NCBI RefSeq assembly: GCF_022014595.1
Contig: NZ_CP091740.1
Location: 1,364,001-1,428,000 of the forward strand
DNA from: Solitalea lacus
GTDB taxonomy: Bacteria; Bacteroidota; Bacteroidia; Sphingobacteriales; Sphingobacteriaceae
Direction: 5' to 3'
Length of the DNA: 64,000 nucleotides
Position 1 is the stretch's first letter, and each line of letters starts with the position of its first letter. Positions 1 to 64,000 of this stretch are shown one piece after another. Below the pieces are notes generated by a model, which saw only the letters and a list, made by a program, of their open reading frames with translations, had not been told where the DNA came from and ran no database searches. Made by a program: the position numbers and the translations under genes.

Positions 1-560
1 GATCCTGCTGTATGGTAATGCGCGGCTTCTAGTTGTTGAAGTTTGTTGTCGGTTGCATTCATCAACAAAAAAGCAGTCATTAGTAGTATTTCGGCAATAA
101 GGATATAATTGGCATCACTTACTGGCCAACCTTTCATCTCAACTCCAGAAAAGCGTTTTAAATGAATTATGTTTCGTCGAATTAGAAAGATTATGCAGGC
201 TAATAATACGCCTACGGCCAGAAATTCAAATGAACCAATAAGGAAATTATAGAGCCCTCCGGCAAAGGATAAAATACGGTGTGTGCCGAATATTCCATCA
301 ATAATAATTTCCAAGACTTCAATGTTAATGATAATAAATCCTGCATAAATCAGGATATGGAAGAATCCGGCAATAGGTCTAGTCATCATTTTCGACTGTC
401 CTAAGGCTACCATCGCCATTGTTCTCCAGCGTTCGGAAGGGTTGTCGGAACGATCAATGTCTTTTCCTAGTAAAATATTCCTTCGGATTGTTTTTACATT
501 ACGTGCAAAAAGCCAAATAGCGGCTATTGCAATGAGTACGAATAATAGCTGTTCAAGCAT
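1..560 (-). CDS. Membrane subunit of an Fe-S oxidoreductase-like protein (partial)
   Basis: An open frame runs from the ATG at 558-560 off the left edge of the window, giving 186 codons without a stop. The protein starts MLEQLLFVLIAIAAIWLFAR and has several hydrophobic segments separated by basic loops (for example RRNIIHLKRF). This resembles the N-terminal membrane part of the Bacteroidota proteins annotated as (Fe-S)-binding proteins, which pair a nitrate-reductase-gamma-like membrane domain with a C-terminal HdrD/GlpC-type iron-sulfur domain. The C-terminal cysteine motifs would lie outside the window, so the assignment rests on the membrane half only. It would act in the inner membrane in electron transfer. 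Confidence 0.6.
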   Translation of the reverse strand, partial: MLEQLLFVLIAIAAIWLFARNVKTIRRNILLGKDIDRSDNPSERWRTMAMVALGQSKMMTRPIAGFFHILIYAGFIIINIEVLEIIIDGIFGTHRILSFAGGLYNFLIGSFEFLAVGVLLACIIFLIRRNIIHLKRFSGVEMKGWPVSDANYILIAEILLMTAFLLMNATDNKLQQLEAAHYHTAG

Positions 561-797
561 AAGGTTTTTTGATCAGAGTATGTCGCTAAAATAATAATTC
601 ATAAAAATAAACCAATTTTTAAAACGGTCTATTTTCTACTTAGAATCGATATAAATTGCTGGTTTGTCTTAATGTGATTATTAAATATTCTTTTGTTTGG
701 ATTACTTTTTAATTTAAATATACCAGTTTTGGTAAAATTATTTGTGCAGATAATCTGATACTTAAGGGTAAACTGTATTAAAAATGCGAAAAACCTT
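561..797. other. AT-rich intergenic region without a gene
   Basis: This stretch separates the leftward membrane protein from the tRNA-Phe promoter. A 72-codon minus-strand frame here (629-847) runs through the tRNA promoter, is rich in Lys, Phe and Ile, resembles no family I know, and is judged a chance frame. I see no other structure. Confidence 0.5.
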
Positions 798-827
798 TTT
801 GATTTGAACAAAAAGATACTACATTTG
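798..827 (+). promoter_or_regulatory. Promoter of the tRNA-Phe pair
   Basis: TTTG at 798-801, an 18-nt spacer and TACATTTG at 820-827 match the Bacteroidota sigma-70 pattern (TTTG, about 19 nt, TAnnTTTG). Transcription would start near 833, about 45 nt before the first tRNA. The bases after the -7 element read CAGTCC, the same as in the rpsT promoter at 27890-27920. Confidence 0.75.
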
Positions 828-878
828 CAGTCCCAAAACAAACCCAAAAAGATTCTCTTAAAGAGGTTTGTTAAAGGA

Positions 879-951
879 GGTGATGTAGCTCAGTTGGTAG
901 AGCAAAGGACTGAAAATCCTTGTGTCGCTGGTTCGATCCCGGCCATCACCA
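879..951 (+). tRNA. tRNA-Phe (GAA), first copy
   Basis: The 73-nt cloverleaf has acceptor stem GGTGATG/CATCACC, D arm GCTC...GAGC, anticodon stem AAGGA/TCCTT around loop CTGAAAA (anticodon GAA), T arm GCTGG/CCGGC with loop TTCGATC, and discriminator A. The 3' CCA is not encoded (the sequence continues CAAAA), so it must be added by CCA-adding enzyme. It forms one transcription unit with the identical copy 13 nt downstream. Confidence 0.97.
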
Positions 952-964
952 CAAAACACCGAAA

Positions 965-1037
965 GGTGATGTAGCTCAGTTGGTAGAGCAAAGGACTGAA
1001 AATCCTTGTGTCGCTGGTTCGATCCCGGCCATCACCA
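965..1037 (+). tRNA. tRNA-Phe (GAA), second copy
   Basis: It is base-for-base identical to the first copy over all 73 nt, with the same GAA anticodon and again no encoded CCA. Thirteen nt separate the two copies, so they are surely cotranscribed and processed from one precursor. The hairpin just downstream ends the unit. Confidence 0.97.
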
Positions 1038-1040
1038 CAG

Positions 1041-1066
1041 AAAAAGCCCCATTGGGGCTTTTTTTC
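1041..1066 (+). terminator. Rho-independent terminator of the tRNA-Phe unit
   Basis: AAAAAGCCCC-ATT-GGGGCTTTTTTT forms a stem with a 3-nt loop and a run of seven T residues, starting 3 nt after the discriminator of the second tRNA. Confidence 0.92.
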
Positions 1067-1106
1067 TTTAATGTCTTTTCGTTAATAATCTCCAGCAAGT
1101 AGAATA

Positions 1107-1316
1107 TTAAATACGCCCGAACCTGCGTTTGTATCCATAAAGCTTTCTTTTTTGTACAAAAACGATCATAACCAGAGTTGGAATGACCAAAAACGATAAC
1201 CATTTAAATACAAAATAGGAATCAACGTTGTAAAGGGCATTTAAGGTTTCTTCTGAAAAACCGATTTTAACAAGGAGAGCGCTTACTTTTGATGATAAAT
1301 CTGAAAGTAGCAACAT
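1107..1316 (-). CDS. Small single-span membrane protein, unknown function
   Basis: From the ATG at 1314-1316 this encodes 69 residues. An acidic-to-neutral N-terminal half (MLLLSDLSSKVSALLVKIGF) is followed by one hydrophobic segment at about residues 35-52 (FVFKWLSFLVIPTLVMIVFV) and a strongly basic tail (KRKLYGYKRRFGRI). This is the charge pattern of a single-pass membrane protein with a cytoplasmic C terminus. The reading frame extends to a TTG at 1370, but the ATG gives the more natural start. I do not recognise a family. It lies on the same strand as tdk and is separated from it by a 19-bp inverted repeat. It may be a genuine small gene, but coding evidence is modest. Confidence 0.45.
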   Translation of the reverse strand: MLLLSDLSSKVSALLVKIGFSEETLNALYNVDSYFVFKWLSFLVIPTLVMIVFVQKRKLYGYKRRFGRI

Positions 1317-1348
1317 ATTTTTGGTGTTTGGGTTTGATTGTCTCCTAA

Positions 1349-1403
1349 AATAGGAAAATAATTTAACCAAAAATAAAATTTTTTGTTAAATTATTTTCCT
1401 ATT
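1349..1403. repeat. 19-bp perfect inverted repeat between two minus-strand genes
   Basis: AATAGGAAAATAATTTAAC (1349-1367) is exactly complementary to 1385-1403, leaving a 17-nt A/T loop. It lies just after the tdk stop codon (1412-1414) and before the small membrane-protein gene. The stem is AT-rich, so it may be a weak terminator, an mRNA 3'-end stabiliser or a leftover of a small repeat element. Confidence 0.7.
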
Positions 1404-1411
1404 AGCTATGT

Positions 1412-1987
1412 TTATCTGTCAAGATTGAAACAAACCCGACAACGTGGTTCATAACTTCCTTTTTCGCCCAATAGTATTGTAGTTTCATTTTCAGTGAGCC
1501 GGTAGGAACGGCTTGCAGGAACTCCACAGCGAACGCAAACTGCAGTGATTTTGGTAACAAACTCAGCTATTGCCATTAATTTAGGGATGGGGCCAAACGG
1601 TTTACCAGTATAATCCATGTCTAAACCTGCAACAATTACTCTAACACCTTTGTTAGCCAATGATTCACACACATTAGGTAGTTCATCGTCAAAAAACTGC
1701 GCTTCATCAATACCTACTACCTGGGTAGTACTGCCTAATAACAGTATTGAAGAGGCGTTTTCTACAGGGGTTGATTGAATTGAATTTAAATCGTGTGAAA
1801 CAACGGCACTAGCATCATAACGGATATCAATGGTAGGTTTAAATATTTCCACTTTTAGCCTTGCAATTTGTGCCCGTCGCAAACGTCTTAATAACTCTTC
1901 GGTTTTTCCAGAAAACATAGGGCCGCAAATAATTTCGATACTGCCACGTTGAAATATTTTTGGTCGTTCAATTCCCTCGTTTATCAT
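1412..1987 (-). CDS. tdk: Thymidine kinase
   Basis: Tdk phosphorylates thymidine to dTMP with ATP in the pyrimidine salvage pathway, in the cytosol. The 191-residue protein is of normal length for the type II (TK1-like) family. The P-loop GPMFSGKT is at residues 22-29, the Walker B/lid motif VGIDEAQFF is near residue 93, and paired cysteines (CVRC and CRVC) in the C-terminal half make the structural zinc site. The ATG at 1985-1987 is preferred over a TTG two codons upstream. A TAAATTTG -7-like element lies at 1995-2002 on the minus strand, only about 8 nt from the start codon, so the leader would be very short if it is used. Confidence 0.96.
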
Positions 1988-2176
1988 CCACAATCAAATT
2001 TAGGTTCTTCAAAAACGAATATGCGTAATAAAATGCTAAAAAATATTGCTGTTGATAAGTAGATAAGTTCTTGTTTCTCATTTTATAAACATAAATTGTC
2101 TGTTAAGTTCTGTGCATAATTTTTTATTTTTGATACAAATTGAACCATAGTTACGTTACTTCTTAAACTGAAAACC

Positions 2177-3013
2177 ATGACTCGCGAAGATATTTTAGGC
2201 CGAATTGGAGCTATTTTGGAGGAACTCAAAACTGAGTGCCGTAGTTTATATGTACAACATCATGTAACAGCTATTGATTTGGAATTATTTGAAGCCAATG
2301 CCAAGTTTTTAAAAGAGCATATAGCGATTTTGAAAAGAATTGTTGAACAAGAGAATATAGTTCCAGCGACTAGCCCAAGCTTTGAGAGTGAGGATAATAA
2401 AGTAGTATCAGTTAATGAATTGATTGCTAAGATTGGTGACATGGAAACAAAAGTTCAAGAAGTGAAATCTGAGCCGCCAATCGTTGAGTCAAAGTTTGAA
2501 GAACAGATTCCACAAGATAAAGAAAAGGAGACTTTTGTATCTGCACCCTCAGCTTCAATAGAGGAAGTCATGCTTAAGGTTGAGGAAAAGGCTGAAGAGC
2601 TTAATGCAACCATTGATGAACAGCCTGAGTTGACTCTTGAAGAAAAACTCAAAAGAGAAGAAGAGGCTTGGGCAGAGTTAAATAAACGATTTCAGACAAA
2701 AGTGCCGAGTGTAAATGATAAAATCTCGTCAATTAATAAAGATAAAGTGGAGGTAAACACTTCATTTAATGTTCCGGTTACGGATTTGAGAAAAGCTATC
2801 GGTTTAAATGATAAGTTCGCATTTATAAAAGGGCTGTTCAATAATAGTGTAGAAGCTTTTGAGCACGCAATAGCTGATTTAAATGCATGTCATAATTATG
2901 AAGAAGCCAATCGAATAATAGAAGATCATTTGGCTCCAAAGTTTAGCTGGTCTTTAAAGCCTGAGCTGCTAGAACAATTTAATGCTCTTGTAAAAAAACG
3001 CTTTAACGTATAA
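2177..3013 (+). CDS. Conserved Bacteroidota protein of unknown function
   Basis: The 278-residue soluble protein has an N-terminal helical segment (residues 1-60), a long acidic, low-complexity middle (about 65-215, rich in Glu, Lys and Ser), and a conserved-looking C-terminal region (about 205-278) with LRKAIGLNDKFAFIKGLFNN and a YEEANRIIEDHLAPKFSW stretch. This C-terminal module recurs, to my knowledge, in uncharacterised Bacteroidota proteins; no function is established. There is no signal peptide or membrane segment. The last 11 bp overlap the 3' end of the converging rodA gene, an unusually tight tail-to-tail arrangement that leaves no room for a shared terminator. Confidence 0.8.
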   Translation: MTREDILGRIGAILEELKTECRSLYVQHHVTAIDLELFEANAKFLKEHIAILKRIVEQENIVPATSPSFESEDNKVVSVNELIAKIGDMETKVQEVKSEPPIVESKFEEQIPQDKEKETFVSAPSASIEEVMLKVEEKAEELNATIDEQPELTLEEKLKREEEAWAELNKRFQTKVPSVNDKISSINKDKVEVNTSFNVPVTDLRKAIGLNDKFAFIKGLFNNSVEAFEHAIADLNACHNYEEANRIIEDHLAPKFSWSLKPELLEQFNALVKKRFNV

Positions 3014-4271
3014 TTCCGTTTCGGTTGGTATCGAGCTTTATCAGAATAAATAAAAGGATGGTAAAGCTCCATAATGAAGATCCTCCATAGCTGATAAAAG
3101 GTAACGGAATACCTATTACAGGCATAATTCCAATGGTCATACCAATATTGATGAATAAGTGGAAGAAGATGATGGATGCCACCCCATAGCCATATACCCT
3201 TGAAAATGTGGAACGCTGTCGTTCTGCTAAGGCAATTATCCTCATCAACAACACTGAGTAGAGGCCAAGTACTACCAAACTTCCCAAAAATCCCCATTCT
3301 TCTCCTACAGTACAGAAGATAAAGTCTGTGCTTTGCTCTGGTACAAAGTCATACTTGGTTTGTGTCCCTTTTAAAAATCCTTTTCCTAATAATTGGCCGG
3401 AACCAATTGCTATTTTCGATTGGTTAACATTATATCCAATTCCTTTAGGGTCAACTTTCTTTCCCAACAATAGATCAATACGGTCACGCTGGTGAGGTTT
3501 AAGCACATTGTTAAAAGTATAGTTAACGGCTGTAACCAATGTAATAGCTAAAACAGCACTTCCGATGATGAGGGTGTAATGTCTCCTAACCCTTCTATCT
3601 TTCCATAGTAGAAATCCAACAATTACTAGCAAGGTAATGATAATGTACGATTGAGGTATTAGCAGGGAAAGAACAAAAAGTATTACGGAAATTAAGCCAA
3701 AAACAAGGTAGAATGGAGGAAGTCCTTCTCGATACAATACTAAAAAGAATGACATAAAAACCATTGCAGAGCCTGCATCTGGTTGTAATAAAATAAGTAA
3801 AACTGGGGTGAAAACTAAAGAAAAGCATTTGAGCTGATCACTAAAATCACCCAGCTTTAAAGTATTAGAACCTAAAAATCTGGCCAAAGCAAGACTGGAA
3901 GCTACTTTTGCAAACTCAGCAGGTTGCAGTCGGAAACTTCCAATTTCAAACCAAGCTCTATTACCGCCAACCAGCTTACCCACAAAGAGAACGGCTACTA
4001 ACAGTATAAGCGTTATACCGTAAAAAGCATAAGCAGAGAAGTTAAAAAACTTGGAGTCAATGAGCAATATGGCGGTAATTATAATTACTGAAGTTAAAAT
4101 CCAGATTAGTTGTTTACCATAATTACGACTCATGTCAAAAATGCTCGAATGATCAGCATCATAAACTGCAGCATAAATGTTAAGCCATCCAATTAATACT
4201 AAGCACAAATAAATAATGATCGTGATCCAATCAACGTTATAAAAAGGGCTGGTTTGTTGTTTCTGGTTCAT
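3003..4271 (-). CDS. rodA: Rod-shape-determining glycosyltransferase RodA (SEDS family)
   Basis: RodA polymerises lipid II into glycan strands together with PBP2 during lateral wall growth. The 422-residue protein has about ten membrane segments and the family signatures NRAWFEIGSFRLQPAEFAKV, a DFVPEQSTDFIFCTVGEEWG loop and the C-terminal GIPLPFISYGGSSL motif. The last two are diagnostic of RodA/FtsW proteins. It is the last gene of the mreB-mreC-mreD-mrdA-rodA series and starts 2 nt after the mrdA stop codon, so it is translationally coupled. Its 3' end overlaps the convergent gene at 2177-3013. Confidence 0.96.
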   Translation of the reverse strand: MNQKQQTSPFYNVDWITIIIYLCLVLIGWLNIYAAVYDADHSSIFDMSRNYGKQLIWILTSVIIITAILLIDSKFFNFSAYAFYGITLILLVAVLFVGKLVGGNRAWFEIGSFRLQPAEFAKVASSLALARFLGSNTLKLGDFSDQLKCFSLVFTPVLLILLQPDAGSAMVFMSFFLVLYREGLPPFYLVFGLISVILFVLSLLIPQSYIIITLLVIVGFLLWKDRRVRRHYTLIIGSAVLAITLVTAVNYTFNNVLKPHQRDRIDLLLGKKVDPKGIGYNVNQSKIAIGSGQLLGKGFLKGTQTKYDFVPEQSTDFIFCTVGEEWGFLGSLVVLGLYSVLLMRIIALAERQRSTFSRVYGYGVASIIFFHLFINIGMTIGIMPVIGIPLPFISYGGSSLWSFTILLFILIKLDTNRNGIIR

Positions 4272-4273
4272 TG

Positions 4274-6265
4274 TTAACGCTGTGCTTTCTCTTTTTTAAT
4301 TGTTTCGAGCTTCTCTTCTTTGCTTGGCTGCGCTGTTATTCCAGTTTTCTTTGTGTCAGAAGTGGTTGGTTTACCATCCTTGGTTTTAATGGTCGCCCCC
4401 TTTGGAGTATCTTCTTTCTTTTTGATATTACCGCTGGCATTAAATTCGTCACCAGGCAATAAACTAGCATTTAAGATACGATCCTCATAATATTTAGGTC
4501 GTGTTATCGAGTCTCGGACGTATTTTTCAATCATCAAACTGGCAATTGGAGCCGCCCATGTAGCACCATAACCTGCATTTTCTACCATAACCGCTATCGC
4601 AATCTTTGGGTTGTCTTTTGGAGCAAAACCCATAAACACAGAGTGGTTTTTACCATGTGGATTTTGGGCTGTTCCTGTTTTTCCACAAATTGAAATATCA
4701 GCAATTCGGGCATTGGTTGCTGTACCTGCCAGAATTACCCTTTCCATTCCATCTATTACCGGAGGAAAGTATCTCTGATCAATGCCAACATAATTTTTTT
4801 CTGAAAACTCAGGGCGAATATGTTTTTTATCACCAATGGCTTTTACCAAGTGAGGGCGATAATAATAACCACGATTGGCTATAGCCGCCATAACGTTTGC
4901 CATTTGTAAAGGTGTAATGCCCAATTCCCCCTGGCCAATTGCTAAAGAAATCACCGTTGATGACTTCCAATGGTTAGCTCCATAAATCTTATCGTAATAC
5001 TTATGGGTTGGTAATAATCCCTTTAGTTCATTTGGTAAATCAATCTCCAATTTGGTTCCAATTCCAAATTTCGCAATCGCATCTCTCCAAGCGGTATATG
5101 CATCCTCAGAGGTCATTCCAGGGTGATTATCAATCATTGTTTTAAAAGCCCAGCAATAATAAGCATTACATGAGTTCTGGATCGATTCAACCATGTTTTG
5201 AGGCGAGTGATTGTGTTCGCATTTTACAAAATGCCCCCCTGCACGATAACCCCCGCCACATGGGAAGCGCTGCTCTGGGGTGATAAGCCCCATTTGTTGG
5301 CCAATGAGCGCTTGAATAGCCTTAAAAGTTGATCCTGGTGGATATTGAGCTTGAATAGGTCGGATAAATAATGGTTTTAGCGGATCCTTCAATAATTTCA
5401 TGTAATTGTTTCCCCGCACACGGCCTACCAAAAGGTTGGGGTCGTAATTAGGTGCACTTACAAATGCTAAAATTTCACCAGTTGAAGGCTCAATGGCAAC
5501 AATACTACCTAATTTATTTTTCATTAGGTCTTCGCCGTACTTTTGAAGCTTGGCATCTAATGAAGTAATCATTCTGTCGCCTGGAACAGCAGCAGTATCG
5601 TATTTTCCTTCGTCAAAACTTCCCTGCTCCCGATTGAATACATCCACCATTACACGCTTAATACCACGTTGACCACGTAACAATTGTTCGTAAGATCGTT
5701 CGATACCACTTATTCCTATGTAATCTCCCTGACGATAATCACCTTTAGAAAGTTCAATAATTCTATCATTGACCTCCCCGATATATCCTAAGACGTGAGC
5801 TGCAATTGGTTCTGGATATTTTCTGAGCGTTCGATTTTGTACGAAGAACCCAGGGAATTGAAACAGATGCTCTTGTAACCGGGCATAAGTTTCAGATGAA
5901 AGTTGCTTTTCAAGCAAAGAGGCCTTTACAGGGGAAAACTCCCGGGCCTTTTTTAATTTACCTATGAACTTTTCTTTTTCTACCTCGATTAGCTGACAAA
6001 GTAATAGCGTGTCAAACTGCTTAATGCTTTTGGGAACCACCATTAAGTCGTAAACAGGTTCATTTTGAACCAAAATAGTGTTGTTTCGGTCATAAATTAC
6101 TCCTCTTGGAGGGTAGACAACCAAACGTCTTAATACATTATTGTTGGCAAAATCCAGATATCGGTCGTCGATTATTTGAATATAAAACAGGCGAGCAATA
6201 AGCAAAAAAACAGCCGTAAGGATAATCGACTGAATTATAAATTTCCGCTGAAAAAAACTGTTCAT
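4274..6265 (-). CDS. mrdA: Penicillin-binding protein 2 (elongation transpeptidase)
   Basis: This class B PBP cross-links peptidoglycan in the elongasome, partnered with RodA. It has an N-terminal membrane anchor (residues about 11-30), the PBP dimer domain with the YPPRGVIYDRN motif at 51-61, and a transpeptidase domain with the active-site STFK at 312-315, SCN at 365-367 and KTG at 529-531. The 663-residue length is in the usual range. The last 60 or so residues form a Lys/Thr-rich, disordered tail after the catalytic domain, a common add-on in Bacteroidota. Its start overlaps the mreD stop (TAATG), indicating tight coupling. Confidence 0.96.
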   Translation of the reverse strand: MNSFFQRKFIIQSIILTAVFLLIARLFYIQIIDDRYLDFANNNVLRRLVVYPPRGVIYDRNNTILVQNEPVYDLMVVPKSIKQFDTLLLCQLIEVEKEKFIGKLKKAREFSPVKASLLEKQLSSETYARLQEHLFQFPGFFVQNRTLRKYPEPIAAHVLGYIGEVNDRIIELSKGDYRQGDYIGISGIERSYEQLLRGQRGIKRVMVDVFNREQGSFDEGKYDTAAVPGDRMITSLDAKLQKYGEDLMKNKLGSIVAIEPSTGEILAFVSAPNYDPNLLVGRVRGNNYMKLLKDPLKPLFIRPIQAQYPPGSTFKAIQALIGQQMGLITPEQRFPCGGGYRAGGHFVKCEHNHSPQNMVESIQNSCNAYYCWAFKTMIDNHPGMTSEDAYTAWRDAIAKFGIGTKLEIDLPNELKGLLPTHKYYDKIYGANHWKSSTVISLAIGQGELGITPLQMANVMAAIANRGYYYRPHLVKAIGDKKHIRPEFSEKNYVGIDQRYFPPVIDGMERVILAGTATNARIADISICGKTGTAQNPHGKNHSVFMGFAPKDNPKIAIAVMVENAGYGATWAAPIASLMIEKYVRDSITRPKYYEDRILNASLLPGDEFNASGNIKKKEDTPKGATIKTKDGKPTTSDTKKTGITAQPSKEEKLETIKKEKAQR

Positions 6266-6774
6266 TAACGTCTTTTGCTACCGAATAAATACTGACTAAT
6301 AATAATCAAAGTTAAGGTATATATCGAACTTATAAGTGCTTTGGTTGTAGCTGAAATAAATTCGCTAATGCGGAAGTACTCAATGTTCAATAAAAATACG
6401 TGGTGAATGATCACCATAATGGCACTATAAGTAAAAAACCACTTAAAGCTGTAGTTTCTTATAGTTGGTTCAGGTAAAAATTCACCTCCTTTGGGTATCA
6501 TCACTGTCAAAAGTCCAATTCTGCAGAATGCTGTTAAAACACATGCTGAAGCATGTAGTCCAATTGTGTTTGAAAATACATCAACAGAAAATCCTAATGC
6601 AAATGAAAGCAAAAATACCCAAAACGTAGGCATTGAAACCGGTAACAGAATAATGAATAGGATGTATAAATATGGAACTGCAATGTTATACAGCGAAAGA
6701 TTAGTTAAGAAAAATACCTGAAATATAACCAGGAATATGAATCGGAATATGTTAGCAGCAATAAGTCTAATCAT
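6265..6774 (-). CDS. mreD: Rod shape-determining protein MreD
   Basis: MreD is the small multi-pass membrane component that links MreC to the elongation complex. This 169-residue protein has about five hydrophobic segments, starting with ANIFRFIFLVIFQVFFLTNL, and the family-typical YNIAVPYLYILFIILLPVSM stretch. Sequence conservation in MreD is low in general, and the assignment rests heavily on position between mreC and mrdA. It overlaps the mreC stop by 8 nt at its 5' end and the mrdA start by 1 nt at its 3' end. Confidence 0.92.
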   Translation of the reverse strand: MIRLIAANIFRFIFLVIFQVFFLTNLSLYNIAVPYLYILFIILLPVSMPTFWVFLLSFALGFSVDVFSNTIGLHASACVLTAFCRIGLLTVMIPKGGEFLPEPTIRNYSFKWFFTYSAIMVIIHHVFLLNIEYFRISEFISATTKALISSIYTLTLIIISQYLFGSKRR

Positions 6775-7609
6775 GGCTCAAATTGGATTCGAGTTTCTGC
6801 TTTTCTTGAATGAATTTATCTTGAACAACGTAAACGTATTGTAAACGTTGAAAATCAGTTGAAAGTAACACTTCAACATTAAGTAAGCTTTCGCCAGTTT
6901 GCTTAGGAGCGTCTATCACTTTTCCTAATGATACATTTTCAGGAAATAATGAGTATCCGGTTGTAACAACTTTTTCTCCTTTTTTTACCGTTACGTGATT
7001 CGGGATTTCTTTTAAGACAGCAATACGCGGATTAGTGCCTTGCCATACTAAAGATCCGATTACGTTTGTTGAAGCCAACTTAACACTGATTTTACTGTCT
7101 TTGTGTAATAAAGACATCACAGTACAAAAGTGATCCGATACATCTCTTACAATACCCACAACACCTTGGTCTGCAATAACTCCCATGCCCGGTTTTATTC
7201 CATGACGAGCACCTCTGTTTAAGGTAAGGAAGTTGCTCTGATAATTAACTGTGTTGTTAACAACCTTGGCTTCTATATATGAGTACTGCTGAATTTTCAT
7301 GGAATCTTGCTTCAGAGTATCAACAATAGTAGCTTTTTTAACGGAATCATTATAGAAAACCGAAGGAAGCATGTTCCGAAGTTTGGCGTTTTCAGCAACT
7401 AAACTATCATTAACACGACCCAGTTGAAGGTAGCTTTTAAAGTCGTTTGAAGCTGAATAAAGATTTCCTATGAAGTGGTTGGATGAATTAATAAATGTAG
7501 TTTTTTGGTAGTCGTTATTTTGAATAAGCAGAATAATTGCGATAACCTCAAAAATAACAAACAGAAAGAATGCGTGGAAACGAAGTATGAATAGCCAAAG
7601 GTTACGCAT
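6767..7609 (-). CDS. mreC: Rod shape-determining protein MreC
   Basis: MreC is a bitopic periplasmic scaffold that activates PBP2. The 280-residue product has one N-terminal membrane segment (about residues 10-30, FHAFFLFVIFEVIAIILLIQ), a coiled-coil stretch around residues 60-80 (LGRVNDSLVAENAKLRNML) and the beta-rich core with NTVNYQSNFLTLNRGARHGI and KPGMGVIADQGVVGIVRDVS. These are hallmarks of the family. About 100 nt separate it from the upstream mreB gene, and that gap carries an inverted repeat (7641-7697) which could adjust the ratio of mreB to mreCD expression. Confidence 0.96.
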   Translation of the reverse strand: MRNLWLFILRFHAFFLFVIFEVIAIILLIQNNDYQKTTFINSSNHFIGNLYSASNDFKSYLQLGRVNDSLVAENAKLRNMLPSVFYNDSVKKATIVDTLKQDSMKIQQYSYIEAKVVNNTVNYQSNFLTLNRGARHGIKPGMGVIADQGVVGIVRDVSDHFCTVMSLLHKDSKISVKLASTNVIGSLVWQGTNPRIAVLKEIPNHVTVKKGEKVVTTGYSLFPENVSLGKVIDAPKQTGESLLNVEVLLSTDFQRLQYVYVVQDKFIQEKQKLESNLSHD

Positions 7610-7640
7610 TGGTTTAGTTTAATGGTGTGAATGATTAAAC

Positions 7641-7697
7641 GAAAGAATGATAGAGTGTTTGAATTATTCGCCCATTCTATCATTCCGTCATTCTTTC
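7641..7697 (-). repeat. Nested inverted repeats between mreB and mreC
   Basis: On the minus strand, GAATGATAGAATG (7673-7685) pairs with CACTCTATCATTC (7645-7657) with one mismatch. A second arm GAAAGAATGA (7688-7697) pairs perfectly with 7641-7650. The two foldings share the same downstream bases, so they exclude or extend one another. No U-run follows, so a plain intrinsic terminator is unlikely. Confidence 0.65.
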
Positions 7698-7707
7698 ATC
7701 GTATTGT

Positions 7708-8730
7708 TTACGGCATCAAAAATCTGAAATTCTCAATATTTTTAAGTGCGATACCAGTACCGCGAACAACTGCACGAAGTGGGTCTTCTGCAACATGCAC
7801 AGGCAGTTTGGTTTTAGCAGCAATACGCTTATCTAAACCACGTAATAAAGCACCTCCACCAGTTAAGTAGATACCAGTTTGGAAAATATCGGCAGAAAGT
7901 TCAGGAGGAGTAATCTCCAAGGCTTTCAAAATTGCTTCTTCAATTTTTGAAATCGATTTATCTAAGCAGTGTGCAATTTCGGTATACGAAACCATGATTT
8001 GCTTAGGAACACCAGTCATCAAATCGCGACCTTGAACGGCGAAATCAGCAGGAGGTTCTTGTAATTCAGCCAAAGCTGAACCAACCTCGATTTTAATTTT
8101 TTCCGCAGTACGGTCTCCAATTAAAATATTGTGCTGACGACGCATATAGTTTACAATATCCGAATCGAAGTTATCACCGGCTACGCGAATCGATTGATCG
8201 CAAACGATACCTCCTAAGGCAATAACGGCAATTTCGGTAGTTCCACCACCAATATCAATAATCATGTTGCCCATTGGCTCTTCCACATCAATACCAATAC
8301 CGATTGCAGCAGCCATAGGTTCATGGATTAAGTATACTTCTTTTGCTCCGGCAATTTCTGCTGAGTCACGTACGGCACGTTTCTCAACTTCAGTAATACC
8401 CGAAGGGATACAAATAACCATACGGAGAGAAGGGAATAACCATCCTTTACCACCATTGATCATTTTGATAAACCCACGGATCATGTGTTCGGCAGCGTCA
8501 AAGTCGGCAATTACACCGTCTTTTAATGGTCGAACTGTTTTAATATTCTCATGCGTTTTACCATCCATTTGCATTGCCTGTCGGCCAATGGCGATCATCT
8601 TGCCACTTTTGCGGTCAAGGGCCACTATTGACGGCTCATCAACTACTACTTTATCGTTATGGATAATTAGGGTATTGGCAGTACCTAAATCAATTGCGAT
8701 TTCCTGGGTAAAAAAGTTAAACAGTCCCAT
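7708..8730 (-). CDS. mreB: Rod shape-determining protein MreB (bacterial actin)
   Basis: MreB forms membrane-associated filaments that organise lateral peptidoglycan synthesis. The 340-residue length and motifs are canonical: the phosphate-1 loop IAIDLGTANTLI near the N terminus, NMIIDIGGGTTEIAVIALGG for phosphate-2, and the adenosine motif TGIYLTGGGALLRGLDKRI near the C terminus. It is the first gene of the mre/mrd series and lies about 90 nt downstream of purH on the same strand, an arrangement common in Bacteroidota. The N-terminal MGLFNFF hydrophobic patch is a plausible membrane-binding segment. Confidence 0.98.
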   Translation of the reverse strand: MGLFNFFTQEIAIDLGTANTLIIHNDKVVVDEPSIVALDRKSGKMIAIGRQAMQMDGKTHENIKTVRPLKDGVIADFDAAEHMIRGFIKMINGGKGWLFPSLRMVICIPSGITEVEKRAVRDSAEIAGAKEVYLIHEPMAAAIGIGIDVEEPMGNMIIDIGGGTTEIAVIALGGIVCDQSIRVAGDNFDSDIVNYMRRQHNILIGDRTAEKIKIEVGSALAELQEPPADFAVQGRDLMTGVPKQIMVSYTEIAHCLDKSISKIEEAILKALEITPPELSADIFQTGIYLTGGGALLRGLDKRIAAKTKLPVHVAEDPLRAVVRGTGIALKNIENFRFLMP

Positions 8731-8822
8731 TCGGTTGTCGTTCGGTTATAATTATTAATTCTTACTTACTTGTTTACGAAACATGCCTGATTTTTAGATT
8801 AACTAGCTGTTAAATATAAAAA

Positions 8823-10349
8823 TTAATGTTTAAAATGACGCACTCCTGTAAATACCATCGCAACATTATTATTATTGCAATACTCAATCGAGTCTTTGTC
8901 TTTAATTGAACCACCTGGTTGTAATACTGCAGTAATACCTGCCTGGTGGGCAATTTCAACACAATCAGGGAATGGGAAGAATGCATCAGAAGCCATTACT
9001 GCGCCTTTTAAATCAAATCCGAAAGTTTCAGCTTTTAAAATGGCCTGTTTTAGGGCATCTACACGAGAGGTTTGTCCAACGCCACTTGCCAATAAAACAT
9101 CACCCTTTACTAACACAATTGTGTTCGATTTAGTATGTTTTACTAATTTATTTGCGAAAAATAAATCTTTCAGCTCGGCCTCTGTAGGAGCTTTGGTTGT
9201 AACGGTTTGCATTTGAGCCGGGCCTTCCATTGAAAGGTCTTTGTCTTGCTCGATTACACCATTTAATAAAGTTTTAAATTGTTTGGCAGGTAACGCTACC
9301 GGTTTTTGACGTAAAATAATACGGTTTTTCTTTTCGGTTAAAATACTCAATGCATCAGTATCATATTCAGGAGCAATTAACACTTCAAAGAATAACTTAT
9401 TGATTTCGCTTGCTGTTGCAGCATCAACTTTGCGATTAGTGATTAATACACCTCCAAAAGCTGAAACAGGATCGCACGCTAAAGCAGCGTCCCAAGCATC
9501 TTTTAAAACAGAACGTGTAGCTACACCACAAGCATTATTATGTTTTAAAATTGCGAAAGTTGGTTCTGTAAACTCTTCAATTAACAAAACGGCAGCATCT
9601 ACGTCAACCAAGTTGTTGTAAGATAGCTCTTTGCCGTTTAGTTTATCAAACATCGCATCAAGGTTTCCGTAGAAAATACCTTTTTGATGAGGGTTTTCTC
9701 CGTAACGTAGAACTGATGCAGTTTGAACGCTTTGTTTGAACACGGTTAAAGGTTCAACATTATTGAACCAGTTGAAAATTGCTGTGTCGTAATGAGATGA
9801 AACATTAAAGGCACGTTTAGCAAGTTCTTTACGTTGCTCAATGCTTGAAATGCCGTCTTGTTCTTTCAAAATTTGTTCTACGAATCCGTAGTCATTTTTT
9901 GAAGCAACAATCAGTACGTCTTTATGATTTTTAGCGGCTGCACGAATTAGTGAGATTCCACCGATATCAATTTTTTCAATAATGTCTTGTTCAGATGCGC
10001 CAGAAGCCAAAGTTTCTTCAAACGGATAAAGGTCAACTATTACAAGGTCAATTTCAGGAATTGTGTATTCAGTCAACTGCTCTTGATCTGACTCATTTGC
10101 TCTGCGAGCGAGAATGCCGCCAAAAATTTTAGGGTGAAGTGTTTTAACACGACCGCCTAAAATGGAAGGATAGCTGGTCATATCTTCAACCGGTGTAACA
10201 GGTACACCAAGTTCACGAATGAAAGCTTCAGTTCCTCCAGTAGAGAAAATGGTAACTCCTAACCGATTTAATTCTTTAATAATCGGTTCTAGATTGTCTT
10301 TGTAATAAACTGAAATTAAGGCGTTTTTAACTTTTAAAGGGTGGTTCAT
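8823..10349 (-). CDS. purH: Bifunctional AICAR transformylase / IMP cyclohydrolase
   Basis: PurH carries out the last two steps of de novo purine synthesis, AICAR to FAICAR to IMP. From the ATG at 10347-10349 it is 508 residues, normal for the family. The N-terminal cyclohydrolase (MGS-like) domain shows VTIFSTGGTEAFI and GGRVKTLHPKIFGGIL. The transformylase domain shows LRYGENPHQ and the AILKHNNACGVA motif containing the Lys-His pair, then ASDAFFPFPDCVEIA near the end. A TTG eight codons upstream is possible, but the ATG fits the family start better. A TAATTTTG -7 element lies at 10371-10378. It is separated from purN by only 60 nt, so the two may be cotranscribed. Confidence 0.97.
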   Translation of the reverse strand: MNHPLKVKNALISVYYKDNLEPIIKELNRLGVTIFSTGGTEAFIRELGVPVTPVEDMTSYPSILGGRVKTLHPKIFGGILARRANESDQEQLTEYTIPEIDLVIVDLYPFEETLASGASEQDIIEKIDIGGISLIRAAAKNHKDVLIVASKNDYGFVEQILKEQDGISSIEQRKELAKRAFNVSSHYDTAIFNWFNNVEPLTVFKQSVQTASVLRYGENPHQKGIFYGNLDAMFDKLNGKELSYNNLVDVDAAVLLIEEFTEPTFAILKHNNACGVATRSVLKDAWDAALACDPVSAFGGVLITNRKVDAATASEINKLFFEVLIAPEYDTDALSILTEKKNRIILRQKPVALPAKQFKTLLNGVIEQDKDLSMEGPAQMQTVTTKAPTEAELKDLFFANKLVKHTKSNTIVLVKGDVLLASGVGQTSRVDALKQAILKAETFGFDLKGAVMASDAFFPFPDCVEIAHQAGITAVLQPGGSIKDKDSIEYCNNNNVAMVFTGVRHFKH

Positions 10350-10409
10350 CTTTTCAAAAAAATCAAGGCGCAAAATTATAAAAAAAATTCCGCTTTAATT
10401 GTCTGTTAA

Positions 10410-10988
10410 TTAATTATTTCGATATTTTTTTAATAGATTTTCAATCACCTTTGGATAATAATGATGTTCCAGCTGTTGACCTTTATATGCAATCATATCC
10501 ACATTGTCACCTTTGTCAATTTTGTACTTCGACTGATGGATGATTTCACCCTCATCAAAGTGCTCATTTACATAATGAATGGTAATTCCAGATTCTTGTT
10601 CGCCTGCTTCAATAACAGCTTTGTGCACTTTGTTACCATACATTCCTTTACCTCCAAACTTGGGCAGTAATGCAGGATGAATATTGATAATTCGTTTTGG
10701 AAATGCTTTAATTAGACCTTCCGGAACTAGCCATAAAAAACCAGCCAGCACAATTAGATCAATATTCAGGTTTTGTAATAGTTTGACAACCTCATTGCTA
10801 TGGTAGAATTCATCTCGATCGAAAACATGAGTTGGAATTTCAAAGTTGTCGGCCCTTTGCAATACATAAGCATCCGGACGGTTGGATAAAACTAGCGAAA
10901 CTTCAATTTCTTTGTTTTTATGAAAATACTCAATTATTTTTTGAGCGTTTGAACCTGATCCTGAGGCAAATATGGCAATTCTCTTCAC
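10410..10988 (-). CDS. purN: Phosphoribosylglycinamide formyltransferase (GART)
   Basis: PurN converts GAR to FGAR using 10-formyl-THF, the third step of purine synthesis. The protein of 192 residues begins with the nucleotide-binding loop RIAIFASGSGSNAQKII. It has the folate/catalytic region LAGFLWLVP and the motif IINIHPALLPKFGGKGMYG containing the Asn-His active pair, followed by SGITIHYVNEHFDEGEII, whose Asp completes the site. All of these are typical of PurN. It lies upstream of purH on the same strand. Confidence 0.96.
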   Translation of the reverse strand: MKRIAIFASGSGSNAQKIIEYFHKNKEIEVSLVLSNRPDAYVLQRADNFEIPTHVFDRDEFYHSNEVVKLLQNLNIDLIVLAGFLWLVPEGLIKAFPKRIINIHPALLPKFGGKGMYGNKVHKAVIEAGEQESGITIHYVNEHFDEGEIIHQSKYKIDKGDNVDMIAYKGQQLEHHYYPKVIENLLKKYRNN

Positions 10989-11199
10989 GTTTATCGATCC
11001 TGATAATTTTTAATAAATTTTGATTGTAATATTACAAATTTTGCTAAAAACTGTAAGGTAAAATCGGCTTTAATAAAAAAATAATTTATACAGATTTAAG
11101 CTAATGCTAAAGTTTGAATTCAAAAACAAACCTGGTTTGGAGTTATGATTGTTATCAATAACGATGAGATAGTTTGAATTTAGGTTTTCCTTTTGATGT

Positions 11200-13098
11200 C
11201 TACTTATAGCTTACAAAGGATGGTGCTTTAATAGGACTCACATTGAATCGTAAATCAATCACAGTGCTAATGCTAAAGTTGAAATTGGATGAAGTTTGAG
11301 GAGCTCCTGGATAATAATACCCGGCAATTTTAACAGTATTAAAAACTAAATTTTCATTCCTGATTCTAAAACCTCCACCAATGCCAGGGTATAAACGTTG
11401 GGCTAAGATGAAATCGTTGGTGGAACCTAACTGAGCCAATTGAAGCGATGTGAAAGCATTGAACCGAAATCCAAGCACTTCCACAATATTATAAAGATCC
11501 AGTTCACTTTTAAGGGTTATGCGTTGATCTCCATTTAAATAATCGTCACTAAAGCCTGATAATCCACTGCCATTGTTAATGCTTACCGGTTTGTATAAAG
11601 TAGGATTAAAACAGTTAATGTATCCAAGTTCAATTAAGTGCCTGAAATGTAATTTCTTAAAGGTCATTAGTCTGCTGTAGAAGGAGCCTTTAATGCTAAG
11701 TACAATGTCTTCGAATTCTTTGTCGTAAAATCCTCCTAGTCCTATGTAGGCCGAAGAAAAGCCTTTGCCTAAAGCTTTTTGTCGCTCATATTCAGTACCG
11801 GCGTAAGTTCTCGTTTTGTCTAACCGATTTTCTCTTCCAATTGTGAAGGTAGAATAATAACCGGTTGGAACGTCTTCAGTTCTTCCAAATCCGAATAGAA
11901 AGCGTGTGTTGTAAATCTCTTGTCTGAACGCAATAAATTGGAACAACCCATAGCGCCAATTATTGTAAGTCGGGTCGTTGGCTAAGTAGGGTTGGTCTGG
12001 GGGTTCTAAGAAATGTTGCTGGTAATAGCGGGCAGATATTGCTCTTCGGCTACGGTTTTCTGCCCCTCGTTTGCTAAACTTTCTGAAGTTAAAAGAATAG
12101 GCCATCCAGGTATCAAACATGCGATAATGGTAATTGCGGAAAATTGAATCATGCTGATTTTCTACGTTTATGGACTTGTTGTATTGGAAAGATAGCCCTC
12201 CTGCAAAATGGGAATTTGATGAGTATAATGGTCTGTTTAGTTTAACAAAAAATGAACCTTCATAAACTCCTGTATCAATAGCGCCTTGTGTGTTTAGCTG
12301 AGAATAGCCGAAATTGAAATCAGTAAATGTGCCTAATAGGTTGTATTTAGTATATGAAAGCGATGTGCCGGTCAAAGGAGTTCTTTCGCCATTTACCTCA
12401 ATGCCAGCTTCTACAGCTTGTCCCATTCCGTTTATATTGGTGTGGTAGAACTTGGTTCGAACACCTGATAAGTGGGTAACAGGATAAATGGCAAAGCCAG
12501 GCCCAAATACATCCTGAGTAAGTACTAATACTTCTACAGAATCGCCTTTTTCATCACATGGGCTTACATAAATTTTTGCATCACGTAAAAAAGGTAAACT
12601 TCTTATGTAGCGTGCATTATCAGCCAGGGTATAGCTACTCAACTTTTCATTCTTTTTGAAGAAAAGCGATTTTTCAATTACCGATTGTTGTGTATTGGTG
12701 TGCCAGTTATTTAATCGCTCCTTTAAGTTTTGTTTGCCATCGTGTGTAGTTGTAGACAAGCCATTAAAAACAGGAGCATGAGCAAATGAAATCGATTTTA
12801 TAATCTTGCCTTCATATTTTACATATTCTTTAATGCTTTCTAATTGAATTTGATCATACTCTTCCTTTTTGTTCTTCTTTTTGTAAAGAAAACGACGAGT
12901 AAGGGAGTCTATAAAAGATTTATGCCAAAGAGTATCTATTTTAAACGGTCGCCTTTTAATAATAGAATCAGCAGTATGATTAATTAATGGAGAGGCTAAG
13001 CATGGCGAGATGGATGAAAGAGATAGCAATAAGCAGGTAATAAGGAGAAAATGTATAAAACATAACCGCACAAAAAATCTTATATACATGTAACTCAT
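11200..13098 (-). CDS. Outer-membrane beta-barrel protein of the BamA/TamA type
   Basis: The 632-residue protein starts with a signal sequence (FFVRLCFIHFLLITCLLLSL, cleavage near residue 36). A periplasmic part with a POTRA-like unit (EGKIIKSISFAHAPVFNG, then YTLADNARYIRSLPFLRDAK) leads into about 400 residues of alternating aromatic strands with Gly/Tyr/Asn turns. The barrel includes the segments GIGGGFRIRNENLVFNTVKI and INNGSGLSGFSDDYLNGDQR, which look like the closing strands of surface-antigen (D15) domains. There is only one clear POTRA, so it is smaller than true BamA; a role in outer-membrane protein or lipid transport is inferred. It has no close operon partner. Confidence 0.75.
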   Translation of the reverse strand: MSYMYIRFFVRLCFIHFLLITCLLLSLSSISPCLASPLINHTADSIIKRRPFKIDTLWHKSFIDSLTRRFLYKKKNKKEEYDQIQLESIKEYVKYEGKIIKSISFAHAPVFNGLSTTTHDGKQNLKERLNNWHTNTQQSVIEKSLFFKKNEKLSSYTLADNARYIRSLPFLRDAKIYVSPCDEKGDSVEVLVLTQDVFGPGFAIYPVTHLSGVRTKFYHTNINGMGQAVEAGIEVNGERTPLTGTSLSYTKYNLLGTFTDFNFGYSQLNTQGAIDTGVYEGSFFVKLNRPLYSSNSHFAGGLSFQYNKSINVENQHDSIFRNYHYRMFDTWMAYSFNFRKFSKRGAENRSRRAISARYYQQHFLEPPDQPYLANDPTYNNWRYGLFQFIAFRQEIYNTRFLFGFGRTEDVPTGYYSTFTIGRENRLDKTRTYAGTEYERQKALGKGFSSAYIGLGGFYDKEFEDIVLSIKGSFYSRLMTFKKLHFRHLIELGYINCFNPTLYKPVSINNGSGLSGFSDDYLNGDQRITLKSELDLYNIVEVLGFRFNAFTSLQLAQLGSTNDFILAQRLYPGIGGGFRIRNENLVFNTVKIAGYYYPGAPQTSSNFNFSISTVIDLRFNVSPIKAPSFVSYK

Positions 13099-13285
13099 TA
13101 ATGCTTAAACTATTCTTGCTTCCAAAACTACATAATTTGTGTTTTAGTTTAATTAACTGATTGTGCATGCTTTTGTCAGTTCGCACAAGTATTTTTTTTA
13201 CGTAAATATTTCGAAGATATTGTGGTTCAGCCCAAGAATATATGCTCAATTAAGGCAGAATATAATCTATCCGTTGATATGAATA

Positions 13286-13969
13286 TTAAGATACAGATAT
13301 TTTTTGCAAATCATGCCATTTGTTAAACTCTTCAGTAATAAGTTGATATTGTTCCGTAAGGGTCTTTATCCAGTAGTCACGTGCCTCCTGATACTTTTTC
13401 TGCTTACAGAGTTCAAAAAAGTTTCTGAATCTATCTAAAGTTATTTCGCTCAAATCAAATGAATTGAAATAAATATTTAAAACAGTTAAATGCCTTTTTA
13501 GCGATACTTCTGATAAGTTTAGTATATACGGCATGTTGCATGGGCCGTACATAATATCATGCATTTTTACAATAAACTGGAGCAAAGCGGTTTCGGAAAG
13601 TTTGCTTTCCGTTTTATTAATCAAGTCTTCCGCTTGTTTTATAGTTTTTGAAGAATAATTTGGAATGGCATATTGTAACAATACAGGGACAATAGTTAAG
13701 CGAATAAGATGCGTTTCTTTAAAGGCTTCAGGGGTAATTTCTCTTACTATGGAGCCTTTATAAGGCGAAAGTTCAATGAAGCCCTCAGATTCTAACAATC
13801 GAATGGCCTCCCTTACTGGAATACGGCTTACACCAAACTCTTCGGATATACTTTGCTCAATGATGCGTTCTCCTTCTTTATAATGACCAAAAATAATTTC
13901 TTGTCGTATTTTATCAGCAACTTTTATAGAAAGTGTTTTTCCAATGCTCTTTTTGGTTTGATTTTTCAT
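13286..13969 (-). CDS. GntR-family transcriptional regulator, FadR/FCD subfamily
   Basis: The 227-residue protein has an N-terminal winged helix-turn-helix (about residues 12-75) with the GntR signature GHYKEGERIIEQSISEEFGV followed by SRIPVREAIRLLESEGFI. The C-terminal half is helical (about 85-215), consistent with the FCD effector-binding domain that usually senses organic acids, although the metal-binding His residues of that domain are not obvious. It lies between the outer-membrane protein and the TRIC-family gene, all on the minus strand but about 150-190 nt apart, so its target is not evident. It binds DNA as a dimer in the known family. Confidence 0.9.
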   Translation of the reverse strand: MKNQTKKSIGKTLSIKVADKIRQEIIFGHYKEGERIIEQSISEEFGVSRIPVREAIRLLESEGFIELSPYKGSIVREITPEAFKETHLIRLTIVPVLLQYAIPNYSSKTIKQAEDLINKTESKLSETALLQFIVKMHDIMYGPCNMPYILNLSEVSLKRHLTVLNIYFNSFDLSEITLDRFRNFFELCKQKKYQEARDYWIKTLTEQYQLITEEFNKWHDLQKISVS

Positions 13970-14124
13970 TGTGGCAATACTTTGGTTTAACTGTGTTTTA
14001 ATATTATAGATTTGGAGGTTTAGGTAGAATTTTTTCGAAATAAAGGAAGAAAAATAAGATAATCAATAGCGGTTTCGGGGTGTATCATATTTTATTGAAA
14101 AAGGACTTGCTTGTAATTACAATT

Positions 14125-14769
14125 TTACATTTGTTTATGTATGGCTTTGGTTGTCCAGTTAAATTTAAGAGCAGAGAAGCGGAATAAAAAAGATGCTCCA
14201 ATAGCAACAATGGCAGCAATTTGTGCATTAATCTTAAAGCCAGCTCCCAAAATTAGAAAAATGATGATGGCAACAATTGATGCAACCGAATAATAATGTC
14301 CAGGTTTGAATAATTTAGGTTCTTCTTTGGTGAGCAAATCACGAATTAATCCACCGCCAACAGCATTGATAAAGCCAATGATAAATGCAGCAAAAAGACC
14401 CAAATCCATAGCTATGGCTTTTTGCGTCCCAAAAACAGCATACATTCCCAGTGAGATCGCATCAACAACAGAAGTAGTAAACTCCATTTTGTTGTTAAAC
14501 TTATAAAAATACATCCCAGCTGTACCTGCCAATAATACCATTACTATATACCGGTAATCAAGCAATATAGCAGGAGGGCCATGTTGCAGTAAGATGTCGC
14601 GTATTACGGCCCCTCCGGTGCTGGTTACCATAGCGAGTATAAATACACCAATAAAATCATACTTCATATTTATTGCCTTAACCGAACCAGAAAAAGCAAA
14701 TAGAAATGTGGCAAGCAGGTCAAATAAAATAGGTAATTGGTAGGTTCCTTGAAGCGTAATTTCATCCAT
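14125..14769 (-). CDS. Trimeric intracellular cation (TRIC)-type channel, UPF0126 family
   Basis: The 214-residue membrane protein is built of two homologous three-helix repeats, each with the conserved glycine motif: TSTGGAVIRDILL in the first half and NAVGGGLIRDLLT in the second. It has about seven hydrophobic segments in all. Prokaryotic TRIC homologues conduct potassium or sodium, and some members have been studied under the name YadS. The physiological role here is not clear. The start at 14767-14769 (MDEITLQGTYQLPILFDLLA) matches the family length. It is divergent from the secreted-protein gene at 15170. Confidence 0.9.
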   Translation of the reverse strand: MDEITLQGTYQLPILFDLLATFLFAFSGSVKAINMKYDFIGVFILAMVTSTGGAVIRDILLQHGPPAILLDYRYIVMVLLAGTAGMYFYKFNNKMEFTTSVVDAISLGMYAVFGTQKAIAMDLGLFAAFIIGFINAVGGGLIRDLLTKEEPKLFKPGHYYSVASIVAIIIFLILGAGFKINAQIAAIVAIGASFLFRFSALKFNWTTKAIHKQM

Positions 14770-15169
14770 AATTATTTCAGATTCTTAGGTCGTAAGATAC
14801 ATCTTTTATCTTTTTGAGGGTTTTAATTTCTGAAGCCCCTTCATTTACATCAACCCGAATGCCTTTATTTGTTTACTAAAAATTAAAAAATAGTATAATT
14901 AATTATACATTATTGTATTGAAATGAATTCATAATAATTTATAATTATATTCTTGAAAAACTTTCAAACAGCTGATTGTTAAATAAATAGCTGTTTTAGA
15001 CTGAAAGTTGTAAAGAAGGTATGATTTATGAGTACTTGCGCTAAGGTTGTTTTGTAGGTAGCTTGTATTCAAAAATCAATCATTCTTAGCTCTCCAAAGT
15101 TACCCCTACTGACCCAAAACATTTTGATTGGAGGTGATAAGCTAACCAATCTGCCGAATTTTAATATCT
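14770..15169. other. 400-bp AT-rich divergent intergenic region
   Basis: This region separates the divergent TRIC and secreted-protein genes and should hold both promoters, but no clean TTTG/TAnnTTTG pair is visible. It contains a hairpin at about 14960-15007 (AAACAGCT at 14967-14974 pairing with AGCTGTTT, flanked by ACTTTC/GAAAGT). No coding frame is convincing. Confidence 0.5.
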
Positions 15170-16099
15170 ATGAAATGTGTTATTTTATTGGGTTTTATTG
15201 CTTTCATGCACCAATCAGTTTGCGCACAGCGTATTTTGTTTAAGGAAAGATCAGCAAATGGGGCCACCACCGAACGTTTTGGTAAATATGTTGATGGAGT
15301 AGTGCAGTTTAGTTATTGTCCTTTAAATGTAGTTCAGTACTCAACCCACAATAGTTTTACTTCCATGTCCCAATGGACTTCATCCCCTTCAGGTGCAATT
15401 TATTGGACAAATGGTTTTGCTATTTATAAATATGATTTCGAGTTAGGCAGAAATCAGTTAGTTATAGATAAACTTTTTAGAGTAACACAATTAGTTGCCA
15501 CTGATAAGCATATTTATATTGTCAGTCATCCAGATCAATCCTTGGATGCGCTTAGTAGCCGATATGCAAAAGGGCAGAAGTTGTTACGAATTAATACAAC
15601 TACTGGAAAGAGAGAGCAGATTTCTGTACCTGATTGGGTGAATTTTGCCAATCTGAGTATATCAGCTGATGAAAACACTATTTCATTCATTCATACAATT
15701 AATCATGATGATGAGTCGCTGCAGGAACAACAATTTTGTTTGTATAATTTAGTTTCCAAAAAGGTCTCGATAATTGATCAGGGACAGTTTACCAATAATG
15801 AACATTTTGGAATATCTCAAATGCAGAATTCATCTGTTTGGTTAGACAGTAATAGGTTGTTATACTACAAATGTGAGGGTGGTAAAGCTTCTGGTACCAT
15901 ATTTTATTATGATATAAACAACAAAACTCATATAGCTTGGTTAAAGAGCATTGACGATAAAAATATTACTGGATTTAGTTATAGTAACCGATGGTTTTAT
16001 TTTTTCGACGGGCAAAAGGTTTATAAGACAAAGGATGGGATAAATCGTGAGGTAATGGTGGAGTGGGGAGCCCAGGAAGCATTTTTAGTTAAACAATAA
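15170..16099 (+). CDS. Secreted protein of unknown function, beta-propeller-like
   Basis: The 309-residue protein has a signal peptide (residues 1-19, MKCVILLGFIAFMHQSVCAQ with cleavage after CA). The rest has short repeated units ending in Trp/Tyr-Asp patterns (AIYWTNGFAIYKYDFELGRN, HIYIVSHPDQ, NRWFYFFDGQKVYKTKDG), like the blades of a beta-propeller. I cannot assign a family. A degenerate copy of its last coding segment lies about 50 bp downstream (16147-16264), suggesting an old tandem duplication, and the insertion sequence sits beyond that. Probably periplasmic or surface-exposed. Confidence 0.75.
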   Translation: MKCVILLGFIAFMHQSVCAQRILFKERSANGATTERFGKYVDGVVQFSYCPLNVVQYSTHNSFTSMSQWTSSPSGAIYWTNGFAIYKYDFELGRNQLVIDKLFRVTQLVATDKHIYIVSHPDQSLDALSSRYAKGQKLLRINTTTGKREQISVPDWVNFANLSISADENTISFIHTINHDDESLQEQQFCLYNLVSKKVSIIDQGQFTNNEHFGISQMQNSSVWLDSNRLLYYKCEGGKASGTIFYYDINNKTHIAWLKSIDDKNITGFSYSNRWFYFFDGQKVYKTKDGINREVMVEWGAQEAFLVKQ

Positions 16100-16146
16100 A
16101 ATTATTTAATAGAAAATTCTTCTGGAAACGAATACCCTTAAGGGCT

Positions 16147-16264
16147 GATCAATGGTTTTATTTTTCAGATGGTCAGTATCTTCAGCACTAAAGACGGTAT
16201 AAATAAAGAAGTCGTTGAAGGTGATATGCAGGACTGTATGGGTGAAAAATTAATAATTAATTAA
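16147..16264 (+). pseudogene. Frameshifted remnant of a paralogue of the upstream secreted protein
   Basis: Translation gives DQWFYFSDGQ in one frame and, after a one-base shift, STKDGINKEVVEGDMQDC in the next. The intact gene at 15170 ends WFYFFDGQKVYKTKDGINREV. The match in order and spacing shows a decayed 3' end of a second gene copy. The final 63 bp (from 16202) also fall in the 128-bp block duplicated by the insertion sequence, so they recur at 18171-18233. Confidence 0.75.
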
Positions 16265-16329
16265 GACTTTAACTTTAATGGTTATAAAGAATAGCTAAGT
16301 TTAAAAGCAAAGGCCGGGTCATCCGGCCT
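16202..16329 (+). repeat. Left copy of the 128-bp target duplication
   Basis: These 128 bp are identical to 18171-18298 and abut the left inverted repeat of the insertion sequence at 16330. The copy ends inside the terminator hairpin (AGGCCGG-GTCAT-CCGGCCT kept, outer stem AAAGCAA... lost on its 3' side). Confidence 0.95.
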
Positions 16330-16345
16330 CTTGAGTTTGACAGCA
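16330..16345 (+). repeat. Left terminal inverted repeat of the insertion sequence
   Basis: CTTGAGTTTGACAGCA begins directly after the left target-duplication copy and is the exact reverse complement of 18155-18170. Confidence 0.95.
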
Positions 16346-16461
16346 CTATTTTCTAAAACCTCATTTTTAGGTATGCAGGGCCCATTTTTGGATTGATTTT
16401 TCAAAAAAGTGTAGTGTGCCAACTTTTTGTTTTTTCCCTATAGGGACTTTAGATTTGGCCC

Positions 16462-18078
16462 ATGGCCTTTCTAAGGGTAGAAAACAAGAAGTCAGGAAAA
16501 TATTTACGCATCGTTGAAAGCTATCGCGATGAGAGCGGAATAAGCCGTCATCGTATTTTATATACCCTTGGTAAACTGGAAGACTATACACCAGAAGAGC
16601 TAAAACGTATCGGCTCAAAACTTTACGAACTTGGCGGAGGCGACCTGAAAGATCTTCTGGAAATTACCACGGGCGAAAAAGCCCGTTTCAATTATGGTTA
16701 CTTTCAGGTTTTCTCCAAAGCCCTGTCCCATTATAAACTCCCCCGTTTATTCGGGCAGATCGGCAGCAAGCATAAACTTGGCTTTGACCTGCAGAATGCT
16801 GTGCTGTTAATGATTCTTGAGCGCTTGCAGGATCCCTGCAGCAAACGAAGCTCCTATTTCAACCAAAACGAATACCTGGGCATTGAGAAAGTAGAGCTGC
16901 AACATCTTTACCGTTCTTTAGATAAGCTGGCCGATTATAACAAAGCGATCCAAAAGCAGATCTATCAAACGGGCCGGGATTTATTCAATCAGCAACTGGA
17001 TGTTGTTTTCTATGATGTCACCACACTTTATTTTGAAAGTGAACTAGAACAAGAGGGGGCTTTACGACAAAAGGGCTTTAGTAAAGATGGTAAGATTGGT
17101 ACTACCCAGATCTTGTTTTGCCTGCTGATTGACCGGGATAAACAGCCTATAGGGTATCAGGTATTCAAAGGCGACACGTTCGAAGGTCATACGTTTGAAA
17201 AAGCGGTAAAAGACCTGAAGAAAGACTATCAGATCAATCAGGTGATTGTAGTGGCAGACCGGGGGATGCTTTCCAAAAACAATCTTGATGTTACCACCGA
17301 AAGCGGGTATGAATTTATTGTAGGCGAAAGGTTAAAGAAGCTTCCCGGTTCCCTCCAGGATTTCCTGCTGGACTTGAAGAACTACCATGGAGAATGGAGC
17401 TATAGCGATCATGAAGATCAGCTTGTTATGGTTCGCTATGCAACGATCGAATATCAGGGAAGGGTGATTATTGGGACCTATTCGGCTAAAAGGGCAAAAA
17501 AAGATGCCCACGACCGGGCAGAAAAGCTGCAGACAGCCGAAACTTTATTATCCCGCCCCGAACTCCTCAGTAAAAAGGCGGGTCGTTTCTATTTGAAAAA
17601 ACAAGGTTCACAAACCTATCAGCTGGACCAGGAAAAAATAAAACGCGATGAACGTTTTGACGGCTTTCTGGCTATTGCCACTAACAATAAGAGTCTCTCG
17701 GTAAGTGAAACGCTGGAGCAGTATAAACACCTTTACAAAATTGAACATACCTTCCGCACATTTAAATCCCATCTGGAAACCCGTCCAATGTCTCATTGGA
17801 CAGATAAGCGGATAGAAGGTCATATCTGCCTTTGTTACCTGTCCTATACCTTACTGAACTTCACCTTGCTAAAACTGGAAAAAGCCGGGTTCAAGACGAC
17901 CGAAGGAAAACTGCGGAAACTTCTCGATAAAATGCAGGTGAGTTTAGTGGAGCAACAGGACAAAAACTATTTCCTACGATCTGCAGCCTCTGAGGAAGAA
18001 ACTGACTTTCAGCAGAAACTTGGCCTAAAATCGCTCCCTTCAGTATTGAATGTAGCCTCCTTGAATCAATATCTTTAA
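16462..18078 (+). CDS. DDE transposase, IS1634/IS1549 type
   Basis: The 538-residue transposase catalyses movement of the surrounding element. The catalytic acidic residues are visible: Asp185 in VVFYDVTTLYFES, Asp266 in VVADRGMLSKNNL and Glu428 in the IS4-type block YKIEHTFRTFKSHLETRPM, which is followed by a HW...GHI.LCYL region. The N-terminal part (residues 1-60) includes AFLRVENKKSGKYLRIVESY, typical of this family. No frameshift or stop interrupts the gene, so it is probably active. The ATG at 16462 follows TTTGGCCC; no other start is needed. Confidence 0.94.
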   Translation: MAFLRVENKKSGKYLRIVESYRDESGISRHRILYTLGKLEDYTPEELKRIGSKLYELGGGDLKDLLEITTGEKARFNYGYFQVFSKALSHYKLPRLFGQIGSKHKLGFDLQNAVLLMILERLQDPCSKRSSYFNQNEYLGIEKVELQHLYRSLDKLADYNKAIQKQIYQTGRDLFNQQLDVVFYDVTTLYFESELEQEGALRQKGFSKDGKIGTTQILFCLLIDRDKQPIGYQVFKGDTFEGHTFEKAVKDLKKDYQINQVIVVADRGMLSKNNLDVTTESGYEFIVGERLKKLPGSLQDFLLDLKNYHGEWSYSDHEDQLVMVRYATIEYQGRVIIGTYSAKRAKKDAHDRAEKLQTAETLLSRPELLSKKAGRFYLKKQGSQTYQLDQEKIKRDERFDGFLAIATNNKSLSVSETLEQYKHLYKIEHTFRTFKSHLETRPMSHWTDKRIEGHICLCYLSYTLLNFTLLKLEKAGFKTTEGKLRKLLDKMQVSLVEQQDKNYFLRSAASEEETDFQQKLGLKSLPSVLNVASLNQYL

Positions 18079-18154
18079 AATCAACCACTTAGCTATTTCT
18101 TGTAGTGTGCCTGATTTTTCGTATCTATTTGGTTATAAATATTTTATGTTATTT

Positions 18155-18170
18155 TGCTGTCAAACTCAAG
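18155..18170 (-). repeat. Right terminal inverted repeat of the insertion sequence
   Basis: TGCTGTCAAACTCAAG mirrors the left end at 16330-16345 perfectly and is followed at once by the right copy of the target duplication. Confidence 0.95.
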
Positions 18171-18298
18171 AATAAAGAAGTCGTTGAAGGTGATATGCAG
18201 GACTGTATGGGTGAAAAATTAATAATTAATTAAGACTTTAACTTTAATGGTTATAAAGAATAGCTAAGTTTAAAAGCAAAGGCCGGGTCATCCGGCCT
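18171..18298 (+). repeat. Right copy of the 128-bp target duplication
   Basis: Identical to 16202-16329. It starts AATAAAGAAGTCGTTG directly after the right inverted repeat and ends with TCATCCGGCCT, continuing into the undisturbed 3' arm of the terminator. Confidence 0.95.
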
Positions 18299-18305
18299 TT
18301 GCTTT
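18273..18305. terminator. Bidirectional terminator between the secreted-protein locus and hppD
   Basis: AAAGCAAAGGCCGG (18273-18286) pairs perfectly with CCGGCCTTTGCTTT (18292-18305) around a 5-nt loop. T residues follow in either direction. It serves the minus-strand hppD and, before the insertion, the plus-strand secreted-protein locus. The left target copy retains only its inner half (stem AGGCCGG/CCGGCCT, ending at 16329). Confidence 0.9.
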
Positions 18306-18332
18306 ATTTAAACAAATTATAAAAGGTTCAAA

Positions 18333-19484
18333 TTATAGGTTACCACGACGAGCTTGCTCCAATTCAATTGCTTCGAACAAAGCTTTGAAGTTTCCTTTAC
18401 CAAATGAAGTGGCACCTTTACGTTGAATGATTTCGTAGAATACAGTAGGGCGATCTTCGACCGGTTTAGTAAAGATTTGTAACAAGTAACCTTCCTCGTC
18501 ACGGTCCACTAAAATATTTAAGTCTTTAATAGCCTGAATATCTTCATCAATTTGACCTACACGTTCAAAAAGGTTTTCGTAGTAAGTGTCTGGAACAACA
18601 AGGAACTCAATTCCGCGACGGCGAAGCTCTGAAACGGTATGGATGATATCGTCAGTTGCCAAGGCCAAGTGTTGAACTCCTGCCCCATGATAATAATCGA
18701 TATACTCTTCAATTTGCGATTTCTTTTTACCTTCGGCAGGTTCATTAATAGGAAATTTTACAAAACCGGAACCGTTAGAAACTACTTTCGACATTAATGA
18801 AGTGAACTCGGTCGAAATGTCGTGGTCATCAAAAGTGATTAACAATTTGAAACCTAAAACTTCTTCATAAAACTTAACCCACTTGTTCATTTCACCCCAT
18901 CCAACGTTTCCAACACAGTGATCGATGTATTTTAAACCAACTGGAGTTGTTTGAACTGGAGGGTTTTTAACCTCTACGAAACCTGGTAAAAATGCTCCTT
19001 TGTAGTTTTTACGCTCAACAAAAGTGTGAATTGTTTCGCCATAGGTTTTAATAGCTGAGATTTTTACCTCACCAAACTCATCAGTTAAAGTTTTGGTTTC
19101 AAACTCAGGTTCTGCACCGCGTTTTACAGTTTCTTGGAAAGACTTTTCAGCATCATCAACCCATAAAGCCAATACTTTTACTCCGTCTCCGTGTACTCGA
19201 ACGTGCTCTGATATATAGCTGTTTGGATCAAATGAAGTAGTTAACACCAAACGGATTTTCTCTTGCTGCAAAACATAAGAAGCTCTGTCGCGAACACCTG
19301 TTTCTGGTCCGGCATAAGCTATTAATTTATAACCGAAAGCTATTTGGTAAAAGTACGCCGACTGTTTTGCGTTACCTACGTAAAACTCTACGTGATCGGT
19401 ACCTAATAAAGGTAAGAAATCTGTTGCCGGGTTATGGTCTTTATGTAATTCTTGTAATTTATTCACTGTTTCAGCTGTTGCCAT
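18333..19484 (-). CDS. hppD: 4-hydroxyphenylpyruvate dioxygenase
   Basis: HppD converts 4-hydroxyphenylpyruvate to homogentisate, the second step of tyrosine breakdown. From the ATG at 19482-19484 it is 383 residues. It has two vicinal-oxygen-chelate domains: the first starts FLPLLGTDHVEFYVGNAKQS and the second GLKYIDHCVGNVGWGEMNKW. Iron ligands are expected at the His of YIDHCVGN, the His in GVQHLALATDDI and the Glu near the C terminus (FYEIIQRKGATSFGKGNFKA), which is the family signature. The frame extends 30 codons further upstream to an unlikely start. It lies downstream of hmgA on the same strand. Confidence 0.97.
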   Translation of the reverse strand: MATAETVNKLQELHKDHNPATDFLPLLGTDHVEFYVGNAKQSAYFYQIAFGYKLIAYAGPETGVRDRASYVLQQEKIRLVLTTSFDPNSYISEHVRVHGDGVKVLALWVDDAEKSFQETVKRGAEPEFETKTLTDEFGEVKISAIKTYGETIHTFVERKNYKGAFLPGFVEVKNPPVQTTPVGLKYIDHCVGNVGWGEMNKWVKFYEEVLGFKLLITFDDHDISTEFTSLMSKVVSNGSGFVKFPINEPAEGKKKSQIEEYIDYYHGAGVQHLALATDDIIHTVSELRRRGIEFLVVPDTYYENLFERVGQIDEDIQAIKDLNILVDRDEEGYLLQIFTKPVEDRPTVFYEIIQRKGATSFGKGNFKALFEAIELEQARRGNL

Positions 19485-19642
19485 GATTTTAAAATTTTTA
19501 AGTTGATAACTAGTTATTGGTTTTGCCCAGAGCGTATATTTTTTAGGAGAAGATTCCTCCTTTTGCATTACCACATGGCTAAATGTTCACTTAAAACGGC
19601 TAATAACTGCATGTTTTGGTTATTTCTGTAATCACTTAATAC

Positions 19643-20809
19643 TTATTCAATATTTTCCTGCCAAGATTTAAAGTAATCTGGATCTTCAATTTCAACGGCC
19701 TCTTCTGTAATCATTAGCGGACGGAACGGGTCAACCATCACAGCAAGTTCTTCTGTAGCATCTTTTCCAATACTTTTTTCTACTGTGCCAGGATGTGGTC
19801 CATGAGGGATACCTCCCGGATGTAAGGTAATCTGCCCTTTTTCTACACTTTTACGGCTCATGAAATCACCATCAACGTAATACAACACCTCATCCGAGTC
19901 CACATTACTGTGGTTGTAAGGAGCCGGAATAGCTTCAGGGTGATAATCGTATTTACGAGGACAGAAAGAGCACACTACAAAATTATGTGCTTCAAATGTT
20001 TGGTGTACTGGAGGTGGTTGGTGTACGCGACCGGTGATTGGCTCAAAGTTATGTATTGAGAATGCATAAGGATAATGATAGCCATCCCAACCGGCAAAAT
20101 CAAATGGGTGAGTGCCATAGACATAAGGATAGATCAAGCCTTGCTTCTTAATCAATACTTTATAATCTCCGTATTCATCAAAAGTTTCCAAATCCTGTGG
20201 GCGGCGAATATCACGCTCACAGAAAGGTGAATGCTCCAATAGCTGTCCAAACTCATTACGATAGCGTTTAGGAGTGCGAATCGGGCTAAATGATTCAACA
20301 ATGAACAAACGATTGTTTTCATCATTGAATTCAAGTTGATAAATAGTTCCGCGTGGGATGATCAGGTAATCACCATATCCAAACGGGATTTTACCGTAAC
20401 CGGTTTTCAATGTTCCTGAACCAACGTGGATGAAGATCATCTCATCAGCCTGACTGTTTTTGTAAAAATAGTCAGTCATTGATTTACGCGGCGCTGCCAA
20501 GGAGATATGTAAATCGTCATTTACCAAAATCGGCTTGCGACTTTTTAAGTAATCATCTTCAGGTTTAATCTTAAAGCCTTTTAAGCTCGTATGTCGCAAA
20601 TGTTTTTTACGTGCAATTTTGGGTTCAACTGAAAAAGGTTCTTCAGTTGCTTTTACAATTGTTGGCGGATGACAATGGTATACTAATGAGTAGAGGTTAG
20701 AAAAACCTTCAGTTGATACCAATTCCTCAGCGTACAACTTTCCATCAGGTTTACGGAAAACTGTGTGGCGTTTTGCCGGAACAGTGCCCAAACTATGATA
20801 TATAGGCAT
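19643..20809 (-). CDS. hmgA: Homogentisate 1,2-dioxygenase
   Basis: HmgA opens the ring of homogentisate to give maleylacetoacetate. The 388-residue protein has a cupin-type fold. The N-terminal part has YHSLGTVPAKRHTVFRKPDG and a metal-site region near the C terminus with HPGGIPHGPHPGTVEKSIG, together with the upstream FEAHNFVVCSFCPRKYDYHP segment, all conserved in the family. It is followed by hppD 158 nt downstream on the minus strand and is divergent from fahA. The 15-bp palindrome at 20856-20870 lies about 50 nt upstream of the start and could be an operator for both. Confidence 0.96.
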   Translation of the reverse strand: MPIYHSLGTVPAKRHTVFRKPDGKLYAEELVSTEGFSNLYSLVYHCHPPTIVKATEEPFSVEPKIARKKHLRHTSLKGFKIKPEDDYLKSRKPILVNDDLHISLAAPRKSMTDYFYKNSQADEMIFIHVGSGTLKTGYGKIPFGYGDYLIIPRGTIYQLEFNDENNRLFIVESFSPIRTPKRYRNEFGQLLEHSPFCERDIRRPQDLETFDEYGDYKVLIKKQGLIYPYVYGTHPFDFAGWDGYHYPYAFSIHNFEPITGRVHQPPPVHQTFEAHNFVVCSFCPRKYDYHPEAIPAPYNHSNVDSDEVLYYVDGDFMSRKSVEKGQITLHPGGIPHGPHPGTVEKSIGKDATEELAVMVDPFRPLMITEEAVEIEDPDYFKSWQENIE

Positions 20810-21124
20810 ATGAAAATAAAATTTAACGAGGTTAAATAAACTGGTTATTGATTGTCAGTGAATTACACTGAATTAAATTTACAAAGAATATAGGGGAAAG
20901 TTTAGAAAGAATATTGAGCGAAAACAATTTTAGCAACTAACTCCTTACGGAATAACGCTGTAATCCAGCGGCTTCCCGAAAGTAAAAGTTGTTGTGTTGC
21001 ATTTAAAATCATTTTCCTATGTCCTGAAATAAAGTTGGGCTAATATAGAAATTATTCTGATTAAAACGTCAATAGGCAGTTCGCATAAAAATTTATAGCT
21101 TTGACCACCATAAAAACCTACTCA
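20810..21124. other. Divergent intergenic region between hmgA and fahA
   Basis: The 315-bp region holds the promoters of both genes. A TAGCTTTG element (21096-21103, plus strand) matches the Bacteroidota -7 box for fahA, without a clear TTTG upstream. The only other notable element is the CAGTG palindrome at 20856-20870. No coding frame is visible. Confidence 0.55.
20856..20870. promoter_or_regulatory. 15-bp palindrome, candidate operator
   Basis: CAGTG-AATTA-CACTG is a perfect inverted repeat with a 5-bp spacer, 47 bp upstream of the hmgA start codon in the divergent control region. A dimeric regulator of tyrosine catabolism is a plausible ligand, but no such regulator lies next to it. Confidence 0.4.
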
Positions 21125-22123
21125 ATGAAGTTAGTTAGCTATAAAACAGAAGACCGTGAACATCTTGGAGTGTTCATCAATGGTCATATTTACAATTTGC
21201 ATTCATTAAATAAAGCCATTCCTGATAATATCATCGCCTTTTTACAAGGTGGAGATGAGTTGATGGAGAGAGCTAAGCAAATTGACGCCGATATTAAAGA
21301 CGGTAAATTAGAGGCGAAGGAAGAGATTTTCTTTGAATTATTGGCTCCGGTTCCTAATCCAACCTCGTGTCGTGATGGATATGCTTTCCGTCAACATGTG
21401 GCTGCAGCTCGTCGTAATCGCGGAGTGCAAATGATTCCGGAGTTTGATCAATACCCTATTTTCTATTTTACCAATCATAATGCCGTTCAAGGACCTGGAG
21501 AAATTGATTGTATGGCAGATCATTTCCAAAAACTTGATTTCGAGTTGGAGGTTGCTGTGGTAATTGGGAAAAAGGGACGCAACATTAAGGCTGTTGATGC
21601 TGATGAATATATTGCGGGCTACATGATCATGAACGATATGAGCGCTCGTACACTGCAAATGGAAGAAATGTTGTTGAATTTAGGTCCAGCAAAAGGTAAA
21701 GATTTCTCAACAGTGATTGGTCCGTGGTTGGTTACTCCTGATGAACTTGAATCGTTCAGGGTGCCTGCAAAACCTGGTCATATTGGAGCTAGCTACGATT
21801 TAAAAATGAAATGCTGGGTAAACGGCAAACTAGTGTCGGATGGATCAGTTGCTGATATGGATTGGACTTTTGCTGAAATTATTGAGCGTTGTGCTTACGG
21901 TGTGGATATTTTACCGGGTGATGTTATCGGTTCGGGAACAGTTGGTACTGGATGTTTTCTTGAACTAAACGGTACAGGTAAATTAAACGACCCGAATTAT
22001 CAAGAACAATGGTTACAAGATGGTGATGTTGTGGAAATGGAAATTACCGGCTTGGGTGTTTTAAGCAATACAATTAAAGCTGCTGATACTGACTTTTCAA
22101 TCTTAGGGTTGAAAAAGAAATAA
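21125..22123 (+). CDS. fahA: Fumarylacetoacetate hydrolase family protein
   Basis: This enzyme cleaves fumarylacetoacetate to fumarate and acetoacetate, completing tyrosine degradation. The 332-residue protein carries the FAH catalytic domain in its C-terminal two thirds. It has the metal-site region KLDFELEVAVVIGKKGRNIK, a NDMSARTLQMEEM helix, GPAKGKDFSTVIGPWLVTPD, and the terminal GDVIGSGTVGTGCFLELNGT motif. The ATG at 21125 is chosen over a TTG eight codons upstream, which overlaps a -7-like element. The neighbours hmgA and hppD support the specific substrate rather than another member of the superfamily. Confidence 0.93.
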   Translation: MKLVSYKTEDREHLGVFINGHIYNLHSLNKAIPDNIIAFLQGGDELMERAKQIDADIKDGKLEAKEEIFFELLAPVPNPTSCRDGYAFRQHVAAARRNRGVQMIPEFDQYPIFYFTNHNAVQGPGEIDCMADHFQKLDFELEVAVVIGKKGRNIKAVDADEYIAGYMIMNDMSARTLQMEEMLLNLGPAKGKDFSTVIGPWLVTPDELESFRVPAKPGHIGASYDLKMKCWVNGKLVSDGSVADMDWTFAEIIERCAYGVDILPGDVIGSGTVGTGCFLELNGTGKLNDPNYQEQWLQDGDVVEMEITGLGVLSNTIKAADTDFSILGLKKK

Positions 22124-22142
22124 ATCTAATTTAAATGGACTA

Positions 22143-22200
22143 TTGCGTCTTTACAACTTCGGGAGAATATCTCGTAAGGAGTAAAGACGCAAAGTTTTTT
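22143..22200 (+). terminator. Long hairpin after fahA
   Basis: TTGCGTCTTTAC (22143-22154) pairs exactly with GTAAAGACGCAA (22181-22192). Inner matches CTT/AAG and GAGA/TCTC extend the stem into a 50-nt rod, followed by AGTTTTTT. It is a likely terminator for fahA, about 20 nt after its stop codon. Confidence 0.75.
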
Positions 22201-22240
22201 CCTGCAGTCTTCATTTATTATTCTCTCATTTTGTATAATC

Positions 22241-23137
22241 ATGATTTCTCTCGACATAAAATCGCTTAAACCTGCTGAAGTACAAAACTATTTGCAGCAT
22301 GCTATTGCTCCTCGTCCAATTTGTTTTGCTTCTACAGTTGATGCAGAAGGTAACCCTAACCTGAGTCCTTTCAGTTTCTTCAATTTATTTAGTTCCAATC
22401 CTCCAATTTGTGTGTTTTCACCAGCGCGTAGGGTGCGTGATAATACAACAAAGCACACTTTGGAAAACGTGAAGCAAGTACCTGAAGTGGTAATTAATAT
22501 TGTTTCGTACAATATGGTACAGCAAACTTCACTTGCAAGTACTGAATACCCAAAAGGGGTGAATGAGTTTGAGAAGGCTGGCTTTACCATGTTAAAATCA
22601 GATTTAGTGACCCCAATGCGTGTGGCTGAATCACCAGTTCAATTAGAGTGTAAAGTGCGTGAAGTGATTGCACTGGGAACTGAGGGTGGTGCCGGTAATT
22701 TGGTGTTGGCTGAAGTGGTGAAAATGCATATCAGTGAACATATTATGAAAGAGGATGGATCGGGAATTGATCAACGCAAGGTAGATCATGTAGCTCGTTT
22801 AGGTGGCGATTGGTACTGCCGAGTTACTCCAGAATCATTATTTCACGTGGCTAAGCCTCTTACAACCTTAGGAATTGGAGTTGATAAAATTCCTTCATCA
22901 ATTAGAAATAGTAACGTGTTAACTGGTAATAATTTAGGTCAGTTAGGTAATGTTGAACATTTGCCAACCGAAGAGGAAATTGAGGCAGTTAAGCTTATTC
23001 CGGAAATTAAAGATATTTTTGACTCATTTATTGGAGATAAGAATACGCTTGAAATCCACCTTCATAAAAAAGCTAAGGAATTGTTAGACAAGGGCGAGGT
23101 TCTGGAAGCCTGGAAAGTACTACTTTCTCTAAATTAA
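22241..23137 (+). CDS. Flavin reductase-like (flavoredoxin family) protein
   Basis: The 298-residue protein belongs to the DIM6/NTAB flavin-reductase family that binds FMN. The N-terminal domain (about 15-195) shows the signature AIAPRPICFASTVDAEGNPN, then LSPFSFFNLFSSNPPICVFS and VVINIVSYNMVQQTSLASTE. The remaining 90 residues include a helical tail. Similar genes travel with hppD/hmgA/fahA clusters in Bacteroidota, so a helper function in aromatic catabolism is inferred; the substrate is unknown. It is preceded by the hairpin after fahA, so it is probably transcribed separately. Confidence 0.88.
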   Translation: MISLDIKSLKPAEVQNYLQHAIAPRPICFASTVDAEGNPNLSPFSFFNLFSSNPPICVFSPARRVRDNTTKHTLENVKQVPEVVINIVSYNMVQQTSLASTEYPKGVNEFEKAGFTMLKSDLVTPMRVAESPVQLECKVREVIALGTEGGAGNLVLAEVVKMHISEHIMKEDGSGIDQRKVDHVARLGGDWYCRVTPESLFHVAKPLTTLGIGVDKIPSSIRNSNVLTGNNLGQLGNVEHLPTEEEIEAVKLIPEIKDIFDSFIGDKNTLEIHLHKKAKELLDKGEVLEAWKVLLSLN

Positions 23138-23200
23138 ATCAGCTAAAAAATTAATCGAGACGGGCCAAAGAATTCAGCTTTTGCTCGTCTTTGTTTTTTA

Positions 23201-23541
23201 TTAGCTTTCTGCGTTCTCCTGAACTTGTGAAAAATTTTTTAAATGCTTCTCTGTTAAGATAATATGTGATATTGTCGATACGAGAACTGTGCTTAAACCT
23301 AAAAAAAACTGTTTTCCCTAAAACTGAATAAGTAGAATAAGGCCATTCCGATTGATAATTGTATTATCCCTGATATTTGCAGAAACTGTGCTGAATAGTT
23401 ATTGGCAACTGTCCATGTATCATGATTTAACATGGAAGAAGTTGTTCTGTATCCATAGATACTGTTTATGGTTTTAGGTGGATAAACTTTCTTGATTATT
23501 CCTGCGATTATAAAAAAGGGGCCGGCTAATAATGGATTCAT
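23201..23541 (-). pseudogene. SdpI-family membrane protein, frameshifted at a poly-A run
   Basis: The open frame 23299-23541 encodes 80 residues (PPKTINSIYGYRTTSSML and TWTVANNYSAQFLQISGIIQ are SdpI-family features) and stops in an eight-base homopolymer (A8, 23301-23308). One extra base would continue into a third membrane segment, LGLSTVLVSTISHIILTEKH, and end at 23201-23203, restoring 113 residues, the usual size. The family is named for immunity against the SDP toxin, but the small forms have no proven role. The lesion may be real or a sequencing error in the homopolymer. The start is the ATG at 23539-23541. Confidence 0.75.
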
Positions 23542-23908
23542 AGCAAATATTTTTAGGGTAATTCATGCCTTTATTTTATGCTCATCGGTAATATTTAGAA
23601 CACAAGCTTTATGTATTTCCTATGAAATTTTCCGTTTTCTTTATAAAGAGACTTTAAGCCTTGACTACGAACTTGTCTTAAACAGTATCAAAACTTTTGT
23701 ATTCATTTGAGTTCAACTCTTTGAAATTCTTACATTTTAATGAATTAAATTCACTAAAAGCAGCTTCTTTTTAAAGTGTATTCAATTAGATCAATTTTGG
23801 TTCCAGTTTGTTGATTGATAATGTTTTATGTTTAATAATTTATGTTAATTGTAGTTTTATAGGTGTTCTGTTTGATAATTGTTAATCCATAACATAAATA
23901 TCAAAAAA
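23542..23908. other. AT-rich intergenic region without a gene
   Basis: The region separates the SdpI-like gene start from the terminator of the M16 peptidase gene. A 72-codon plus-strand frame (23492-23710) overlaps the start of the SdpI gene and has no family features. Nothing else is recognisable. Confidence 0.5.
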
Positions 23909-23948
23909 AGCAGGGGCTACCTATGTATACACTAGGCAGCCCTTGCTA
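23909..23948 (-). terminator. Terminator of the M16 peptidase pair
   Basis: On the minus strand AGCAAGGGCTGCCTA pairs with TAGGTAGCCCCTGCT (one mismatch, one G-U pair), followed by TTTTTTT (plus-strand A run at 23903-23909). It ends transcription of the genes at 23971-27384. Confidence 0.88.
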
Positions 23949-23970
23949 TGGTTAATAAGGATCTGAAAAG

Positions 23971-26043
23971 CTATTTAAAATCAGCTTCAGAAATACCTTG
24001 GTTTACTTTTACTTCATTTACCTTCATGTCAATTTGCTGTTGCCCAGCAGAGATGGATATGGCATGTGGAATTAACACACCATTTACCAGTTTGTAATCT
24101 GAGAATTCAGATGACTGAGTCATCTCTTGTCCATTAGGTAATTTAACGCTTATTTCTTGTTTGAGTAAAAGGCCGGAGTTTACATCAAAATACTTAAAGC
24201 TCACATTGCCTGATGGAGAGGTTATCTTCACCTTGTAAACTTCTTTATCGTTTACTTTATCAGTTCCTTCAATCGCCAGAATAAATTTGTCAGCAGCGTA
24301 AAATAACTCAGGGAAAGGTGTGCGTTCTTCTTTCTTTTTTGCAATTTCATCAGCTTTTAATGGCATTTTTTGTCCTTGCCTTTCATTATATCCATTCGAT
24401 CCATCGAAGACTGACTTCATTAATATCATTCCGTTCATGCTCATGATATTGGCTTCTTTATTAGGAGCCATTTGTTTCATGGTTGCATTTAAAGTCATTC
24501 CTTGCACTGAAGCTTCTGCATTAACTAAAACAGATTGAATACTTTTTACTTTTTCAGCCCCACCAATTGCTTGAATATATTTATCAATTAGCATTTGTGG
24601 GGTGATGTTTGTTGTGCTTTTCTTTTTACTTTTATCAACTGAATTAGCGTATTTATCGAAATAGTTTACTTTATAGCCAAGTTTTTCCAATTTCGGTCCA
24701 ACTTCGGCAGCTTTCCCTACTACTACAATTCGTGCTTGGTTGGTTAAGAAATACTTTTTGGCCACACGTTGAATATCATCAGCAGAAACAGCGTTGATTT
24801 TTTGCAAGAAAGTTTCGTAGAAGTTCTGAGGTAAACCTTCTGTTTCAATGCTTAAGGCATTTTTGGCAATAGTTGCTTTGTCTTCAAGACTCATGGCAAA
24901 ACTACCATTGTACATATTCATTACTAATTGGATAGCTTCAGGAGCCGCTTTCTCGTTAGCTAAACGATTCATTTCATAAAGAATCTGATAAACGGCGCTA
25001 TCTGCTACTGCATTACGAACGCTTGCAGTGGCACCAAAGCGCGCTCCAAAGCGATTTGACCCTACTGAAGAATAGGAGCCATAAGTATATCCATGCTTTT
25101 CACGTAGGTTTAAGAATAAATAGCCATTTGAACCGCCTCCTAAAATTTGATTAGCAATAATCAGAGCAAAGTAATCAGGATTGTTTTTCGTGTTTTCGAC
25201 AATATTGGTTATTGTTATTTCCGATTGCACCGCATTAGGAACATCAACCAGATCCACTTCCGTAGTGGCAACATTTACAGGTTTTTTTAATGCAGGTTCA
25301 TTTAGAGTACCAGGCTTCCAGTTGCCAAAATATTTGGTGGCTAGCTTTTTAGCAGCATCAAGCTTAATGTCTCCAATAAAAATTAGGTATGATTTATTGG
25401 GGATGAAATTTTCTTTGTAAGCTGCTTTTACATCGTCAAGTGTAATTCCGTTTAGTTTTTCTTCTGTTTCGAATTCTCCAAATGGGTGATCTGTGCCGAA
25501 AGTTAAAGCAGGAACAACCCTTTCCGAAATTGCCTTGGCGCTCTTTTCATTAGATTTTAATCCGGTAACGGCCTGTGACTTAATTTTGTCGAAAGACTCC
25601 TTCGGAAATGAAGGGTTTAGAGCAGCATCAGCCATCAATTCAAATGCTTTATCAAAATATTTGGTTAAAGCAGAAGCGGATGCGCCGCTGGCTGAAGCTC
25701 CAACGCTAGCTCCCATAAAGTCAACTTCTTCATCAAATTGAGCCTTTGTGCGAGTAAGTGTACCTTCATTTAACATTGAACTCATTAAACCAGAGACTCC
25801 TGCTTTAGCGCCTTCAACTTTAGGTATGCGGTTAAAAGAAAGTGTTACAGAAACTTTAGGCAATTTATGATCTTCTACCAATAATACTTTTATTCCGTTT
25901 GGTAAAGTAAATGTTTGAGGTTTACCTAAATTTATTACCGGAGCAGGCCCTGCAGCTGGTTTTCTGCTACGATCAATTGTTTGTGCAATAACTGAGGTAC
26001 AGATTAAAGCAATTACAGCTGTACTCAAAAATATCTTTTTCAT
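23971..26043 (-). CDS. M16-family peptidase subunit lacking the zinc motif, with a C-terminal lipoprotein-sorting-like domain
   Basis: The 690-residue protein has a signal peptide (residues 1-20, ending VIAQT) and two M16 lobes (about 40-460). The zinc motif HxxEH is missing; at that position the sequence reads GVSGLMSSMLNEGT. The second lobe retains the R/Y-type substrate-binding region (LREKHGYTYGSYSSVGSNRF). Residues 490-690 form an extra domain (YIQAIGGAEKVKSIQSVLVN, then a run of beta-strands with FPELFYAADKFILAIEGTD) resembling LolA/outer-membrane lipoprotein-sorting folds. It probably forms a periplasmic heterodimer with the catalytic subunit encoded 21 nt upstream on the same strand. 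Confidence 0.87.
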   Translation of the reverse strand: MKKIFLSTAVIALICTSVIAQTIDRSRKPAAGPAPVINLGKPQTFTLPNGIKVLLVEDHKLPKVSVTLSFNRIPKVEGAKAGVSGLMSSMLNEGTLTRTKAQFDEEVDFMGASVGASASGASASALTKYFDKAFELMADAALNPSFPKESFDKIKSQAVTGLKSNEKSAKAISERVVPALTFGTDHPFGEFETEEKLNGITLDDVKAAYKENFIPNKSYLIFIGDIKLDAAKKLATKYFGNWKPGTLNEPALKKPVNVATTEVDLVDVPNAVQSEITITNIVENTKNNPDYFALIIANQILGGGSNGYLFLNLREKHGYTYGSYSSVGSNRFGARFGATASVRNAVADSAVYQILYEMNRLANEKAAPEAIQLVMNMYNGSFAMSLEDKATIAKNALSIETEGLPQNFYETFLQKINAVSADDIQRVAKKYFLTNQARIVVVGKAAEVGPKLEKLGYKVNYFDKYANSVDKSKKKSTTNITPQMLIDKYIQAIGGAEKVKSIQSVLVNAEASVQGMTLNATMKQMAPNKEANIMSMNGMILMKSVFDGSNGYNERQGQKMPLKADEIAKKKEERTPFPELFYAADKFILAIEGTDKVNDKEVYKVKITSPSGNVSFKYFDVNSGLLLKQEISVKLPNGQEMTQSSEFSDYKLVNGVLIPHAISISAGQQQIDMKVNEVKVNQGISEADFK

Positions 26044-26064
26044 GATTTTGTCAGTTCTAAATAA

Positions 26065-27384
26065 TTATTGGGTGCTTTTTGGTAAATAATACAATAATAC
26101 GCGTTGATTAGGGCTTAAGTATTTTTTAGCCACATCCCTAATTTCTTCGCGTGTAATAGAACGATAAATATCAATTTCAGTATTGATCAAGTTGGTGTTT
26201 TTGTGGAAAGTGTATGCGTCAGCAAGGTTGTTGGCAATGCCTTCTACTCCTTTGTTGGCACTAACAAAATTGTTTTCCATAATGTTGCGCAGCTTTTCAA
26301 AATCCCTTTCCGAAACTAATTCGTTTTGTATCTTTTTAACTTCCTCATCTATATCCTTTAACAAATCATTAAGACTCGTATTGTTATTAGGCAGGGCATA
26401 AGTAATATATGCACCATAATCTTCTAATGAGTAATTAAATGCACCAACTTGTAAGGCATTTTTCTTGTCGTCAACCATTTTTTTATACAAGCGAGAGCTT
26501 CCTCCTTCTGATAAAATAGTCGAAATCATATTTAAAACATAGGAGTCTCTGGTTTTCATACCAGGAACACGATACGCAGTAATAATAGCCGGCAATTGAA
26601 TGTTAGCATCATAGACGCTGTCAATAATAGGTTTAGAGATTGGGGCTTCAGTAACTTGTGGTTGCATTATAGCTGTACCTTTGGGAACTGCCGAAAAATA
26701 TGCATTAATAAGTTTCTTGGTTTTTTCTGTTTCAAAGTCTCCCGCAATTATCAAGCAGGCATTGTTAGGGGCATAAAACTTTTTGAAGAAAGCTTTGAAC
26801 TCATCCAGTTTGGCTGCGTCTAGATCTGCCATTGATCCGATAGTTTGCCAATGGTAAGGATGATTAGTAAATAAACGTTTAAATACTTCCTCTGCAAAGC
26901 GTCCATATGGCTGGTTGTCAACTCGCAGGCGCTTTTCCTCTTTTACAACTTCGTTTTGTGTTTTAACCCCTATATCATTAATTACCGGGTGAAACATGCG
27001 CTCTGATTCGAGCCATAAGCCTGTTTCCAGCTCATTTGAAGGTAACACTTCATAATAATAGGTACGATCTTGGGTTGTGTTAGCATTGTTTTGTCCACCA
27101 GCCTGTGAAACAATTTTCATGAACTCACCCCGCTTAATGTTATCTGAGCCTTCAAATAACAAGTGTTCAAAGAAATGGGCAAACCCGGTGCGGCCAACAA
27201 CTTCGTTCTTTGAACCTACATGGTACATTACTGAAACTGTAACAACTGGCGCAGAATTGTCTTTATGTAAAATTACATGTAAGCCATTGTCAAGATCATA
27301 CTCTGTGAACTCAACTTTTTGGGCATAAATAGATGAGCTGAAGCCCCAAAAGAGAGCAATAGCTCCAATTAGCCTTTTTTTCAT
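26065..27384 (-). CDS. M16-family zinc peptidase, catalytic subunit
   Basis: The 439-residue protein has a signal peptide ending at about residue 21 (SSIYAQ) and the complete zinc motif HFFEH at 70-74 inside GRTGFAHFFEHLLFEGSDNI. The distal glutamate lies in the NEVVKEEKRL helix about 75 residues later. The second lobe is present (MISTILSEGGSSRLYKKMVD). It is a typical one-chain M16B subunit that pairs with an R/Y partner, here the downstream 690-residue protein. The pair is probably periplasmic and degrades peptides. The gap of 21 nt indicates cotranscription. Confidence 0.92.
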   Translation of the reverse strand: MKKRLIGAIALFWGFSSSIYAQKVEFTEYDLDNGLHVILHKDNSAPVVTVSVMYHVGSKNEVVGRTGFAHFFEHLLFEGSDNIKRGEFMKIVSQAGGQNNANTTQDRTYYYEVLPSNELETGLWLESERMFHPVINDIGVKTQNEVVKEEKRLRVDNQPYGRFAEEVFKRLFTNHPYHWQTIGSMADLDAAKLDEFKAFFKKFYAPNNACLIIAGDFETEKTKKLINAYFSAVPKGTAIMQPQVTEAPISKPIIDSVYDANIQLPAIITAYRVPGMKTRDSYVLNMISTILSEGGSSRLYKKMVDDKKNALQVGAFNYSLEDYGAYITYALPNNNTSLNDLLKDIDEEVKKIQNELVSERDFEKLRNIMENNFVSANKGVEGIANNLADAYTFHKNTNLINTEIDIYRSITREEIRDVAKKYLSPNQRVLLYYLPKSTQ

Positions 27385-27546
27385 ATAAATTAAATAGATT
27401 AAATTGAAGGTTAAATTATGCCGCTAATTTAGAAATTCATATAAAGAATGTATACAAAACCTTGACGGTATGTAAAATATTACACTAAAATAAATGTAAA
27501 GGTGATTTTGAAAGGGAAGAGGATGTCAGGAGAATATTGGAACACA

Positions 27547-27576
27547 AAAAGCTCAATCCTAAAGGATTAAGCTTTT
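27547..27576. terminator. Terminator after rpsT
   Basis: AAAAGCTCAATCCT-AA-AGGATTAAGCTTTT forms a stem with one mismatch, a 2-nt apex and T or A runs on both sides. It lies about 30 nt after the rpsT stop codon on the minus strand. Confidence 0.85.
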
Positions 27577-27603
27577 ATGTATATCGTAAGTCAAAATTAT
27601 TGA

Positions 27604-27858
27604 CTAGCTTAATTTGCTTACAAACTTAGCTAACTTAGATTTGTTGTTAGCAGCTTTGTTTTTGTGAATAACGTTTTTCTTAGCTAAACGATCTAACATA
27701 GAAGAAACTTTTCTGTAAAGTTCAGTAGCTTCTGCTTTACTGTTCATTCCACGTAATTTTTTGATAGCGTTACGAGTAGTTTTAGCCTGGTAACGGTTTC
27801 TTAAACGTTTAGTTGCGTTAGCACGAATTCTTTTTATCGCTGATTTATGATTTGCCAT
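27604..27858 (-). CDS. rpsT: Ribosomal protein S20
   Basis: S20 binds 16S rRNA and helps early assembly of the small subunit. The 84-residue length and composition (about a third Lys plus Arg) are typical. It begins [20 protein letters not shown] and contains the family motif [20 protein letters not shown] with the usual terminal [17 protein letters not shown]. It is a single-gene unit with a strong promoter (27890-27920) and its own terminator. It shares an identical start-site sequence, TTTGCAGTCC, with the tRNA-Phe promoter. Confidence 0.98.
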
Positions 27859-27889
27859 GATATTATTAAACTCTTTTCTAAAAGGACTG

Positions 27890-27920
27890 CAAATATAGAG
27901 GTATTAATTTAAAATGCAAA
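27890..27920 (-). promoter_or_regulatory. Promoter of rpsT
   Basis: On the minus strand TTTG (27917-27920), a 19-nt spacer and TATATTTG (27890-27897) match the Bacteroidota consensus exactly. Initiation would fall about 25 nt upstream of the ATG. CAGTCC follows the -7 element, as in the tRNA-Phe promoter. Confidence 0.88.
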
Positions 27921-28055
27921 CTACATTTTAAAAATTAAGCTATTGTGTTTTAGTTCTATTCCGCCGATGCAAAGATATAAAAACTGTGATCCTTTAGGCA
28001 TAAAACCTGATATTAATTTTTTATGGATTTATCTGATGTTTCTTCATTAAATTCA

Positions 28056-28092
28056 TGCGGTTTTTGATAGGTTATTTTAATTAAAAACCGCA
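28056..28092 (-). terminator. Hairpin downstream of metX
   Basis: TGCGGTTTTT (28056-28065) is complementary to AAAAACCGCA (28083-28092), with a 17-nt loop, shortly after the metX stop codon on the minus strand. The U-run lies within the stem rather than after it, so termination would be weak. Confidence 0.5.
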
Positions 28093-28112
28093 CGAAAGGG
28101 GATTTTAAACGA

Positions 28113-29138
28113 CTAAATATTTACTACGGACGAGTAGAAATTAGAAATAATTTTATCTAGTTGTTCCCATTCTATTAAGAACCCATCGTGCCCAAAGAAG
28201 GAATCAATTTCGACATACTTGGCGTTGTTTATATGTTGAGCCAGAAACTTTTGCTCACCTGGTGGGAATAATAAATCAGAACTTATTCCAACGCTAAGTG
28301 TCTTAGCCTTGATTTTTGATAGTGCCAATTCAACTCCTCCACGGCAGCGTCCAACATTGTGTGAGTCCATAGCTTTACTTAGGTGCCAATAGGAAAATGC
28401 GTTGAAGCGTTTCACTAGTTTATCACCCTGGTAAGCCTGGTAAGAACTTGCTTTATAATCATCAATTTTATTAATGTCAGCCTCTTTTTGAGTGATCTTG
28501 TATGCATCATAATGGCGATAGCTTAATAGGGCCATAGAACGCGCTGCTTTCATGCCCGCCAATCCAGCATCAGGACTGTTGTTTTTCCATGTTGAGTCGG
28601 CTGTAATGGCTAAACGCTGACTTTCATTGAACGCTATGCCCCACGGAGAATGGAATGCATTGGTAGCAATTAAAAATAGGTTCTTAATTAAATCAGGTTG
28701 TTCTATAGCCCATTCCATAGCTTGTTGGCCACCCACTGAACCACCGATTACAGTATGAATTTGATCAATTTCAAGATGCTTCCTTAAAATATCATGAGCT
28801 CGTGCCATGTCCCGGGTTGTTACCTGCGGAAAGGTATGATAATAAGCTGTTCCGGTTTCAGGATTAATTGATAAAGGGCCTGTTGTGCCGTAACAAGAGC
28901 CTAAAATATTTGCACAAATAATATAATGCTGTTCAGGATCGAAAACTTTTCCAGGACCAACCACTCCACTCCACCAATCACTTACATCGGCATTAGCAGT
29001 TAATGCATGGCATATCCAAATAACATTGTCTTTTTCTCGGTTTAATTTTCCTGTACTGAAATAAGTAATGTCTATTTGGGATAATACAGCCCCAGATTCT
29101 AATTCAAATGGGTTGTTATACGTAAATTTCTGAATCAT
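28113..29138 (-). CDS. metX: Homoserine O-acetyltransferase
   Basis: MetX acetylates L-homoserine with acetyl-CoA, the first step of methionine synthesis by direct sulfhydrylation. From the ATG at 29136-29138 it is 341 residues and has an alpha/beta-hydrolase fold. The nucleophile Ser134 lies in IGGSVGGQQAMEWA, and the Asp/His of the triad in SDLLFPPGEQ and FFGHDGFLIEWE. The motifs CHALTANADVSDWW and ILGSCYGTTGPLS are typical of the family. A SAM-I riboswitch lies about 310 nt upstream on the same strand, a regulatory arrangement consistent with methionine feedback. The upstream TTG in the frame is not needed. Confidence 0.96.
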   Translation of the reverse strand: MIQKFTYNNPFELESGAVLSQIDITYFSTGKLNREKDNVIWICHALTANADVSDWWSGVVGPGKVFDPEQHYIICANILGSCYGTTGPLSINPETGTAYYHTFPQVTTRDMARAHDILRKHLEIDQIHTVIGGSVGGQQAMEWAIEQPDLIKNLFLIATNAFHSPWGIAFNESQRLAITADSTWKNNSPDAGLAGMKAARSMALLSYRHYDAYKITQKEADINKIDDYKASSYQAYQGDKLVKRFNAFSYWHLSKAMDSHNVGRCRGGVELALSKIKAKTLSVGISSDLLFPPGEQKFLAQHINNAKYVEIDSFFGHDGFLIEWEQLDKIISNFYSSVVNI

Positions 29139-29327
29139 CAATGCTATTCTTCACTAAAAACAAGTATCTGAAATTAGAAACCTCGGATGCTTGATTAATT
29201 TAACTTAATTATCTATTCTCAAAAAAGCTCTTTGTTCAATTCTATTTGCTCTATTAGTTACAGGATGATGTTATCATCGTTTTTACATTACCAATATTTT
29301 CTACCTGTAATTTTAAATGATAAACCC

Positions 29328-29444
29328 TCAATAATTTGAAGAATGATAATCATTGTAGTTACTGGTTAACGAAAAATGCGTTATTTCTAGCGAAATAATG
29401 GCTTTGTTAATGCGAACTAATAAAAGTTGAAGTGTTTGTTTCAT
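29328..29444 (-). CDS. Possible short leader ORF in the metX 5' region
   Basis: An ATG at 29442-29444, directly after the SAM-I aptamer, opens a 38-codon frame (MKQTLQLLLVRINKAIISLE...) that ends at 29328-29330. It is Leu/Ile-rich at the start and has no methionine run. It might be a translated leader peptide or an accident of AT-rich sequence. It is reported because the leader is long and otherwise without a visible terminator. Confidence 0.25.
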   Translation of the reverse strand: MKQTLQLLLVRINKAIISLEITHFSLTSNYNDYHSSNY

Positions 29445-29454
29445 TTGCTGTAAC

Positions 29455-29553
29455 TTTTATATCTCCCCAAAGGGGCAGGAAGTGGCACCTTTCCAGTTTG
29501 GGGGTTGCCAGAGGGTCACAGAGCCTGTTCTCTCGCCTCTTCTGTATAAGAAT
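29455..29553 (-). promoter_or_regulatory. SAM-I riboswitch controlling metX
   Basis: On the minus strand the aptamer begins with CTTATACAGAAGAGG, continues through GAGAGAACAGGCTCTGTGA (P2 with its kink-turn), the invariant GGCAACC, then GGTGCCACTTCCTGC, and closes with P4 CCCC-TTT-GGGG and the 3' strand of P1 (TATAA, plus strand 29457-29461). These elements in this order are diagnostic of the SAM-I class. It lies between a promoter at 29592-29624 and metX. S-adenosylmethionine binding would turn the gene off. The expression platform is not obvious: 29420-29428 can pair with 29452-29460, which overlaps the P1 3' strand. Confidence 0.93.
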
Positions 29554-29591
29554 TCCAGTTGCTCAGAAAAGCAAAGAAGTAATTCGAAGGT

Positions 29592-29624
29592 CAAAGATAA
29601 GTTTATGGTTTTCAGAATTCCAAA
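29592..29624 (-). promoter_or_regulatory. Promoter of the metX riboswitch transcript
   Basis: TTTG (plus-strand CAAA 29621-29624), a 21-nt spacer and TATCTTTG (plus strand 29592-29599) match the Bacteroidota promoter pattern, placing the start roughly 35 nt before the aptamer. Confidence 0.65.
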
Positions 29625-29655
29625 TTTATTTTGGATTGAATTTATTGTGGAAAAC

Positions 29656-29696
29656 AAAAAGCGGCTGTTTCAGATCAAATGAAACAGCCGCTTTTT
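29656..29696. terminator. Bidirectional terminator after dnaN
   Basis: AAAAAGCGGCTGTTTCA (29656-29672) is perfectly complementary to 29680-29696, with a 7-nt loop and U-rich flanks on both strands. On the minus strand it follows the dnaN stop codon by about 20 nt and insulates the metX promoter. Confidence 0.93.
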
Positions 29697-29717
29697 GTAG
29701 TATTAAAATTCTTTAAT

Positions 29718-30842
29718 TTATGCATAAGTATTTAACATAACTGGCATAACCAGCATTAATACATCCTCATTTTCTTCCTGGTTAGTAGGGAAGAGGATGC
29801 CTGCACGGTTAGGAGTTGACATTTCGAGAATTACCTCCTGGCAGTCAAGGTTGTTTAACATCTCAATTAAAAAGCGAGCGTTAAAGCCAATTTCTAAATC
29901 TTCACCATTGTACTGACAGGTTAAGCGCTCGTAAGCTTCGTTTGAAAAGTCTAAGTCTTCTGAAGAAATGTTTAGTTCGCTCCCTGAAATTTTTAAACGT
30001 ACCTGGTGGGTAGTTTTGTTCGCATAGATTACCACGCGTTTCAATGAACTTAAAAACTGAGCGCGCTCAATGGTTAACTTATTTGGGTTGTTTTGAGGTA
30101 TAACCGCTTCGTAATCAGGGTAGCGCTCGTCAATTAAGCGACAAATTAAGCTGATGCTATTAAAACGGAAAAATGCACTGCTGTTGTTGTAGTCAATTTG
30201 TACAGCCACATCTTCTGCCGGTAATGAACTTTTCAATAAGTTCAAGGCCTTTTTAGGCAAAATAAAAGATGATGCTGATTCGGCTTGTGTATCTGAGCGA
30301 CGGTAGCGAACCAATTTGTGTGCATCCGTAGCAACAAAGGTAATGTTGGACGGCGTTAATTGACAGTAAACCCCAGTCATCGCCGGGCGTAACTCATCAT
30401 TTGATACAGCAAACAAAGTTTTGCTAATTGCTTCGGCAAGTACAGAGGCGGTAATTGAAATAGTGTTAGCATTTTCAACCACAGGAATTTTAGGAAAATC
30501 ATCTCCGTTTTCACCTGCCAATTTATATTTACCATCACCGGCGTTAATTTCAACGGCAAACGAGTTATTATCGATAGTGAAAGTTACCGGTTGTTCAGGC
30601 AAGGTTTTCAGCGTGTCTAGTAAAATACGCGAAGGAATGGCGATTTTACCGTTTTCTTTTGCTTCAACTGGTAAGCTAGTGGTCATTGAAGTTTGTAAAT
30701 CGGTAGCCGAAACAGTAAGAGTACCATCGTTAATTTCAAATAAAAAGTTCTCCAAAATTGGTAAAACTGTATTACTGCTCAGCGCTCCGCTGATTGCTTG
30801 TAATTGTTTTAATAAGGTACTTGTTGAAACAATAAATTTCAT
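29718..30842 (-). CDS. dnaN: DNA polymerase III beta subunit (sliding clamp)
   Basis: DnaN forms the ring that tethers DNA polymerase III to DNA. The 374-residue length is standard. The three clamp domains are recognisable: domain 1 starts MKFIVSTSTLLKQLQAISGA with VLPILENFLFEI, domain 2 contains VSNDELRPAMTGVYCQLTPS and FVATDAHKLVRYRR, and domain 3 includes IDERYPDYEAVIPQ and ends with LMLVMPVMLNTYA, the hydrophobic-pocket C terminus. It is a single gene with its own terminator and has no dnaA or recF next to it, which is usual in this phylum. Confidence 0.98.
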   Translation of the reverse strand: MKFIVSTSTLLKQLQAISGALSSNTVLPILENFLFEINDGTLTVSATDLQTSMTTSLPVEAKENGKIAIPSRILLDTLKTLPEQPVTFTIDNNSFAVEINAGDGKYKLAGENGDDFPKIPVVENANTISITASVLAEAISKTLFAVSNDELRPAMTGVYCQLTPSNITFVATDAHKLVRYRRSDTQAESASSFILPKKALNLLKSSLPAEDVAVQIDYNNSSAFFRFNSISLICRLIDERYPDYEAVIPQNNPNKLTIERAQFLSSLKRVVIYANKTTHQVRLKISGSELNISSEDLDFSNEAYERLTCQYNGEDLEIGFNARFLIEMLNNLDCQEVILEMSTPNRAGILFPTNQEENEDVLMLVMPVMLNTYA

Positions 30843-31067
30843 GTGCGTATGATTAGTTTTTTATCGCCCTAAAGCATTTATACAAAAGAAAAGTTAATAC
30901 AAATGGCTTAAAGGCTTGTTTCGTATCTGTGCTATTCTGGGGCCTAAAATAGGTCTAACTTTTAACAATAAAAAGTTGAAAGTATCAACGTTTGGTTAAT
31001 AAACCAAGTAACTGAAGTGCTAAAGTTTTAAACAAAACGGGCGGAAATGTTAAAATTGGCCCAACTG

Positions 31068-31532
31068 TTAAGAAATTAAATGAATTAATGAGGACTTGAA
31101 GATGTAAATCAACGCTGACCAAAAAGCTATCGCGATCATAAAATGACCTAGTATTTTTCCTTTATTGTGGTAAAAACGGGTTGCCAAAATGCAAGCGAGC
31201 GGAATAGTGATCAGTATCGGAGCTAAAAATGCGATACCCCATAGACCATAATCGTCTCTCAGTTTAACTATTAAACGGCGATGTTTTATACTGCGTTGCT
31301 TTTTTTCTTTAGGTGGATGAGTGATGGCCTTTTTTAATGCAAGCCGGTGAAAGAATTGATACATAACATCACCGAAAAAGATAAATGTTGAAGAACCAAT
31401 AAAACCAGCTGTTAAGCCAAAGGTCATAGCTTCCAGGAAATTATAATCTTCTTTGGTGATGAAAACAGGGTAAAAAAAGAAAAACTTAACCGATGAAAGC
31501 AGCAAAAAGCTTATATACTCCAATAATTGCAT
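31068..31532 (-). CDS. Small multi-span membrane protein of unknown function
   Basis: The 154-residue protein has about four hydrophobic segments. The central cytoplasmic loop is basic (KEKKQRSIKHRRLIVKLRD), followed by YGLWGIAFLAPILITIPLAC, which faintly recalls the small multidrug-export/DedA-like membrane proteins. I cannot assign it with confidence. It reads toward dnaN, about 225 nt beyond that gene's start codon, on the same strand. The start at 31530-31532 is the only reasonable one. Confidence 0.7.
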   Translation of the reverse strand: MQLLEYISFLLLSSVKFFFFYPVFITKEDYNFLEAMTFGLTAGFIGSSTFIFFGDVMYQFFHRLALKKAITHPPKEKKQRSIKHRRLIVKLRDDYGLWGIAFLAPILITIPLACILATRFYHNKGKILGHFMIAIAFWSALIYIFKSSLIHLIS

Positions 31533-31763
31533 GATTTCTTAAGAGCGCTGATGGAAAAATGATTTCTATAATTTACGAAAAACAAGGTGATAAACTACTA
31601 AGATTTGAGAAGTTTTTTCGGGAGGTAAATTATGTAAAAAGAGCATTTTTGAAGTTTCTGTGTTTAGTTTTTGAGGTGGTGTCAGGTTTGATTGTCAGTG
31701 TTTTGTTTGGTAATTTTAACATTGTGTTTTATTTCCAAATGTTCATTATTAATACGATTACCA

Positions 31764-32219
31764 ATGAACGTAGCAGTAAAAATGGCCTTAGCTGTTTCGA
31801 GTCGTGTTATCAAGCAAGGCGGAATGATTCCTGAAAAATATACCTGCGAGGGAATAAATGTGAATCCTCCCTTGACAATTAAAGAAATACCTGAAAATGC
31901 ACAATGCCTGGTTTTAATTGTGGATGATCCCGATGCTCCTATGGGCACCTGGAATCACTGGCTTGTTTGGAATATCGATACGGATGAAGAAATCAAAGAA
32001 AACTCAATTCCGGGTATAGAAGGGATAAACGATTTTCGACAACATCATTACGGAGGGCCTTGTCCTCCATCAGGCACTCACCGATATTTCTTTAAAGTGT
32101 ACGCCTTGAATAAACTGTTAAAATTAAAAGCCGATTCACGAAAGGAAAGCCTGTTAGAAGCAATGGAAAATCATATTGTTGCTTATGGTGAGCTGATGGG
32201 GACATATAAAAGACAATGA
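31764..32219 (+). CDS. YbhB/YbcL family (PEBP-like) protein
   Basis: The 151-residue protein belongs to the phosphatidylethanolamine-binding-protein superfamily, the bacterial homologues of Raf kinase inhibitor protein. Signatures are IPEKYTCEGINVNPPLTIKE, CLVLIVDDPDAPMGTWNHWL with the conserved Asp-Pro-Asp ligand loop, HHYGGPCPPSGTHRYFFKVY and LDK/KLKADSRKESL-type C-terminal helix. There is no signal peptide, so it is probably cytosolic. The start is the ATG at 31764; the frame extends upstream without family features. Function is not established. Confidence 0.93.
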   Translation: MNVAVKMALAVSSRVIKQGGMIPEKYTCEGINVNPPLTIKEIPENAQCLVLIVDDPDAPMGTWNHWLVWNIDTDEEIKENSIPGIEGINDFRQHHYGGPCPPSGTHRYFFKVYALNKLLKLKADSRKESLLEAMENHIVAYGELMGTYKRQ

Positions 32220-32279
32220 TCATATTAAAACTACATATGTAGCGGCAATAGAATTATTTCTTCCTGTTAAAAGAATCGT

Positions 32280-33239
32280 GTGAATAAGGAGGATCGACTA
32301 TTTATTGGTTTTACCGGCGATGTAATGATAGGAAGGCTGGTTAATAGCCAAATTAAAAATAGCAATCATAGCTATGTGTGGGGAAATGTTTTGCCACTGT
32401 TGCAAAGCACAGATTTGAACATTATCAACCTTGAAACAGCTTTAACCCGCAGTCATGATCTGGCCTTAAAGACCTTTAACTTCAAAGCTGATCCTGAGCA
32501 TATCTCCGTATTAACCAAAGCCCGAATTGATGCCGTGAACCTGGCAAATAACCATGTGCTTGATTATGGTGTAGCCGGATTGTGGGATACAATTAAAATG
32601 CTTCAAATGGCAGGAGTTAAATATGCTGGCGCCGGCGAAAACTCTGCTGCTGCAGCCCGGCCCGCAATATTTACCAAATGTAACATTCGGATTGGCTTAT
32701 TGGGATTTACGGACAATGAACCCGGATGGCAAGCAACAGCTGATACTCCCGGTATTAATTATGTTTCCGTGGGAGATACTGAAAAGATAAAAAAAGATAT
32801 AGAATCGGTCAGGGAAATGGTTGATTTATTAATCGTTAGTATTCATTGGGGACCTAATATGCGTGAACGGCCAAACACCCGATTTGTTGATTTTGCACAC
32901 TTTATGATTGATGGTGGGGTAGATATTATTTATGGTCATAGTGCTCATATCTTTCAAGGGATAGAATGGTATAACGGAAAACTTATTATGTATGATACAG
33001 GGGATTTTGTAGATGATTACAAGGTTACTCCGGCGTTCAGAAACGACCTTTCCTTTTTCTTTGTTTGTGAAGTGGATAAAAAAGAAATTAAGGGTTTAAA
33101 GCTGTTTCCGGTTTTGATTTCGAATTGCCAGGTTAATCTGGCCACAGGAGCAGACTACAAATGGGCTATTTCGCATATGCAAATTCTCTGTTCCCAATTT
33201 GACACAGAGGTGATGGAGAATGGTGAAGTTTTACATTAA
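32280..33239 (+). CDS. CapA-family poly-gamma-glutamate-synthesis-like protein
   Basis: The 319-residue protein has the calcineurin-like CapA/PGA_cap fold. It begins with FIGFTGDVMIGRLVN (first metal site), has LNIINLETALTRS and LANNHVLDYGVAGLWDTIKM (Asn-His), DLLIVSIHWGPNMRERPN (His) and VDIIYGHSAHIFQGIEWYNG, the canonical metal-binding series. No signal peptide or membrane anchor is seen, so it may be cytoplasmic. The translation start is GTG at 32280; no ATG in the frame precedes the first metal motif. True PgsA/CapA proteins are membrane-anchored and sit with capB/capC, which are absent, so a poly-glutamate role is not implied. Confidence 0.9.
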   Translation: MNKEDRLFIGFTGDVMIGRLVNSQIKNSNHSYVWGNVLPLLQSTDLNIINLETALTRSHDLALKTFNFKADPEHISVLTKARIDAVNLANNHVLDYGVAGLWDTIKMLQMAGVKYAGAGENSAAAARPAIFTKCNIRIGLLGFTDNEPGWQATADTPGINYVSVGDTEKIKKDIESVREMVDLLIVSIHWGPNMRERPNTRFVDFAHFMIDGGVDIIYGHSAHIFQGIEWYNGKLIMYDTGDFVDDYKVTPAFRNDLSFFFVCEVDKKEIKGLKLFPVLISNCQVNLATGADYKWAISHMQILCSQFDTEVMENGEVLH

Positions 33240-33273
33240 AAAGGGATATTGAATAATTGATAATAGTGCTTAA

Positions 33274-33399
33274 TGTCCACTTATTGATGAAATACAAGGC
33301 ATAAAGCTTTTACCTGTTTATTCCCCTGGTGCACCTAAATTTGAGTTCTCAGTCATTGTAACGGACAGCCAAACCAACGATATTGAAAAATTTAATTAA
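33274..33399 (+). pseudogene. Possible 3' remnant of a gene
   Basis: A 41-codon open frame without a start codon reads DEIQGIKLLPVYSPGAPKFE and then FSVIVTDSQTNDIEKFN before a stop at 33397-33399, overlapping the TTG start of the next gene. The composition looks protein-like, but I do not recognise it. It could be the tail of a gene truncated when the accessory region was assembled. Confidence 0.3.
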
Positions 33400-33952
33400 A
33401 CGAAATTTAAACGGAAAGAAAATACTAATTCTGTTCATGCTGACAAACATCGTGTATGCAATTATGATTACAGTAACTATTCCGAAAGTAATGAACTTTG
33501 CAGATGGAATGAAGTTGTTAGATATGTTGCCGACAGGCTACAATGAAGATTACGTTAATTCTCTTTTAAATGCCTTGGGTTCAGACGGTAGAAACGCTTA
33601 TTTATTTCAGCAAATCCCGTTAGATTTAATTTATCCTTGTTTATTTGGAGTGACTTATTGTTTGGTTTTTGCATTTATCATAAAGAAAATTAACAAAGAA
33701 GACAGCTTTTTATTCTATCTCTGTTTTGTACCTGTTTTTGCGGGCATCTTTGACTATTTGGAAAACATCGGAATAATTACAATGTTGAAAAGTTATCCCG
33801 ACAATTCCACGATAATGACGCAACTGACAAACATCTTTTCAATTTTGAAAAGCACATTGACGGCAATTTATTTTGTAACATTAATAATCGCATTACTGAC
33901 ACTATTGACAAAATATATTATATCCCGAAACGAGAAAACAACGCACAGCTAA
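33383..33952 (+). CDS. Four-span membrane protein of unknown function
   Basis: The 189-residue protein has four hydrophobic segments: ILILFMLTNIVYAIMITVTI, a pair in the middle (LIYPCLFGVTYCLVFAFIIK and FLFYLCFVPVFAGIFDYLEN) and one near the C terminus (LTAIYFVTLIIALLTLLTKY). The DYLEN following the third segment is a conserved-looking motif. The frame starts at a TTG (33383) because the next methionine would remove most of the first segment. It is the first of three plus-strand genes each followed by related noncoding tails. Function unknown. Confidence 0.7.
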   Translation: MKNLIKRNLNGKKILILFMLTNIVYAIMITVTIPKVMNFADGMKLLDMLPTGYNEDYVNSLLNALGSDGRNAYLFQQIPLDLIYPCLFGVTYCLVFAFIIKKINKEDSFLFYLCFVPVFAGIFDYLENIGIITMLKSYPDNSTIMTQLTNIFSILKSTLTAIYFVTLIIALLTLLTKYIISRNEKTTHS

Positions 33953-34069
33953 CACGATTTTACGTCAGGCGGGCTGACGTGCAAGCTTGGAGCTTTGTGC
34001 TACTATTCAAGTTCAGTGCTTATTGACAGTTTTGTGCTCCGAAACCCGCCCGAACGCAACGTCCGAAAA
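33953..34069 (+). other. Noncoding tail after the four-span protein gene
   Basis: It contains ACGTCAG-GCGGG-CTGACGT, a 7-bp inverted repeat at about 33963-33981, and GACGTGCAA, which recurs after the hydrolase gene near 37250. No coding frame is convincing. It leads straight into the left direct repeat. Confidence 0.5.
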
Positions 34070-34225
34070 CGTTACACGCCACTTTTAATAGGCAATTTTT
34101 GTGCTTTTTGCGGCAGACCTTTCGACAACCAAACGCATAAATCCTTAGACTTTTTCGCTTGACTTTAATTTACAACCAGCAAAGCGGTTAAAAGCTTTGT
34201 GTTCACTCGGAGCGGAGTTGACCTC
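34070..34225 (+). repeat. Left copy of a 0.15-kb direct repeat flanking the two-gene module
   Basis: These 156 bp match 37354-37505 with five substitutions and one 4-bp indel. The copy runs from CGTTACACGCCACTTTTAAT to GAGCGGAGTTGACCTC. Two genes (34453-35508, 35805-37184) lie between the copies. Confidence 0.9.
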
Positions 34226-34262
34226 TCTTTTAGTGGAGTTAATCTCGCTTGGAATTAACCTT
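34211..34262 (+). repeat. Degenerate 20-21-bp tandem units, left array
   Basis: Two or three units of the type AGCGGAGTTGACCTC / AGTGGAGTTAATCTCGC follow one another at about 21-bp spacing. The core GGAGTTAACCTC is close to palindromic. A longer version of the same array lies at 37491-37588. Confidence 0.65.
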
Positions 34263-34452
34263 GAGAAGGAGCACATATGTACAGCTTCAGATGAATGATG
34301 TTTGTCATTCCCACAGTTGATCTTCGTCAGAAATTTTCAGTTTTTTTTAAACTATCTTCAAAAAGTTGATAGATCATTAAACCCTTTCTTTACAAACATC
34401 AAAAAGCCGAGTATATAAACCCGCATGCATGGCACTATTGGGGGAATGACTC

Positions 34453-35508
34453 ATGAAATATAAGCGCATTTTCATCACTCACTACGGCGGACCTGATGAA
34501 CTCCGCATAGTTGAAGAAGAATGTCCTGAGCCAAAGAAAGGTGAAGTGAGAGTAAGAGTACTGGCTGCAGGCGTTTCTTTGCCCGACGTTATGATGCGGG
34601 AGGGTATTCATCCTGAAACGCCCAGGCTACCCTTCACACCAGGTTGGGATTTGGTTGGTGCGGTAGACCGTCTTGGCGACGATGTTTCAGGAATTCAAAC
34701 AGGTCAGATAGTTGCTGCGCTCCCCATCTTTGGCGCATATACAGAATATGTCTGCTTGCCACAAAGTAACCTGGTTCATGTGCCACCCGGGCTAAATGCC
34801 GCTGAAGCCGTTAGTCTCATTTTGAACTACGTCACCGCATATCAAATGCTGCACCGTACCGCGAAAGTCAAAAAAGGGCAAAAGGTCTTGATTCACGGAG
34901 CTGCAGGCGGCGTGGGTACAGCCCTCCTGCAACTTGGACGCCTCGCCGGGTTGGATATGTACGGTACATGTAAATCAAAAGATGCAGGGGCCGTTTCCGA
35001 TATGGGCTGTATTCCCATTGATTACGAGCACCAGGATTTTGTAAAAGAAATTCAACGCCTTACCGGCGACGGTGTTGACGCTGTCTTTGAAAGCATCGGT
35101 GGCTCCCATATCTGGCTTTCGCGCAAGACCCTACGGCGTGGCGGGAAAGTGGTAGCTTTTGGGCTTACCGGCTCGCTGCAGGGGGGACGATCGACTTTAG
35201 GTCGTCAGGGTAGTCGTCAACGCTACCGTGCGATCTCCAACTTCGGATTGTACATCGCCCTCAGTTGGATACTCCCCGGTCGCAAACGAGTGGTCCCCTA
35301 TAGCATCCAGTGGCTCATGCGACTGAAACCGGAGTTTTTTCGACAGGATTTGATGGCATTGTTTGACCTCCTAAAGCAGCAAAAAATCAAACCGCTCATC
35401 GCACAGCGATTTCCACTTGCTGATGCCAGAAAAGCACATGAACTACTCGGAAAAGGGGGAGTGATGGGTAAGATTGTGCTTATGTGCAACGGGGCATCAA
35501 TTGAATAA
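34453..35508 (+). CDS. Quinone-oxidoreductase-like zinc-independent MDR protein
   Basis: The 351-residue protein is a medium-chain dehydrogenase/reductase. It has an N-terminal GroES-like domain (residues about 1-120, VRVRVLAAGVSLPDVMMREG and FTPGWDLVGAVDRLGDDVSG), the NAD(P)H-binding Rossmann domain with VLIHGAAGGVGTALLQLGRL at about 145-165, and the quinone-reductase motif DAVFESIGGSHIWLSRKTL. No catalytic zinc cysteines are present. The start is the ATG at 34453. The gene appears distinctly richer in G and C than its neighbours and lies between direct repeats, both signs of transfer. The substrate cannot be told. Confidence 0.92.
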   Translation: MKYKRIFITHYGGPDELRIVEEECPEPKKGEVRVRVLAAGVSLPDVMMREGIHPETPRLPFTPGWDLVGAVDRLGDDVSGIQTGQIVAALPIFGAYTEYVCLPQSNLVHVPPGLNAAEAVSLILNYVTAYQMLHRTAKVKKGQKVLIHGAAGGVGTALLQLGRLAGLDMYGTCKSKDAGAVSDMGCIPIDYEHQDFVKEIQRLTGDGVDAVFESIGGSHIWLSRKTLRRGGKVVAFGLTGSLQGGRSTLGRQGSRQRYRAISNFGLYIALSWILPGRKRVVPYSIQWLMRLKPEFFRQDLMALFDLLKQQKIKPLIAQRFPLADARKAHELLGKGGVMGKIVLMCNGASIE

Positions 35509-35804
35509 GGAACTGCGAACGTTGGCTGATTAATAGAAGGTGAGGGTTGAACCCTGCAGAAAAAGCGGGGCAACTTTGTTCTTACAACCTAATAATAACT
35601 TTACGTCACGGCGACTAAGACACATGTGCTTTCATCGTGCCTTCGGCAAACCCATTGGGCGTCATATTTAGACAACAGTCCGTAATTTGAAAATAAATTT
35701 TACTCGCTCGTTCGCATCATCTCTTTTACTGATTAACATCATTTTTTTAATTGATAAAGTTCTTTTCTTGCTGTGTAGTTCTTACCTATAAATGAAATAT
35801 TAAA
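35509..35804 (+). other. Noncoding tail between the reductase and hydrolase genes
   Basis: It holds a diverged copy (about 35585-35655: TAATAACTTTAC..CACGGCG ... TTCATC..GCCTTCGG.CAA) of a segment that recurs at about 37274-37346. No gene is visible. Confidence 0.6.
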
Positions 35805-37184
35805 ATGATCAATTCAAAGAAAATCGCCGGATTGGTTGGTCCGATTAGTATTGCACTCACTATATCCGAAATGTCGAGTTTTCATATCTGGACTGTCAAT
35901 ATCGCTCCTGTTATTTATCTCAATGGAACTTTATTATTTGTTGCAGGACTTTCCATCATCCGTGTGCACAACCATTGGAGAGGTTGGCCCGTGTTGGTTA
36001 CGCTTACGGGCTGGTTTTGTATTCTTGGTGGCCTGTACAAAATGTTTGTTCCGGAGGCACCCCAAGCACCACAAAATACTGCAACATATGTAGGACTGGG
36101 GATTCTTTTTGCCATTGGAATTTTTTTGACATTCAAAGCCTACGGCAGAAAAGAAAGCGATACCGGCACTTCAAAAATTAGGTATGCTGTTGTCTTTTGC
36201 TTATTGTTGCTCTCTGTTTTTCAAGTACTGTTATTGACCATTCACATACATGTGCCAAGAACAGTACAATTTGATTCTTCGCTTCCCTCAGTAGAAATTA
36301 ACGGTTATAAGTACCATATGGAAATCTTTGGTTCTGCAGACTCTACGCCGCTTATTGTGGTACACGGCGGGCCGGGGCTTGATTACGAATATTTGAAACC
36401 TTTAAAGGAACTGTCGAATGATTATCGAGTTATTTTTTATGACCAGAGAGGCACCGGTTTGTCTCCACGGGTAGATAAAAAACTTCTTACGATAGAACAA
36501 AACTTAGATGACCTGCATTCGATTGTGCAGCATTTTTCCAATGGTAAAAAAGTAAAACTCATTGGCCACTCCTGGGGTGCAACGCTGGTGGTTGGATATT
36601 TATCAAAACATCCCGAAATGGTTTCTCAAGCAGTAATTGTCGAGCCTTTTATTCTCTATCCCGGTGCTCCGGTAAAAGAATGGGTGGTAAAATTTAAAAA
36701 TATGGGTTCTATGGTGTCTTTTTGGGAAATTGGTTCAAGCGTCATTTATTACCCCTTTGTCAGTAAAGAAGATGGACAGGAGGGCTATGAGTATGTCGGA
36801 ACCAAAATAGCTGGTAAGAATAAGCCTGGCCCGCCCTACAATTGCCCAGGACAGGACTTACCGACGAATATATTTAAGCGGATAGGATACGATGCATATA
36901 ACACTATTTTAAAGCCTGTAATGGATAACCCTAATTCTATGAGGTATGATTTCACTAATGGAATTGCAGCCTACCATGGTGATTTGTTGTTGATGAGTGG
37001 CGAATGCAGTATTCTTGGGCCTGCCTACCAGGAAAAATATACAATTCCAAAACTACCGCCACAAACTATTCACATAAAAGCCGCAAACATGGGGCATCAC
37101 ATGATTACACTGAATACAGACTGGGCTCTCAAAACTATAAGGAAATTTTTAAACCATAATAATGGTGAAGAAACATTAAAGTGA
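35805..37184 (+). CDS. Membrane-anchored alpha/beta hydrolase (proline iminopeptidase-like) with a four-span N-terminal domain
   Basis: The 459-residue protein joins a multi-span membrane domain (residues 1-150; segments near 8-22, 36-52, 62-78, 95-110 and 127-146) to an alpha/beta hydrolase (160-455). The hydrolase has VHGGPGLDYEYLKPL (oxyanion), FYDQRGTGLSPR and the nucleophile elbow GHSWGAT with Ser256; the catalytic His lies in NMGHHMITL near 431. The GGPG and DQRGTG motifs are typical of the proline iminopeptidase branch. The membrane part resembles no domain I can name. It is the second gene of the repeat-flanked module. Confidence 0.85.
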   Translation: MINSKKIAGLVGPISIALTISEMSSFHIWTVNIAPVIYLNGTLLFVAGLSIIRVHNHWRGWPVLVTLTGWFCILGGLYKMFVPEAPQAPQNTATYVGLGILFAIGIFLTFKAYGRKESDTGTSKIRYAVVFCLLLLSVFQVLLLTIHIHVPRTVQFDSSLPSVEINGYKYHMEIFGSADSTPLIVVHGGPGLDYEYLKPLKELSNDYRVIFYDQRGTGLSPRVDKKLLTIEQNLDDLHSIVQHFSNGKKVKLIGHSWGATLVVGYLSKHPEMVSQAVIVEPFILYPGAPVKEWVVKFKNMGSMVSFWEIGSSVIYYPFVSKEDGQEGYEYVGTKIAGKNKPGPPYNCPGQDLPTNIFKRIGYDAYNTILKPVMDNPNSMRYDFTNGIAAYHGDLLLMSGECSILGPAYQEKYTIPKLPPQTIHIKAANMGHHMITLNTDWALKTIRKFLNHNNGEETLK

Positions 37185-37353
37185 CTGAACTCTATTAGAA
37201 ATGGAAAACTATTTTTTGACCTTGCTACAACATAAATAACCAGAGTGGGCGACGTGCAATTCTGAACTTATTACCTATTACCTAATTAATAACTTTACAC
37301 CACGGCGGAGGAGGACGCAGGTGTATTCATCTCGCCTTCGGGCAAGCGCAATC
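37185..37353 (+). other. Noncoding tail after the hydrolase gene
   Basis: It combines pieces seen behind the two preceding genes: GTGGGCGACGTGCAA (compare GGGCTGACGTGCAA at about 33971) and TAATAACTTTACACCACGGCG...CTCGCCTTCGGGCAA (compare 35591-35650). No gene is visible. Confidence 0.6.
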
Positions 37354-37505
37354 CGTTACACGCCACTTTTAATCGGCAATTTTTGTGCTTTTTTCGGCAG
37401 ACCTTTCGACAACCAAACGCATCCTTAGACTTTTTCGCTTGACTTTAATTTACAACCAACAAAGTGGTTAAAAGCTTTGTGTTCACTCGGAGCGGAGTTA
37501 ACCTC
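37354..37505 (+). repeat. Right copy of the 0.15-kb direct repeat
   Basis: These 152 bp match 34070-34225 apart from five substitutions and one 4-bp indel (CATAAATCC on the left, CATCC here), in the same orientation. Confidence 0.9.
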
Positions 37506-37588
37506 GCTGGAGTGGAATTAACTTCGCATTGAGCGAAATTGTGTTCATTCAACGGAGTTGACCTCACTTTTAGTGGGGCTGACTTCAC
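37491..37588 (+). repeat. Degenerate 20-21-bp tandem array, five units
   Basis: Units start at about 37491, 37511, 37532, 37551 and 37572: AGCGGAGTTAACCTCGC, AGTGGAATTAACTTCGC, AGCGAAATTGTGTTCAT, AACGGAGTTGACCTCAC and AGTGGGGCTGACTTCAC. They share the pattern GGAGTTRACYTC and a near-palindromic core. They overlap the end of the direct repeat and recall the small palindromic intergenic repeats common in Bacteroidota. Confidence 0.7.
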
Positions 37589-37662
37589 TTTTAACTCGGA
37601 AGACTTGTTAGTTAATACTACCAGCCAGCGACCTATTCCTGCAATACATCTTTTCCATTTAA

Positions 37663-39351
37663 CTACACCGCATATTTCCTTCTCCTATAAAACGAATGCC
37701 CGATAGCAAACAGCAATACCAAACCCACCGGAACAATAGTATTGATTAACTGCCATTGTAGGCGTTGGGCACGAATCTTTTCTTTGTCCAACAACCTGAT
37801 TTTAATTTCTTTGGTACGAAGTGTCAATAAACCAGAGTCATCACTTAAATAATCAATGCTGTTTTCAACAAACACCTTGTTGGCAAAGGTTTGGTTGGTG
37901 TATTTATCAAAACCTAAAGGGAAAATTTGTTTGTCCAAGGCTGATACATCATTTCTAATCACATCACCATCGGCTACAATAATGATCTTACTTTCTTTAT
38001 TTTCAGCTTTAAAGGGAGTACTTAAATCGGCACCTTCAATGTTCCGGTTATTGAAGGTCGAACTGAATTTACCTTCCAACAAAACGGCGGCATTTTGAAC
38101 GCCGGCTTTAAATTGGTTAGGATCCGGTTCTTCCTGTACACTGGCCAGTGAAAGCATGGCCGGTACCTTTGCCTTGCGCGTATACGGCGAGGTAGTTAAT
38201 AAAATGGTCTTTCGAATGTTTTTATTACCGATTGTGTCAATAGAATTGGTGAACTGACAACGAACAGCGTCTAAATTGCGAACGATTGGATGACTAGATG
38301 TCGAAATCAATAATGGGTAATAAATCCAGGGTAAAAGTTCTTGTTGAGCCTGATTGCCTTCTCCTAAAATAACCGGGATGCGTGCGCAATACACATCTTC
38401 CACTAAATCATAGTTAATACGAACACCGTAACGGAATAGCTGGTCATCCAAATTCAAACTCAAAGGGTAAGCCAATGACATGCCTCGGGTTCTGATGCTG
38501 TCCGTTTCGGCATTAACCTGGTCGAGCAGTAAGAATAATCGTCCACCATTTACTAAAAACTGATCGAGCTTGTATTTTTCGGTTTCGGCAAAAGCTTTAG
38601 TAGGCTTAGCAATAACAAGAGTCTTAAACTTTATTAAGTCCACAAGTTTTACCTGATTTAAATCAATACTGCGCAATTCGTAGGATTGGGCCAGGGTGCG
38701 ACCTATGTCTGATAAATGCTGATAATCGAGTTCATTATGTCCAATGGTAAACCCTATTAAGGATTTATTTTTTTCTGAAAGTTTCTTAATAGAGGAGGCT
38801 AGTTGGTACTCAATGTTTTCTATGGAGGAGTTAATTGCTTCTTCCTGAGTGCCGGCACCTGCCCGGCTACTGTTTTGTAATAAATTTAAAGGTAATTGAC
38901 GGCCTTCATAGTGAACTAATGCTCCCGGAATGATGATTTTTTGTGTATTGCCCTTGTCGGTTTTCATCATCAGGTTGGTAGGATGTAAACCCTGTTTTGC
39001 CAACGAATCAATCATTGCATTCTGTTGTTCCACATTGGTTGAAGCTATTGGATCAATAAAGTTGAAATAGAGTTTACCCTTTGAATAGGCCTTAAACTCA
39101 TCAAGCATTTCCAATGTCGATTTTCTTAAACGTTTGAAATTGGCAGGCAATTCCCCGTCCAGGTAAACATTTACTACCACTTCGTTTTCGAGCTTAGCAA
39201 GTATGTTTTTGGTAGTTTCTGATAAGGTATATCGTTTCTCCTTGGTAAAATCTATTCGGGTGAAATATAATGAAGTGAGCCAGTTGATAATTATTACAAC
39301 AGCGATAAATGCTGCCAGCTCGAGTATATGTTTTTGTTTTAAATTTTTCAT
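37663..39351 (-). CDS. gldG: GldG-like substrate-binding component of the gliding-associated ABC transporter
   Basis: The 562-residue protein has an N-terminal membrane anchor (residues 10-29, LAAFIAVVIIINWLTSLYFT), a large extracytoplasmic ABC-type-uncharacterised domain (KRYTLSETTKNILAKLENEV, YFNFIDPIASTNVEQQNAMI, GFTIGHNELDYQHL) and a C-terminal membrane segment (LINTIVPVGLVLLFAIGHSF). These match GldG. In Flavobacterium the GldAFG proteins are needed for gliding, but homologues also occur in non-gliding Bacteroidota, so motility cannot be concluded from this cluster alone. It follows gldF by 33 nt. Confidence 0.93.
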   Translation of the reverse strand: MKNLKQKHILELAAFIAVVIIINWLTSLYFTRIDFTKEKRYTLSETTKNILAKLENEVVVNVYLDGELPANFKRLRKSTLEMLDEFKAYSKGKLYFNFIDPIASTNVEQQNAMIDSLAKQGLHPTNLMMKTDKGNTQKIIIPGALVHYEGRQLPLNLLQNSSRAGAGTQEEAINSSIENIEYQLASSIKKLSEKNKSLIGFTIGHNELDYQHLSDIGRTLAQSYELRSIDLNQVKLVDLIKFKTLVIAKPTKAFAETEKYKLDQFLVNGGRLFLLLDQVNAETDSIRTRGMSLAYPLSLNLDDQLFRYGVRINYDLVEDVYCARIPVILGEGNQAQQELLPWIYYPLLISTSSHPIVRNLDAVRCQFTNSIDTIGNKNIRKTILLTTSPYTRKAKVPAMLSLASVQEEPDPNQFKAGVQNAAVLLEGKFSSTFNNRNIEGADLSTPFKAENKESKIIIVADGDVIRNDVSALDKQIFPLGFDKYTNQTFANKVFVENSIDYLSDDSGLLTLRTKEIKIRLLDKEKIRAQRLQWQLINTIVPVGLVLLFAIGHSFYRRRKYAV

Positions 39352-39384
39352 TTAATTAATCAACTATTAATTACAAGTTATTAA

Positions 39385-40113
39385 CTACCATTTTCTGGCC
39401 GACAGAACTGTTTTAGTGGCTGCCAGAAAAACGGCTGTAAAACTTAAAAAGTAGAATAAATCACGTGTGTCAAGCACTCCTCTACTAATTGATTGATAGT
39501 GTGCGTTAATGCCAAGGTTAATGAGTATGGTTGAAAAAGAACCTAATGAAGTGATCGAGCTCAAAGATTCGAAACCATTAAAGGCAATAAAGCAGATAAA
39601 TACTGCAATTATAAATGCTACAATTTGATTGTTGGTGATGGATGAACTGAAAATGCCAATGGCAGTAAAGGCACATCCTAATAGCAATAGTCCAATATAT
39701 GATCCTAATACAGCACCGGAGTCGATATTGCCAGGAATGGCTCCCAATTCATGAACCGAAAAATAATATACCAGAGTAGGTATTAATGCAAAAATTACTA
39801 GTAATAATCCGGCACTAAATTTACCCAGGATGATTTGCCAATCGGTAACTGGACTAGTAGTCAGTAGTTCAAAAGTTCCTTCCTTTTTCTCTTCTGCAAA
39901 TGAACGCATGGTAATTGCCGGAATCAGGAACATAAACACATAGGGGGCAATGTAGAAAAGACTATCGAGGCCTGCATACCCATAATCCAAAATGCTGGAA
40001 TCTGGGAATACCCATAAAAACAGACCTGTTATTACTAAAAAAAAGATAATGGTAACATAGGCTACCATCGAACTTAAAAATTCTGAAATTTCTTTTTTGA
40101 GTATAGTGAACAT
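39385..40113 (-). CDS. gldF: GldF-like ABC transporter permease
   Basis: The 242-residue permease has about six membrane segments and the ABC-2 motif FLIPAITMRSFAEEKKEGTFELLTTSPV region (residues about 59-85), where the EEKKEGT stretch is a hallmark of this permease class, followed by TDWQIILGKF. It forms the channel of the GldA/GldF transporter in the inner membrane. The gene lies between gldA, 14 nt upstream, and gldG, so the three form one operon. The start at 40111-40113 is well placed. Confidence 0.93.
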   Translation of the reverse strand: MFTILKKEISEFLSSMVAYVTIIFFLVITGLFLWVFPDSSILDYGYAGLDSLFYIAPYVFMFLIPAITMRSFAEEKKEGTFELLTTSPVTDWQIILGKFSAGLLLVIFALIPTLVYYFSVHELGAIPGNIDSGAVLGSYIGLLLLGCAFTAIGIFSSSITNNQIVAFIIAVFICFIAFNGFESLSSITSLGSFSTILINLGINAHYQSISRGVLDTRDLFYFLSFTAVFLAATKTVLSARKW

Positions 40114-40127
40114 TAATAATTGTCGGG

Positions 40128-41042
40128 TTATAAGGTATTAGTAGATTTTGTCAGGTTTATGAAAATGTCTTCCAATGAGTTTTCTTCTTGCTTTGAACTT
40201 AGCAATGCGAGGTTATTTTCTTTGGCGAAATCAAAAATTTGCTTCCGTATATCAGTGTGACTGCATAGTTTCCACTCCTTTGCACTGAGTCGTTCAATTT
40301 GAGTAACTTCATGAATTTGCTCGAGTTGTTCTACTGAAACAGCTTGATCAAACTCTACATAAAATGTAAAGCCGCCTGAAATCAGATTTTTTAGATTAGA
40401 GGTTTTATCATTTGCAACAATTTGACCTTTGTTTATAATGATTACCTGATCACAAATAGCCTCCACTTCTTGCATGATATGCGTGGAGAAAATTACAGTT
40501 TTTTCTTTGCCGATGTTTTTTATCAAACCTCTGATTTCGGCTAATTGATTAGGATCTAAACCAGTAGTAGGTTCATCTAAAATAAGCACTTGTGGATTAT
40601 GCATTATTGCTTGAGCCAAACCAACACGTTGACGGTAGCCTTTTGATAGCTGACTGATTTTCTTGTGTTGTTCAATACCGAGTCCAGTTAGTTCAATTAC
40701 TTCCGCAATACGCTTGGTGGGTGAGTTAAGTTTGTGTAATGAGGCAGTAAAAGCCAAAAACTCTTTTACATACATCTCTAAATACAAAGGATTGTGTTCT
40801 GGCAGGTAACCAATGTTTTTGCGAACATCCAGTGATTGAGTAGTAATATCGAAGCCACAAACCGAAGCTTTGCCTGAAGTTGGAGGGATGTAGCCAGTAA
40901 GCATTTTCATTGTGGTAGATTTTCCTGCTCCATTTGGCCCTAAAAAGCCAAGAATTTTGCCAGGATTTGCTTCAAATGAAATATTGTTAACGGCCGTTTG
41001 TTTTTGGTATTGTTTGGTTAATTGTTCAACTATTACCGACAT
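40128..41042 (-). CDS. gldA: GldA-like ABC transporter ATPase
   Basis: The 304-residue ATPase has Walker A GPNGAGKST at 35-43, the Q-loop segment NIGYLPEHNPLYLEMYV, the signature LSKGYRQRVGLAQAIMH, Walker B VLILDEPTTGLDP and the H-loop VIFSTHIMQEVEAI. The C-terminal 80 residues form the extra domain found in GldA. From the ATG at 41040-41042 the length fits GldA; the frame extends eleven codons further without support. It is the first gene of gldA-gldF-gldG. Confidence 0.93.
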   Translation of the reverse strand: MSVIVEQLTKQYQKQTAVNNISFEANPGKILGFLGPNGAGKSTTMKMLTGYIPPTSGKASVCGFDITTQSLDVRKNIGYLPEHNPLYLEMYVKEFLAFTASLHKLNSPTKRIAEVIELTGLGIEQHKKISQLSKGYRQRVGLAQAIMHNPQVLILDEPTTGLDPNQLAEIRGLIKNIGKEKTVIFSTHIMQEVEAICDQVIIINKGQIVANDKTSNLKNLISGGFTFYVEFDQAVSVEQLEQIHEVTQIERLSAKEWKLCSHTDIRKQIFDFAKENNLALLSSKQEENSLEDIFINLTKSTNTL

Positions 41043-41108
41043 ATGCGTAATTAATGAGTGAATGATAGTTGTCAAAGCTTAAAAATAAATCATTCAAAAA
41101 AGCATTTG

Positions 41109-41138
41109 CGAAAGTAAGAAAAGGAACTTAATCCCAAA
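41109..41138 (-). promoter_or_regulatory. Candidate promoter of gldA-gldF-gldG
   Basis: TTTG (plus-strand CAAA 41135-41138), an 18-nt spacer and TACTTTCG (41109-41116), one base off TAnnTTTG, lie about 65 nt upstream of the gldA start codon on the minus strand. Confidence 0.45.
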
Positions 41139-41226
41139 TAATAAACTGATTAATCTCTTTGGTTGATATTCAATCAATACTTAATCTATTTATTAAGTTT
41201 CTCTTATGTTTTTAACTGATAAAAAA

Positions 41227-41234
41227 TATCTTTG
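41227..41234 (+). promoter_or_regulatory. -7 element directly upstream of glyS
   Basis: TATCTTTG matches TAnnTTTG exactly and ends 6 nt before the ATG at 41241. If used, initiation would fall at or within a few bases of the start codon, giving a leaderless or nearly leaderless mRNA. No good TTTG lies at the proper distance upstream. Confidence 0.4.
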
Positions 41235-41240
41235 CCTACT

Positions 41241-42719
41241 ATGAGCAAAAACAACGACGAACTTTTTAAAAACGTTATCTCTCACTCTAAAGAGTACGGA
41301 TTTGTATTCCCTTCAAGCGAAATTTACGATGGTTTAAGCGCTGTTTATGATTATGGGCAGTTAGGTGCTGAACTAAAGAATAATATTAAAACCTACTGGT
41401 GGAAAGCCATGGTACAAATGCATGAAAATATTGTGGGTATTGATGCCGCAATTTTTATGCACCCTAAAGTATGGAAAGCTTCTGGTCACGTTGATGGCTT
41501 TAGTGATCCGATGATTGACAATAAAGACTCAAAAAAGCGTTACCGTGCCGATCAGTTACTGGAAGATAAAATTGCCAGATACGAGAAAGACGGTAAAACT
41601 CAAAAAGCGGAGGAACTTCAGTTTAAAATGGATGAATATCTCAAAGCTGAAGATTTGCCAGGATTAAAAGAATTGATCATAGAGCATGAGATAGCTTGTC
41701 CGGTTTCAGGTACACGCAATTGGACCGATGTTCGTCAGTTTAACCTGATGTTCTCAACCCAGATGGGAGCAATGGCTGATGAGGCTGATGTCGTTTATCT
41801 ACGTCCGGAAACTGCTCAAGGTATCTTTGTTAACTTCTTGAACGTTCAGAAAACCGGTCGTATGAAAGTGCCTTTTGGTATTGCTCAAATTGGTAAGGCA
41901 TTCCGTAACGAGGTAATTGCTCGTCAGTTCATTATGCGTATGCGCGAGTTTGAACAAATGGAGATGCAATTCTTTGTTCGCCCAGGTACCGAAATGGAGT
42001 GGTACAATTACTGGAAAGAAGCCCGCCTGAAATGGCATAATGCTTTGGGGAATAATTCAGAAAAGTACCGTTTCCATGACCATACTAAGCTTGCTCACTA
42101 TGCCAATGCTGCAGTAGATATTGAGTTTGAGTTCCCATTCGGATTTAAGGAAGTGGAGGGTATTCACTCGCGTACCGATTTCGACTTAATTCAGCATCAG
42201 GAATATTCTAAAAAGAAATTACAGTATTTTGATAATGATTTAAATGAAGAAGGCAGGCCATACGGAAATTATGTTCCATATGTTATTGAAACTTCTATCG
42301 GTTTAGATCGTATGTTCCTGCTTACCATGTGTAACGCCTTTGAAGAGCAGGATTTAAGTGAAGGAGATAAGAAAGATTCTCGTGTGGTGTTGAAATTCCA
42401 CCCGGCCTTAGCTCCGATTAAAGCAGCTGTATTGCCTTTAACCAAAAAGGATGGATTACCTGAAAAGGCTCGTGAAATAATGGATAAGCTTAAACTTGAT
42501 TTCAGCATGCAATATGACGAGAAAGACTCAATTGGTAAGCGTTACCGTCGTCAGGACGCAATTGGTACACCTTTCTGTATTACAGTTGATCATCAATCAT
42601 TGGAAGATAATACTGTAACTATCCGTCACCGCGACTCAATGGAGCAGGAGCGTGTTGCAATTGATCAGTTGGAAACTATTATCGGTAAAATGGTAAGTTG
42701 GAGTAACTTATTAAGTTAA
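41241..42719 (+). CDS. glyS: Glycyl-tRNA synthetase (homodimeric type)
   Basis: The enzyme charges tRNA-Gly with glycine. It is a single-chain class II synthetase of 492 residues, the eukaryote-like alpha2 form rather than the alpha2beta2 form. Motif 1 lies around YDYGQLGAELKNNIKTYWWK, motif 2 in GIAQIGKAFRNEVIARQFIM, and motif 3 near YVIETSIGLDRMFL. The C-terminal anticodon-binding domain starts FHPALAPIKAAVLPLTKKDG. The ATG at 41241 is preferred over an upstream TTG, which overlaps a -7 promoter element. A terminator follows at 42740. Confidence 0.96.
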   Translation: MSKNNDELFKNVISHSKEYGFVFPSSEIYDGLSAVYDYGQLGAELKNNIKTYWWKAMVQMHENIVGIDAAIFMHPKVWKASGHVDGFSDPMIDNKDSKKRYRADQLLEDKIARYEKDGKTQKAEELQFKMDEYLKAEDLPGLKELIIEHEIACPVSGTRNWTDVRQFNLMFSTQMGAMADEADVVYLRPETAQGIFVNFLNVQKTGRMKVPFGIAQIGKAFRNEVIARQFIMRMREFEQMEMQFFVRPGTEMEWYNYWKEARLKWHNALGNNSEKYRFHDHTKLAHYANAAVDIEFEFPFGFKEVEGIHSRTDFDLIQHQEYSKKKLQYFDNDLNEEGRPYGNYVPYVIETSIGLDRMFLLTMCNAFEEQDLSEGDKKDSRVVLKFHPALAPIKAAVLPLTKKDGLPEKAREIMDKLKLDFSMQYDEKDSIGKRYRRQDAIGTPFCITVDHQSLEDNTVTIRHRDSMEQERVAIDQLETIIGKMVSWSNLLS

Positions 42720-42739
42720 AATCCAGATAACTTATTTTT

Positions 42740-42772
42740 AAAGGGACTTTCGTAAGAGAGTCCCTTTTTAGT
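42740..42772 (+). terminator. Terminator of glyS
   Basis: AAAGGGACT (42740-42748) pairs with AGTCCCTTT (42759-42767) around a 10-nt loop and is followed by TTTAG. A second hairpin, AAAAGGA...TCCTTTT (about 42780-42805), follows closely as a possible back-up. Confidence 0.85.
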
Positions 42773-42806
42773 TTAAAATAAAAAGGAGGGTATGCTATCC
42801 TTTTTT

Positions 42807-43121
42807 ATTCACGTTACTTTCCCTAAAGAAGGGGAGATGTAAACCTTTGACTCCACTCAGGAGAAAAGGGTATAGAGCTGAAATTTTTTGTGTTTTTTGA
42901 AGGCTTGACACAGAATGAATGGGCGCCCCCCTTTCTTATAAGCTTTTCCAACAATAGAAAAAGATCTTTCTTTCATAACCTAAATCAATGGGTGTCGAAT
43001 TGATATTCAGCACCTCCTTTATGAAAATGATATTTGTGGGCTTAACAGGGCTTCATCTCCCTTTTGATTGTGTATCTTTAAATTACAGCATCCTACGAAA
43101 GAGATAAATGCATTCATTGTT
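42807..43121. other. Intergenic region before the histidine kinase gene
   Basis: The 300-bp stretch between the hairpins after glyS and the kinase contains no credible gene and no clear promoter pair. A homopolymer GGGCGCCCCCC lies near 42925. Confidence 0.45.
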
Positions 43122-45734
43122 ATGAAAAGTATTGCTGCAAAGGAAAAGAACAATCAAAAAGCTCAGCAAAGAATTGTTGAAAGCGAAAGCAGGTTGCGAG
43201 CTTTTTTTGAGAACGTAGAAGGGTTTACTTGTTTGCTTGATAATCAAAAACGCCTGGTAATCTTCAATCATAAATTTGCGGAAGGTTATAAATTGATAAC
43301 CAATGTTGAACCCAAAGTAGGAGAAGAGTTTTATGCCTATTTACCTCCAAATGAAAGGCAGTGGCAGGAGGAAATCCTTAATCGGGTTTTACAAGGAAAT
43401 AAAGAAACCACCGAAGGCCGTTACGAATTAAATGGGCGACAGGTATTGCTAAGGGCTTCATTCAATCCCGTAATTGTTGCCGGAGCAGTAACCGGCATAT
43501 CTGTCTATATCACTGATTTTACAAAAAAATTCGAAGCTGAATTGGCCATTCGTGAAGCAGAGGCAAAATTTAGAGGTTTGGTTGAAACCTCCATTGTGGG
43601 TGTTTATATTATTCAGGATGGAAAATTCCGGTATGTTAACCCAAGGTTTGCTGAGATATTTGGTTATGAACAGGACGAACTAATTGATTCTTATCCGGTT
43701 GAAGTTGTAGTTGCAGAGGAGGATAGAAAAATTGTTTTGAATAATATCAGTGATCGACTGAAGGGTGAAAAAGTTAGTATTCACTATGAAGCACGAGGGA
43801 GGAAGAAAGATGGACAAATCATACATGTTGAAATTTTCGGTAGCAGAACTCTATGTGAAGGCAAACCCGCCATTATCGGATCATTAATTGATATTACCGT
43901 CCGTAAACGGGCTCAAGAGCAAATTATTAATGAAAAGAAATTTTCAGACTCTATTATTAATAGCCTGCCTGGTGTGTTTTACATGTTTGATAGGAATGGA
44001 AAATATTTATGGTGGAATAAAAATCTTGAAATTGTTTCGGGCTATGATGCTAACGAAATTGCAAACCATAAAGCGGGTGAACTTATAGCTCCTGAAGACA
44101 GAGGAATGGTAAATAAAACCATTGAAAAGGTGTTTGCCGAAGGATATGCAGATGTGGAAGCCCAAGCTTTAACTAAGAATCAATTCAAAATACCTTATTA
44201 TTTTACCGGTCGACTTATTGAGTACGATGGTAAGCCTTATATGCTTGGCTTAGGTATTGATATGACCACCAGGAAGAATGCAGAAGTTGCCTTGAAAGAA
44301 AGCGAACGCAAATACCGTGCATTGATTGAGCAAGCTGCGGATGCTATATTATTAGTAGATAAAAAAAACAACCTTATTGATGTAAATAGCAGCGCTTGTC
44401 AGTTATTAGGATATGCAAGGGAGGAATTATTGTGGATGAAAATTTCTGATATTTATTATGCAGAAGAGCTTCGGGGAAATCCTTTGCAATTCGATTTATT
44501 ACTGGAACAAAAATCTTTTTTGAGCGAACTAAAACTTAAAAGGAAAGACGGCACAGAAGTACCGGTAGAAATTAATTCAAAATTATTGGATGATGGAAGG
44601 TTTCAGTCAATAATAAGAGACATCACTGAACGTAAAAAAGCAGAAGAAGCACTTCAAAAATCAGAAGCTAATCTTCATGCCATTTTAGATGCCACTTATA
44701 CAGGTTATATTTTGGTGGATAAAGCTTTCAAGGTTATTTCGTATAATCACAGTGCTGTCAAATTTGTTAAATTGGAACGAGACAAGGAGATCAAGGTTGG
44801 AGACAATCTTATCGATTATTTTTTGAAAGACCGACAAGTTGAAAGCGCAAAGCTTTTGAATGATGTTTTGCAAGGTAAAAGAATTAACTATGAATCAGAA
44901 TATCCGCAAGCGGATGGTTCGATTCATTGCTATGAAGTTCAAATGTTTCCTATTTCAAACCAGAATAATAAAATATTCGGCGTTGTACTGGGCCTGACAG
45001 ATATCACCAAAAGGAAAAAGGCTGAACTCGATCGTCAACATATAACCGACGATTTACTTCAGAGGAATAAAGACCTTGAACAATTCGCATACATAGTTTC
45101 TCATAATCTACGTGGACCGGTGGCCAGCATGCTGGGTATATCAGAGATTCTGCACAGCCCTTATGTTACGAAAGAAGAAAAGGACCAGCTGGAACAATTT
45201 CTGTTTAGCTCTGTGCAGAAACTTGACGAAATTATTAAAGACCTAAATCAGGTTGTACAGGTAAAACGAGGGATTACCGAGAAAAAAGAAAGGGTTTACC
45301 TGGCTAGTTTAGTAGAAGATATTAAATCTACCATTCAAAATTTGCTTCAAAATGGAGATATTGAAATTAGAACTAATTTTTCTCAGATCGGCAAACTCAC
45401 TACTTTTCGAAGTTACTTATACAGCATTTTTTATAATCTGATTTCCAATAGTATTAAATTTAAAAAGCCTCATAAAAAACAACTAATAGAAATCAGTAGT
45501 GAAAATTATAAAGATAAAATTGAGCTTAAATTCAGGGATGAGGGTGTAGGGATTGACCTCGAAAAATATAGCCAACAGTTATTCGGATTGTATAATCGAT
45601 TTCATCTTAATACAGAGGGAAAGGGAATGGGCCTATTCATGGTAAAAACGCAAGTAGAAATTCTGGGTGGTAAAATATACGTTGAAAGTGAACCCAATGT
45701 TGGGACTACGTTTCTTTTAGAGTTTCCGAAGTAG
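43122..45734 (+). CDS. Sensor histidine kinase with five PAS domains
   Basis: The 870-residue soluble kinase has five consecutive PAS domains (about 25-135, 145-265, 275-395, 400-510 and 515-640); the boundaries are marked by ITDFTKKFEAE, IDITVRKRAQEQI, IDMTTRKNAEVALKESE, IRDITERKKAEEAL and LTDITKRKKAELDR. The kinase core begins with the phosphoacceptor box FAYIVSHNLRGPVASML (His661), with an N box LISNSIKFKK near 770 and G boxes FRDEGVGIDL and GKGMGLFMVKTQVEILGG. It has no membrane segment and no receiver domain. The ATG at 43122 is preferred over a TTG 18 codons upstream. No response regulator gene is adjacent, so it is an orphan kinase. Confidence 0.95.
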   Translation: MKSIAAKEKNNQKAQQRIVESESRLRAFFENVEGFTCLLDNQKRLVIFNHKFAEGYKLITNVEPKVGEEFYAYLPPNERQWQEEILNRVLQGNKETTEGRYELNGRQVLLRASFNPVIVAGAVTGISVYITDFTKKFEAELAIREAEAKFRGLVETSIVGVYIIQDGKFRYVNPRFAEIFGYEQDELIDSYPVEVVVAEEDRKIVLNNISDRLKGEKVSIHYEARGRKKDGQIIHVEIFGSRTLCEGKPAIIGSLIDITVRKRAQEQIINEKKFSDSIINSLPGVFYMFDRNGKYLWWNKNLEIVSGYDANEIANHKAGELIAPEDRGMVNKTIEKVFAEGYADVEAQALTKNQFKIPYYFTGRLIEYDGKPYMLGLGIDMTTRKNAEVALKESERKYRALIEQAADAILLVDKKNNLIDVNSSACQLLGYAREELLWMKISDIYYAEELRGNPLQFDLLLEQKSFLSELKLKRKDGTEVPVEINSKLLDDGRFQSIIRDITERKKAEEALQKSEANLHAILDATYTGYILVDKAFKVISYNHSAVKFVKLERDKEIKVGDNLIDYFLKDRQVESAKLLNDVLQGKRINYESEYPQADGSIHCYEVQMFPISNQNNKIFGVVLGLTDITKRKKAELDRQHITDDLLQRNKDLEQFAYIVSHNLRGPVASMLGISEILHSPYVTKEEKDQLEQFLFSSVQKLDEIIKDLNQVVQVKRGITEKKERVYLASLVEDIKSTIQNLLQNGDIEIRTNFSQIGKLTTFRSYLYSIFYNLISNSIKFKKPHKKQLIEISSENYKDKIELKFRDEGVGIDLEKYSQQLFGLYNRFHLNTEGKGMGLFMVKTQVEILGGKIYVESEPNVGTTFLLEFPK

Positions 45735-45801
45735 ACCAGTTAAGCAGAAAAAACTATTTAATTAAACAGCTGACGAATAGAATCGAACCTTTTATAGTAT
45801 A

Positions 45802-45837
45802 AAAAAGAGCGCTACCGTCTTAAGTAGCGCTCTTTTT
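45802..45837. terminator. Bidirectional terminator between the kinase and the blaR1-like gene
   Basis: AAAAAGAGCGCTA (45802-45814) pairs exactly with TAGCGCTCTTTTT (45825-45837) around a 10-nt loop. T-runs form on both strands, so it ends the kinase gene and the convergent M56 peptidase gene. Confidence 0.93.
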
Positions 45838-45855
45838 AGTATAAATTAAATCTGA

Positions 45856-47820
45856 TTATTTGGAAATACTGAATGAATAATCATCACCATCAATACCCGA
45901 AGATTTTTTTACAAGTTTTTCATATTTCTCAAACAACGTTTTCGATTGCTTTTTGCCATTTATTATTAATTCTTTGCTTTTGCCTGAAATACTGAATTGA
46001 TAATTTTCTCCTTTTTTAATTAGCCCATCAGAAATTAATGCTTGCTCCAAACCGTTTGAGAAGCTATCATTTGTTTCAAATTGAAAATTAAAAGCAGGGA
46101 AATCTATTTTATCTAAATCAGCTAAGTGAGCGGTCATTGCAGCCAATTGCGGTTCAGCTAGCTTAGCCCATTCGTTCATGTTCATTTCATAAGCTTTCAT
46201 TTTAGGTTCCCACTCTTTTTTCATTTTTTCTCGCCATTCCTTACCATATTTTTTCTCCCAAGCTTTGCCCCATTCTTCCATGTCTTTTTGAAACTTTTGC
46301 ATTTTCTTTTCAAATTGTTTTCGCTCTTCAGGGCTTATATTTTCATTGAAATCATTCATTTCAAAATCAAACTTACAATCCGGCATCACAAAATCCATTG
46401 GAGGAATTGCAGGAACAAGAGGTACCGGCGGAAGTTCAATATTGCCCCAAGAAGGAGGAGTGGGTGGAACTGGTGGAGTTGGGGGGACGGTATATCTAAA
46501 TGATCGAGCGTTCAGGGCTTTTTGAAGATCTTTTTCATTCCAATTCTCTTTTGGAATGGTTTTGCCATTAACTCGGATTTCTTTCACTTCACCTTTGTCA
46601 TTTTTTATGATCACCACAGCATCTCGGTCATCAATACTAACGTCTTTGTTTATTTTGATACTGTCGAGCTTTAATTTTCCCGAAGTAATATTTGTTAATG
46701 AAGCCTTAGCTACCGGAGTGGAAGTAGTAAAATTAAGCAGTTTGTTTTGAAGATTTAGTTTCTTGTCTGATGAAAATACATCAGTACTGTTCATTGTAAA
46801 GGTAATTAAGGCTGTGATAAGCACAATTGCCACTCCTGAAACATTGTTTAATGTGCTTGTATGTTCCTCATTGTGGCCAATTAATCTTTTAATTCGATTT
46901 AGTAACGAACCTTTTCCGTTGAGTGCCATTGCAAGTGAATTTTTAGGTTGTATGTTAAACAATTCTTCAACGCTGGTTAATGCTCTTGCCAGTGAAATAG
47001 CGTCGCATCCAGATGCAACAGCCAAATCATCACAGCAGAGTTCACGTTCTTTTCGGATAGTATTACTGATCCACCAAATACCAGGATGGAAGAAGTAAAT
47101 AATTTCAAGGATTGACTGAAAGAGATTGATTAGGTAATCATTGCGTTTGATGTGAGCTAGCTCATGAGACAAAATAGCCTCAATTTGATTGGCAGGTATT
47201 GCTGCAAAGGTGCCAATTGGGACCAGAATATATGGTTTTAAATATCCTACTACTGTTGGTATTTGTACTAAAGCAGATTCAAATAACTGCACCTTGCGTT
47301 TTAGTCCAAAGCGTTTCTCAAGTTTTTGCAATTTATTGGTCCAATGTTCAGTAACATTATAGAGTTTGCGTTTGCGTAAGCGGAAAATATAGGATAATCC
47401 TCCAATCAGTCTTATTGATAAGAGAACAACGCCAATTATCCAAGATGCTAAAATCAATGAGAGATGTTGTTCTAAAAAGGAAGAAACTGTACTGAGCCAA
47501 GTTGAAATATTACCAGATTGTACTGACGACTCAAAAAATAATTGACTATAATTCAATTGCGTTAGCTGATTTGGAGAAAAGTTTGTTGAGGAAGGCAAGT
47601 TTTCCCAAATGCTAAAGAAAGTGATTACAGAGATCAAGAATGTTCCAGCTAAGATTGAAGTGGCAGTCAAATAACGGAGTCGAGAACTCTTGTCTTTCAG
47701 TACAACCATTAATGCTGCTAATAATAAACTAGCTAAAGCTATTTGCCAAATGGAATGAATGAGTGTCCAACCAAGTGTTTGAGCTACTTTCCCGTTCAAA
47801 ATAGTTTCAAAGGTATTCAT
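45856..47820 (-). CDS. M56-family (BlaR1/MecR1-type) membrane metallopeptidase
   Basis: The 654-residue protein has four membrane segments within the first 340 residues (about 22-40, 52-72, 120-140 and 320-338) and the zinc motif HELAH at 219-223 inside EAILSHELAHIKRNDYLIN. In the BlaR1 model the peptidase is activated by a sensor domain and cleaves BlaI. Here the C-terminal 310 residues are not a penicillin-binding sensor (no SxxK/KTG set); they start with VNGKTIPKENW-like sequence, contain a Pro-rich repeat (PPTPPVPPTPP) and a long charged helical stretch. The inducer is therefore unknown. It follows the blaI-like gene by 2 nt. Confidence 0.92.
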   Translation of the reverse strand: MNTFETILNGKVAQTLGWTLIHSIWQIALASLLLAALMVVLKDKSSRLRYLTATSILAGTFLISVITFFSIWENLPSSTNFSPNQLTQLNYSQLFFESSVQSGNISTWLSTVSSFLEQHLSLILASWIIGVVLLSIRLIGGLSYIFRLRKRKLYNVTEHWTNKLQKLEKRFGLKRKVQLFESALVQIPTVVGYLKPYILVPIGTFAAIPANQIEAILSHELAHIKRNDYLINLFQSILEIIYFFHPGIWWISNTIRKERELCCDDLAVASGCDAISLARALTSVEELFNIQPKNSLAMALNGKGSLLNRIKRLIGHNEEHTSTLNNVSGVAIVLITALITFTMNSTDVFSSDKKLNLQNKLLNFTTSTPVAKASLTNITSGKLKLDSIKINKDVSIDDRDAVVIIKNDKGEVKEIRVNGKTIPKENWNEKDLQKALNARSFRYTVPPTPPVPPTPPSWGNIELPPVPLVPAIPPMDFVMPDCKFDFEMNDFNENISPEERKQFEKKMQKFQKDMEEWGKAWEKKYGKEWREKMKKEWEPKMKAYEMNMNEWAKLAEPQLAAMTAHLADLDKIDFPAFNFQFETNDSFSNGLEQALISDGLIKKGENYQFSISGKSKELIINGKKQSKTLFEKYEKLVKKSSGIDGDDYSFSISK

Positions 47821-47822
47821 AG

Positions 47823-48206
47823 TTATTTACCTCCTTCTAATTGGTCTAAAAGTTGACGAATTTGGTCGAGCTCTTCCTTTGAGGTTTGTGAACTTCCTAA
47901 TGCATGCATTACCAGTTTTGATGCTGAACCTCTAAATGCAGTATCTAAAAACTTATCAACTAACTCTTTCTGAATGTCATGTTCGCTAACTGCCGCATCG
48001 TAAATATGGGTCCGGTTGCTATCATTCCTGGTAAGCATCTCTTTACCATGCATTATTTGCATAAGTTTAAGAGTGGTGGTATAACCAGTTTCTTTTTTTT
48101 CGTTCAGCTGTTCATTGACAAAGCGAACCGTATTAGAACCATGTTGCCACAGCACTTGCAATATTTCTAATTCTGCGTCGGTAGGTTTCGAAATCTTCAT
48201 ATGCAT
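47823..48206 (-). CDS. BlaI/MecI/CopY-type transcriptional repressor
   Basis: The 127-residue repressor begins ISKPTDAELEILQVLWQHGS, the classic start of the family, with a winged helix (residues about 5-75, NEKKETGYTTTLKLMQIMHG as the recognition part) and a C-terminal dimerisation helix. In the family, cleavage in the C-terminal part by a BlaR1-type peptidase relieves repression. It is encoded immediately upstream of such a peptidase gene. Three TACGAA-N4-TTCGTA palindromes lie within 90 bp upstream of the start, strongly suggesting autoregulation. The start could be the ATG at 48206 or the one at 48200. Confidence 0.94.
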   Translation of the reverse strand: MHMKISKPTDAELEILQVLWQHGSNTVRFVNEQLNEKKETGYTTTLKLMQIMHGKEMLTRNDSNRTHIYDAAVSEHDIQKELVDKFLDTAFRGSASKLVMHALGSSQTSKEELDQIRQLLDQLEGGK

Positions 48207-48223
48207 TAAACGTTAAATTGAAG

Positions 48224-48295
48224 TACGAATTATTTCGTATATTAAATATACGAAGAGTTTCGTATTTAAAAGCGTTTACTACGAAATGTTTCGTA
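48224..48295. promoter_or_regulatory. Three tandem operator palindromes of the BlaI-type repressor
   Basis: TACGAA-N4-TTCGTA occurs at 48224-48239, 48249-48264 and 48280-48295, all perfect in the two 6-bp arms. Centres are 25 and 31 bp apart. The array ends 18 nt upstream of the repressor start codon, as expected for operators over its promoter. Confidence 0.85.
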
Positions 48296-48383
48296 ACAAA
48301 AGTGTTGTGTGGTTGATAATCAGTGTGATATCGGTGTGGTGCACTCTCGAACACTTGATTTCAGCATAAATAAACTAGTTGTT

Positions 48384-48959
48384 TTATATAGCACTAATAG
48401 AAGTTTCTTTTGAGTGAATTATAATACTTAGCGAGTTAACGAGTAGTATAATGAGGTTTAAGAATAAGATAACCCAAAATCCCCATACTACATTATCCCC
48501 CCAATATAGAAATAAACCTAAAAGAGCAGTTGTTATTATTGAGAGCTTAAATAATGTTTTAAGGTTTTTGTTTTTTAACACTAAAGCGAATGAAATAATA
48601 CTAAGGAAAAAGTAAATGGCTATGCTGGATTTATTGAAATATCGATAGGTGTATCCAATTATTGAATCGTTTTTACCATCGGGCGTCAAAATCAATTTTA
48701 AATAATCTCTTGCAGTTTTAGCTGAATCAGGCTGAACCTCTTTTGGCTTGTAAGGCTTAGTCGATGTTGTATCAACTGCATAGCCTGTTGAATCAATAGC
48801 TGTATCAATGATTTTTGTAGAATCAATAGTAATTCTATTCTGACTATTTTCAACTTTTCTAGACTCCATTACTGTACATGATTTGATCGCAGGTAAAAAG
48901 AAAGTAACCATTAACAAACCATAAAGTATTTTAGAAATATTTTTTAACAACATTTTCAT
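48384..48959 (-). CDS. Membrane protein of unknown function
   Basis: The 191-residue protein starts with a hydrophobic segment (KILYGLLMVTFFLPAIKSCT), where the cysteine could make it a lipoprotein, followed by a Ser/Thr/Asp-rich extracytoplasmic stretch (residues 35-90) and three further hydrophobic segments (IAIYFFLSIISFALVLKN, TLFKLSIITTALLGLFLYWG and VWGFWVILFLNLIILLVNSL). I do not recognise a family. It lies 30 nt downstream of the DUF4349 gene and shares its strand, so the two are probably cotranscribed. A link to the BlaI/BlaR1-like pair further downstream is only positional. Confidence 0.7.
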   Translation of the reverse strand: MKMLLKNISKILYGLLMVTFFLPAIKSCTVMESRKVENSQNRITIDSTKIIDTAIDSTGYAVDTTSTKPYKPKEVQPDSAKTARDYLKLILTPDGKNDSIIGYTYRYFNKSSIAIYFFLSIISFALVLKNKNLKTLFKLSIITTALLGLFLYWGDNVVWGFWVILFLNLIILLVNSLSIIIHSKETSISAI

Positions 48960-48988
48960 GCTTAAAAAAAATTAGTTTAAAGTCGTAT

Positions 48989-49894
48989 TTAACCATTCAC
49001 TTTTTCTTTTTTTAGTCTATAGCCATACTTTCTATAAAGCAGATAAGCTATCAATCCAAGTAGAATCACGCCCCAAAGTTTCATAATAAACACGGTAAGG
49101 TCAGCCAAAAGCTCAAAGCCGCTTATGAAAGATTCTTTAATGCGGTAGCTGAAGCTAGGCTTGTACTGGTCGATATTGTCCGTATTAGCAATGAGAACTT
49201 TACTTACTAGTAGGGGTTGGTAAACAGAAATATTAATAGTGCTGTAATTGATTTGATCTTTAAAGCTTAGGTTAGAAAGTTTAGCATTATCAGCTTCATA
49301 TTGTCTGTTAAGCAGCGTTTCCTCTGCAGATGTTGTTTCGCCTAACTTCTGCCCTTTGTTATCAATAGCATTGGTTAAGCGATTTTCACTTTTATTGATC
49401 CGTTGTTGAGTCAGGTTATTGGAAAGCAATTGCAAGTTAACGTCATCAGCTTTAATGATGCGGTAATCAAGAAAATCAACCAATTTGGCAATTTCTCGTA
49501 ACGTAGTATCCATTTTAGTGTTTGGAACCCGAATAATCAAATGATTGGAAACTGTAAAATGTTTAATTTCTACCGATGAATCAGCGCTAACTTTTGTAAC
49601 TGTGGAATAATCAACATCACTACTTAAGTTAGAAAGTGTTACAAATCCACCATTTTGAGTTGTGATTTCCTCTATTCTATAAGTTGCTTTCGCAACATCT
49701 TTCACTTTAAATTTTAATTCCGAAGATCGTATGAATTGACGTTTAGTACTATTTAAAGATTCGGTGGCCGTAGGAGAGACGGTACTAGTTGAATCAGCGC
49801 TAACTGCAAGAGATTCTTCTTTATGACCTTGACCGCAACCAGCTATAAGGCACGTGAGCACGGTTGATAGTATTAGCTGTTGAAATTTTTTCAT
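48989..49894 (-). CDS. DUF4349-type lipoprotein
   Basis: The 301-residue protein has a lipoprotein signal (LSTVLTCLIAGCGQG, lipidation at Cys20), a DUF4349-like domain (about 60-230: RSSELKFKVKDVAKATYRIE, ITTQNGGFVTLSNLSSDVDY and LIIRVPNTKMDTTLREIAKL), a coiled-coil part within it, and a C-terminal membrane segment (LWGVILLGLIAYLLYRKYGY) with a basic tail. Function of the family is not known. It would be anchored at both ends in the cell envelope. It is divergent from the aromatic hydroxylase gene. Confidence 0.88.
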   Translation of the reverse strand: MKKFQQLILSTVLTCLIAGCGQGHKEESLAVSADSTSTVSPTATESLNSTKRQFIRSSELKFKVKDVAKATYRIEEITTQNGGFVTLSNLSSDVDYSTVTKVSADSSVEIKHFTVSNHLIIRVPNTKMDTTLREIAKLVDFLDYRIIKADDVNLQLLSNNLTQQRINKSENRLTNAIDNKGQKLGETTSAEETLLNRQYEADNAKLSNLSFKDQINYSTINISVYQPLLVSKVLIANTDNIDQYKPSFSYRIKESFISGFELLADLTVFIMKLWGVILLGLIAYLLYRKYGYRLKKEKVNG

Positions 49895-50097
49895 GATAGC
49901 TGAGGTTATTTTTAGAGATTTTAGGTGATAAGTGATTGTTATAGAATATTTACTAAATAATGTTTAAACAGCGGAAATTGCCGAAATTTGAAGTTAATTA
50001 CAGCCGCTATTTCGGGTAAATTATTTATAATTAATTCTCCAAAAGTTGAGAAAGTAACCCGTTGATTTTTAATTTTACTCAACCAATTAATAAGTTG

Positions 50098-51867
50098 ATG
50101 AATACCTTTAATAACAAGCAAGTAATTGCCTTGCCTAACCATTTAAAGCAGTATATTGTAGAGCAGCATTATGAGCATTATACGCCTGTGGATCATGCCA
50201 TTTGGCGTTATGTAATGCGTCAAAATTACAGTTATTTAAAAGATGTAGCTTTTTATCCATATATACCGGGGCTGAAAAAAGCCGGCTTGACAATTGAAAA
50301 AATTCCAAGTTTGCAGGAAATGAATGATGCTTTAGGCCAAATCGGATGGGGAGCTGTGACGGTTGATGGATTTATTCCTCCGGCAGCATTCATGGAGTTT
50401 CAGGCCTATAAAGTTTTGGTTATTGCCGCAGATATCCGACAGATAGATCATATCGAATATACCCCAGCTCCCGATATTATTCATGAGTCGGCTGGTCACG
50501 CTCCAATCATTGGGGAACCTCGTTATGCTGACTACTTAAGTTATTTTGGATACATCGGTTCAAAGGCGATGTATTCATATAAAGATTTTGAATTATATGA
50601 AGCTATTCGCCAACTATCAATTTTAAAGGAAATGCCTGATGCTGACCCTGCTGAAATTGTCAAAGCGGAAAAAGACCTTGAATTTAAACAGCAAAATTTA
50701 GGTGAGCCGTCGGAAATGGCATTGTTGAGTCGCTTGCACTGGTGGACAGTGGAGTACGGTTTGATTGGAACTTTGGACGATCCTAAAATTTACGGAGCCG
50801 GTTTGTTATCGTCTATTGGCGAAAGTGCTTCTTGTATGCGTCCTGAAGTAGCTAAATTACCCTATTCAATTAAAACGTTGAATTATTCATATGATATCAC
50901 AAAACCTCAGCCACAACTGTTTGTAACACCTGATTTTGAAACGTTAATCAATGTGTTGGAAGAATTTGCTTCAACTATGTCATTTAGAAGAGGTGGAACT
51001 TACGGGTTATTAAAGGCAATTGAATGTCGTAATACTTGTACTGCAGTATTCAGTTCAGGATTACAGGTAACGGGCACTTTTACAGATGTTGTATTAGATA
51101 GTAATGATCAGCTGATTTATATTAAAACGTCAGGCCCATCTGCTTTGTGCTTTAATGATAAGCAGCTTGAAGGACATGATAAAAACTATCATGCAGATGG
51201 TTTTAGTTCGCCAGTTGGAAAATTGAAAGGCTTAGACATGCCTTTAGAAGATTTTCATATTAATGATTTCAAGAATATTGGGATTGAATTAGGAGAATCT
51301 GCTGTCCTGGAATTTGAAAGCGGAATTATGGTTACCGGTACCCTGAAATCAGTAATTCAGGAAGGAGAAAAACTAGTATTACTTAGCTTTATAAATTGCA
51401 AAGTTTACGATAAAAACAGCAACAAAATTTATTTTGAGCCACAATGGGGTGTATACGACATGGCCGTAGGTTCAAAAATTGATTCGGTGTTTTGCGGGGC
51501 GGCTGATAAAGATGCATATGAATCAATTGCATTAGTTTCAGAGACTAAAACTTATCAAACCCAATATGACAATAAAACGGTACGTTTACACGAACTATAC
51601 CGAATAGTACGTAATGTTCGGGAACAACGTGCAGATGTGGCGTTATTACCTTCGGTTTGGGATTCGCTCAAAACTGAACACACTAATGACTGGCTATGTT
51701 CAATGGAGATTTTAGAAATTTTTGATCATGCCGGTCTTCATCCAGAATTGGTTGAGGAAATACGTTTATACCTTACTAACAAAGCTTCTAGTTTACCAGC
51801 TTTAACTAAGTTGATTAATGATGGCTTTAAATTAATTGCCAATCCGGTAATTGATTTGGTACATTAA
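50098..51867 (+). CDS. Biopterin-dependent aromatic amino acid hydroxylase with a large C-terminal extension
   Basis: The 589-residue protein contains a biopterin-dependent hydroxylase domain (residues about 20-310). The iron ligands are His129 and His134 in DIIHESAGHAPIIGEPRYAD and Glu219 in RLHWWTVEYGLIG. The PHH-type GAVTVDGFIPPAAFMEFQAY region precedes them. Most bacterial phenylalanine hydroxylases are about 260-300 residues; here about 280 extra residues follow (beta-rich, with repeated segments such as SGLQVTGTFTDV and SGIMVTGTLKSV). It most likely makes tyrosine from phenylalanine, feeding hppD/hmgA/fahA. The ATG at 50098 is preferred over an upstream alternative in the same frame. 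Confidence 0.92.
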   Translation: MNTFNNKQVIALPNHLKQYIVEQHYEHYTPVDHAIWRYVMRQNYSYLKDVAFYPYIPGLKKAGLTIEKIPSLQEMNDALGQIGWGAVTVDGFIPPAAFMEFQAYKVLVIAADIRQIDHIEYTPAPDIIHESAGHAPIIGEPRYADYLSYFGYIGSKAMYSYKDFELYEAIRQLSILKEMPDADPAEIVKAEKDLEFKQQNLGEPSEMALLSRLHWWTVEYGLIGTLDDPKIYGAGLLSSIGESASCMRPEVAKLPYSIKTLNYSYDITKPQPQLFVTPDFETLINVLEEFASTMSFRRGGTYGLLKAIECRNTCTAVFSSGLQVTGTFTDVVLDSNDQLIYIKTSGPSALCFNDKQLEGHDKNYHADGFSSPVGKLKGLDMPLEDFHINDFKNIGIELGESAVLEFESGIMVTGTLKSVIQEGEKLVLLSFINCKVYDKNSNKIYFEPQWGVYDMAVGSKIDSVFCGAADKDAYESIALVSETKTYQTQYDNKTVRLHELYRIVRNVREQRADVALLPSVWDSLKTEHTNDWLCSMEILEIFDHAGLHPELVEEIRLYLTNKASSLPALTKLINDGFKLIANPVIDLVH

Positions 51868-51975
51868 AATAAAGTTGATAGACAATGGTCAATAGTCTGT
51901 TGTCTGTTTATCTTTGTTCAAGAATATTGGTCCATGGTTTATCAACTATGGACCTTTTGCTTAAATTTTTCTTCC

Positions 51976-52680
51976 ATGAATATAATAATAACTGGAGCCA
52001 GCAGTGGTGTTGGTTTTGAAGCGGTGTTTGATCTATTAGCGGATCCTAAAAATCAGGTTATTGCGCTGGCACGATCAGAAGATAAGCTAGCTCGTCTGGC
52101 AAGCATAAATGAACAACTGAATCCCGGATCTAAATTATATCCTATTGCTTTTGATATCTACTCAGGTGATTATCGAAACGGATTAATTCCATTCGTAACG
52201 CAGGTGTTTGGCAAAGTGGATGTTCTAATTAATAATGCTGGTCAGTTAATTAATAAGCCATTTGTTGAATTGAATCAAACAGATTTTGAACAAATGATGC
52301 AGAATAATTTGTTCAGCCATGTTAAGATGATTCAGAGTATGTTGCCTCATTTTTCAGAAAATGCTCATATTGTAAACATTGGAAGCATGGGAGGTTTTCA
52401 AGGGAGTGTGAAATTTCCGGGTTTAATATCTTATTCCGCGAGTAAAGCGGCTTTGCATAATTTAACTGAGTGTTTAGCAGAGGAGTTAAAAGATCAAAAA
52501 ATAAAAGTAAACTGCCTCGCCTTAGGTTCTGCCCAAACAGAAATGTTAGAAAAGGCTTTCCCTGGTTATGAAGCACCTGTTATGGCTTTTGAAATGGGTA
52601 AGTACATTGCCGATTTTGCATTAACTGGCCATAAGTTTTTCAACGGAAAAATTATTCCGGTAGCAACCACAACGCCTTGA
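51976..52680 (+). CDS. Short-chain dehydrogenase/reductase
   Basis: The 234-residue protein starts MNIIITGASSGVGFEAVFDL with the dinucleotide-binding TGxxxGxG motif, then has the NNAG motif (VLINNAGQLINKPFVEL), the catalytic Ser and the Tyr-x-x-x-Lys pair in YSASKAALHNLTECLAEELK. The cofactor cannot be fixed from the sequence. The start is the ATG at 51976; a longer frame exists upstream without motif support. It follows the hydroxylase gene on the same strand at a distance of about 110 nt. Substrate unknown. Confidence 0.92.
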   Translation: MNIIITGASSGVGFEAVFDLLADPKNQVIALARSEDKLARLASINEQLNPGSKLYPIAFDIYSGDYRNGLIPFVTQVFGKVDVLINNAGQLINKPFVELNQTDFEQMMQNNLFSHVKMIQSMLPHFSENAHIVNIGSMGGFQGSVKFPGLISYSASKAALHNLTECLAEELKDQKIKVNCLALGSAQTEMLEKAFPGYEAPVMAFEMGKYIADFALTGHKFFNGKIIPVATTTP

Positions 52681-52831
52681 TAATGGCAAGCAACTGTGTT
52701 GTTTAAGGTGTCAATGAAGATAATATTGAAAACGTTCCAAGTCGGAATATTTTTTTATTTGGTAAATATTTAACTTCCAATTATTCAAAATGTTTACTAA
52801 TTTTTAGGTTCGAAATCTAAAGCTCTCTGCT

Positions 52832-53131
52832 ATGACTCAGCCTAAAAATGACTTCGCTTTTTTACGTAAATGGGAAAAGGAACGCAAAGAAAATAAATGG
52901 CGTTTTTCATTCAGAATAGGAATTATTCAGTATACTTTACCCATTATGATCCTCGTTACAGTTTACGACTTTTTGAAAGGGATCGACAATATAGATCAAT
53001 ACCTGTGGATAAGAATTTATATGGGCCTGCCGGTTTGCATCCTAATTGGCTTGCTCGCAGGTTGGTTTATGTGGAGCAATAATGAAAAGCGCTATAAGGC
53101 ATTAAAAGGACAGGATAATAAAAAATTATAG
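52832..53131 (+). CDS. Small two-span membrane protein of unknown function
   Basis: The 99-residue protein has a charged N terminus (FLRKWEKERKENKWRFSFRI) and two hydrophobic segments (IIQYTLPIMILVTVYDFL and IRIYMGLPVCILIGLLAGWF), then a short charged tail (SNNEKRYKALKGQDNKKL). No family is recognised. It stands alone between the SDR and radC genes on the same strand. The ATG at 52832 is the only sensible start. Confidence 0.7.
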   Translation: MTQPKNDFAFLRKWEKERKENKWRFSFRIGIIQYTLPIMILVTVYDFLKGIDNIDQYLWIRIYMGLPVCILIGLLAGWFMWSNNEKRYKALKGQDNKKL

Positions 53132-53223
53132 CGTTTGTAAGTTTTGTAGTGTAATTTAAAATTATGATAATTAATTATTACTAACTGTCAATTTATAAAC
53201 TCAAATCATCGGCCTGATACCTA

Positions 53224-53925
53224 ATGGATTCTACTTATGAAAAGAAATTGCCCATTACAGCATGGGCAGAAGATGATCGTCCTCGAGAGAAAATGATGCT
53301 CAAAGGCAGGCAAAGTTTAAGTGATGCCGAATTAATAGCAATCCTAATTGGTACGGGAACACCTAAATTAAGTGCGGTAGATTTGAGTAAACAGATTTTA
53401 AATGCCTTACATAATGATCTCAATGCACTTGCAAAACTTTCAATTAAGGAATTAACAAAGTTTAACGGAATTGGGGAAGCTAAAGCCATTACAATTTTAG
53501 CCGCCTTGGAATTGGGCCGGAGGAAAAAGGAAGAAGCTCCGGTAAAAGTTCAAAGAATTACTTGTAGTAAGGATGTATATCAAATAGCATCACCCTTCCT
53601 TGTCGATTTGCAACACGAAGAATTTTGGGTAATTCTGTTAAGCAGATCAAATAAAGTATTAGGAACATATAATATCAGCAAAGGAGGAATGGCAGGAACT
53701 GTGGCCGATCCTAAAATTATCTATAAACTTGCACTTGAACACAGTGCAAGCTCATTGGTGTTGTTACACAATCATCCTTCAGGTAACTTAAAACCCAGCC
53801 AACAAGACATTCAACTTACTGCAAAGTTTAAGCAGGCGGGAAATTTGCTCGATATTACCGTGTTAGATCATTTAATCATTACAGAGCACGGTTACTATAG
53901 CTTTGCCGATGAAGGAGCACTATAA
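53224..53925 (+). CDS. radC: RadC-family JAB/MPN-domain protein
   Basis: The 233-residue protein has an N-terminal helix-hairpin-helix region (LTKFNGIGEAKAITILAALE at about 80-100) and the C-terminal metal-dependent JAB/MPN core with VLLHNHPSGNLKPSQQDIQL, the His-x-His...Ser...Asp zinc site. RadC was once linked to DNA repair, but the role is unsettled; some members act in competence. The start is the ATG at 53224, which gives the usual family start LPITAWAEDDRPREKMMLKG. A terminator follows at 53938. Confidence 0.95.
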   Translation: MDSTYEKKLPITAWAEDDRPREKMMLKGRQSLSDAELIAILIGTGTPKLSAVDLSKQILNALHNDLNALAKLSIKELTKFNGIGEAKAITILAALELGRRKKEEAPVKVQRITCSKDVYQIASPFLVDLQHEEFWVILLSRSNKVLGTYNISKGGMAGTVADPKIIYKLALEHSASSLVLLHNHPSGNLKPSQQDIQLTAKFKQAGNLLDITVLDHLIITEHGYYSFADEGAL

Positions 53926-53937
53926 AAGGTCTATAAT

Positions 53938-53979
53938 AAAAAAGCGCTAAGCCTCCATTTTGGAAGCTTAACGCTTTTT
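53938..53979. terminator. Bidirectional terminator after radC
   Basis: AAAAAGCGCTAAGCCTCC and GGAAGCTTAACGCTTTTT form an imperfect stem with ATTTT at the apex and T-runs on both strands. It serves radC and the convergent PepSY gene. Confidence 0.9.
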
Positions 53980-53997
53980 AAAATGAATTTAATCAAA

Positions 53998-55233
53998 TTA
54001 ACTTGCTTCAGTTGCTTGCACTGCTTGTTTCCCTTTTTTCTTGTTGATCTTTATGCGGTTTAGCCACATGATTACACCCGTAACTGGAAAAATAAGCGAT
54101 AATAAACAAATTATAAAGCTTATGATTTTTGATGGCAAACCATAAATGGAACCCGTATGCAGAGGCTTCACCATAGCCCTTATTTTTTGTCCTTTGTTTT
54201 TATCGGCAAACTTTTGAGCTCCTATAATCTTTCCGGTATAAGGGTCGATGAAATAGGTGTCGCCTGCTGTTTCAATTGTATTTAATGGCAGTACATTAAC
54301 ACTGAACGTACTGATGGAATCTTTTGGAACCCGAATCACATATAGTTTGGCTTTATTCACTTCATTTTGTGCCGTATGATATGCATCATCAATGGTTAAT
54401 TGCTTGATGTTCTCTTGGTAAACTACCGATGGAGGTTCAGGGTTTTCAATTTTTGTTCCTGTAATTGTGAAAATTCCTTTATTTACCCAGTTGAAAGCCA
54501 TCACCAATCCACTTAAAACTATAATAATTAAGAAAATGGATGTGTAGAATCCTGTTACCATGTGCAAATCGTGCACTATGCGTTTCCAACCGCCATCAAA
54601 TTTAATTTTTAATCGCTGGTAAAGGATTTTTTTAGTTTTAGGCCACCACAAGATTAGGCCAGTGATTAGTATGAACAGGAAAAAGAAAGTTGAGAACCCT
54701 ATTAGAAAATTGCCAACGCTGTCTTTGCCTCCCAATAACCATCTGTGTACAGATTCAACAGTGGAAAAGAATGATTTCTTTGGATTAACTACGTCTAATA
54801 CTTTTCCGCTATAAGGGTCAATATAAACAGTAGTGGTAGGTTTTTTCTTGTCATTCTTTTTATCGTTCTGCTTCAAACCAGACTTTTCGGTTCCTTTTGC
54901 ATTATTTTTTTGATCGATTTTGGTTTTATCCGATTGGTCCTTTTTATCTTTTTTTTCAGCAACAGTAATGCTTACTTCCACCGAACGGTTTGAATCACTG
55001 TAAACCTTAATTGATGATAATTTAGACTTAGGAGTGCTTTTAACAGCTGTTTGTGCCAGTTCGGTTAATGGTAAACGTTTATTTTGGGTTGCTACAAAAT
55101 AACGGTCGTGATTTAAAGCTTGTTCAATCTCTTCTTCAAAAACCAGAATAGTTCCGGTAAGGCAGGATGTAAAAATGATTAATCCGGCTGCAAGGCTTAA
55201 ATAGAGGTGAATATTTCGGAAAAATACTTTCAT
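53998..55233 (-). CDS. PepSY-associated membrane protein (iron-uptake-associated type)
   Basis: The 411-residue protein has four membrane segments and two PepSY regions. It starts FRNIHLYLSLAAGLIIFTSC, typical of the PiuB-like PepSY-TM proteins, and includes VHRWLLGGKDSVGNFLIGFS and RIVHDLHMVTGFYTSIFLII, which carry the His residues thought to bind haem or metal in the family. It probably works as an inner-membrane iron reductase or transporter partner. A Lys/Asp/Gln-rich insertion lies at residues 95-135. It is encoded 64 nt downstream of the siderophore receptor on the same strand, with a strong hairpin between them. Confidence 0.87.
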   Translation of the reverse strand: MKVFFRNIHLYLSLAAGLIIFTSCLTGTILVFEEEIEQALNHDRYFVATQNKRLPLTELAQTAVKSTPKSKLSSIKVYSDSNRSVEVSITVAEKKDKKDQSDKTKIDQKNNAKGTEKSGLKQNDKKNDKKKPTTTVYIDPYSGKVLDVVNPKKSFFSTVESVHRWLLGGKDSVGNFLIGFSTFFFLFILITGLILWWPKTKKILYQRLKIKFDGGWKRIVHDLHMVTGFYTSIFLIIIVLSGLVMAFNWVNKGIFTITGTKIENPEPPSVVYQENIKQLTIDDAYHTAQNEVNKAKLYVIRVPKDSISTFSVNVLPLNTIETAGDTYFIDPYTGKIIGAQKFADKNKGQKIRAMVKPLHTGSIYGLPSKIISFIICLLSLIFPVTGVIMWLNRIKINKKKGKQAVQATEAS

Positions 55234-55248
55234 GGTTTTTTACAAAGA

Positions 55249-55275
55249 AACCGGATCATTTTTAATGATCCGGTT
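55249..55275 (-). repeat. Perfect 12-bp hairpin between the receptor and PepSY genes
   Basis: AACCGGATCATT (55249-55260) pairs with AATGATCCGGTT (55264-55275) around a 3-nt loop. On the minus strand TTCTTTGTAAAAAA follows rather than a U-run. It may reduce transcription or stabilise the receptor mRNA. Confidence 0.75.
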
Positions 55276-55297
55276 GTAAATATCTAAATGAACTTAA

Positions 55298-57748
55298 TTA
55301 GAATTTGTATGCCAAAGTTGTAGTAAATTGACGTGGAGGAATTGGATTCACACTGTAATTCTCGTGAACAATATAATTCAACTCATTCGTAATGTTTGAT
55401 ACTTTACCTAAAATTGAGAATTTTTTATAGGTATAACCTAACGATAGATCAAAGGTAGTAAAGCCGCTCACTGCGAATAAACGGTTTTGAGGCTGACCTT
55501 TGGACGGCACATAACCAACTGTGTTATTCCAACCGGCGTTACGTTCACCAGTGTAAAAACCTGAGAAACCAATTCTTAAACCGTTTAATGATGGATTGGA
55601 GAATGTGTAGAAAACTGTGCCATTGGCTGTATTAGCAGGCATGCTAACTAAACGTTCTCCTTCAATACTACTATTTTTAGTGCCAATGGATTTGGTATAA
55701 CGCATATCGTTATAGCTATAACCAGCTATGAAGTTTAATCCTTTAGCTATCGTTCCATTTACATCCACTTCAAATCCATTACTGGTTGTTTGTCCACTAA
55801 ACTCTTTTAAATTAGTATTAGAGTTTTGTTTACCATCTTTGTCAAACTCTGCTGTTTTTGTTTGATTGCTATTAATGATTTTGTACACTGAAAGATTTAC
55901 TGAGAGTCGGCCTTGGAAGAAATCATTTTTTACACCTACTTCAAATTGATCTATGATAGAGGCATCTAAATTGTTGAAATAAATATCTGTGCCAGAGTTA
56001 GGAACGAAATTGTTTGAATAGCTTGCAAATAATGACGAGTTTTTAGTAGGTTGATACACAAGACCTAAACGAGGTGAAAATGCGTTGTCATATTTATAAG
56101 GTGTTGTTGTACGAGCATTAGTTCCTTTTACCAAATCGTATACCTGTGGTACTGGATTGCTGATATATGACCATCTTAAACCTGCCAATACTTTAATTTG
56201 TTCCGAAACGCTAATCAAATCCTGAACGAATACTCCGAAACGGTTGGTTGGAGCTTCCGTTCTTGTTGTATTTGTTGCTAAGGGCTCATCAATACGAACG
56301 ATGAATTTTGAAGGATTGAGAACGTTAATTGAATCATAAACGCCATCTTTAGAAAGTGAAGCAATTGAGAAACCGTTGGTAATGTTAAAATAACGTTCAG
56401 CATCTGCTCCAATTAACACTTTATGGCCTAATTTACCTGTGCTGAAATCTCCAGTTAGGTTTAGCTGTCCAGTGTAATAATTTTCATTCGTTTTTGTTCG
56501 TGTTAACTTACGTCCCCAATTTCCCGCTGAATCAGCCTGAATACGTTCGGTTGAGAAATAATTCCGGTCAAAGTTTTGAAAAGATACCTGTGAGTTTAAT
56601 TTCCAGTTATTATTAAAGTTATGATTTAGGATTGCATTTGCAGTACCTTGTTTTGCTTTGTTGTATGCCCAGGGGGTATTAAATGAACTGGCGCGATCAA
56701 TAGTAGTGGGTATGCTACTTGTTTTTGTATCACTTAATGTACCAACTCCAAAATCAGGGGTTAAATCAGCATTCAAATAATCTCCTTGTATTAATAACTC
56801 TGTTTTAGTATTGATTTTATATAATACCGAAGGGTTAACATAAATACGTTTTGATTCAACTGAATTTCTGAAGCTTTTGGCGTTTTCATAAGTGCCAATT
56901 ACCCGGAAAGCCACTTTATTGCTGATTGGGCCATATACATCTAGTATAGGTTTGTAGAAATCGTAGCTACCAGTACGCATTGAAACTTCACCCCCAAAAT
57001 TGAATTTCGGTTGTTTTGTAACCATGTTTATTACAGCTCCTGAAGTTACATTTCCATATAAAAGCGCTGCACTACCTTTTAAAACTTCAACTCGCTCTAA
57101 GATACTTGCTTCAGGAATTACGCTTGAATTTGAGCGAGCACCATTTTTCATAATATTATTTGCGCCTAAATTATACCCGCGAGCGAAAAATGTTTCCGAA
57201 GTTGTACCTCTAGTTGAGCCCAATGATACCCCATTCACATTTTTAATGGCATCGCTTAATTTATTTACCTGTTGCTCTTCGATAACCTTACTGTCAACAA
57301 TGGCTACTGCCTGAGGTAAATCCATTGGTGCAATGTCAGTTTTACCAACCGATACAAGTTTTTTATTTGCTCCTCTTGAACCAGTCACCACTACTTCTGC
57401 TAATTTGCTTGAAGATTCAGTTAGAGTGATCTCGACGGATGCCGTTTGCCCTGCAATTACATTTACTGTTTTTTCCTGTGGATTAAGACCAACAAAAGTT
57501 ACTAATAGTGTGTAGGAACCCTCTTTTATACCTTTCAACAAAAAAGAACCTGAATCATTGGCGATTGTTCCTTTGTTAACCTCTTTAAGGATAATGTTTA
57601 CCGTTGCCGCTGGATTGCCATCGCTGGTTTTAACAGTTCCTGAAATGCTTCCATTTTTAGTCTGAGCTTTTGCACCAAAACTAAAAAAGAGCATTATAAA
57701 ACCTACTATATAGGAAAGAGAGGTAGATTTGTAGTTGTTATTATACAT
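55298..57748 (-). CDS. TonB-dependent siderophore receptor
   Basis: The 816-residue outer-membrane receptor has a signal peptide (residues about 10-30, YIVGFIMLFFSFGAKAQT), a carboxypeptidase-regulatory-like N-terminal domain (30-115, ISGTVKTSDGNPAATVNIIL), a plug domain (about 130-235: VEEQQVNKLSDAIKNVNGVS, ILERVEVLKGSAALLYGNVT, SGAVINMVTKQPKF) and a 22-strand-type barrel ending in an aromatic residue (TTLAYKF). It resembles ferrichrome/pyoverdine-type receptors. From the ATG at 57746-57748 the frame fits better than from the upstream start. It is followed by a PepSY gene and preceded by iron-type operator repeats. Confidence 0.94.
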   Translation of the reverse strand: MYNNNYKSTSLSYIVGFIMLFFSFGAKAQTKNGSISGTVKTSDGNPAATVNIILKEVNKGTIANDSGSFLLKGIKEGSYTLLVTFVGLNPQEKTVNVIAGQTASVEITLTESSSKLAEVVVTGSRGANKKLVSVGKTDIAPMDLPQAVAIVDSKVIEEQQVNKLSDAIKNVNGVSLGSTRGTTSETFFARGYNLGANNIMKNGARSNSSVIPEASILERVEVLKGSAALLYGNVTSGAVINMVTKQPKFNFGGEVSMRTGSYDFYKPILDVYGPISNKVAFRVIGTYENAKSFRNSVESKRIYVNPSVLYKINTKTELLIQGDYLNADLTPDFGVGTLSDTKTSSIPTTIDRASSFNTPWAYNKAKQGTANAILNHNFNNNWKLNSQVSFQNFDRNYFSTERIQADSAGNWGRKLTRTKTNENYYTGQLNLTGDFSTGKLGHKVLIGADAERYFNITNGFSIASLSKDGVYDSINVLNPSKFIVRIDEPLATNTTRTEAPTNRFGVFVQDLISVSEQIKVLAGLRWSYISNPVPQVYDLVKGTNARTTTPYKYDNAFSPRLGLVYQPTKNSSLFASYSNNFVPNSGTDIYFNNLDASIIDQFEVGVKNDFFQGRLSVNLSVYKIINSNQTKTAEFDKDGKQNSNTNLKEFSGQTTSNGFEVDVNGTIAKGLNFIAGYSYNDMRYTKSIGTKNSSIEGERLVSMPANTANGTVFYTFSNPSLNGLRIGFSGFYTGERNAGWNNTVGYVPSKGQPQNRLFAVSGFTTFDLSLGYTYKKFSILGKVSNITNELNYIVHENYSVNPIPPRQFTTTLAYKF

Positions 57749-57759
57749 TTTAGTAAGTG

Positions 57760-57780
57760 TTATTTGTATTAAATCTAAAT
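57760..57780 (-). promoter_or_regulatory. Operator-like repeat, proximal copy
   Basis: On the minus strand the repeat reads ATTTAGATTTAATACAAATA plus A; it differs from the distal copy at 57820-57840 only at two central positions. It lies just downstream of the predicted start site, so a bound repressor would block elongation or initiation. Confidence 0.55.
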
Positions 57781-57786
57781 TAGGCA

Positions 57787-57817
57787 CAAAGGTATAAATC
57801 GAATTGAAGTTGGCAAA
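57787..57817 (-). promoter_or_regulatory. Promoter of the siderophore receptor operon
   Basis: TTTG (plus-strand CAAA 57814-57817), a 19-nt spacer and TACCTTTG (57787-57794) match the Bacteroidota promoter consensus exactly, on the minus strand. Confidence 0.85.
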
Positions 57818-57819
57818 TA

Positions 57820-57840
57820 TTATTTGTAATTAATCTAAAT
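57820..57840 (-). promoter_or_regulatory. Operator-like repeat, distal copy
   Basis: The minus strand reads ATTTAGATTAATTACAAATA plus A, a near-copy of 57760-57780 sixty bp away (about six helical turns), immediately upstream of the -33 TTTG. The AT-rich, partly dyad-symmetric sequence before an iron-uptake operon suggests a Fur-like site. Confidence 0.55.
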
Positions 57841-57961
57841 AACTTTGAGTGAGATCTATTTGTGTTGAAACTGCTTGCTTTTAGAGTATGGAGTTAGATT
57901 AAACTACCATCGTTTTTTGGTCTTAGTTGGCGTTCTAAAGATGTAGCGTCAAATTTTTTCC

Positions 57962-57969
57962 TATTTTTG
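57962..57969 (+). promoter_or_regulatory. -7 element upstream of pheT
   Basis: TATTTTTG matches TAnnTTTG and ends 25 nt before the pheT start codon. A TTG at the right distance upstream is not evident. Confidence 0.4.
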
Positions 57970-57994
57970 CGCTTCGCCTAAAAGCGTTAAACAC

Positions 57995-60406
57995 ATGAAG
58001 ATTTCTTATAGCTGGTTAAAACAATATATTAATACAGAATTAAGTCCTGAGGAGATCTCAAAAATTCTTACTAACACAGGATTAGAAGTTGAAAGTCTGG
58101 AGAAAATTCAGACCGTTCCTGGAGGACTAGAAGGGCTCGTGATTGGCCATGTTACTTTCCGTGAAAAACATCCCAATGCTGATAAGTTAAGCGTTACAAA
58201 AGTAAATGTTGGGGGAGAGCGTGAGTTGGATATTGTGTGTGGTGCTCCAAATGTGACTTCCGGACAAAAGGTGGTGGTGGCTACGGTTGGTTGTACGGTT
58301 TATCCAAGTTCGGGTGAGCCATTTGAAATTAAGAAAGCCAAAATACGTGGTGAGGTTTCAGAAGGAATGATCTGTGCCGAAGATGAAATTGGTTTGGGTG
58401 AGTCGCACGCAGGAATTATGGTATTGCCGGAAGACGCACCTATTGGTATGCCGGCAAAGGAGTATTTCAAAATAGAAGATGATTACTGTTTTGAAATAGG
58501 CCTAACACCAAACCGCATAGATGCAGCCTCGCATATTGGAGTGGCTGGTGATATTGCAGCCTTTCTGAAAAGTCAAGTGATCCTTCCTTCGGTTGATGGG
58601 TTTAAGGTTGATAACCATGACTTAACGATTGGAGTTGAGGTGGTTGATGCTGAAGCCTGCCCTCGTTACTCAGGAGTAACCATTTCGAACGTAACCGTTA
58701 AAGATTCTCCTGAATGGTTGCAAAATAAACTACGTGCCATTCACATCAGACCGATCAATAATATAGTGGATGTGACCAATTTCGTTTTGCATGAAACTGG
58801 CCAACCATTACATGCTTTTGACGCTGCAGAGATCAAAGGCAATAAAGTAATCGTTCGCAAAGCTGCTGAAGGTACGAAGTTTGTAACTTTGGATGGCGTT
58901 GAACGCATCCATTCTGCTGAAGACCTGATGATCTGCAATGCTGATGAAGAAATGTGTATTGCCGGAGTTTTTGGAGGATTACAATCAGGGGTGAAGAACG
59001 AAACCAAATCTATATTCCTTGAATCTGCATATTTCAACCCTGTTTTAGTTCGTAAAACCGGTAAACGTCATAATCTCAAAACGGATTCATCATTCCGATT
59101 TGAGCGTGGTACCGATGCTAATGCAACTGTTTTCGCATTAAAACGTGCTGCTTTGCTGATTAAAGAAGTGGCAGGAGGTTCAATTTCTTCGGAGGTTGTT
59201 GATATCTATCCTACGGAAGTTAAAAAAGCTGAAGTGGAGATCACTTATAAAAATGTGCATCGTTTAATCGGTAAACAAATCCCTGCTGAAGAGATCAAAT
59301 CAATACTCGCTGCGTTGAACTTTGATATTTTAGCCGAAAATATCGATGGATTACATGTAGGAGTACCCACCAATAAAGTGGATGTTACACGCGAAGTTGA
59401 TGTTATTGAGGAGATTTTGCGTATTTACGGATACAATAACATCGAAATTCCAACAATACTTAACTCATCTTTGTCATTCGCTGTGAAGCCCGACAGAGAA
59501 AAGTTGCAAAATGCAGTTTCTGATTTCTATACGGCTAATGGCTTTAATGAAATCATGTCTAATTCATTAACCAAATCAGCCTATAGTCAGTTAACTGCAA
59601 CAATTAGTTCTGAGGAAAACGTTGAGATTTTAAATCCATTGAGCAGTGATTTAGACGTGTTGCGTCAAACTTTATTGTTTTCGGGATTAGAAGCAATAGC
59701 CTACAATCAAAATAGGAAAAACGCTGATTTAAAACTGTATGAATTCGGCAAAATCTACAAAAAGACTGAAAATGGCTATTTTGAAGAACCTCGTTTAGCT
59801 CTTTTTGTTACCGGTCGTAAAGAACAGGAGCAATGGAATGCTACAAATGACCAGGTTGATTATTTCTCGCTGAAAGGTTTTGTTGATGCGCTTTTAACAA
59901 AGTTGAAAGTATCTGTTGTATCATCAGAGGTAGTTAAAAATGATTTGATTAGCGAGGGACTTACCTATAAAAAAGGTAAAAATGTAATTGTTCAGTTAGG
60001 TCAAATTAACAAAGCCATCCTTAAAAAGATGGATATCGACAAACCTGTCTTTTTTGCTGACATTAATTGGGAATATTTGTTAAAAGTACAGCTGAATAAT
60101 AAGACAGAATATACAGAAGTGGCTAAGTTCCCTGCTGTTCGTCGAGATTTGTCGATGTTGGTTGATAGCTCGTTAAACTTTTCTCAGCTGAAAGATCTTG
60201 CATTTCAGGCTGAAAAGAACTTGCTGAAAGAGGTTAATATTTTTGATAAATACGAAGGTGATAAATTGCCACAGGGCAAGAAATCATATGCGTTGAGTTT
60301 TGTTATTCAAGATGAGGAGAAAACCCTTACTGATAAGCAAATTGACGCTATTATGCAAAAGTTGGTAACCGGATTTGAAAAACTGGGTGCTGAAATTAGA
60401 AAATAA
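57995..60406 (+). CDS. pheT: Phenylalanyl-tRNA synthetase beta subunit
   Basis: PheT is the large subunit of the alpha2beta2 enzyme that charges tRNA-Phe. The 803-residue protein shows the N-terminal tRNA-binding domain (about 40-150, VVNVG-like VTKVNVGGERELDIVCGAPN), the B3/B4 editing domain (about 210-390: RYSGVTISNVTVKDSPEWLQ and KNETKSIFLESAYFNPVLVR), B5 (about 405-475), the core (RPDREKL-type PDREKLQNAVSDFYTANGFN) and the C-terminal ferredoxin-fold anticodon-binding domain (FPAVRRDLSMLVDSSLNFSQ). pheS is not in the window. It is followed by a coiled-coil gene and zapA. Confidence 0.97.
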   Translation: MKISYSWLKQYINTELSPEEISKILTNTGLEVESLEKIQTVPGGLEGLVIGHVTFREKHPNADKLSVTKVNVGGERELDIVCGAPNVTSGQKVVVATVGCTVYPSSGEPFEIKKAKIRGEVSEGMICAEDEIGLGESHAGIMVLPEDAPIGMPAKEYFKIEDDYCFEIGLTPNRIDAASHIGVAGDIAAFLKSQVILPSVDGFKVDNHDLTIGVEVVDAEACPRYSGVTISNVTVKDSPEWLQNKLRAIHIRPINNIVDVTNFVLHETGQPLHAFDAAEIKGNKVIVRKAAEGTKFVTLDGVERIHSAEDLMICNADEEMCIAGVFGGLQSGVKNETKSIFLESAYFNPVLVRKTGKRHNLKTDSSFRFERGTDANATVFALKRAALLIKEVAGGSISSEVVDIYPTEVKKAEVEITYKNVHRLIGKQIPAEEIKSILAALNFDILAENIDGLHVGVPTNKVDVTREVDVIEEILRIYGYNNIEIPTILNSSLSFAVKPDREKLQNAVSDFYTANGFNEIMSNSLTKSAYSQLTATISSEENVEILNPLSSDLDVLRQTLLFSGLEAIAYNQNRKNADLKLYEFGKIYKKTENGYFEEPRLALFVTGRKEQEQWNATNDQVDYFSLKGFVDALLTKLKVSVVSSEVVKNDLISEGLTYKKGKNVIVQLGQINKAILKKMDIDKPVFFADINWEYLLKVQLNNKTEYTEVAKFPAVRRDLSMLVDSSLNFSQLKDLAFQAEKNLLKEVNIFDKYEGDKLPQGKKSYALSFVIQDEEKTLTDKQIDAIMQKLVTGFEKLGAEIRK

Positions 60407-60531
60407 GTTGTTTTATTGTTGTTATTAGTAGTCGGATTGGAAGTTCGAATAAATAAATTATCTTGAACAAGTGAATAAATAGTATTAATCGGTTTAAAAA
60501 TTAGATTTATTTACAAATTACTAATAACTAA

Positions 60532-60822
60532 ATGGCTGAACTGGTACGGACTCTCGAACAGCTCCAACAAAAGATGCAGAAACTAATGTTGATGCATAGC
60601 AAGTTGCAACAGCAACACGTGGCTCTTTTGCATGAATTGGAGCAGGTTAAAACAGAGTCAGAAAACCGAAAAGCCAAAATTTTGGAGTTGGAAGACAAGG
60701 TAAAAGTTGTCAGAATTGCGTCATCGTTATCAGCTGGTAATGAAAAGGCACTTGACATCCAGCAAAAAATTAACGAATTTGCGAAAGAAATAGACAGGTG
60801 CATTGTGCTTCTGACTAAATAA
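60532..60822 (+). CDS. Small coiled-coil protein upstream of zapA
   Basis: The 96-residue protein is almost wholly predicted coiled coil: heptad-like spacing of Leu in LVRTLEQLQQKMQKLMLMHS and LHELEQVKTESENRKAKILE, followed by a short helical tail (ALDIQQKINEFAKEIDRCIV). It has no membrane segment. It ends 21 nt before zapA, so the two are cotranscribed. Small coiled-coil partners of ZapA exist in other phyla (ZapB), which makes a division role plausible, but no homology to ZapB is visible. Start at the ATG, 60532. Confidence 0.8.
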   Translation: MAELVRTLEQLQQKMQKLMLMHSKLQQQHVALLHELEQVKTESENRKAKILELEDKVKVVRIASSLSAGNEKALDIQQKINEFAKEIDRCIVLLTK

Positions 60823-60843
60823 ACTCGTGATTTAAATGCTCAA

Positions 60844-61137
60844 ATGGGAGAAATTTCCATTAAAATAAATATTGCCGACAGGGTGTATCCGTTGCGTATT
60901 AACGCTTCTGAAGAGGAAACTGTAAGGAAAGCCGCCAAGGAAATTAATGACCGGATAAAGATGCTGATGCAAAATTATGAGGTTAAGGATAAACAAGATT
61001 TACTATCAATGTGCGTATTGCATTATGCAACAGCTGCTCTCAAATTCGATGGTAAACGTTTAATTGAAGATGATGGCATCTCCGATAAGATAGCTGAACT
61101 TGATCAACAGTTGAGCCAGTTTCTAGCTAGTCAGTAA
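60844..61137 (+). CDS. zapA: Cell division protein ZapA
   Basis: ZapA promotes bundling of FtsZ protofilaments at the division site. The 97-residue protein has the typical N-terminal globular part (ISIKINIADRVYPLRINASE, then EEETVRKAAKEINDRIKML) and a C-terminal helix (LHYATAALKFDGKRLIEDDG, IAELDQQLSQFLASQ) that makes the tetrameric coiled coil. Length and motifs fit the family. It is followed by a structured noncoding region and then rny. Confidence 0.94.
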   Translation: MGEISIKINIADRVYPLRINASEEETVRKAAKEINDRIKMLMQNYEVKDKQDLLSMCVLHYATAALKFDGKRLIEDDGISDKIAELDQQLSQFLASQ

Positions 61138-61164
61138 TTAATTATTGAGAGCAAAAACAAATTT

Positions 61165-61262
61165 AACCGCAGTTAAATTTTATATAAGTCACATTGTTTA
61201 CTTGGTTGGTTGCCAACTCCTGCAAAGTGGTATATATAAGTTTTAGTTGCGGTTTTTTATTT
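61165..61262 (+). ncRNA. ssrS: Candidate 6S-like RNA between zapA and rny
   Basis: AACCGCA (61165-61171) pairs with TGCGGTT (61248-61254), and nearly the whole interval folds back on itself: 5' GTTAAATTTTATATAAGTCAC opposes 3' GTGGTATATATAAGTTTTAGT with several wobble pairs and mismatches, and the apex holds GTTGG-TTG-CCAAC. A T-rich run (TTTTTTATTTTTT) follows. A single 90-nt rod with internal bulges is the 6S RNA shape, and in Escherichia coli ssrS also lies directly after zapA. No TAnnTTTG promoter is visible upstream, so it could be processed from the zapA transcript or simply be a long terminator. Confidence 0.5.
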
Positions 61263-61275
61263 TTTAAAAATTAGA

Positions 61276-62829
61276 ATGGATATTATTTTATATGTAGTGG
61301 TTGCGTTGGGAGCAGGTATCGGAATTGACCGTTATTTGTTGCGTCGCTTGTTTAAAAGCCAGGAAGTTATGGCTAAAAACAAGGCAAAGCAATTCCTGAA
61401 AGACGCCGAATCGCAAGCCGAAATCCTAAAAAAGGATAAATTGCTCGAAGCCAAAGAGAAGTTTCTTCAAATGAAGGCTGAGCACGAGAAAGAAATCAAT
61501 CAAAAAAATCAGGTAGCAGCTCAACGCGATAATTCATTAAAGCAGAAAGAGCAATCGCTAAACCAAAAGATTGAAAACGTTAACCGTAAAGATCAGGAAC
61601 TTGAGGCGGTTAAACAAAATCTAAACAAGCAACTGGAGATAGTTGAAAGCAAGAAAAAAGAGGTTGACGAGCTTAAAAACGAGCATGTTGGCCAATTGGA
61701 AAAAATTGCCGGTTTAACTGCTGCAGAAGCTAAAGATCAGCTGGTTGAACAGTTGAAAGAGGAAGCTAAATCGCAAGCTATGGCATCAATTAAAGATGTA
61801 ATAGAGGATGCGAAATTGACTGCCACTAAGGAAGCTAAGAAAATTGTCGTTCAAACCATTCAGCGTACGGCTACTGAAGCTGCAATTGAGAATACAGTAT
61901 CTATTTTTAATATCGAAAGTGATGAAATTAAAGGTAGAATTATTGGTCGCGAGGGTAGAAATATTCGTGCTTTAGAGGCTGCTACCGGTGTTGAAATTAT
62001 TGTGGACGATACTCCGGAAGCGATTATTCTTTCATGTTTTGATCCTGTTCGTCGTGAAATTGCCCGTTTGTCGTTACATCGTTTGGTTACTGATGGACGA
62101 ATTCACCCTGCCCGTATTGAGGAGGTGGTTTCCAAAACTAAAAAGCAACTTGAAGATGAAATTGTTGAAATTGGTGAACGGACAGTAATTGATCTAGGTA
62201 TTCATGGTCTGCACCCGGAATTGATTCGTATGGTTGGACGTATGCGTTACCGTTCGTCATATGGTCAAAACCTGTTGCAACACTCGCGTGAGGTAGCGAA
62301 TTTATGTGCTACGATGGCTTCTGAGTTAGGGTTGAATGTAAAATTGGCTAAACGCGCCGGATTATTACACGATATTGGTAAAGTGCCAGATGATAACCCT
62401 GAAGTACCACACGCTTTATTGGGTATGCAATTGGCTGAAAAATATAAAGAGCATCCTGAAGTATGCAATGCAATTGGAGCTCACCATGATGAAATTGAGA
62501 TGACCAGCTTGTTATCACCAATTATTCAGGTATGTGATGCTATTTCAGGCGCGCGCCCTGGAGCCCGTCGTGAGGTGGTTGAAAGTTATATTAAGCGTTT
62601 GCAAGACTTAGAAAATTTAGCACTTTCATATCCTGGCGTTGAAAAGACGTTTGCTATCCAGGCTGGTCGTGAGTTACGTGTTGTAGTTGATTGTGATAAA
62701 ATCTCAGATCAACAGGCTGAAACTTTAGCATTTGATCTCTCAACCCGTATTCAAACAGAAATGACATATCCTGGACAAATTAAAGTTACTGTAATCAGGG
62801 AAAGCCGTTCGGTAGCTTACGCAAAATAG
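61276..62829 (+). CDS. rny: Ribonuclease Y
   Basis: Rny is a membrane-bound endoribonuclease that starts mRNA decay. The 517-residue protein has an N-terminal membrane segment (residues 3-17, [14 protein letters not shown]), a long coiled coil (about 30-165), a KH domain (about 205-270, [20 protein letters not shown]) and an HD domain (about 330-430) with the hallmark HD of [12 protein letters not shown]. The C-terminal portion ends [20 protein letters not shown]. All are diagnostic. A terminator follows. Confidence 0.97.
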
Positions 62830-62858
62830 AAGCTGAATATAAAATAGAAAGAATAAAG

Positions 62859-62886
62859 AAGGCTCGACAACTGTTGGGCCTTTTTC
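62859..62886 (+). terminator. Terminator of rny
   Basis: AAGGCTCGA (62859-62867) pairs with TTGGGCCTT (62874-62882) using two G-U pairs, with a 6-nt loop and following TTTTT. Confidence 0.8.
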
Positions 62887-62941
62887 ATATTTATGTTTTT
62901 GTTTTAAATTAGAATTTTTCAATTAAAATAAACCTTTAACC

Positions 62942-63442
62942 ATGAGTGCCGTTTCAAAATCAAAAACAACAGCTAAGGCCCCTAAATTGGTTGATCAGTA
63001 TTTTGCCAAATACGCCGAAAGTCATCAAAATAAAACGAATAAACTTATACATTGGATTTGCGTACCTGCTATTGTGTTTAGTTTGATTGGTCTGATGTGG
63101 AGTATTCCGGTTCCCTGGAGTTATCAGTTTTTGAACTGGGCCAGTTTTGGCATTGCTTTTTCCTTGTATTATTATTGGCGTTTATCTCAACCTTTGGCAC
63201 TTGTAATGTTGATTATTATAGGACTCTTTTCTGCCATTTATGTATTAATTGAACAGCAAATTGGTTTATCAGGATTGGCTATTTTATGTGCTGTTGTGTT
63301 TGTAATATCGTGGGTGTTTCAGTTTATTGGACATAAAATTGAGGGCAAAAAGCCATCTTTTTTAGATGATGTTAAGTTTTTATTGATTGGGCCTATATGG
63401 TTATTGCATTTTCTTTTTAAAAAATTAGGAATAAGCTACTAA
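62942..63442 (+). CDS. Mpo1/DUF962-like membrane protein
   Basis: The 166-residue protein has a hydrophilic N terminus (residues 1-40), then the family motif QYFAKYAESHQNKTNKLIHW (the conserved His and Asn), and about four membrane segments (ICVPAIVFSLIGLMWSIPV, FGIAFSLYYYWRLSQPLALV, LVMLIIIGLFSAIYVLIEQ and GLAILCAVVFVISWVFQFIG) with a second conserved block GHKIEGKKPSFLDD. In yeast Mpo1 is an iron-dependent dioxygenase acting in fatty-acid alpha-oxidation; the bacterial homologues are uncharacterised. It follows rny on the same strand. Confidence 0.9.
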   Translation: MSAVSKSKTTAKAPKLVDQYFAKYAESHQNKTNKLIHWICVPAIVFSLIGLMWSIPVPWSYQFLNWASFGIAFSLYYYWRLSQPLALVMLIIIGLFSAIYVLIEQQIGLSGLAILCAVVFVISWVFQFIGHKIEGKKPSFLDDVKFLLIGPIWLLHFLFKKLGISY

Positions 63443-63460
63443 GTAGTAAAAACTATGTTG

Positions 63461-63505
63461 AGGCATAAAGACGCCAAAAAAAATCGGCGACTTTATGCCT
63501 TTTTT
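63461..63505 (+). terminator. Terminator of the Mpo1-like gene
   Basis: AGGCATAAAGACGCC (63461-63475) pairs with GGCGACTTTATGCCT (63486-63500), with one mismatch, a 10-nt A-rich loop and TTTTT following. Confidence 0.93.
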
Positions 63506-63780
63506 ATTGCTCGAGATACAACAATGATAACTCAACTAGCGGTTTTATTTTACTCAAACGTTAACTTAAAATGTAGTGTTAATCCATGTAATGCTTTTTG
63601 TATTAATATTAACTTTTGAAGTTTATATTAATTAAGTTATTGATATTTAGTCTTTTGTTTTGTTTTCAGACTTGTCGCTTAACAAATTAATAACCGATAG
63701 ATAAACTAAGGTTAATTGATTGTTAATATACGCTTAATCTACTCAGTCTACTTTTGCCCTAAACAAAAATTAAGGTAAAA
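63506..63780 (+). other. Upstream region of the last gene
   Basis: The AT-rich 275-bp region carries a TAnnTTTG element, TACTTTTG at 63749-63756, about 25 nt upstream of the GTG start. No clear TTTG lies at the usual distance and no other gene is visible. Confidence 0.5.
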
Positions 63781-64000
63781 GTGAAAAATTTCTCCATTTC
63801 AAAGGTTTTCTTTTCGTTGACTGTAATGCTGCTCATGGTAAGTTCTGCTTGGGCGCAAAACGGTAAAATTGTTGGTAAAATAACCGATAAAGCCTTTAAC
63901 GAGCCAATTGTAGGCCTGCCAGTTTTGGTAAAAGGAACATCTAAGGTTACTCCATCTAATATTGACGGTCGTTACGAATTAAACCTTGCTCCAGGTACTT
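63781..64000 (+). CDS. Outer-membrane protein with a carboxypeptidase-regulatory-like domain (partial)
   Basis: The open frame starts at GTG 63781 and runs off the right edge (73 codons). It has a signal peptide (VFFSLTVMLLMVSSAWAQ) and the beginning of a carboxypeptidase-regulatory-like domain (GKIVGKITDKAFNEPIVGLP, then NIDGRYELNLAPGT). This N-terminal arrangement is characteristic of Bacteroidota TonB-dependent receptors; the plug and barrel would lie outside the window. The specific substrate cannot be inferred. Confidence 0.82.
   Translation, partial: MKNFSISKVFFSLTVMLLMVSSAWAQNGKIVGKITDKAFNEPIVGLPVLVKGTSKVTPSNIDGRYELNLAPGT

What the first reader, a model, noticed from the sequence alone, without database searches (positions are those of the whole stretch)
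16202..18298. IS1634-type element with a 128-bp target duplication
The insertion sequence (16330-18170) is bounded by 16-bp perfect inverted repeats and is flanked by exact 128-bp direct repeats, far longer than the 2-14 bp usual for insertion sequences. IS1634 and IS1549 are known to make unusually long duplications, and this is a clean example in a Bacteroidota-like genome. The two copies are identical, so the event looks recent.
Basis: partly seen in the sequence, partly recalled or inferred. Interest (0 to 1): 0.75.

Follow-up and report, generated by a model that had tools for sequence, protein, structure and literature searches.

The report
Jumping gene with giant target duplications
A bacterial jumping gene of a known family copies 128 bp of its landing site when it inserts, its sister copies copy up to 1,353 bp, and this odd habit turns out to belong to one whole branch of the family, so a 25-year-old puzzle about how it happens can now be tested.

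Summary
The reading as a target duplication holds. Three congeneric species have the site once and uninterrupted. The other four copies in this genome have perfect DRs of 368, 406, 495 and 1353 bp, and two further IS1634 elements in the same genome have 28-886 bp. All 24 resolvable copies in five complete genomes have long DRs (median 250 bp); two of these were found as swapped partners after recombination between copies. The published range is 8-514 bp, so 1353 bp extends it. A transposase tree splits the family once, deeply: one side makes 5-6 bp DRs, the other 14-1353 bp (Bacteroidota, Mycoplasmopsis, Rhodococcus, Aliarcobacter, lactobacilli), with one apparent reversal. Both DR edges carry the same half-site, non-T|A-R-A-A-A. 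Lengths fit an exponential, show no helical phase, and no deletions were seen. I infer two separate strand transfers, the second delayed behind strand-displacing synthesis; that step is not shown. Long DRs also spare genes: 17 of 22 insertions leave every gene whole. The element is a new member of a known kind; the clade-wide pattern is the interesting part.

The parts
16202..16329 (.). left copy of the 128-bp target duplication (direct repeat)
   Evidence: 128/128 identical to 18171-18298
16330..18170 (+). IS1634-family insertion sequence, 1841 bp
   Evidence: boundaries fixed by comparing five copies in the genome
16330..16345 (+). left terminal inverted repeat CTTGAGTTTGACAGCA
   Evidence: 16/16 complementary to 18155-18170
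16462..18078 (+). transposase gene, 538 aa; DDE residues D185 (17014-17016), D266 (17257-17259), E428 (17743-17745)
   Evidence: NF033559 IS1634 transposase 343 bits, PF01609, invariant D185/D266/E428, best fold match Tn5 transposase
18155..18170 (-). right terminal inverted repeat
18171..18298 (.). right copy of the 128-bp target duplication
16202..16208 (+). half-site 1 at the DR start (AATAAAG), joined to the IS right end in the other copy at 18171
   Evidence: half-site consensus non-T|A-R-A-A-A over 44 insertions
16323..16329 (-). half-site 2 at the DR end (AGGCCGG on the - strand), joined to the IS left end
   Evidence: it lies in the 3' arm of a terminator-like hairpin
18273..18305 (.). 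intact terminator-like hairpin AAAGCAAAGGCCGG-gtcat-CCGGCCTTTGCTTT; the left copy (16304-16329) has lost the distal part of its 3' arm to the insertion
   Evidence: inverted repeat I6; sequence

Best explanation
SHOWN: this is an IS1634-family DDE element whose insertion duplicated 128 bp of target. It belongs to a branch of the family in which insertion almost always leaves a long DR of variable length (14-1353 bp here). Both DR edges carry the same one-sided half-site (non-T|A-R-A-A-A, read into the DR on the attacked strand), so each IS end picks its own strand-transfer site; the spacing is not fixed by transpososome geometry. INFERRED (about 0.35 for this particular scheme): the two strand transfers are not simultaneous. 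One end joins first; the free target 3'-OH primes strand-displacing synthesis across the target; the second end joins the other strand after a delay, at the next acceptable half-site; fill-in makes both copies double-stranded. This would yield duplications but not deletions, roughly exponential lengths (mean about 330 bp), no helical phase and the same motif at both edges. The transposase-to-sliding-clamp binding reported for an IS1634-family relative (PMC4549789) would fit. CONSEQUENCE: because the whole DR is copied, a gene is broken only if it spans the entire DR, so long-DR insertions are much less damaging than 5-bp ones and could in principle be lost precisely by recombination between the DRs.
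For: Own genome: 5 copies with perfect DRs 128/368/1353/495/406, plus two other IS1634 elements with 165/50/155/886 and 47/28. Other complete genomes: 580, 570, 418, 149, 38; 273, 226, 544; 131, 325, and 156 and 281 as swapped partners after recombination between two inverted copies; 75. That is 24 of 24 resolvable copies. Empty sites are single copy in three congeners. The tree puts 5-6 bp and long DRs on two sides of a 99/98-supported split with one exception, while shuffled labels average 6.6 changes against 2 observed. Half-sites: A at +1 in 32/44 and 35/44 (p 1.5e-9 and 5e-13), purine at +2 in 37/44 and 40/44. Lengths fit an exponential (KS p 0.87) and show no helical periodicity. A nested IS110-like element in the same host has a 5-bp duplication, so the host does not make long DRs for every IS.
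Against: The order and timing of strand transfers are not observed; they are read from end products. Exponential, gamma, Weibull and lognormal fits cannot be told apart with 24 lengths. Absence of deletions may partly reflect selection. Microbacterium (two copies) and one Rhodococcus copy in the long branch have apparent 5-bp DRs, so the same machinery can also make a short stagger. No clamp-binding motif was tested in this transposase.
Confidence: 0.85

Rival explanations
1. Looped-target concerted insertion: both IS ends attack at the same time two sites 30-1350 bp apart on one looped or unwound duplex; host repair then separates and fills the strands.
For: Same half-site at both edges; a DDE enzyme of Tn5-like fold.
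Against: Independent choice of two sites should give deletions as often as duplications, yet 24 of 24 copies in complete genomes are duplications. No helical phasing even below 200 bp, and DRs of 23-50 bp are too short for easy duplex looping.
Confidence: 0.25
2. Two-sister insertion: one IS end joins one sister chromosome and the other end its sister behind the fork; one daughter inherits a duplication, the other a deletion.
For: Would give variable lengths without helical phase; duplications survive better than deletions. Lengths show no helical phase.
Against: Needs extra breaks on each sister. Lengths as short as 14-50 bp are common, and no deletion product was seen.
Confidence: 0.15
3. 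The repeats were there before the IS (a tandem duplication), or were made later by recombination, and the IS only sits between them.
For: Long flanking repeats can arise by unequal recombination in general; a degenerate partial duplication of the upstream ORF lies next to the left DR.
Against: Exact abutment at every copy with different sequences and lengths, one motif at all edges, and single copy in three congeners.
Confidence: 0.02

Closest known systems
IS1634 (Mycoplasma mycoides subsp. mycoides SC)
   Same: Family name-giver; long, variable-length DRs on insertion (reviewed in PMC2266710: 8-514 bp together with IS1549, no mechanistic model proposed).
   Different: Different host phylum. 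The present element reaches 1353 bp. The IS1634 sequence itself was not compared; a Mycoplasmopsis relative with a 43-bp DR falls on the long side of the tree.
IS1549 (Mycobacterium smegmatis)
   Same: Long DRs on insertion (PMC2266710).
   Different: Sequence not available here; the nearest tested are Rhodococcus elements with DRs 23-224 bp.
Short-DR IS1634-family elements (Acidiphilium, Geobacillus ISGka5)
   Same: Same family model, DDE transposase, similar size; Acidiphilium transposase binds the sliding clamp (PMC4549789).
   Different: DRs of 5-6 bp (PMC8024623 gives 6 bp for ISGka5), on the other side of the deep split.
Tn5/IS50 (IS4 family)
   Same: Best solved fold match to the predicted transposase (4dm0, E 5e-6).
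   Different: Fixed 8-9 bp DR; YREK motif complete (PMC2266710).

Membership tests
IS1634 family | transposase matches the curated family model | tested here: met
   NF033559 343 bits against cut-off 100; IS4 and IS701 models far below theirs
IS1634 family | DDE triad with long N3-C1 spacer; YREK motif lacking R | tested here: met
   D185, D266, E428 invariant, spacers 80 and 161 residues; Y421 and K435 present, L424 in place of R; definition from PMC2266710
IS1634 family | single-ORF element of 1500-2000 bp with ends C-----YT | tested here: met
   1841 bp, one ORF, ends CTTGAGTT
IS1634 family | 5-6 bp AT-rich DR, given as typical in the published family table | tested here: not met
   128-1353 bp. 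The same paper (PMC2266710) lists IS1634 and IS1549 themselves as exceptions, so this is typical of one branch rather than defining
long-DR branch (IS1634/IS1549 type) | long DR whose length varies between copies | tested here: met
   128, 368, 406, 495, 1353
long-DR branch (IS1634/IS1549 type) | transposase groups with other long-DR elements | tested here: met
   inside the 39-row side of a 99/98 split; IS1634 and IS1549 not included
long-DR branch (IS1634/IS1549 type) | long DR made in a single observed transposition event | not testable with these tools
   needs a transposition assay

The most novel reading that the evidence does not exclude
One branch of a DDE transposase family has given up the fixed stagger: its two ends are inserted one after the other, with strand-displacing DNA synthesis between the two events setting the duplication length. 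The resulting gene-sparing duplication would be a selected trait of the element.
Probability: 0.3. Interest if true: 0.85.

Novelty: new member of a known kind. Interest (0 to 1): 0.6.

Why it matters
DDE transposases are taught as making short duplications fixed by the geometry of the protein-DNA complex. IS1634 and IS1549 broke that rule in the late 1990s and no model was offered (PMC2266710). Here the exception becomes a clade-wide trait with one main origin, a half-site rule, a length distribution, an apparent absence of deletions and a possible benefit (genes stay whole), all of which can be tested with a simple transposition assay. It also warns that IS tools expecting 2-14 bp duplications will misread such insertions, and that short-read assemblies can break at them.

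Tried and rejected
Convergent-gene or terminator targeting: all 18 genes cut by one DR edge have their 3' end inside the DR. Gene-sparing selection alone predicts 53-64%. Once the purine-rich motif on coding strands is included, 73-80% is expected and p falls to 0.003-0.05, so targeting is not claimed. Helical phasing: none. Zero-DR copies in G518 first looked like exceptions but are swapped partners. Copies in G009 and G380 that failed the exact-match test carry 1 and 3 mismatches. The G492 copy has a diverged, partial DR and was left out of the 24. Plasmid DNA search with the IS found nothing. Solved-structure sequence search gave only chance hits. The papers on IS1549 and IS1634 themselves are not held. 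Elements of Bacteroidota on the short side (L047, L048, L039-L041) gave no readable DR. Orientation against replication was not tested because the origin was not located.

Full report
OBSERVATION. The window holds an 1841-bp element at 16330-18170 with 16-bp perfect terminal inverted repeats, flanked by 128-bp direct repeats (16202-16329, 18171-18298) that are identical over all 128 bases. The one large ORF (16462-18078, 538 aa) matches the IS1634 family transposase model at 343 bits (cut-off 100) and Pfam DDE_Tnp_1. Residues D185, D266 and E428 are invariant; Y421 and K435 of the YREK motif are present and R is replaced by L424, as described for the family (PMC2266710). The predicted fold (mean pLDDT 74) has Tn5 transposase as its best solved match.

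OTHER COPIES IN THE SAME GENOME. Five copies of the element exist in the 4.4-Mb chromosome. All five have perfect flanking repeats: 128, 368, 1353, 495 and 406 bp. One copy is itself interrupted by a 1578-bp element whose 366-aa protein I read as IS110-like (my own recognition, not a family search) and which has only a 5-bp duplication, CCTTC. Two further IS1634-family elements in the genome have DRs of 165, 50, 155, 886 bp and 47, 28 bp.

IS THE REPEAT A TARGET DUPLICATION? In three congeneric species, the regions corresponding to the window site, the 368-bp site and the 1353-bp site are single copy, with alignments running across the DR end without interruption. A same-species empty-site strain was not available. 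In another complete genome, two copies that seemed to lack DRs turned out to have each other's partners (156 and 281 bp), as expected after recombination between two inverted copies about 43 kb apart. A pre-existing tandem repeat is therefore rejected.

HOW GENERAL. In five complete Bacteroidota genomes, 24 of 24 resolvable copies have long DRs: 28-1353 bp, median 250, mean 327; two have 1 and 3 mismatches. One more copy, in a sixth genome, has a diverged partial DR and was left out. Draft genomes and plasmid records add more: Persicobacter 33 and 406, Aliarcobacter about 680, Rhodococcus 23-224, Mycoplasmopsis 43, Carnobacterium about 309 (left copy interrupted by about 115 bp), Ligilactobacillus 14. 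Other IS1634-family elements have 5-6 bp: Geobacillus, Alicyclobacillus, Streptomyces, Acidiphilium, Mesorhizobium, Thiodictyon. Published values agree: 6 bp for ISGka5 (PMC8024623) and 5-6 bp as the family norm, with IS1634 and IS1549 as exceptions at 8-514 bp and 'no mechanistic model' (PMC2266710). The 1353-bp DR lies well beyond that published range.

PHYLOGENY. A maximum-likelihood tree of 51 transposases has one deep split (99/98 support) between the 5-6 bp elements and the long-DR elements. The label needs 2 changes against 6.6 for shuffled labels. The one exception is a Microbacterium element inside the long side, with 5-bp DRs at both copies examined; one Rhodococcus copy also shows 5 bp. 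The Mycoplasmopsis row has a very long branch, so its place is less sure.

HALF-SITES. Over 44 insertions both DR edges show the same preference on the attacked strand: not T, then A-R-A-A-A reading into the DR. A at +1: 32/44 and 35/44, p = 1.5e-9 and 5e-13. Purine at +2: 37/44 and 40/44. DR lengths show no helical periodicity and fit an exponential (KS p = 0.87), though gamma, Weibull and lognormal fit about as well.

MECHANISM. Shown: two strand-transfer sites chosen by the same one-sided rule, 14-1353 bp apart, always in the polarity that gives a duplication. Independent simultaneous attack would give deletions about as often as duplications before selection; none was found in 24 copies. 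I therefore favour a delayed second end, with strand-displacing synthesis from the first junction in between. This is inference, at about 0.35. Clamp binding by an IS1634-family transposase (PMC4549789) is compatible but was not tested for this protein.

CONSEQUENCE FOR GENES. With a long DR a gene is broken only if it spans the whole DR. By ORF calls in reconstructed empty sites, 17 of 22 insertions leave every gene intact. The excess shows selection, targeting, or both. All 18 genes cut by one edge have their 3' end in the DR, but most of this is expected from the motif's strand bias plus selection, so targeting to gene ends is not claimed.

LIMITS. DR boundaries can be off by 1-2 bp. Draft assemblies favour short DRs, so only complete genomes were used for the length statistics. 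Gene calls are ORF-based. The half-site model used was built from the same sites. IS1549 and IS1634 sequences and papers were not available.

VERDICT. The finding is real and correctly read. The element is a new member of a known kind. The value lies in turning two old anecdotes into a clade-level rule with testable mechanics.

Noticed in passing
window 15991-16014 and 16152-16175: A degenerate partial repeat of the end of the upstream ORF (15170-16099) lies just before the left DR, probably a decayed tandem duplicate of its C-terminus.
   Followed up: no
L013 (G000:C1:1040386-1047809): A 1578-bp element with a 366-aa IS110-like protein is inserted in one IS1634 copy near its right end, with a 5-bp duplication CCTTC.
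   Followed up: partly
L089 and L091 (G518:C1, about 2.01 and 2.06 Mb): Two inverted IS copies have exchanged flanks (DR partners swapped), indicating inversion of about 43 kb by recombination between them.
   Followed up: yes
L097 (Carnobacterium plasmid) 3342-3457: The left copy of an approximately 309-bp DR is interrupted by about 115 bp, possibly a small non-autonomous element.
   Followed up: no
L110 and L118 (Microbacterium plasmid): An element inside the long-DR branch has 5-bp DRs at both copies, a likely reversal that could help map what sets the stagger.
   Followed up: partly
L113 (Rhodococcus plasmid): Two inverted copies of one IS1634 element lie about 1.2 kb apart, each with its own DR (23 and 158 bp).
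   Followed up: no
window 18273-18305 and 16304-16329: The insertion cut a terminator-like hairpin downstream of the 4-hydroxyphenylpyruvate dioxygenase-like gene (18333-19574, minus strand; function recalled, not tested); one intact copy survives in the right DR and the sequence after it.
   Followed up: partly
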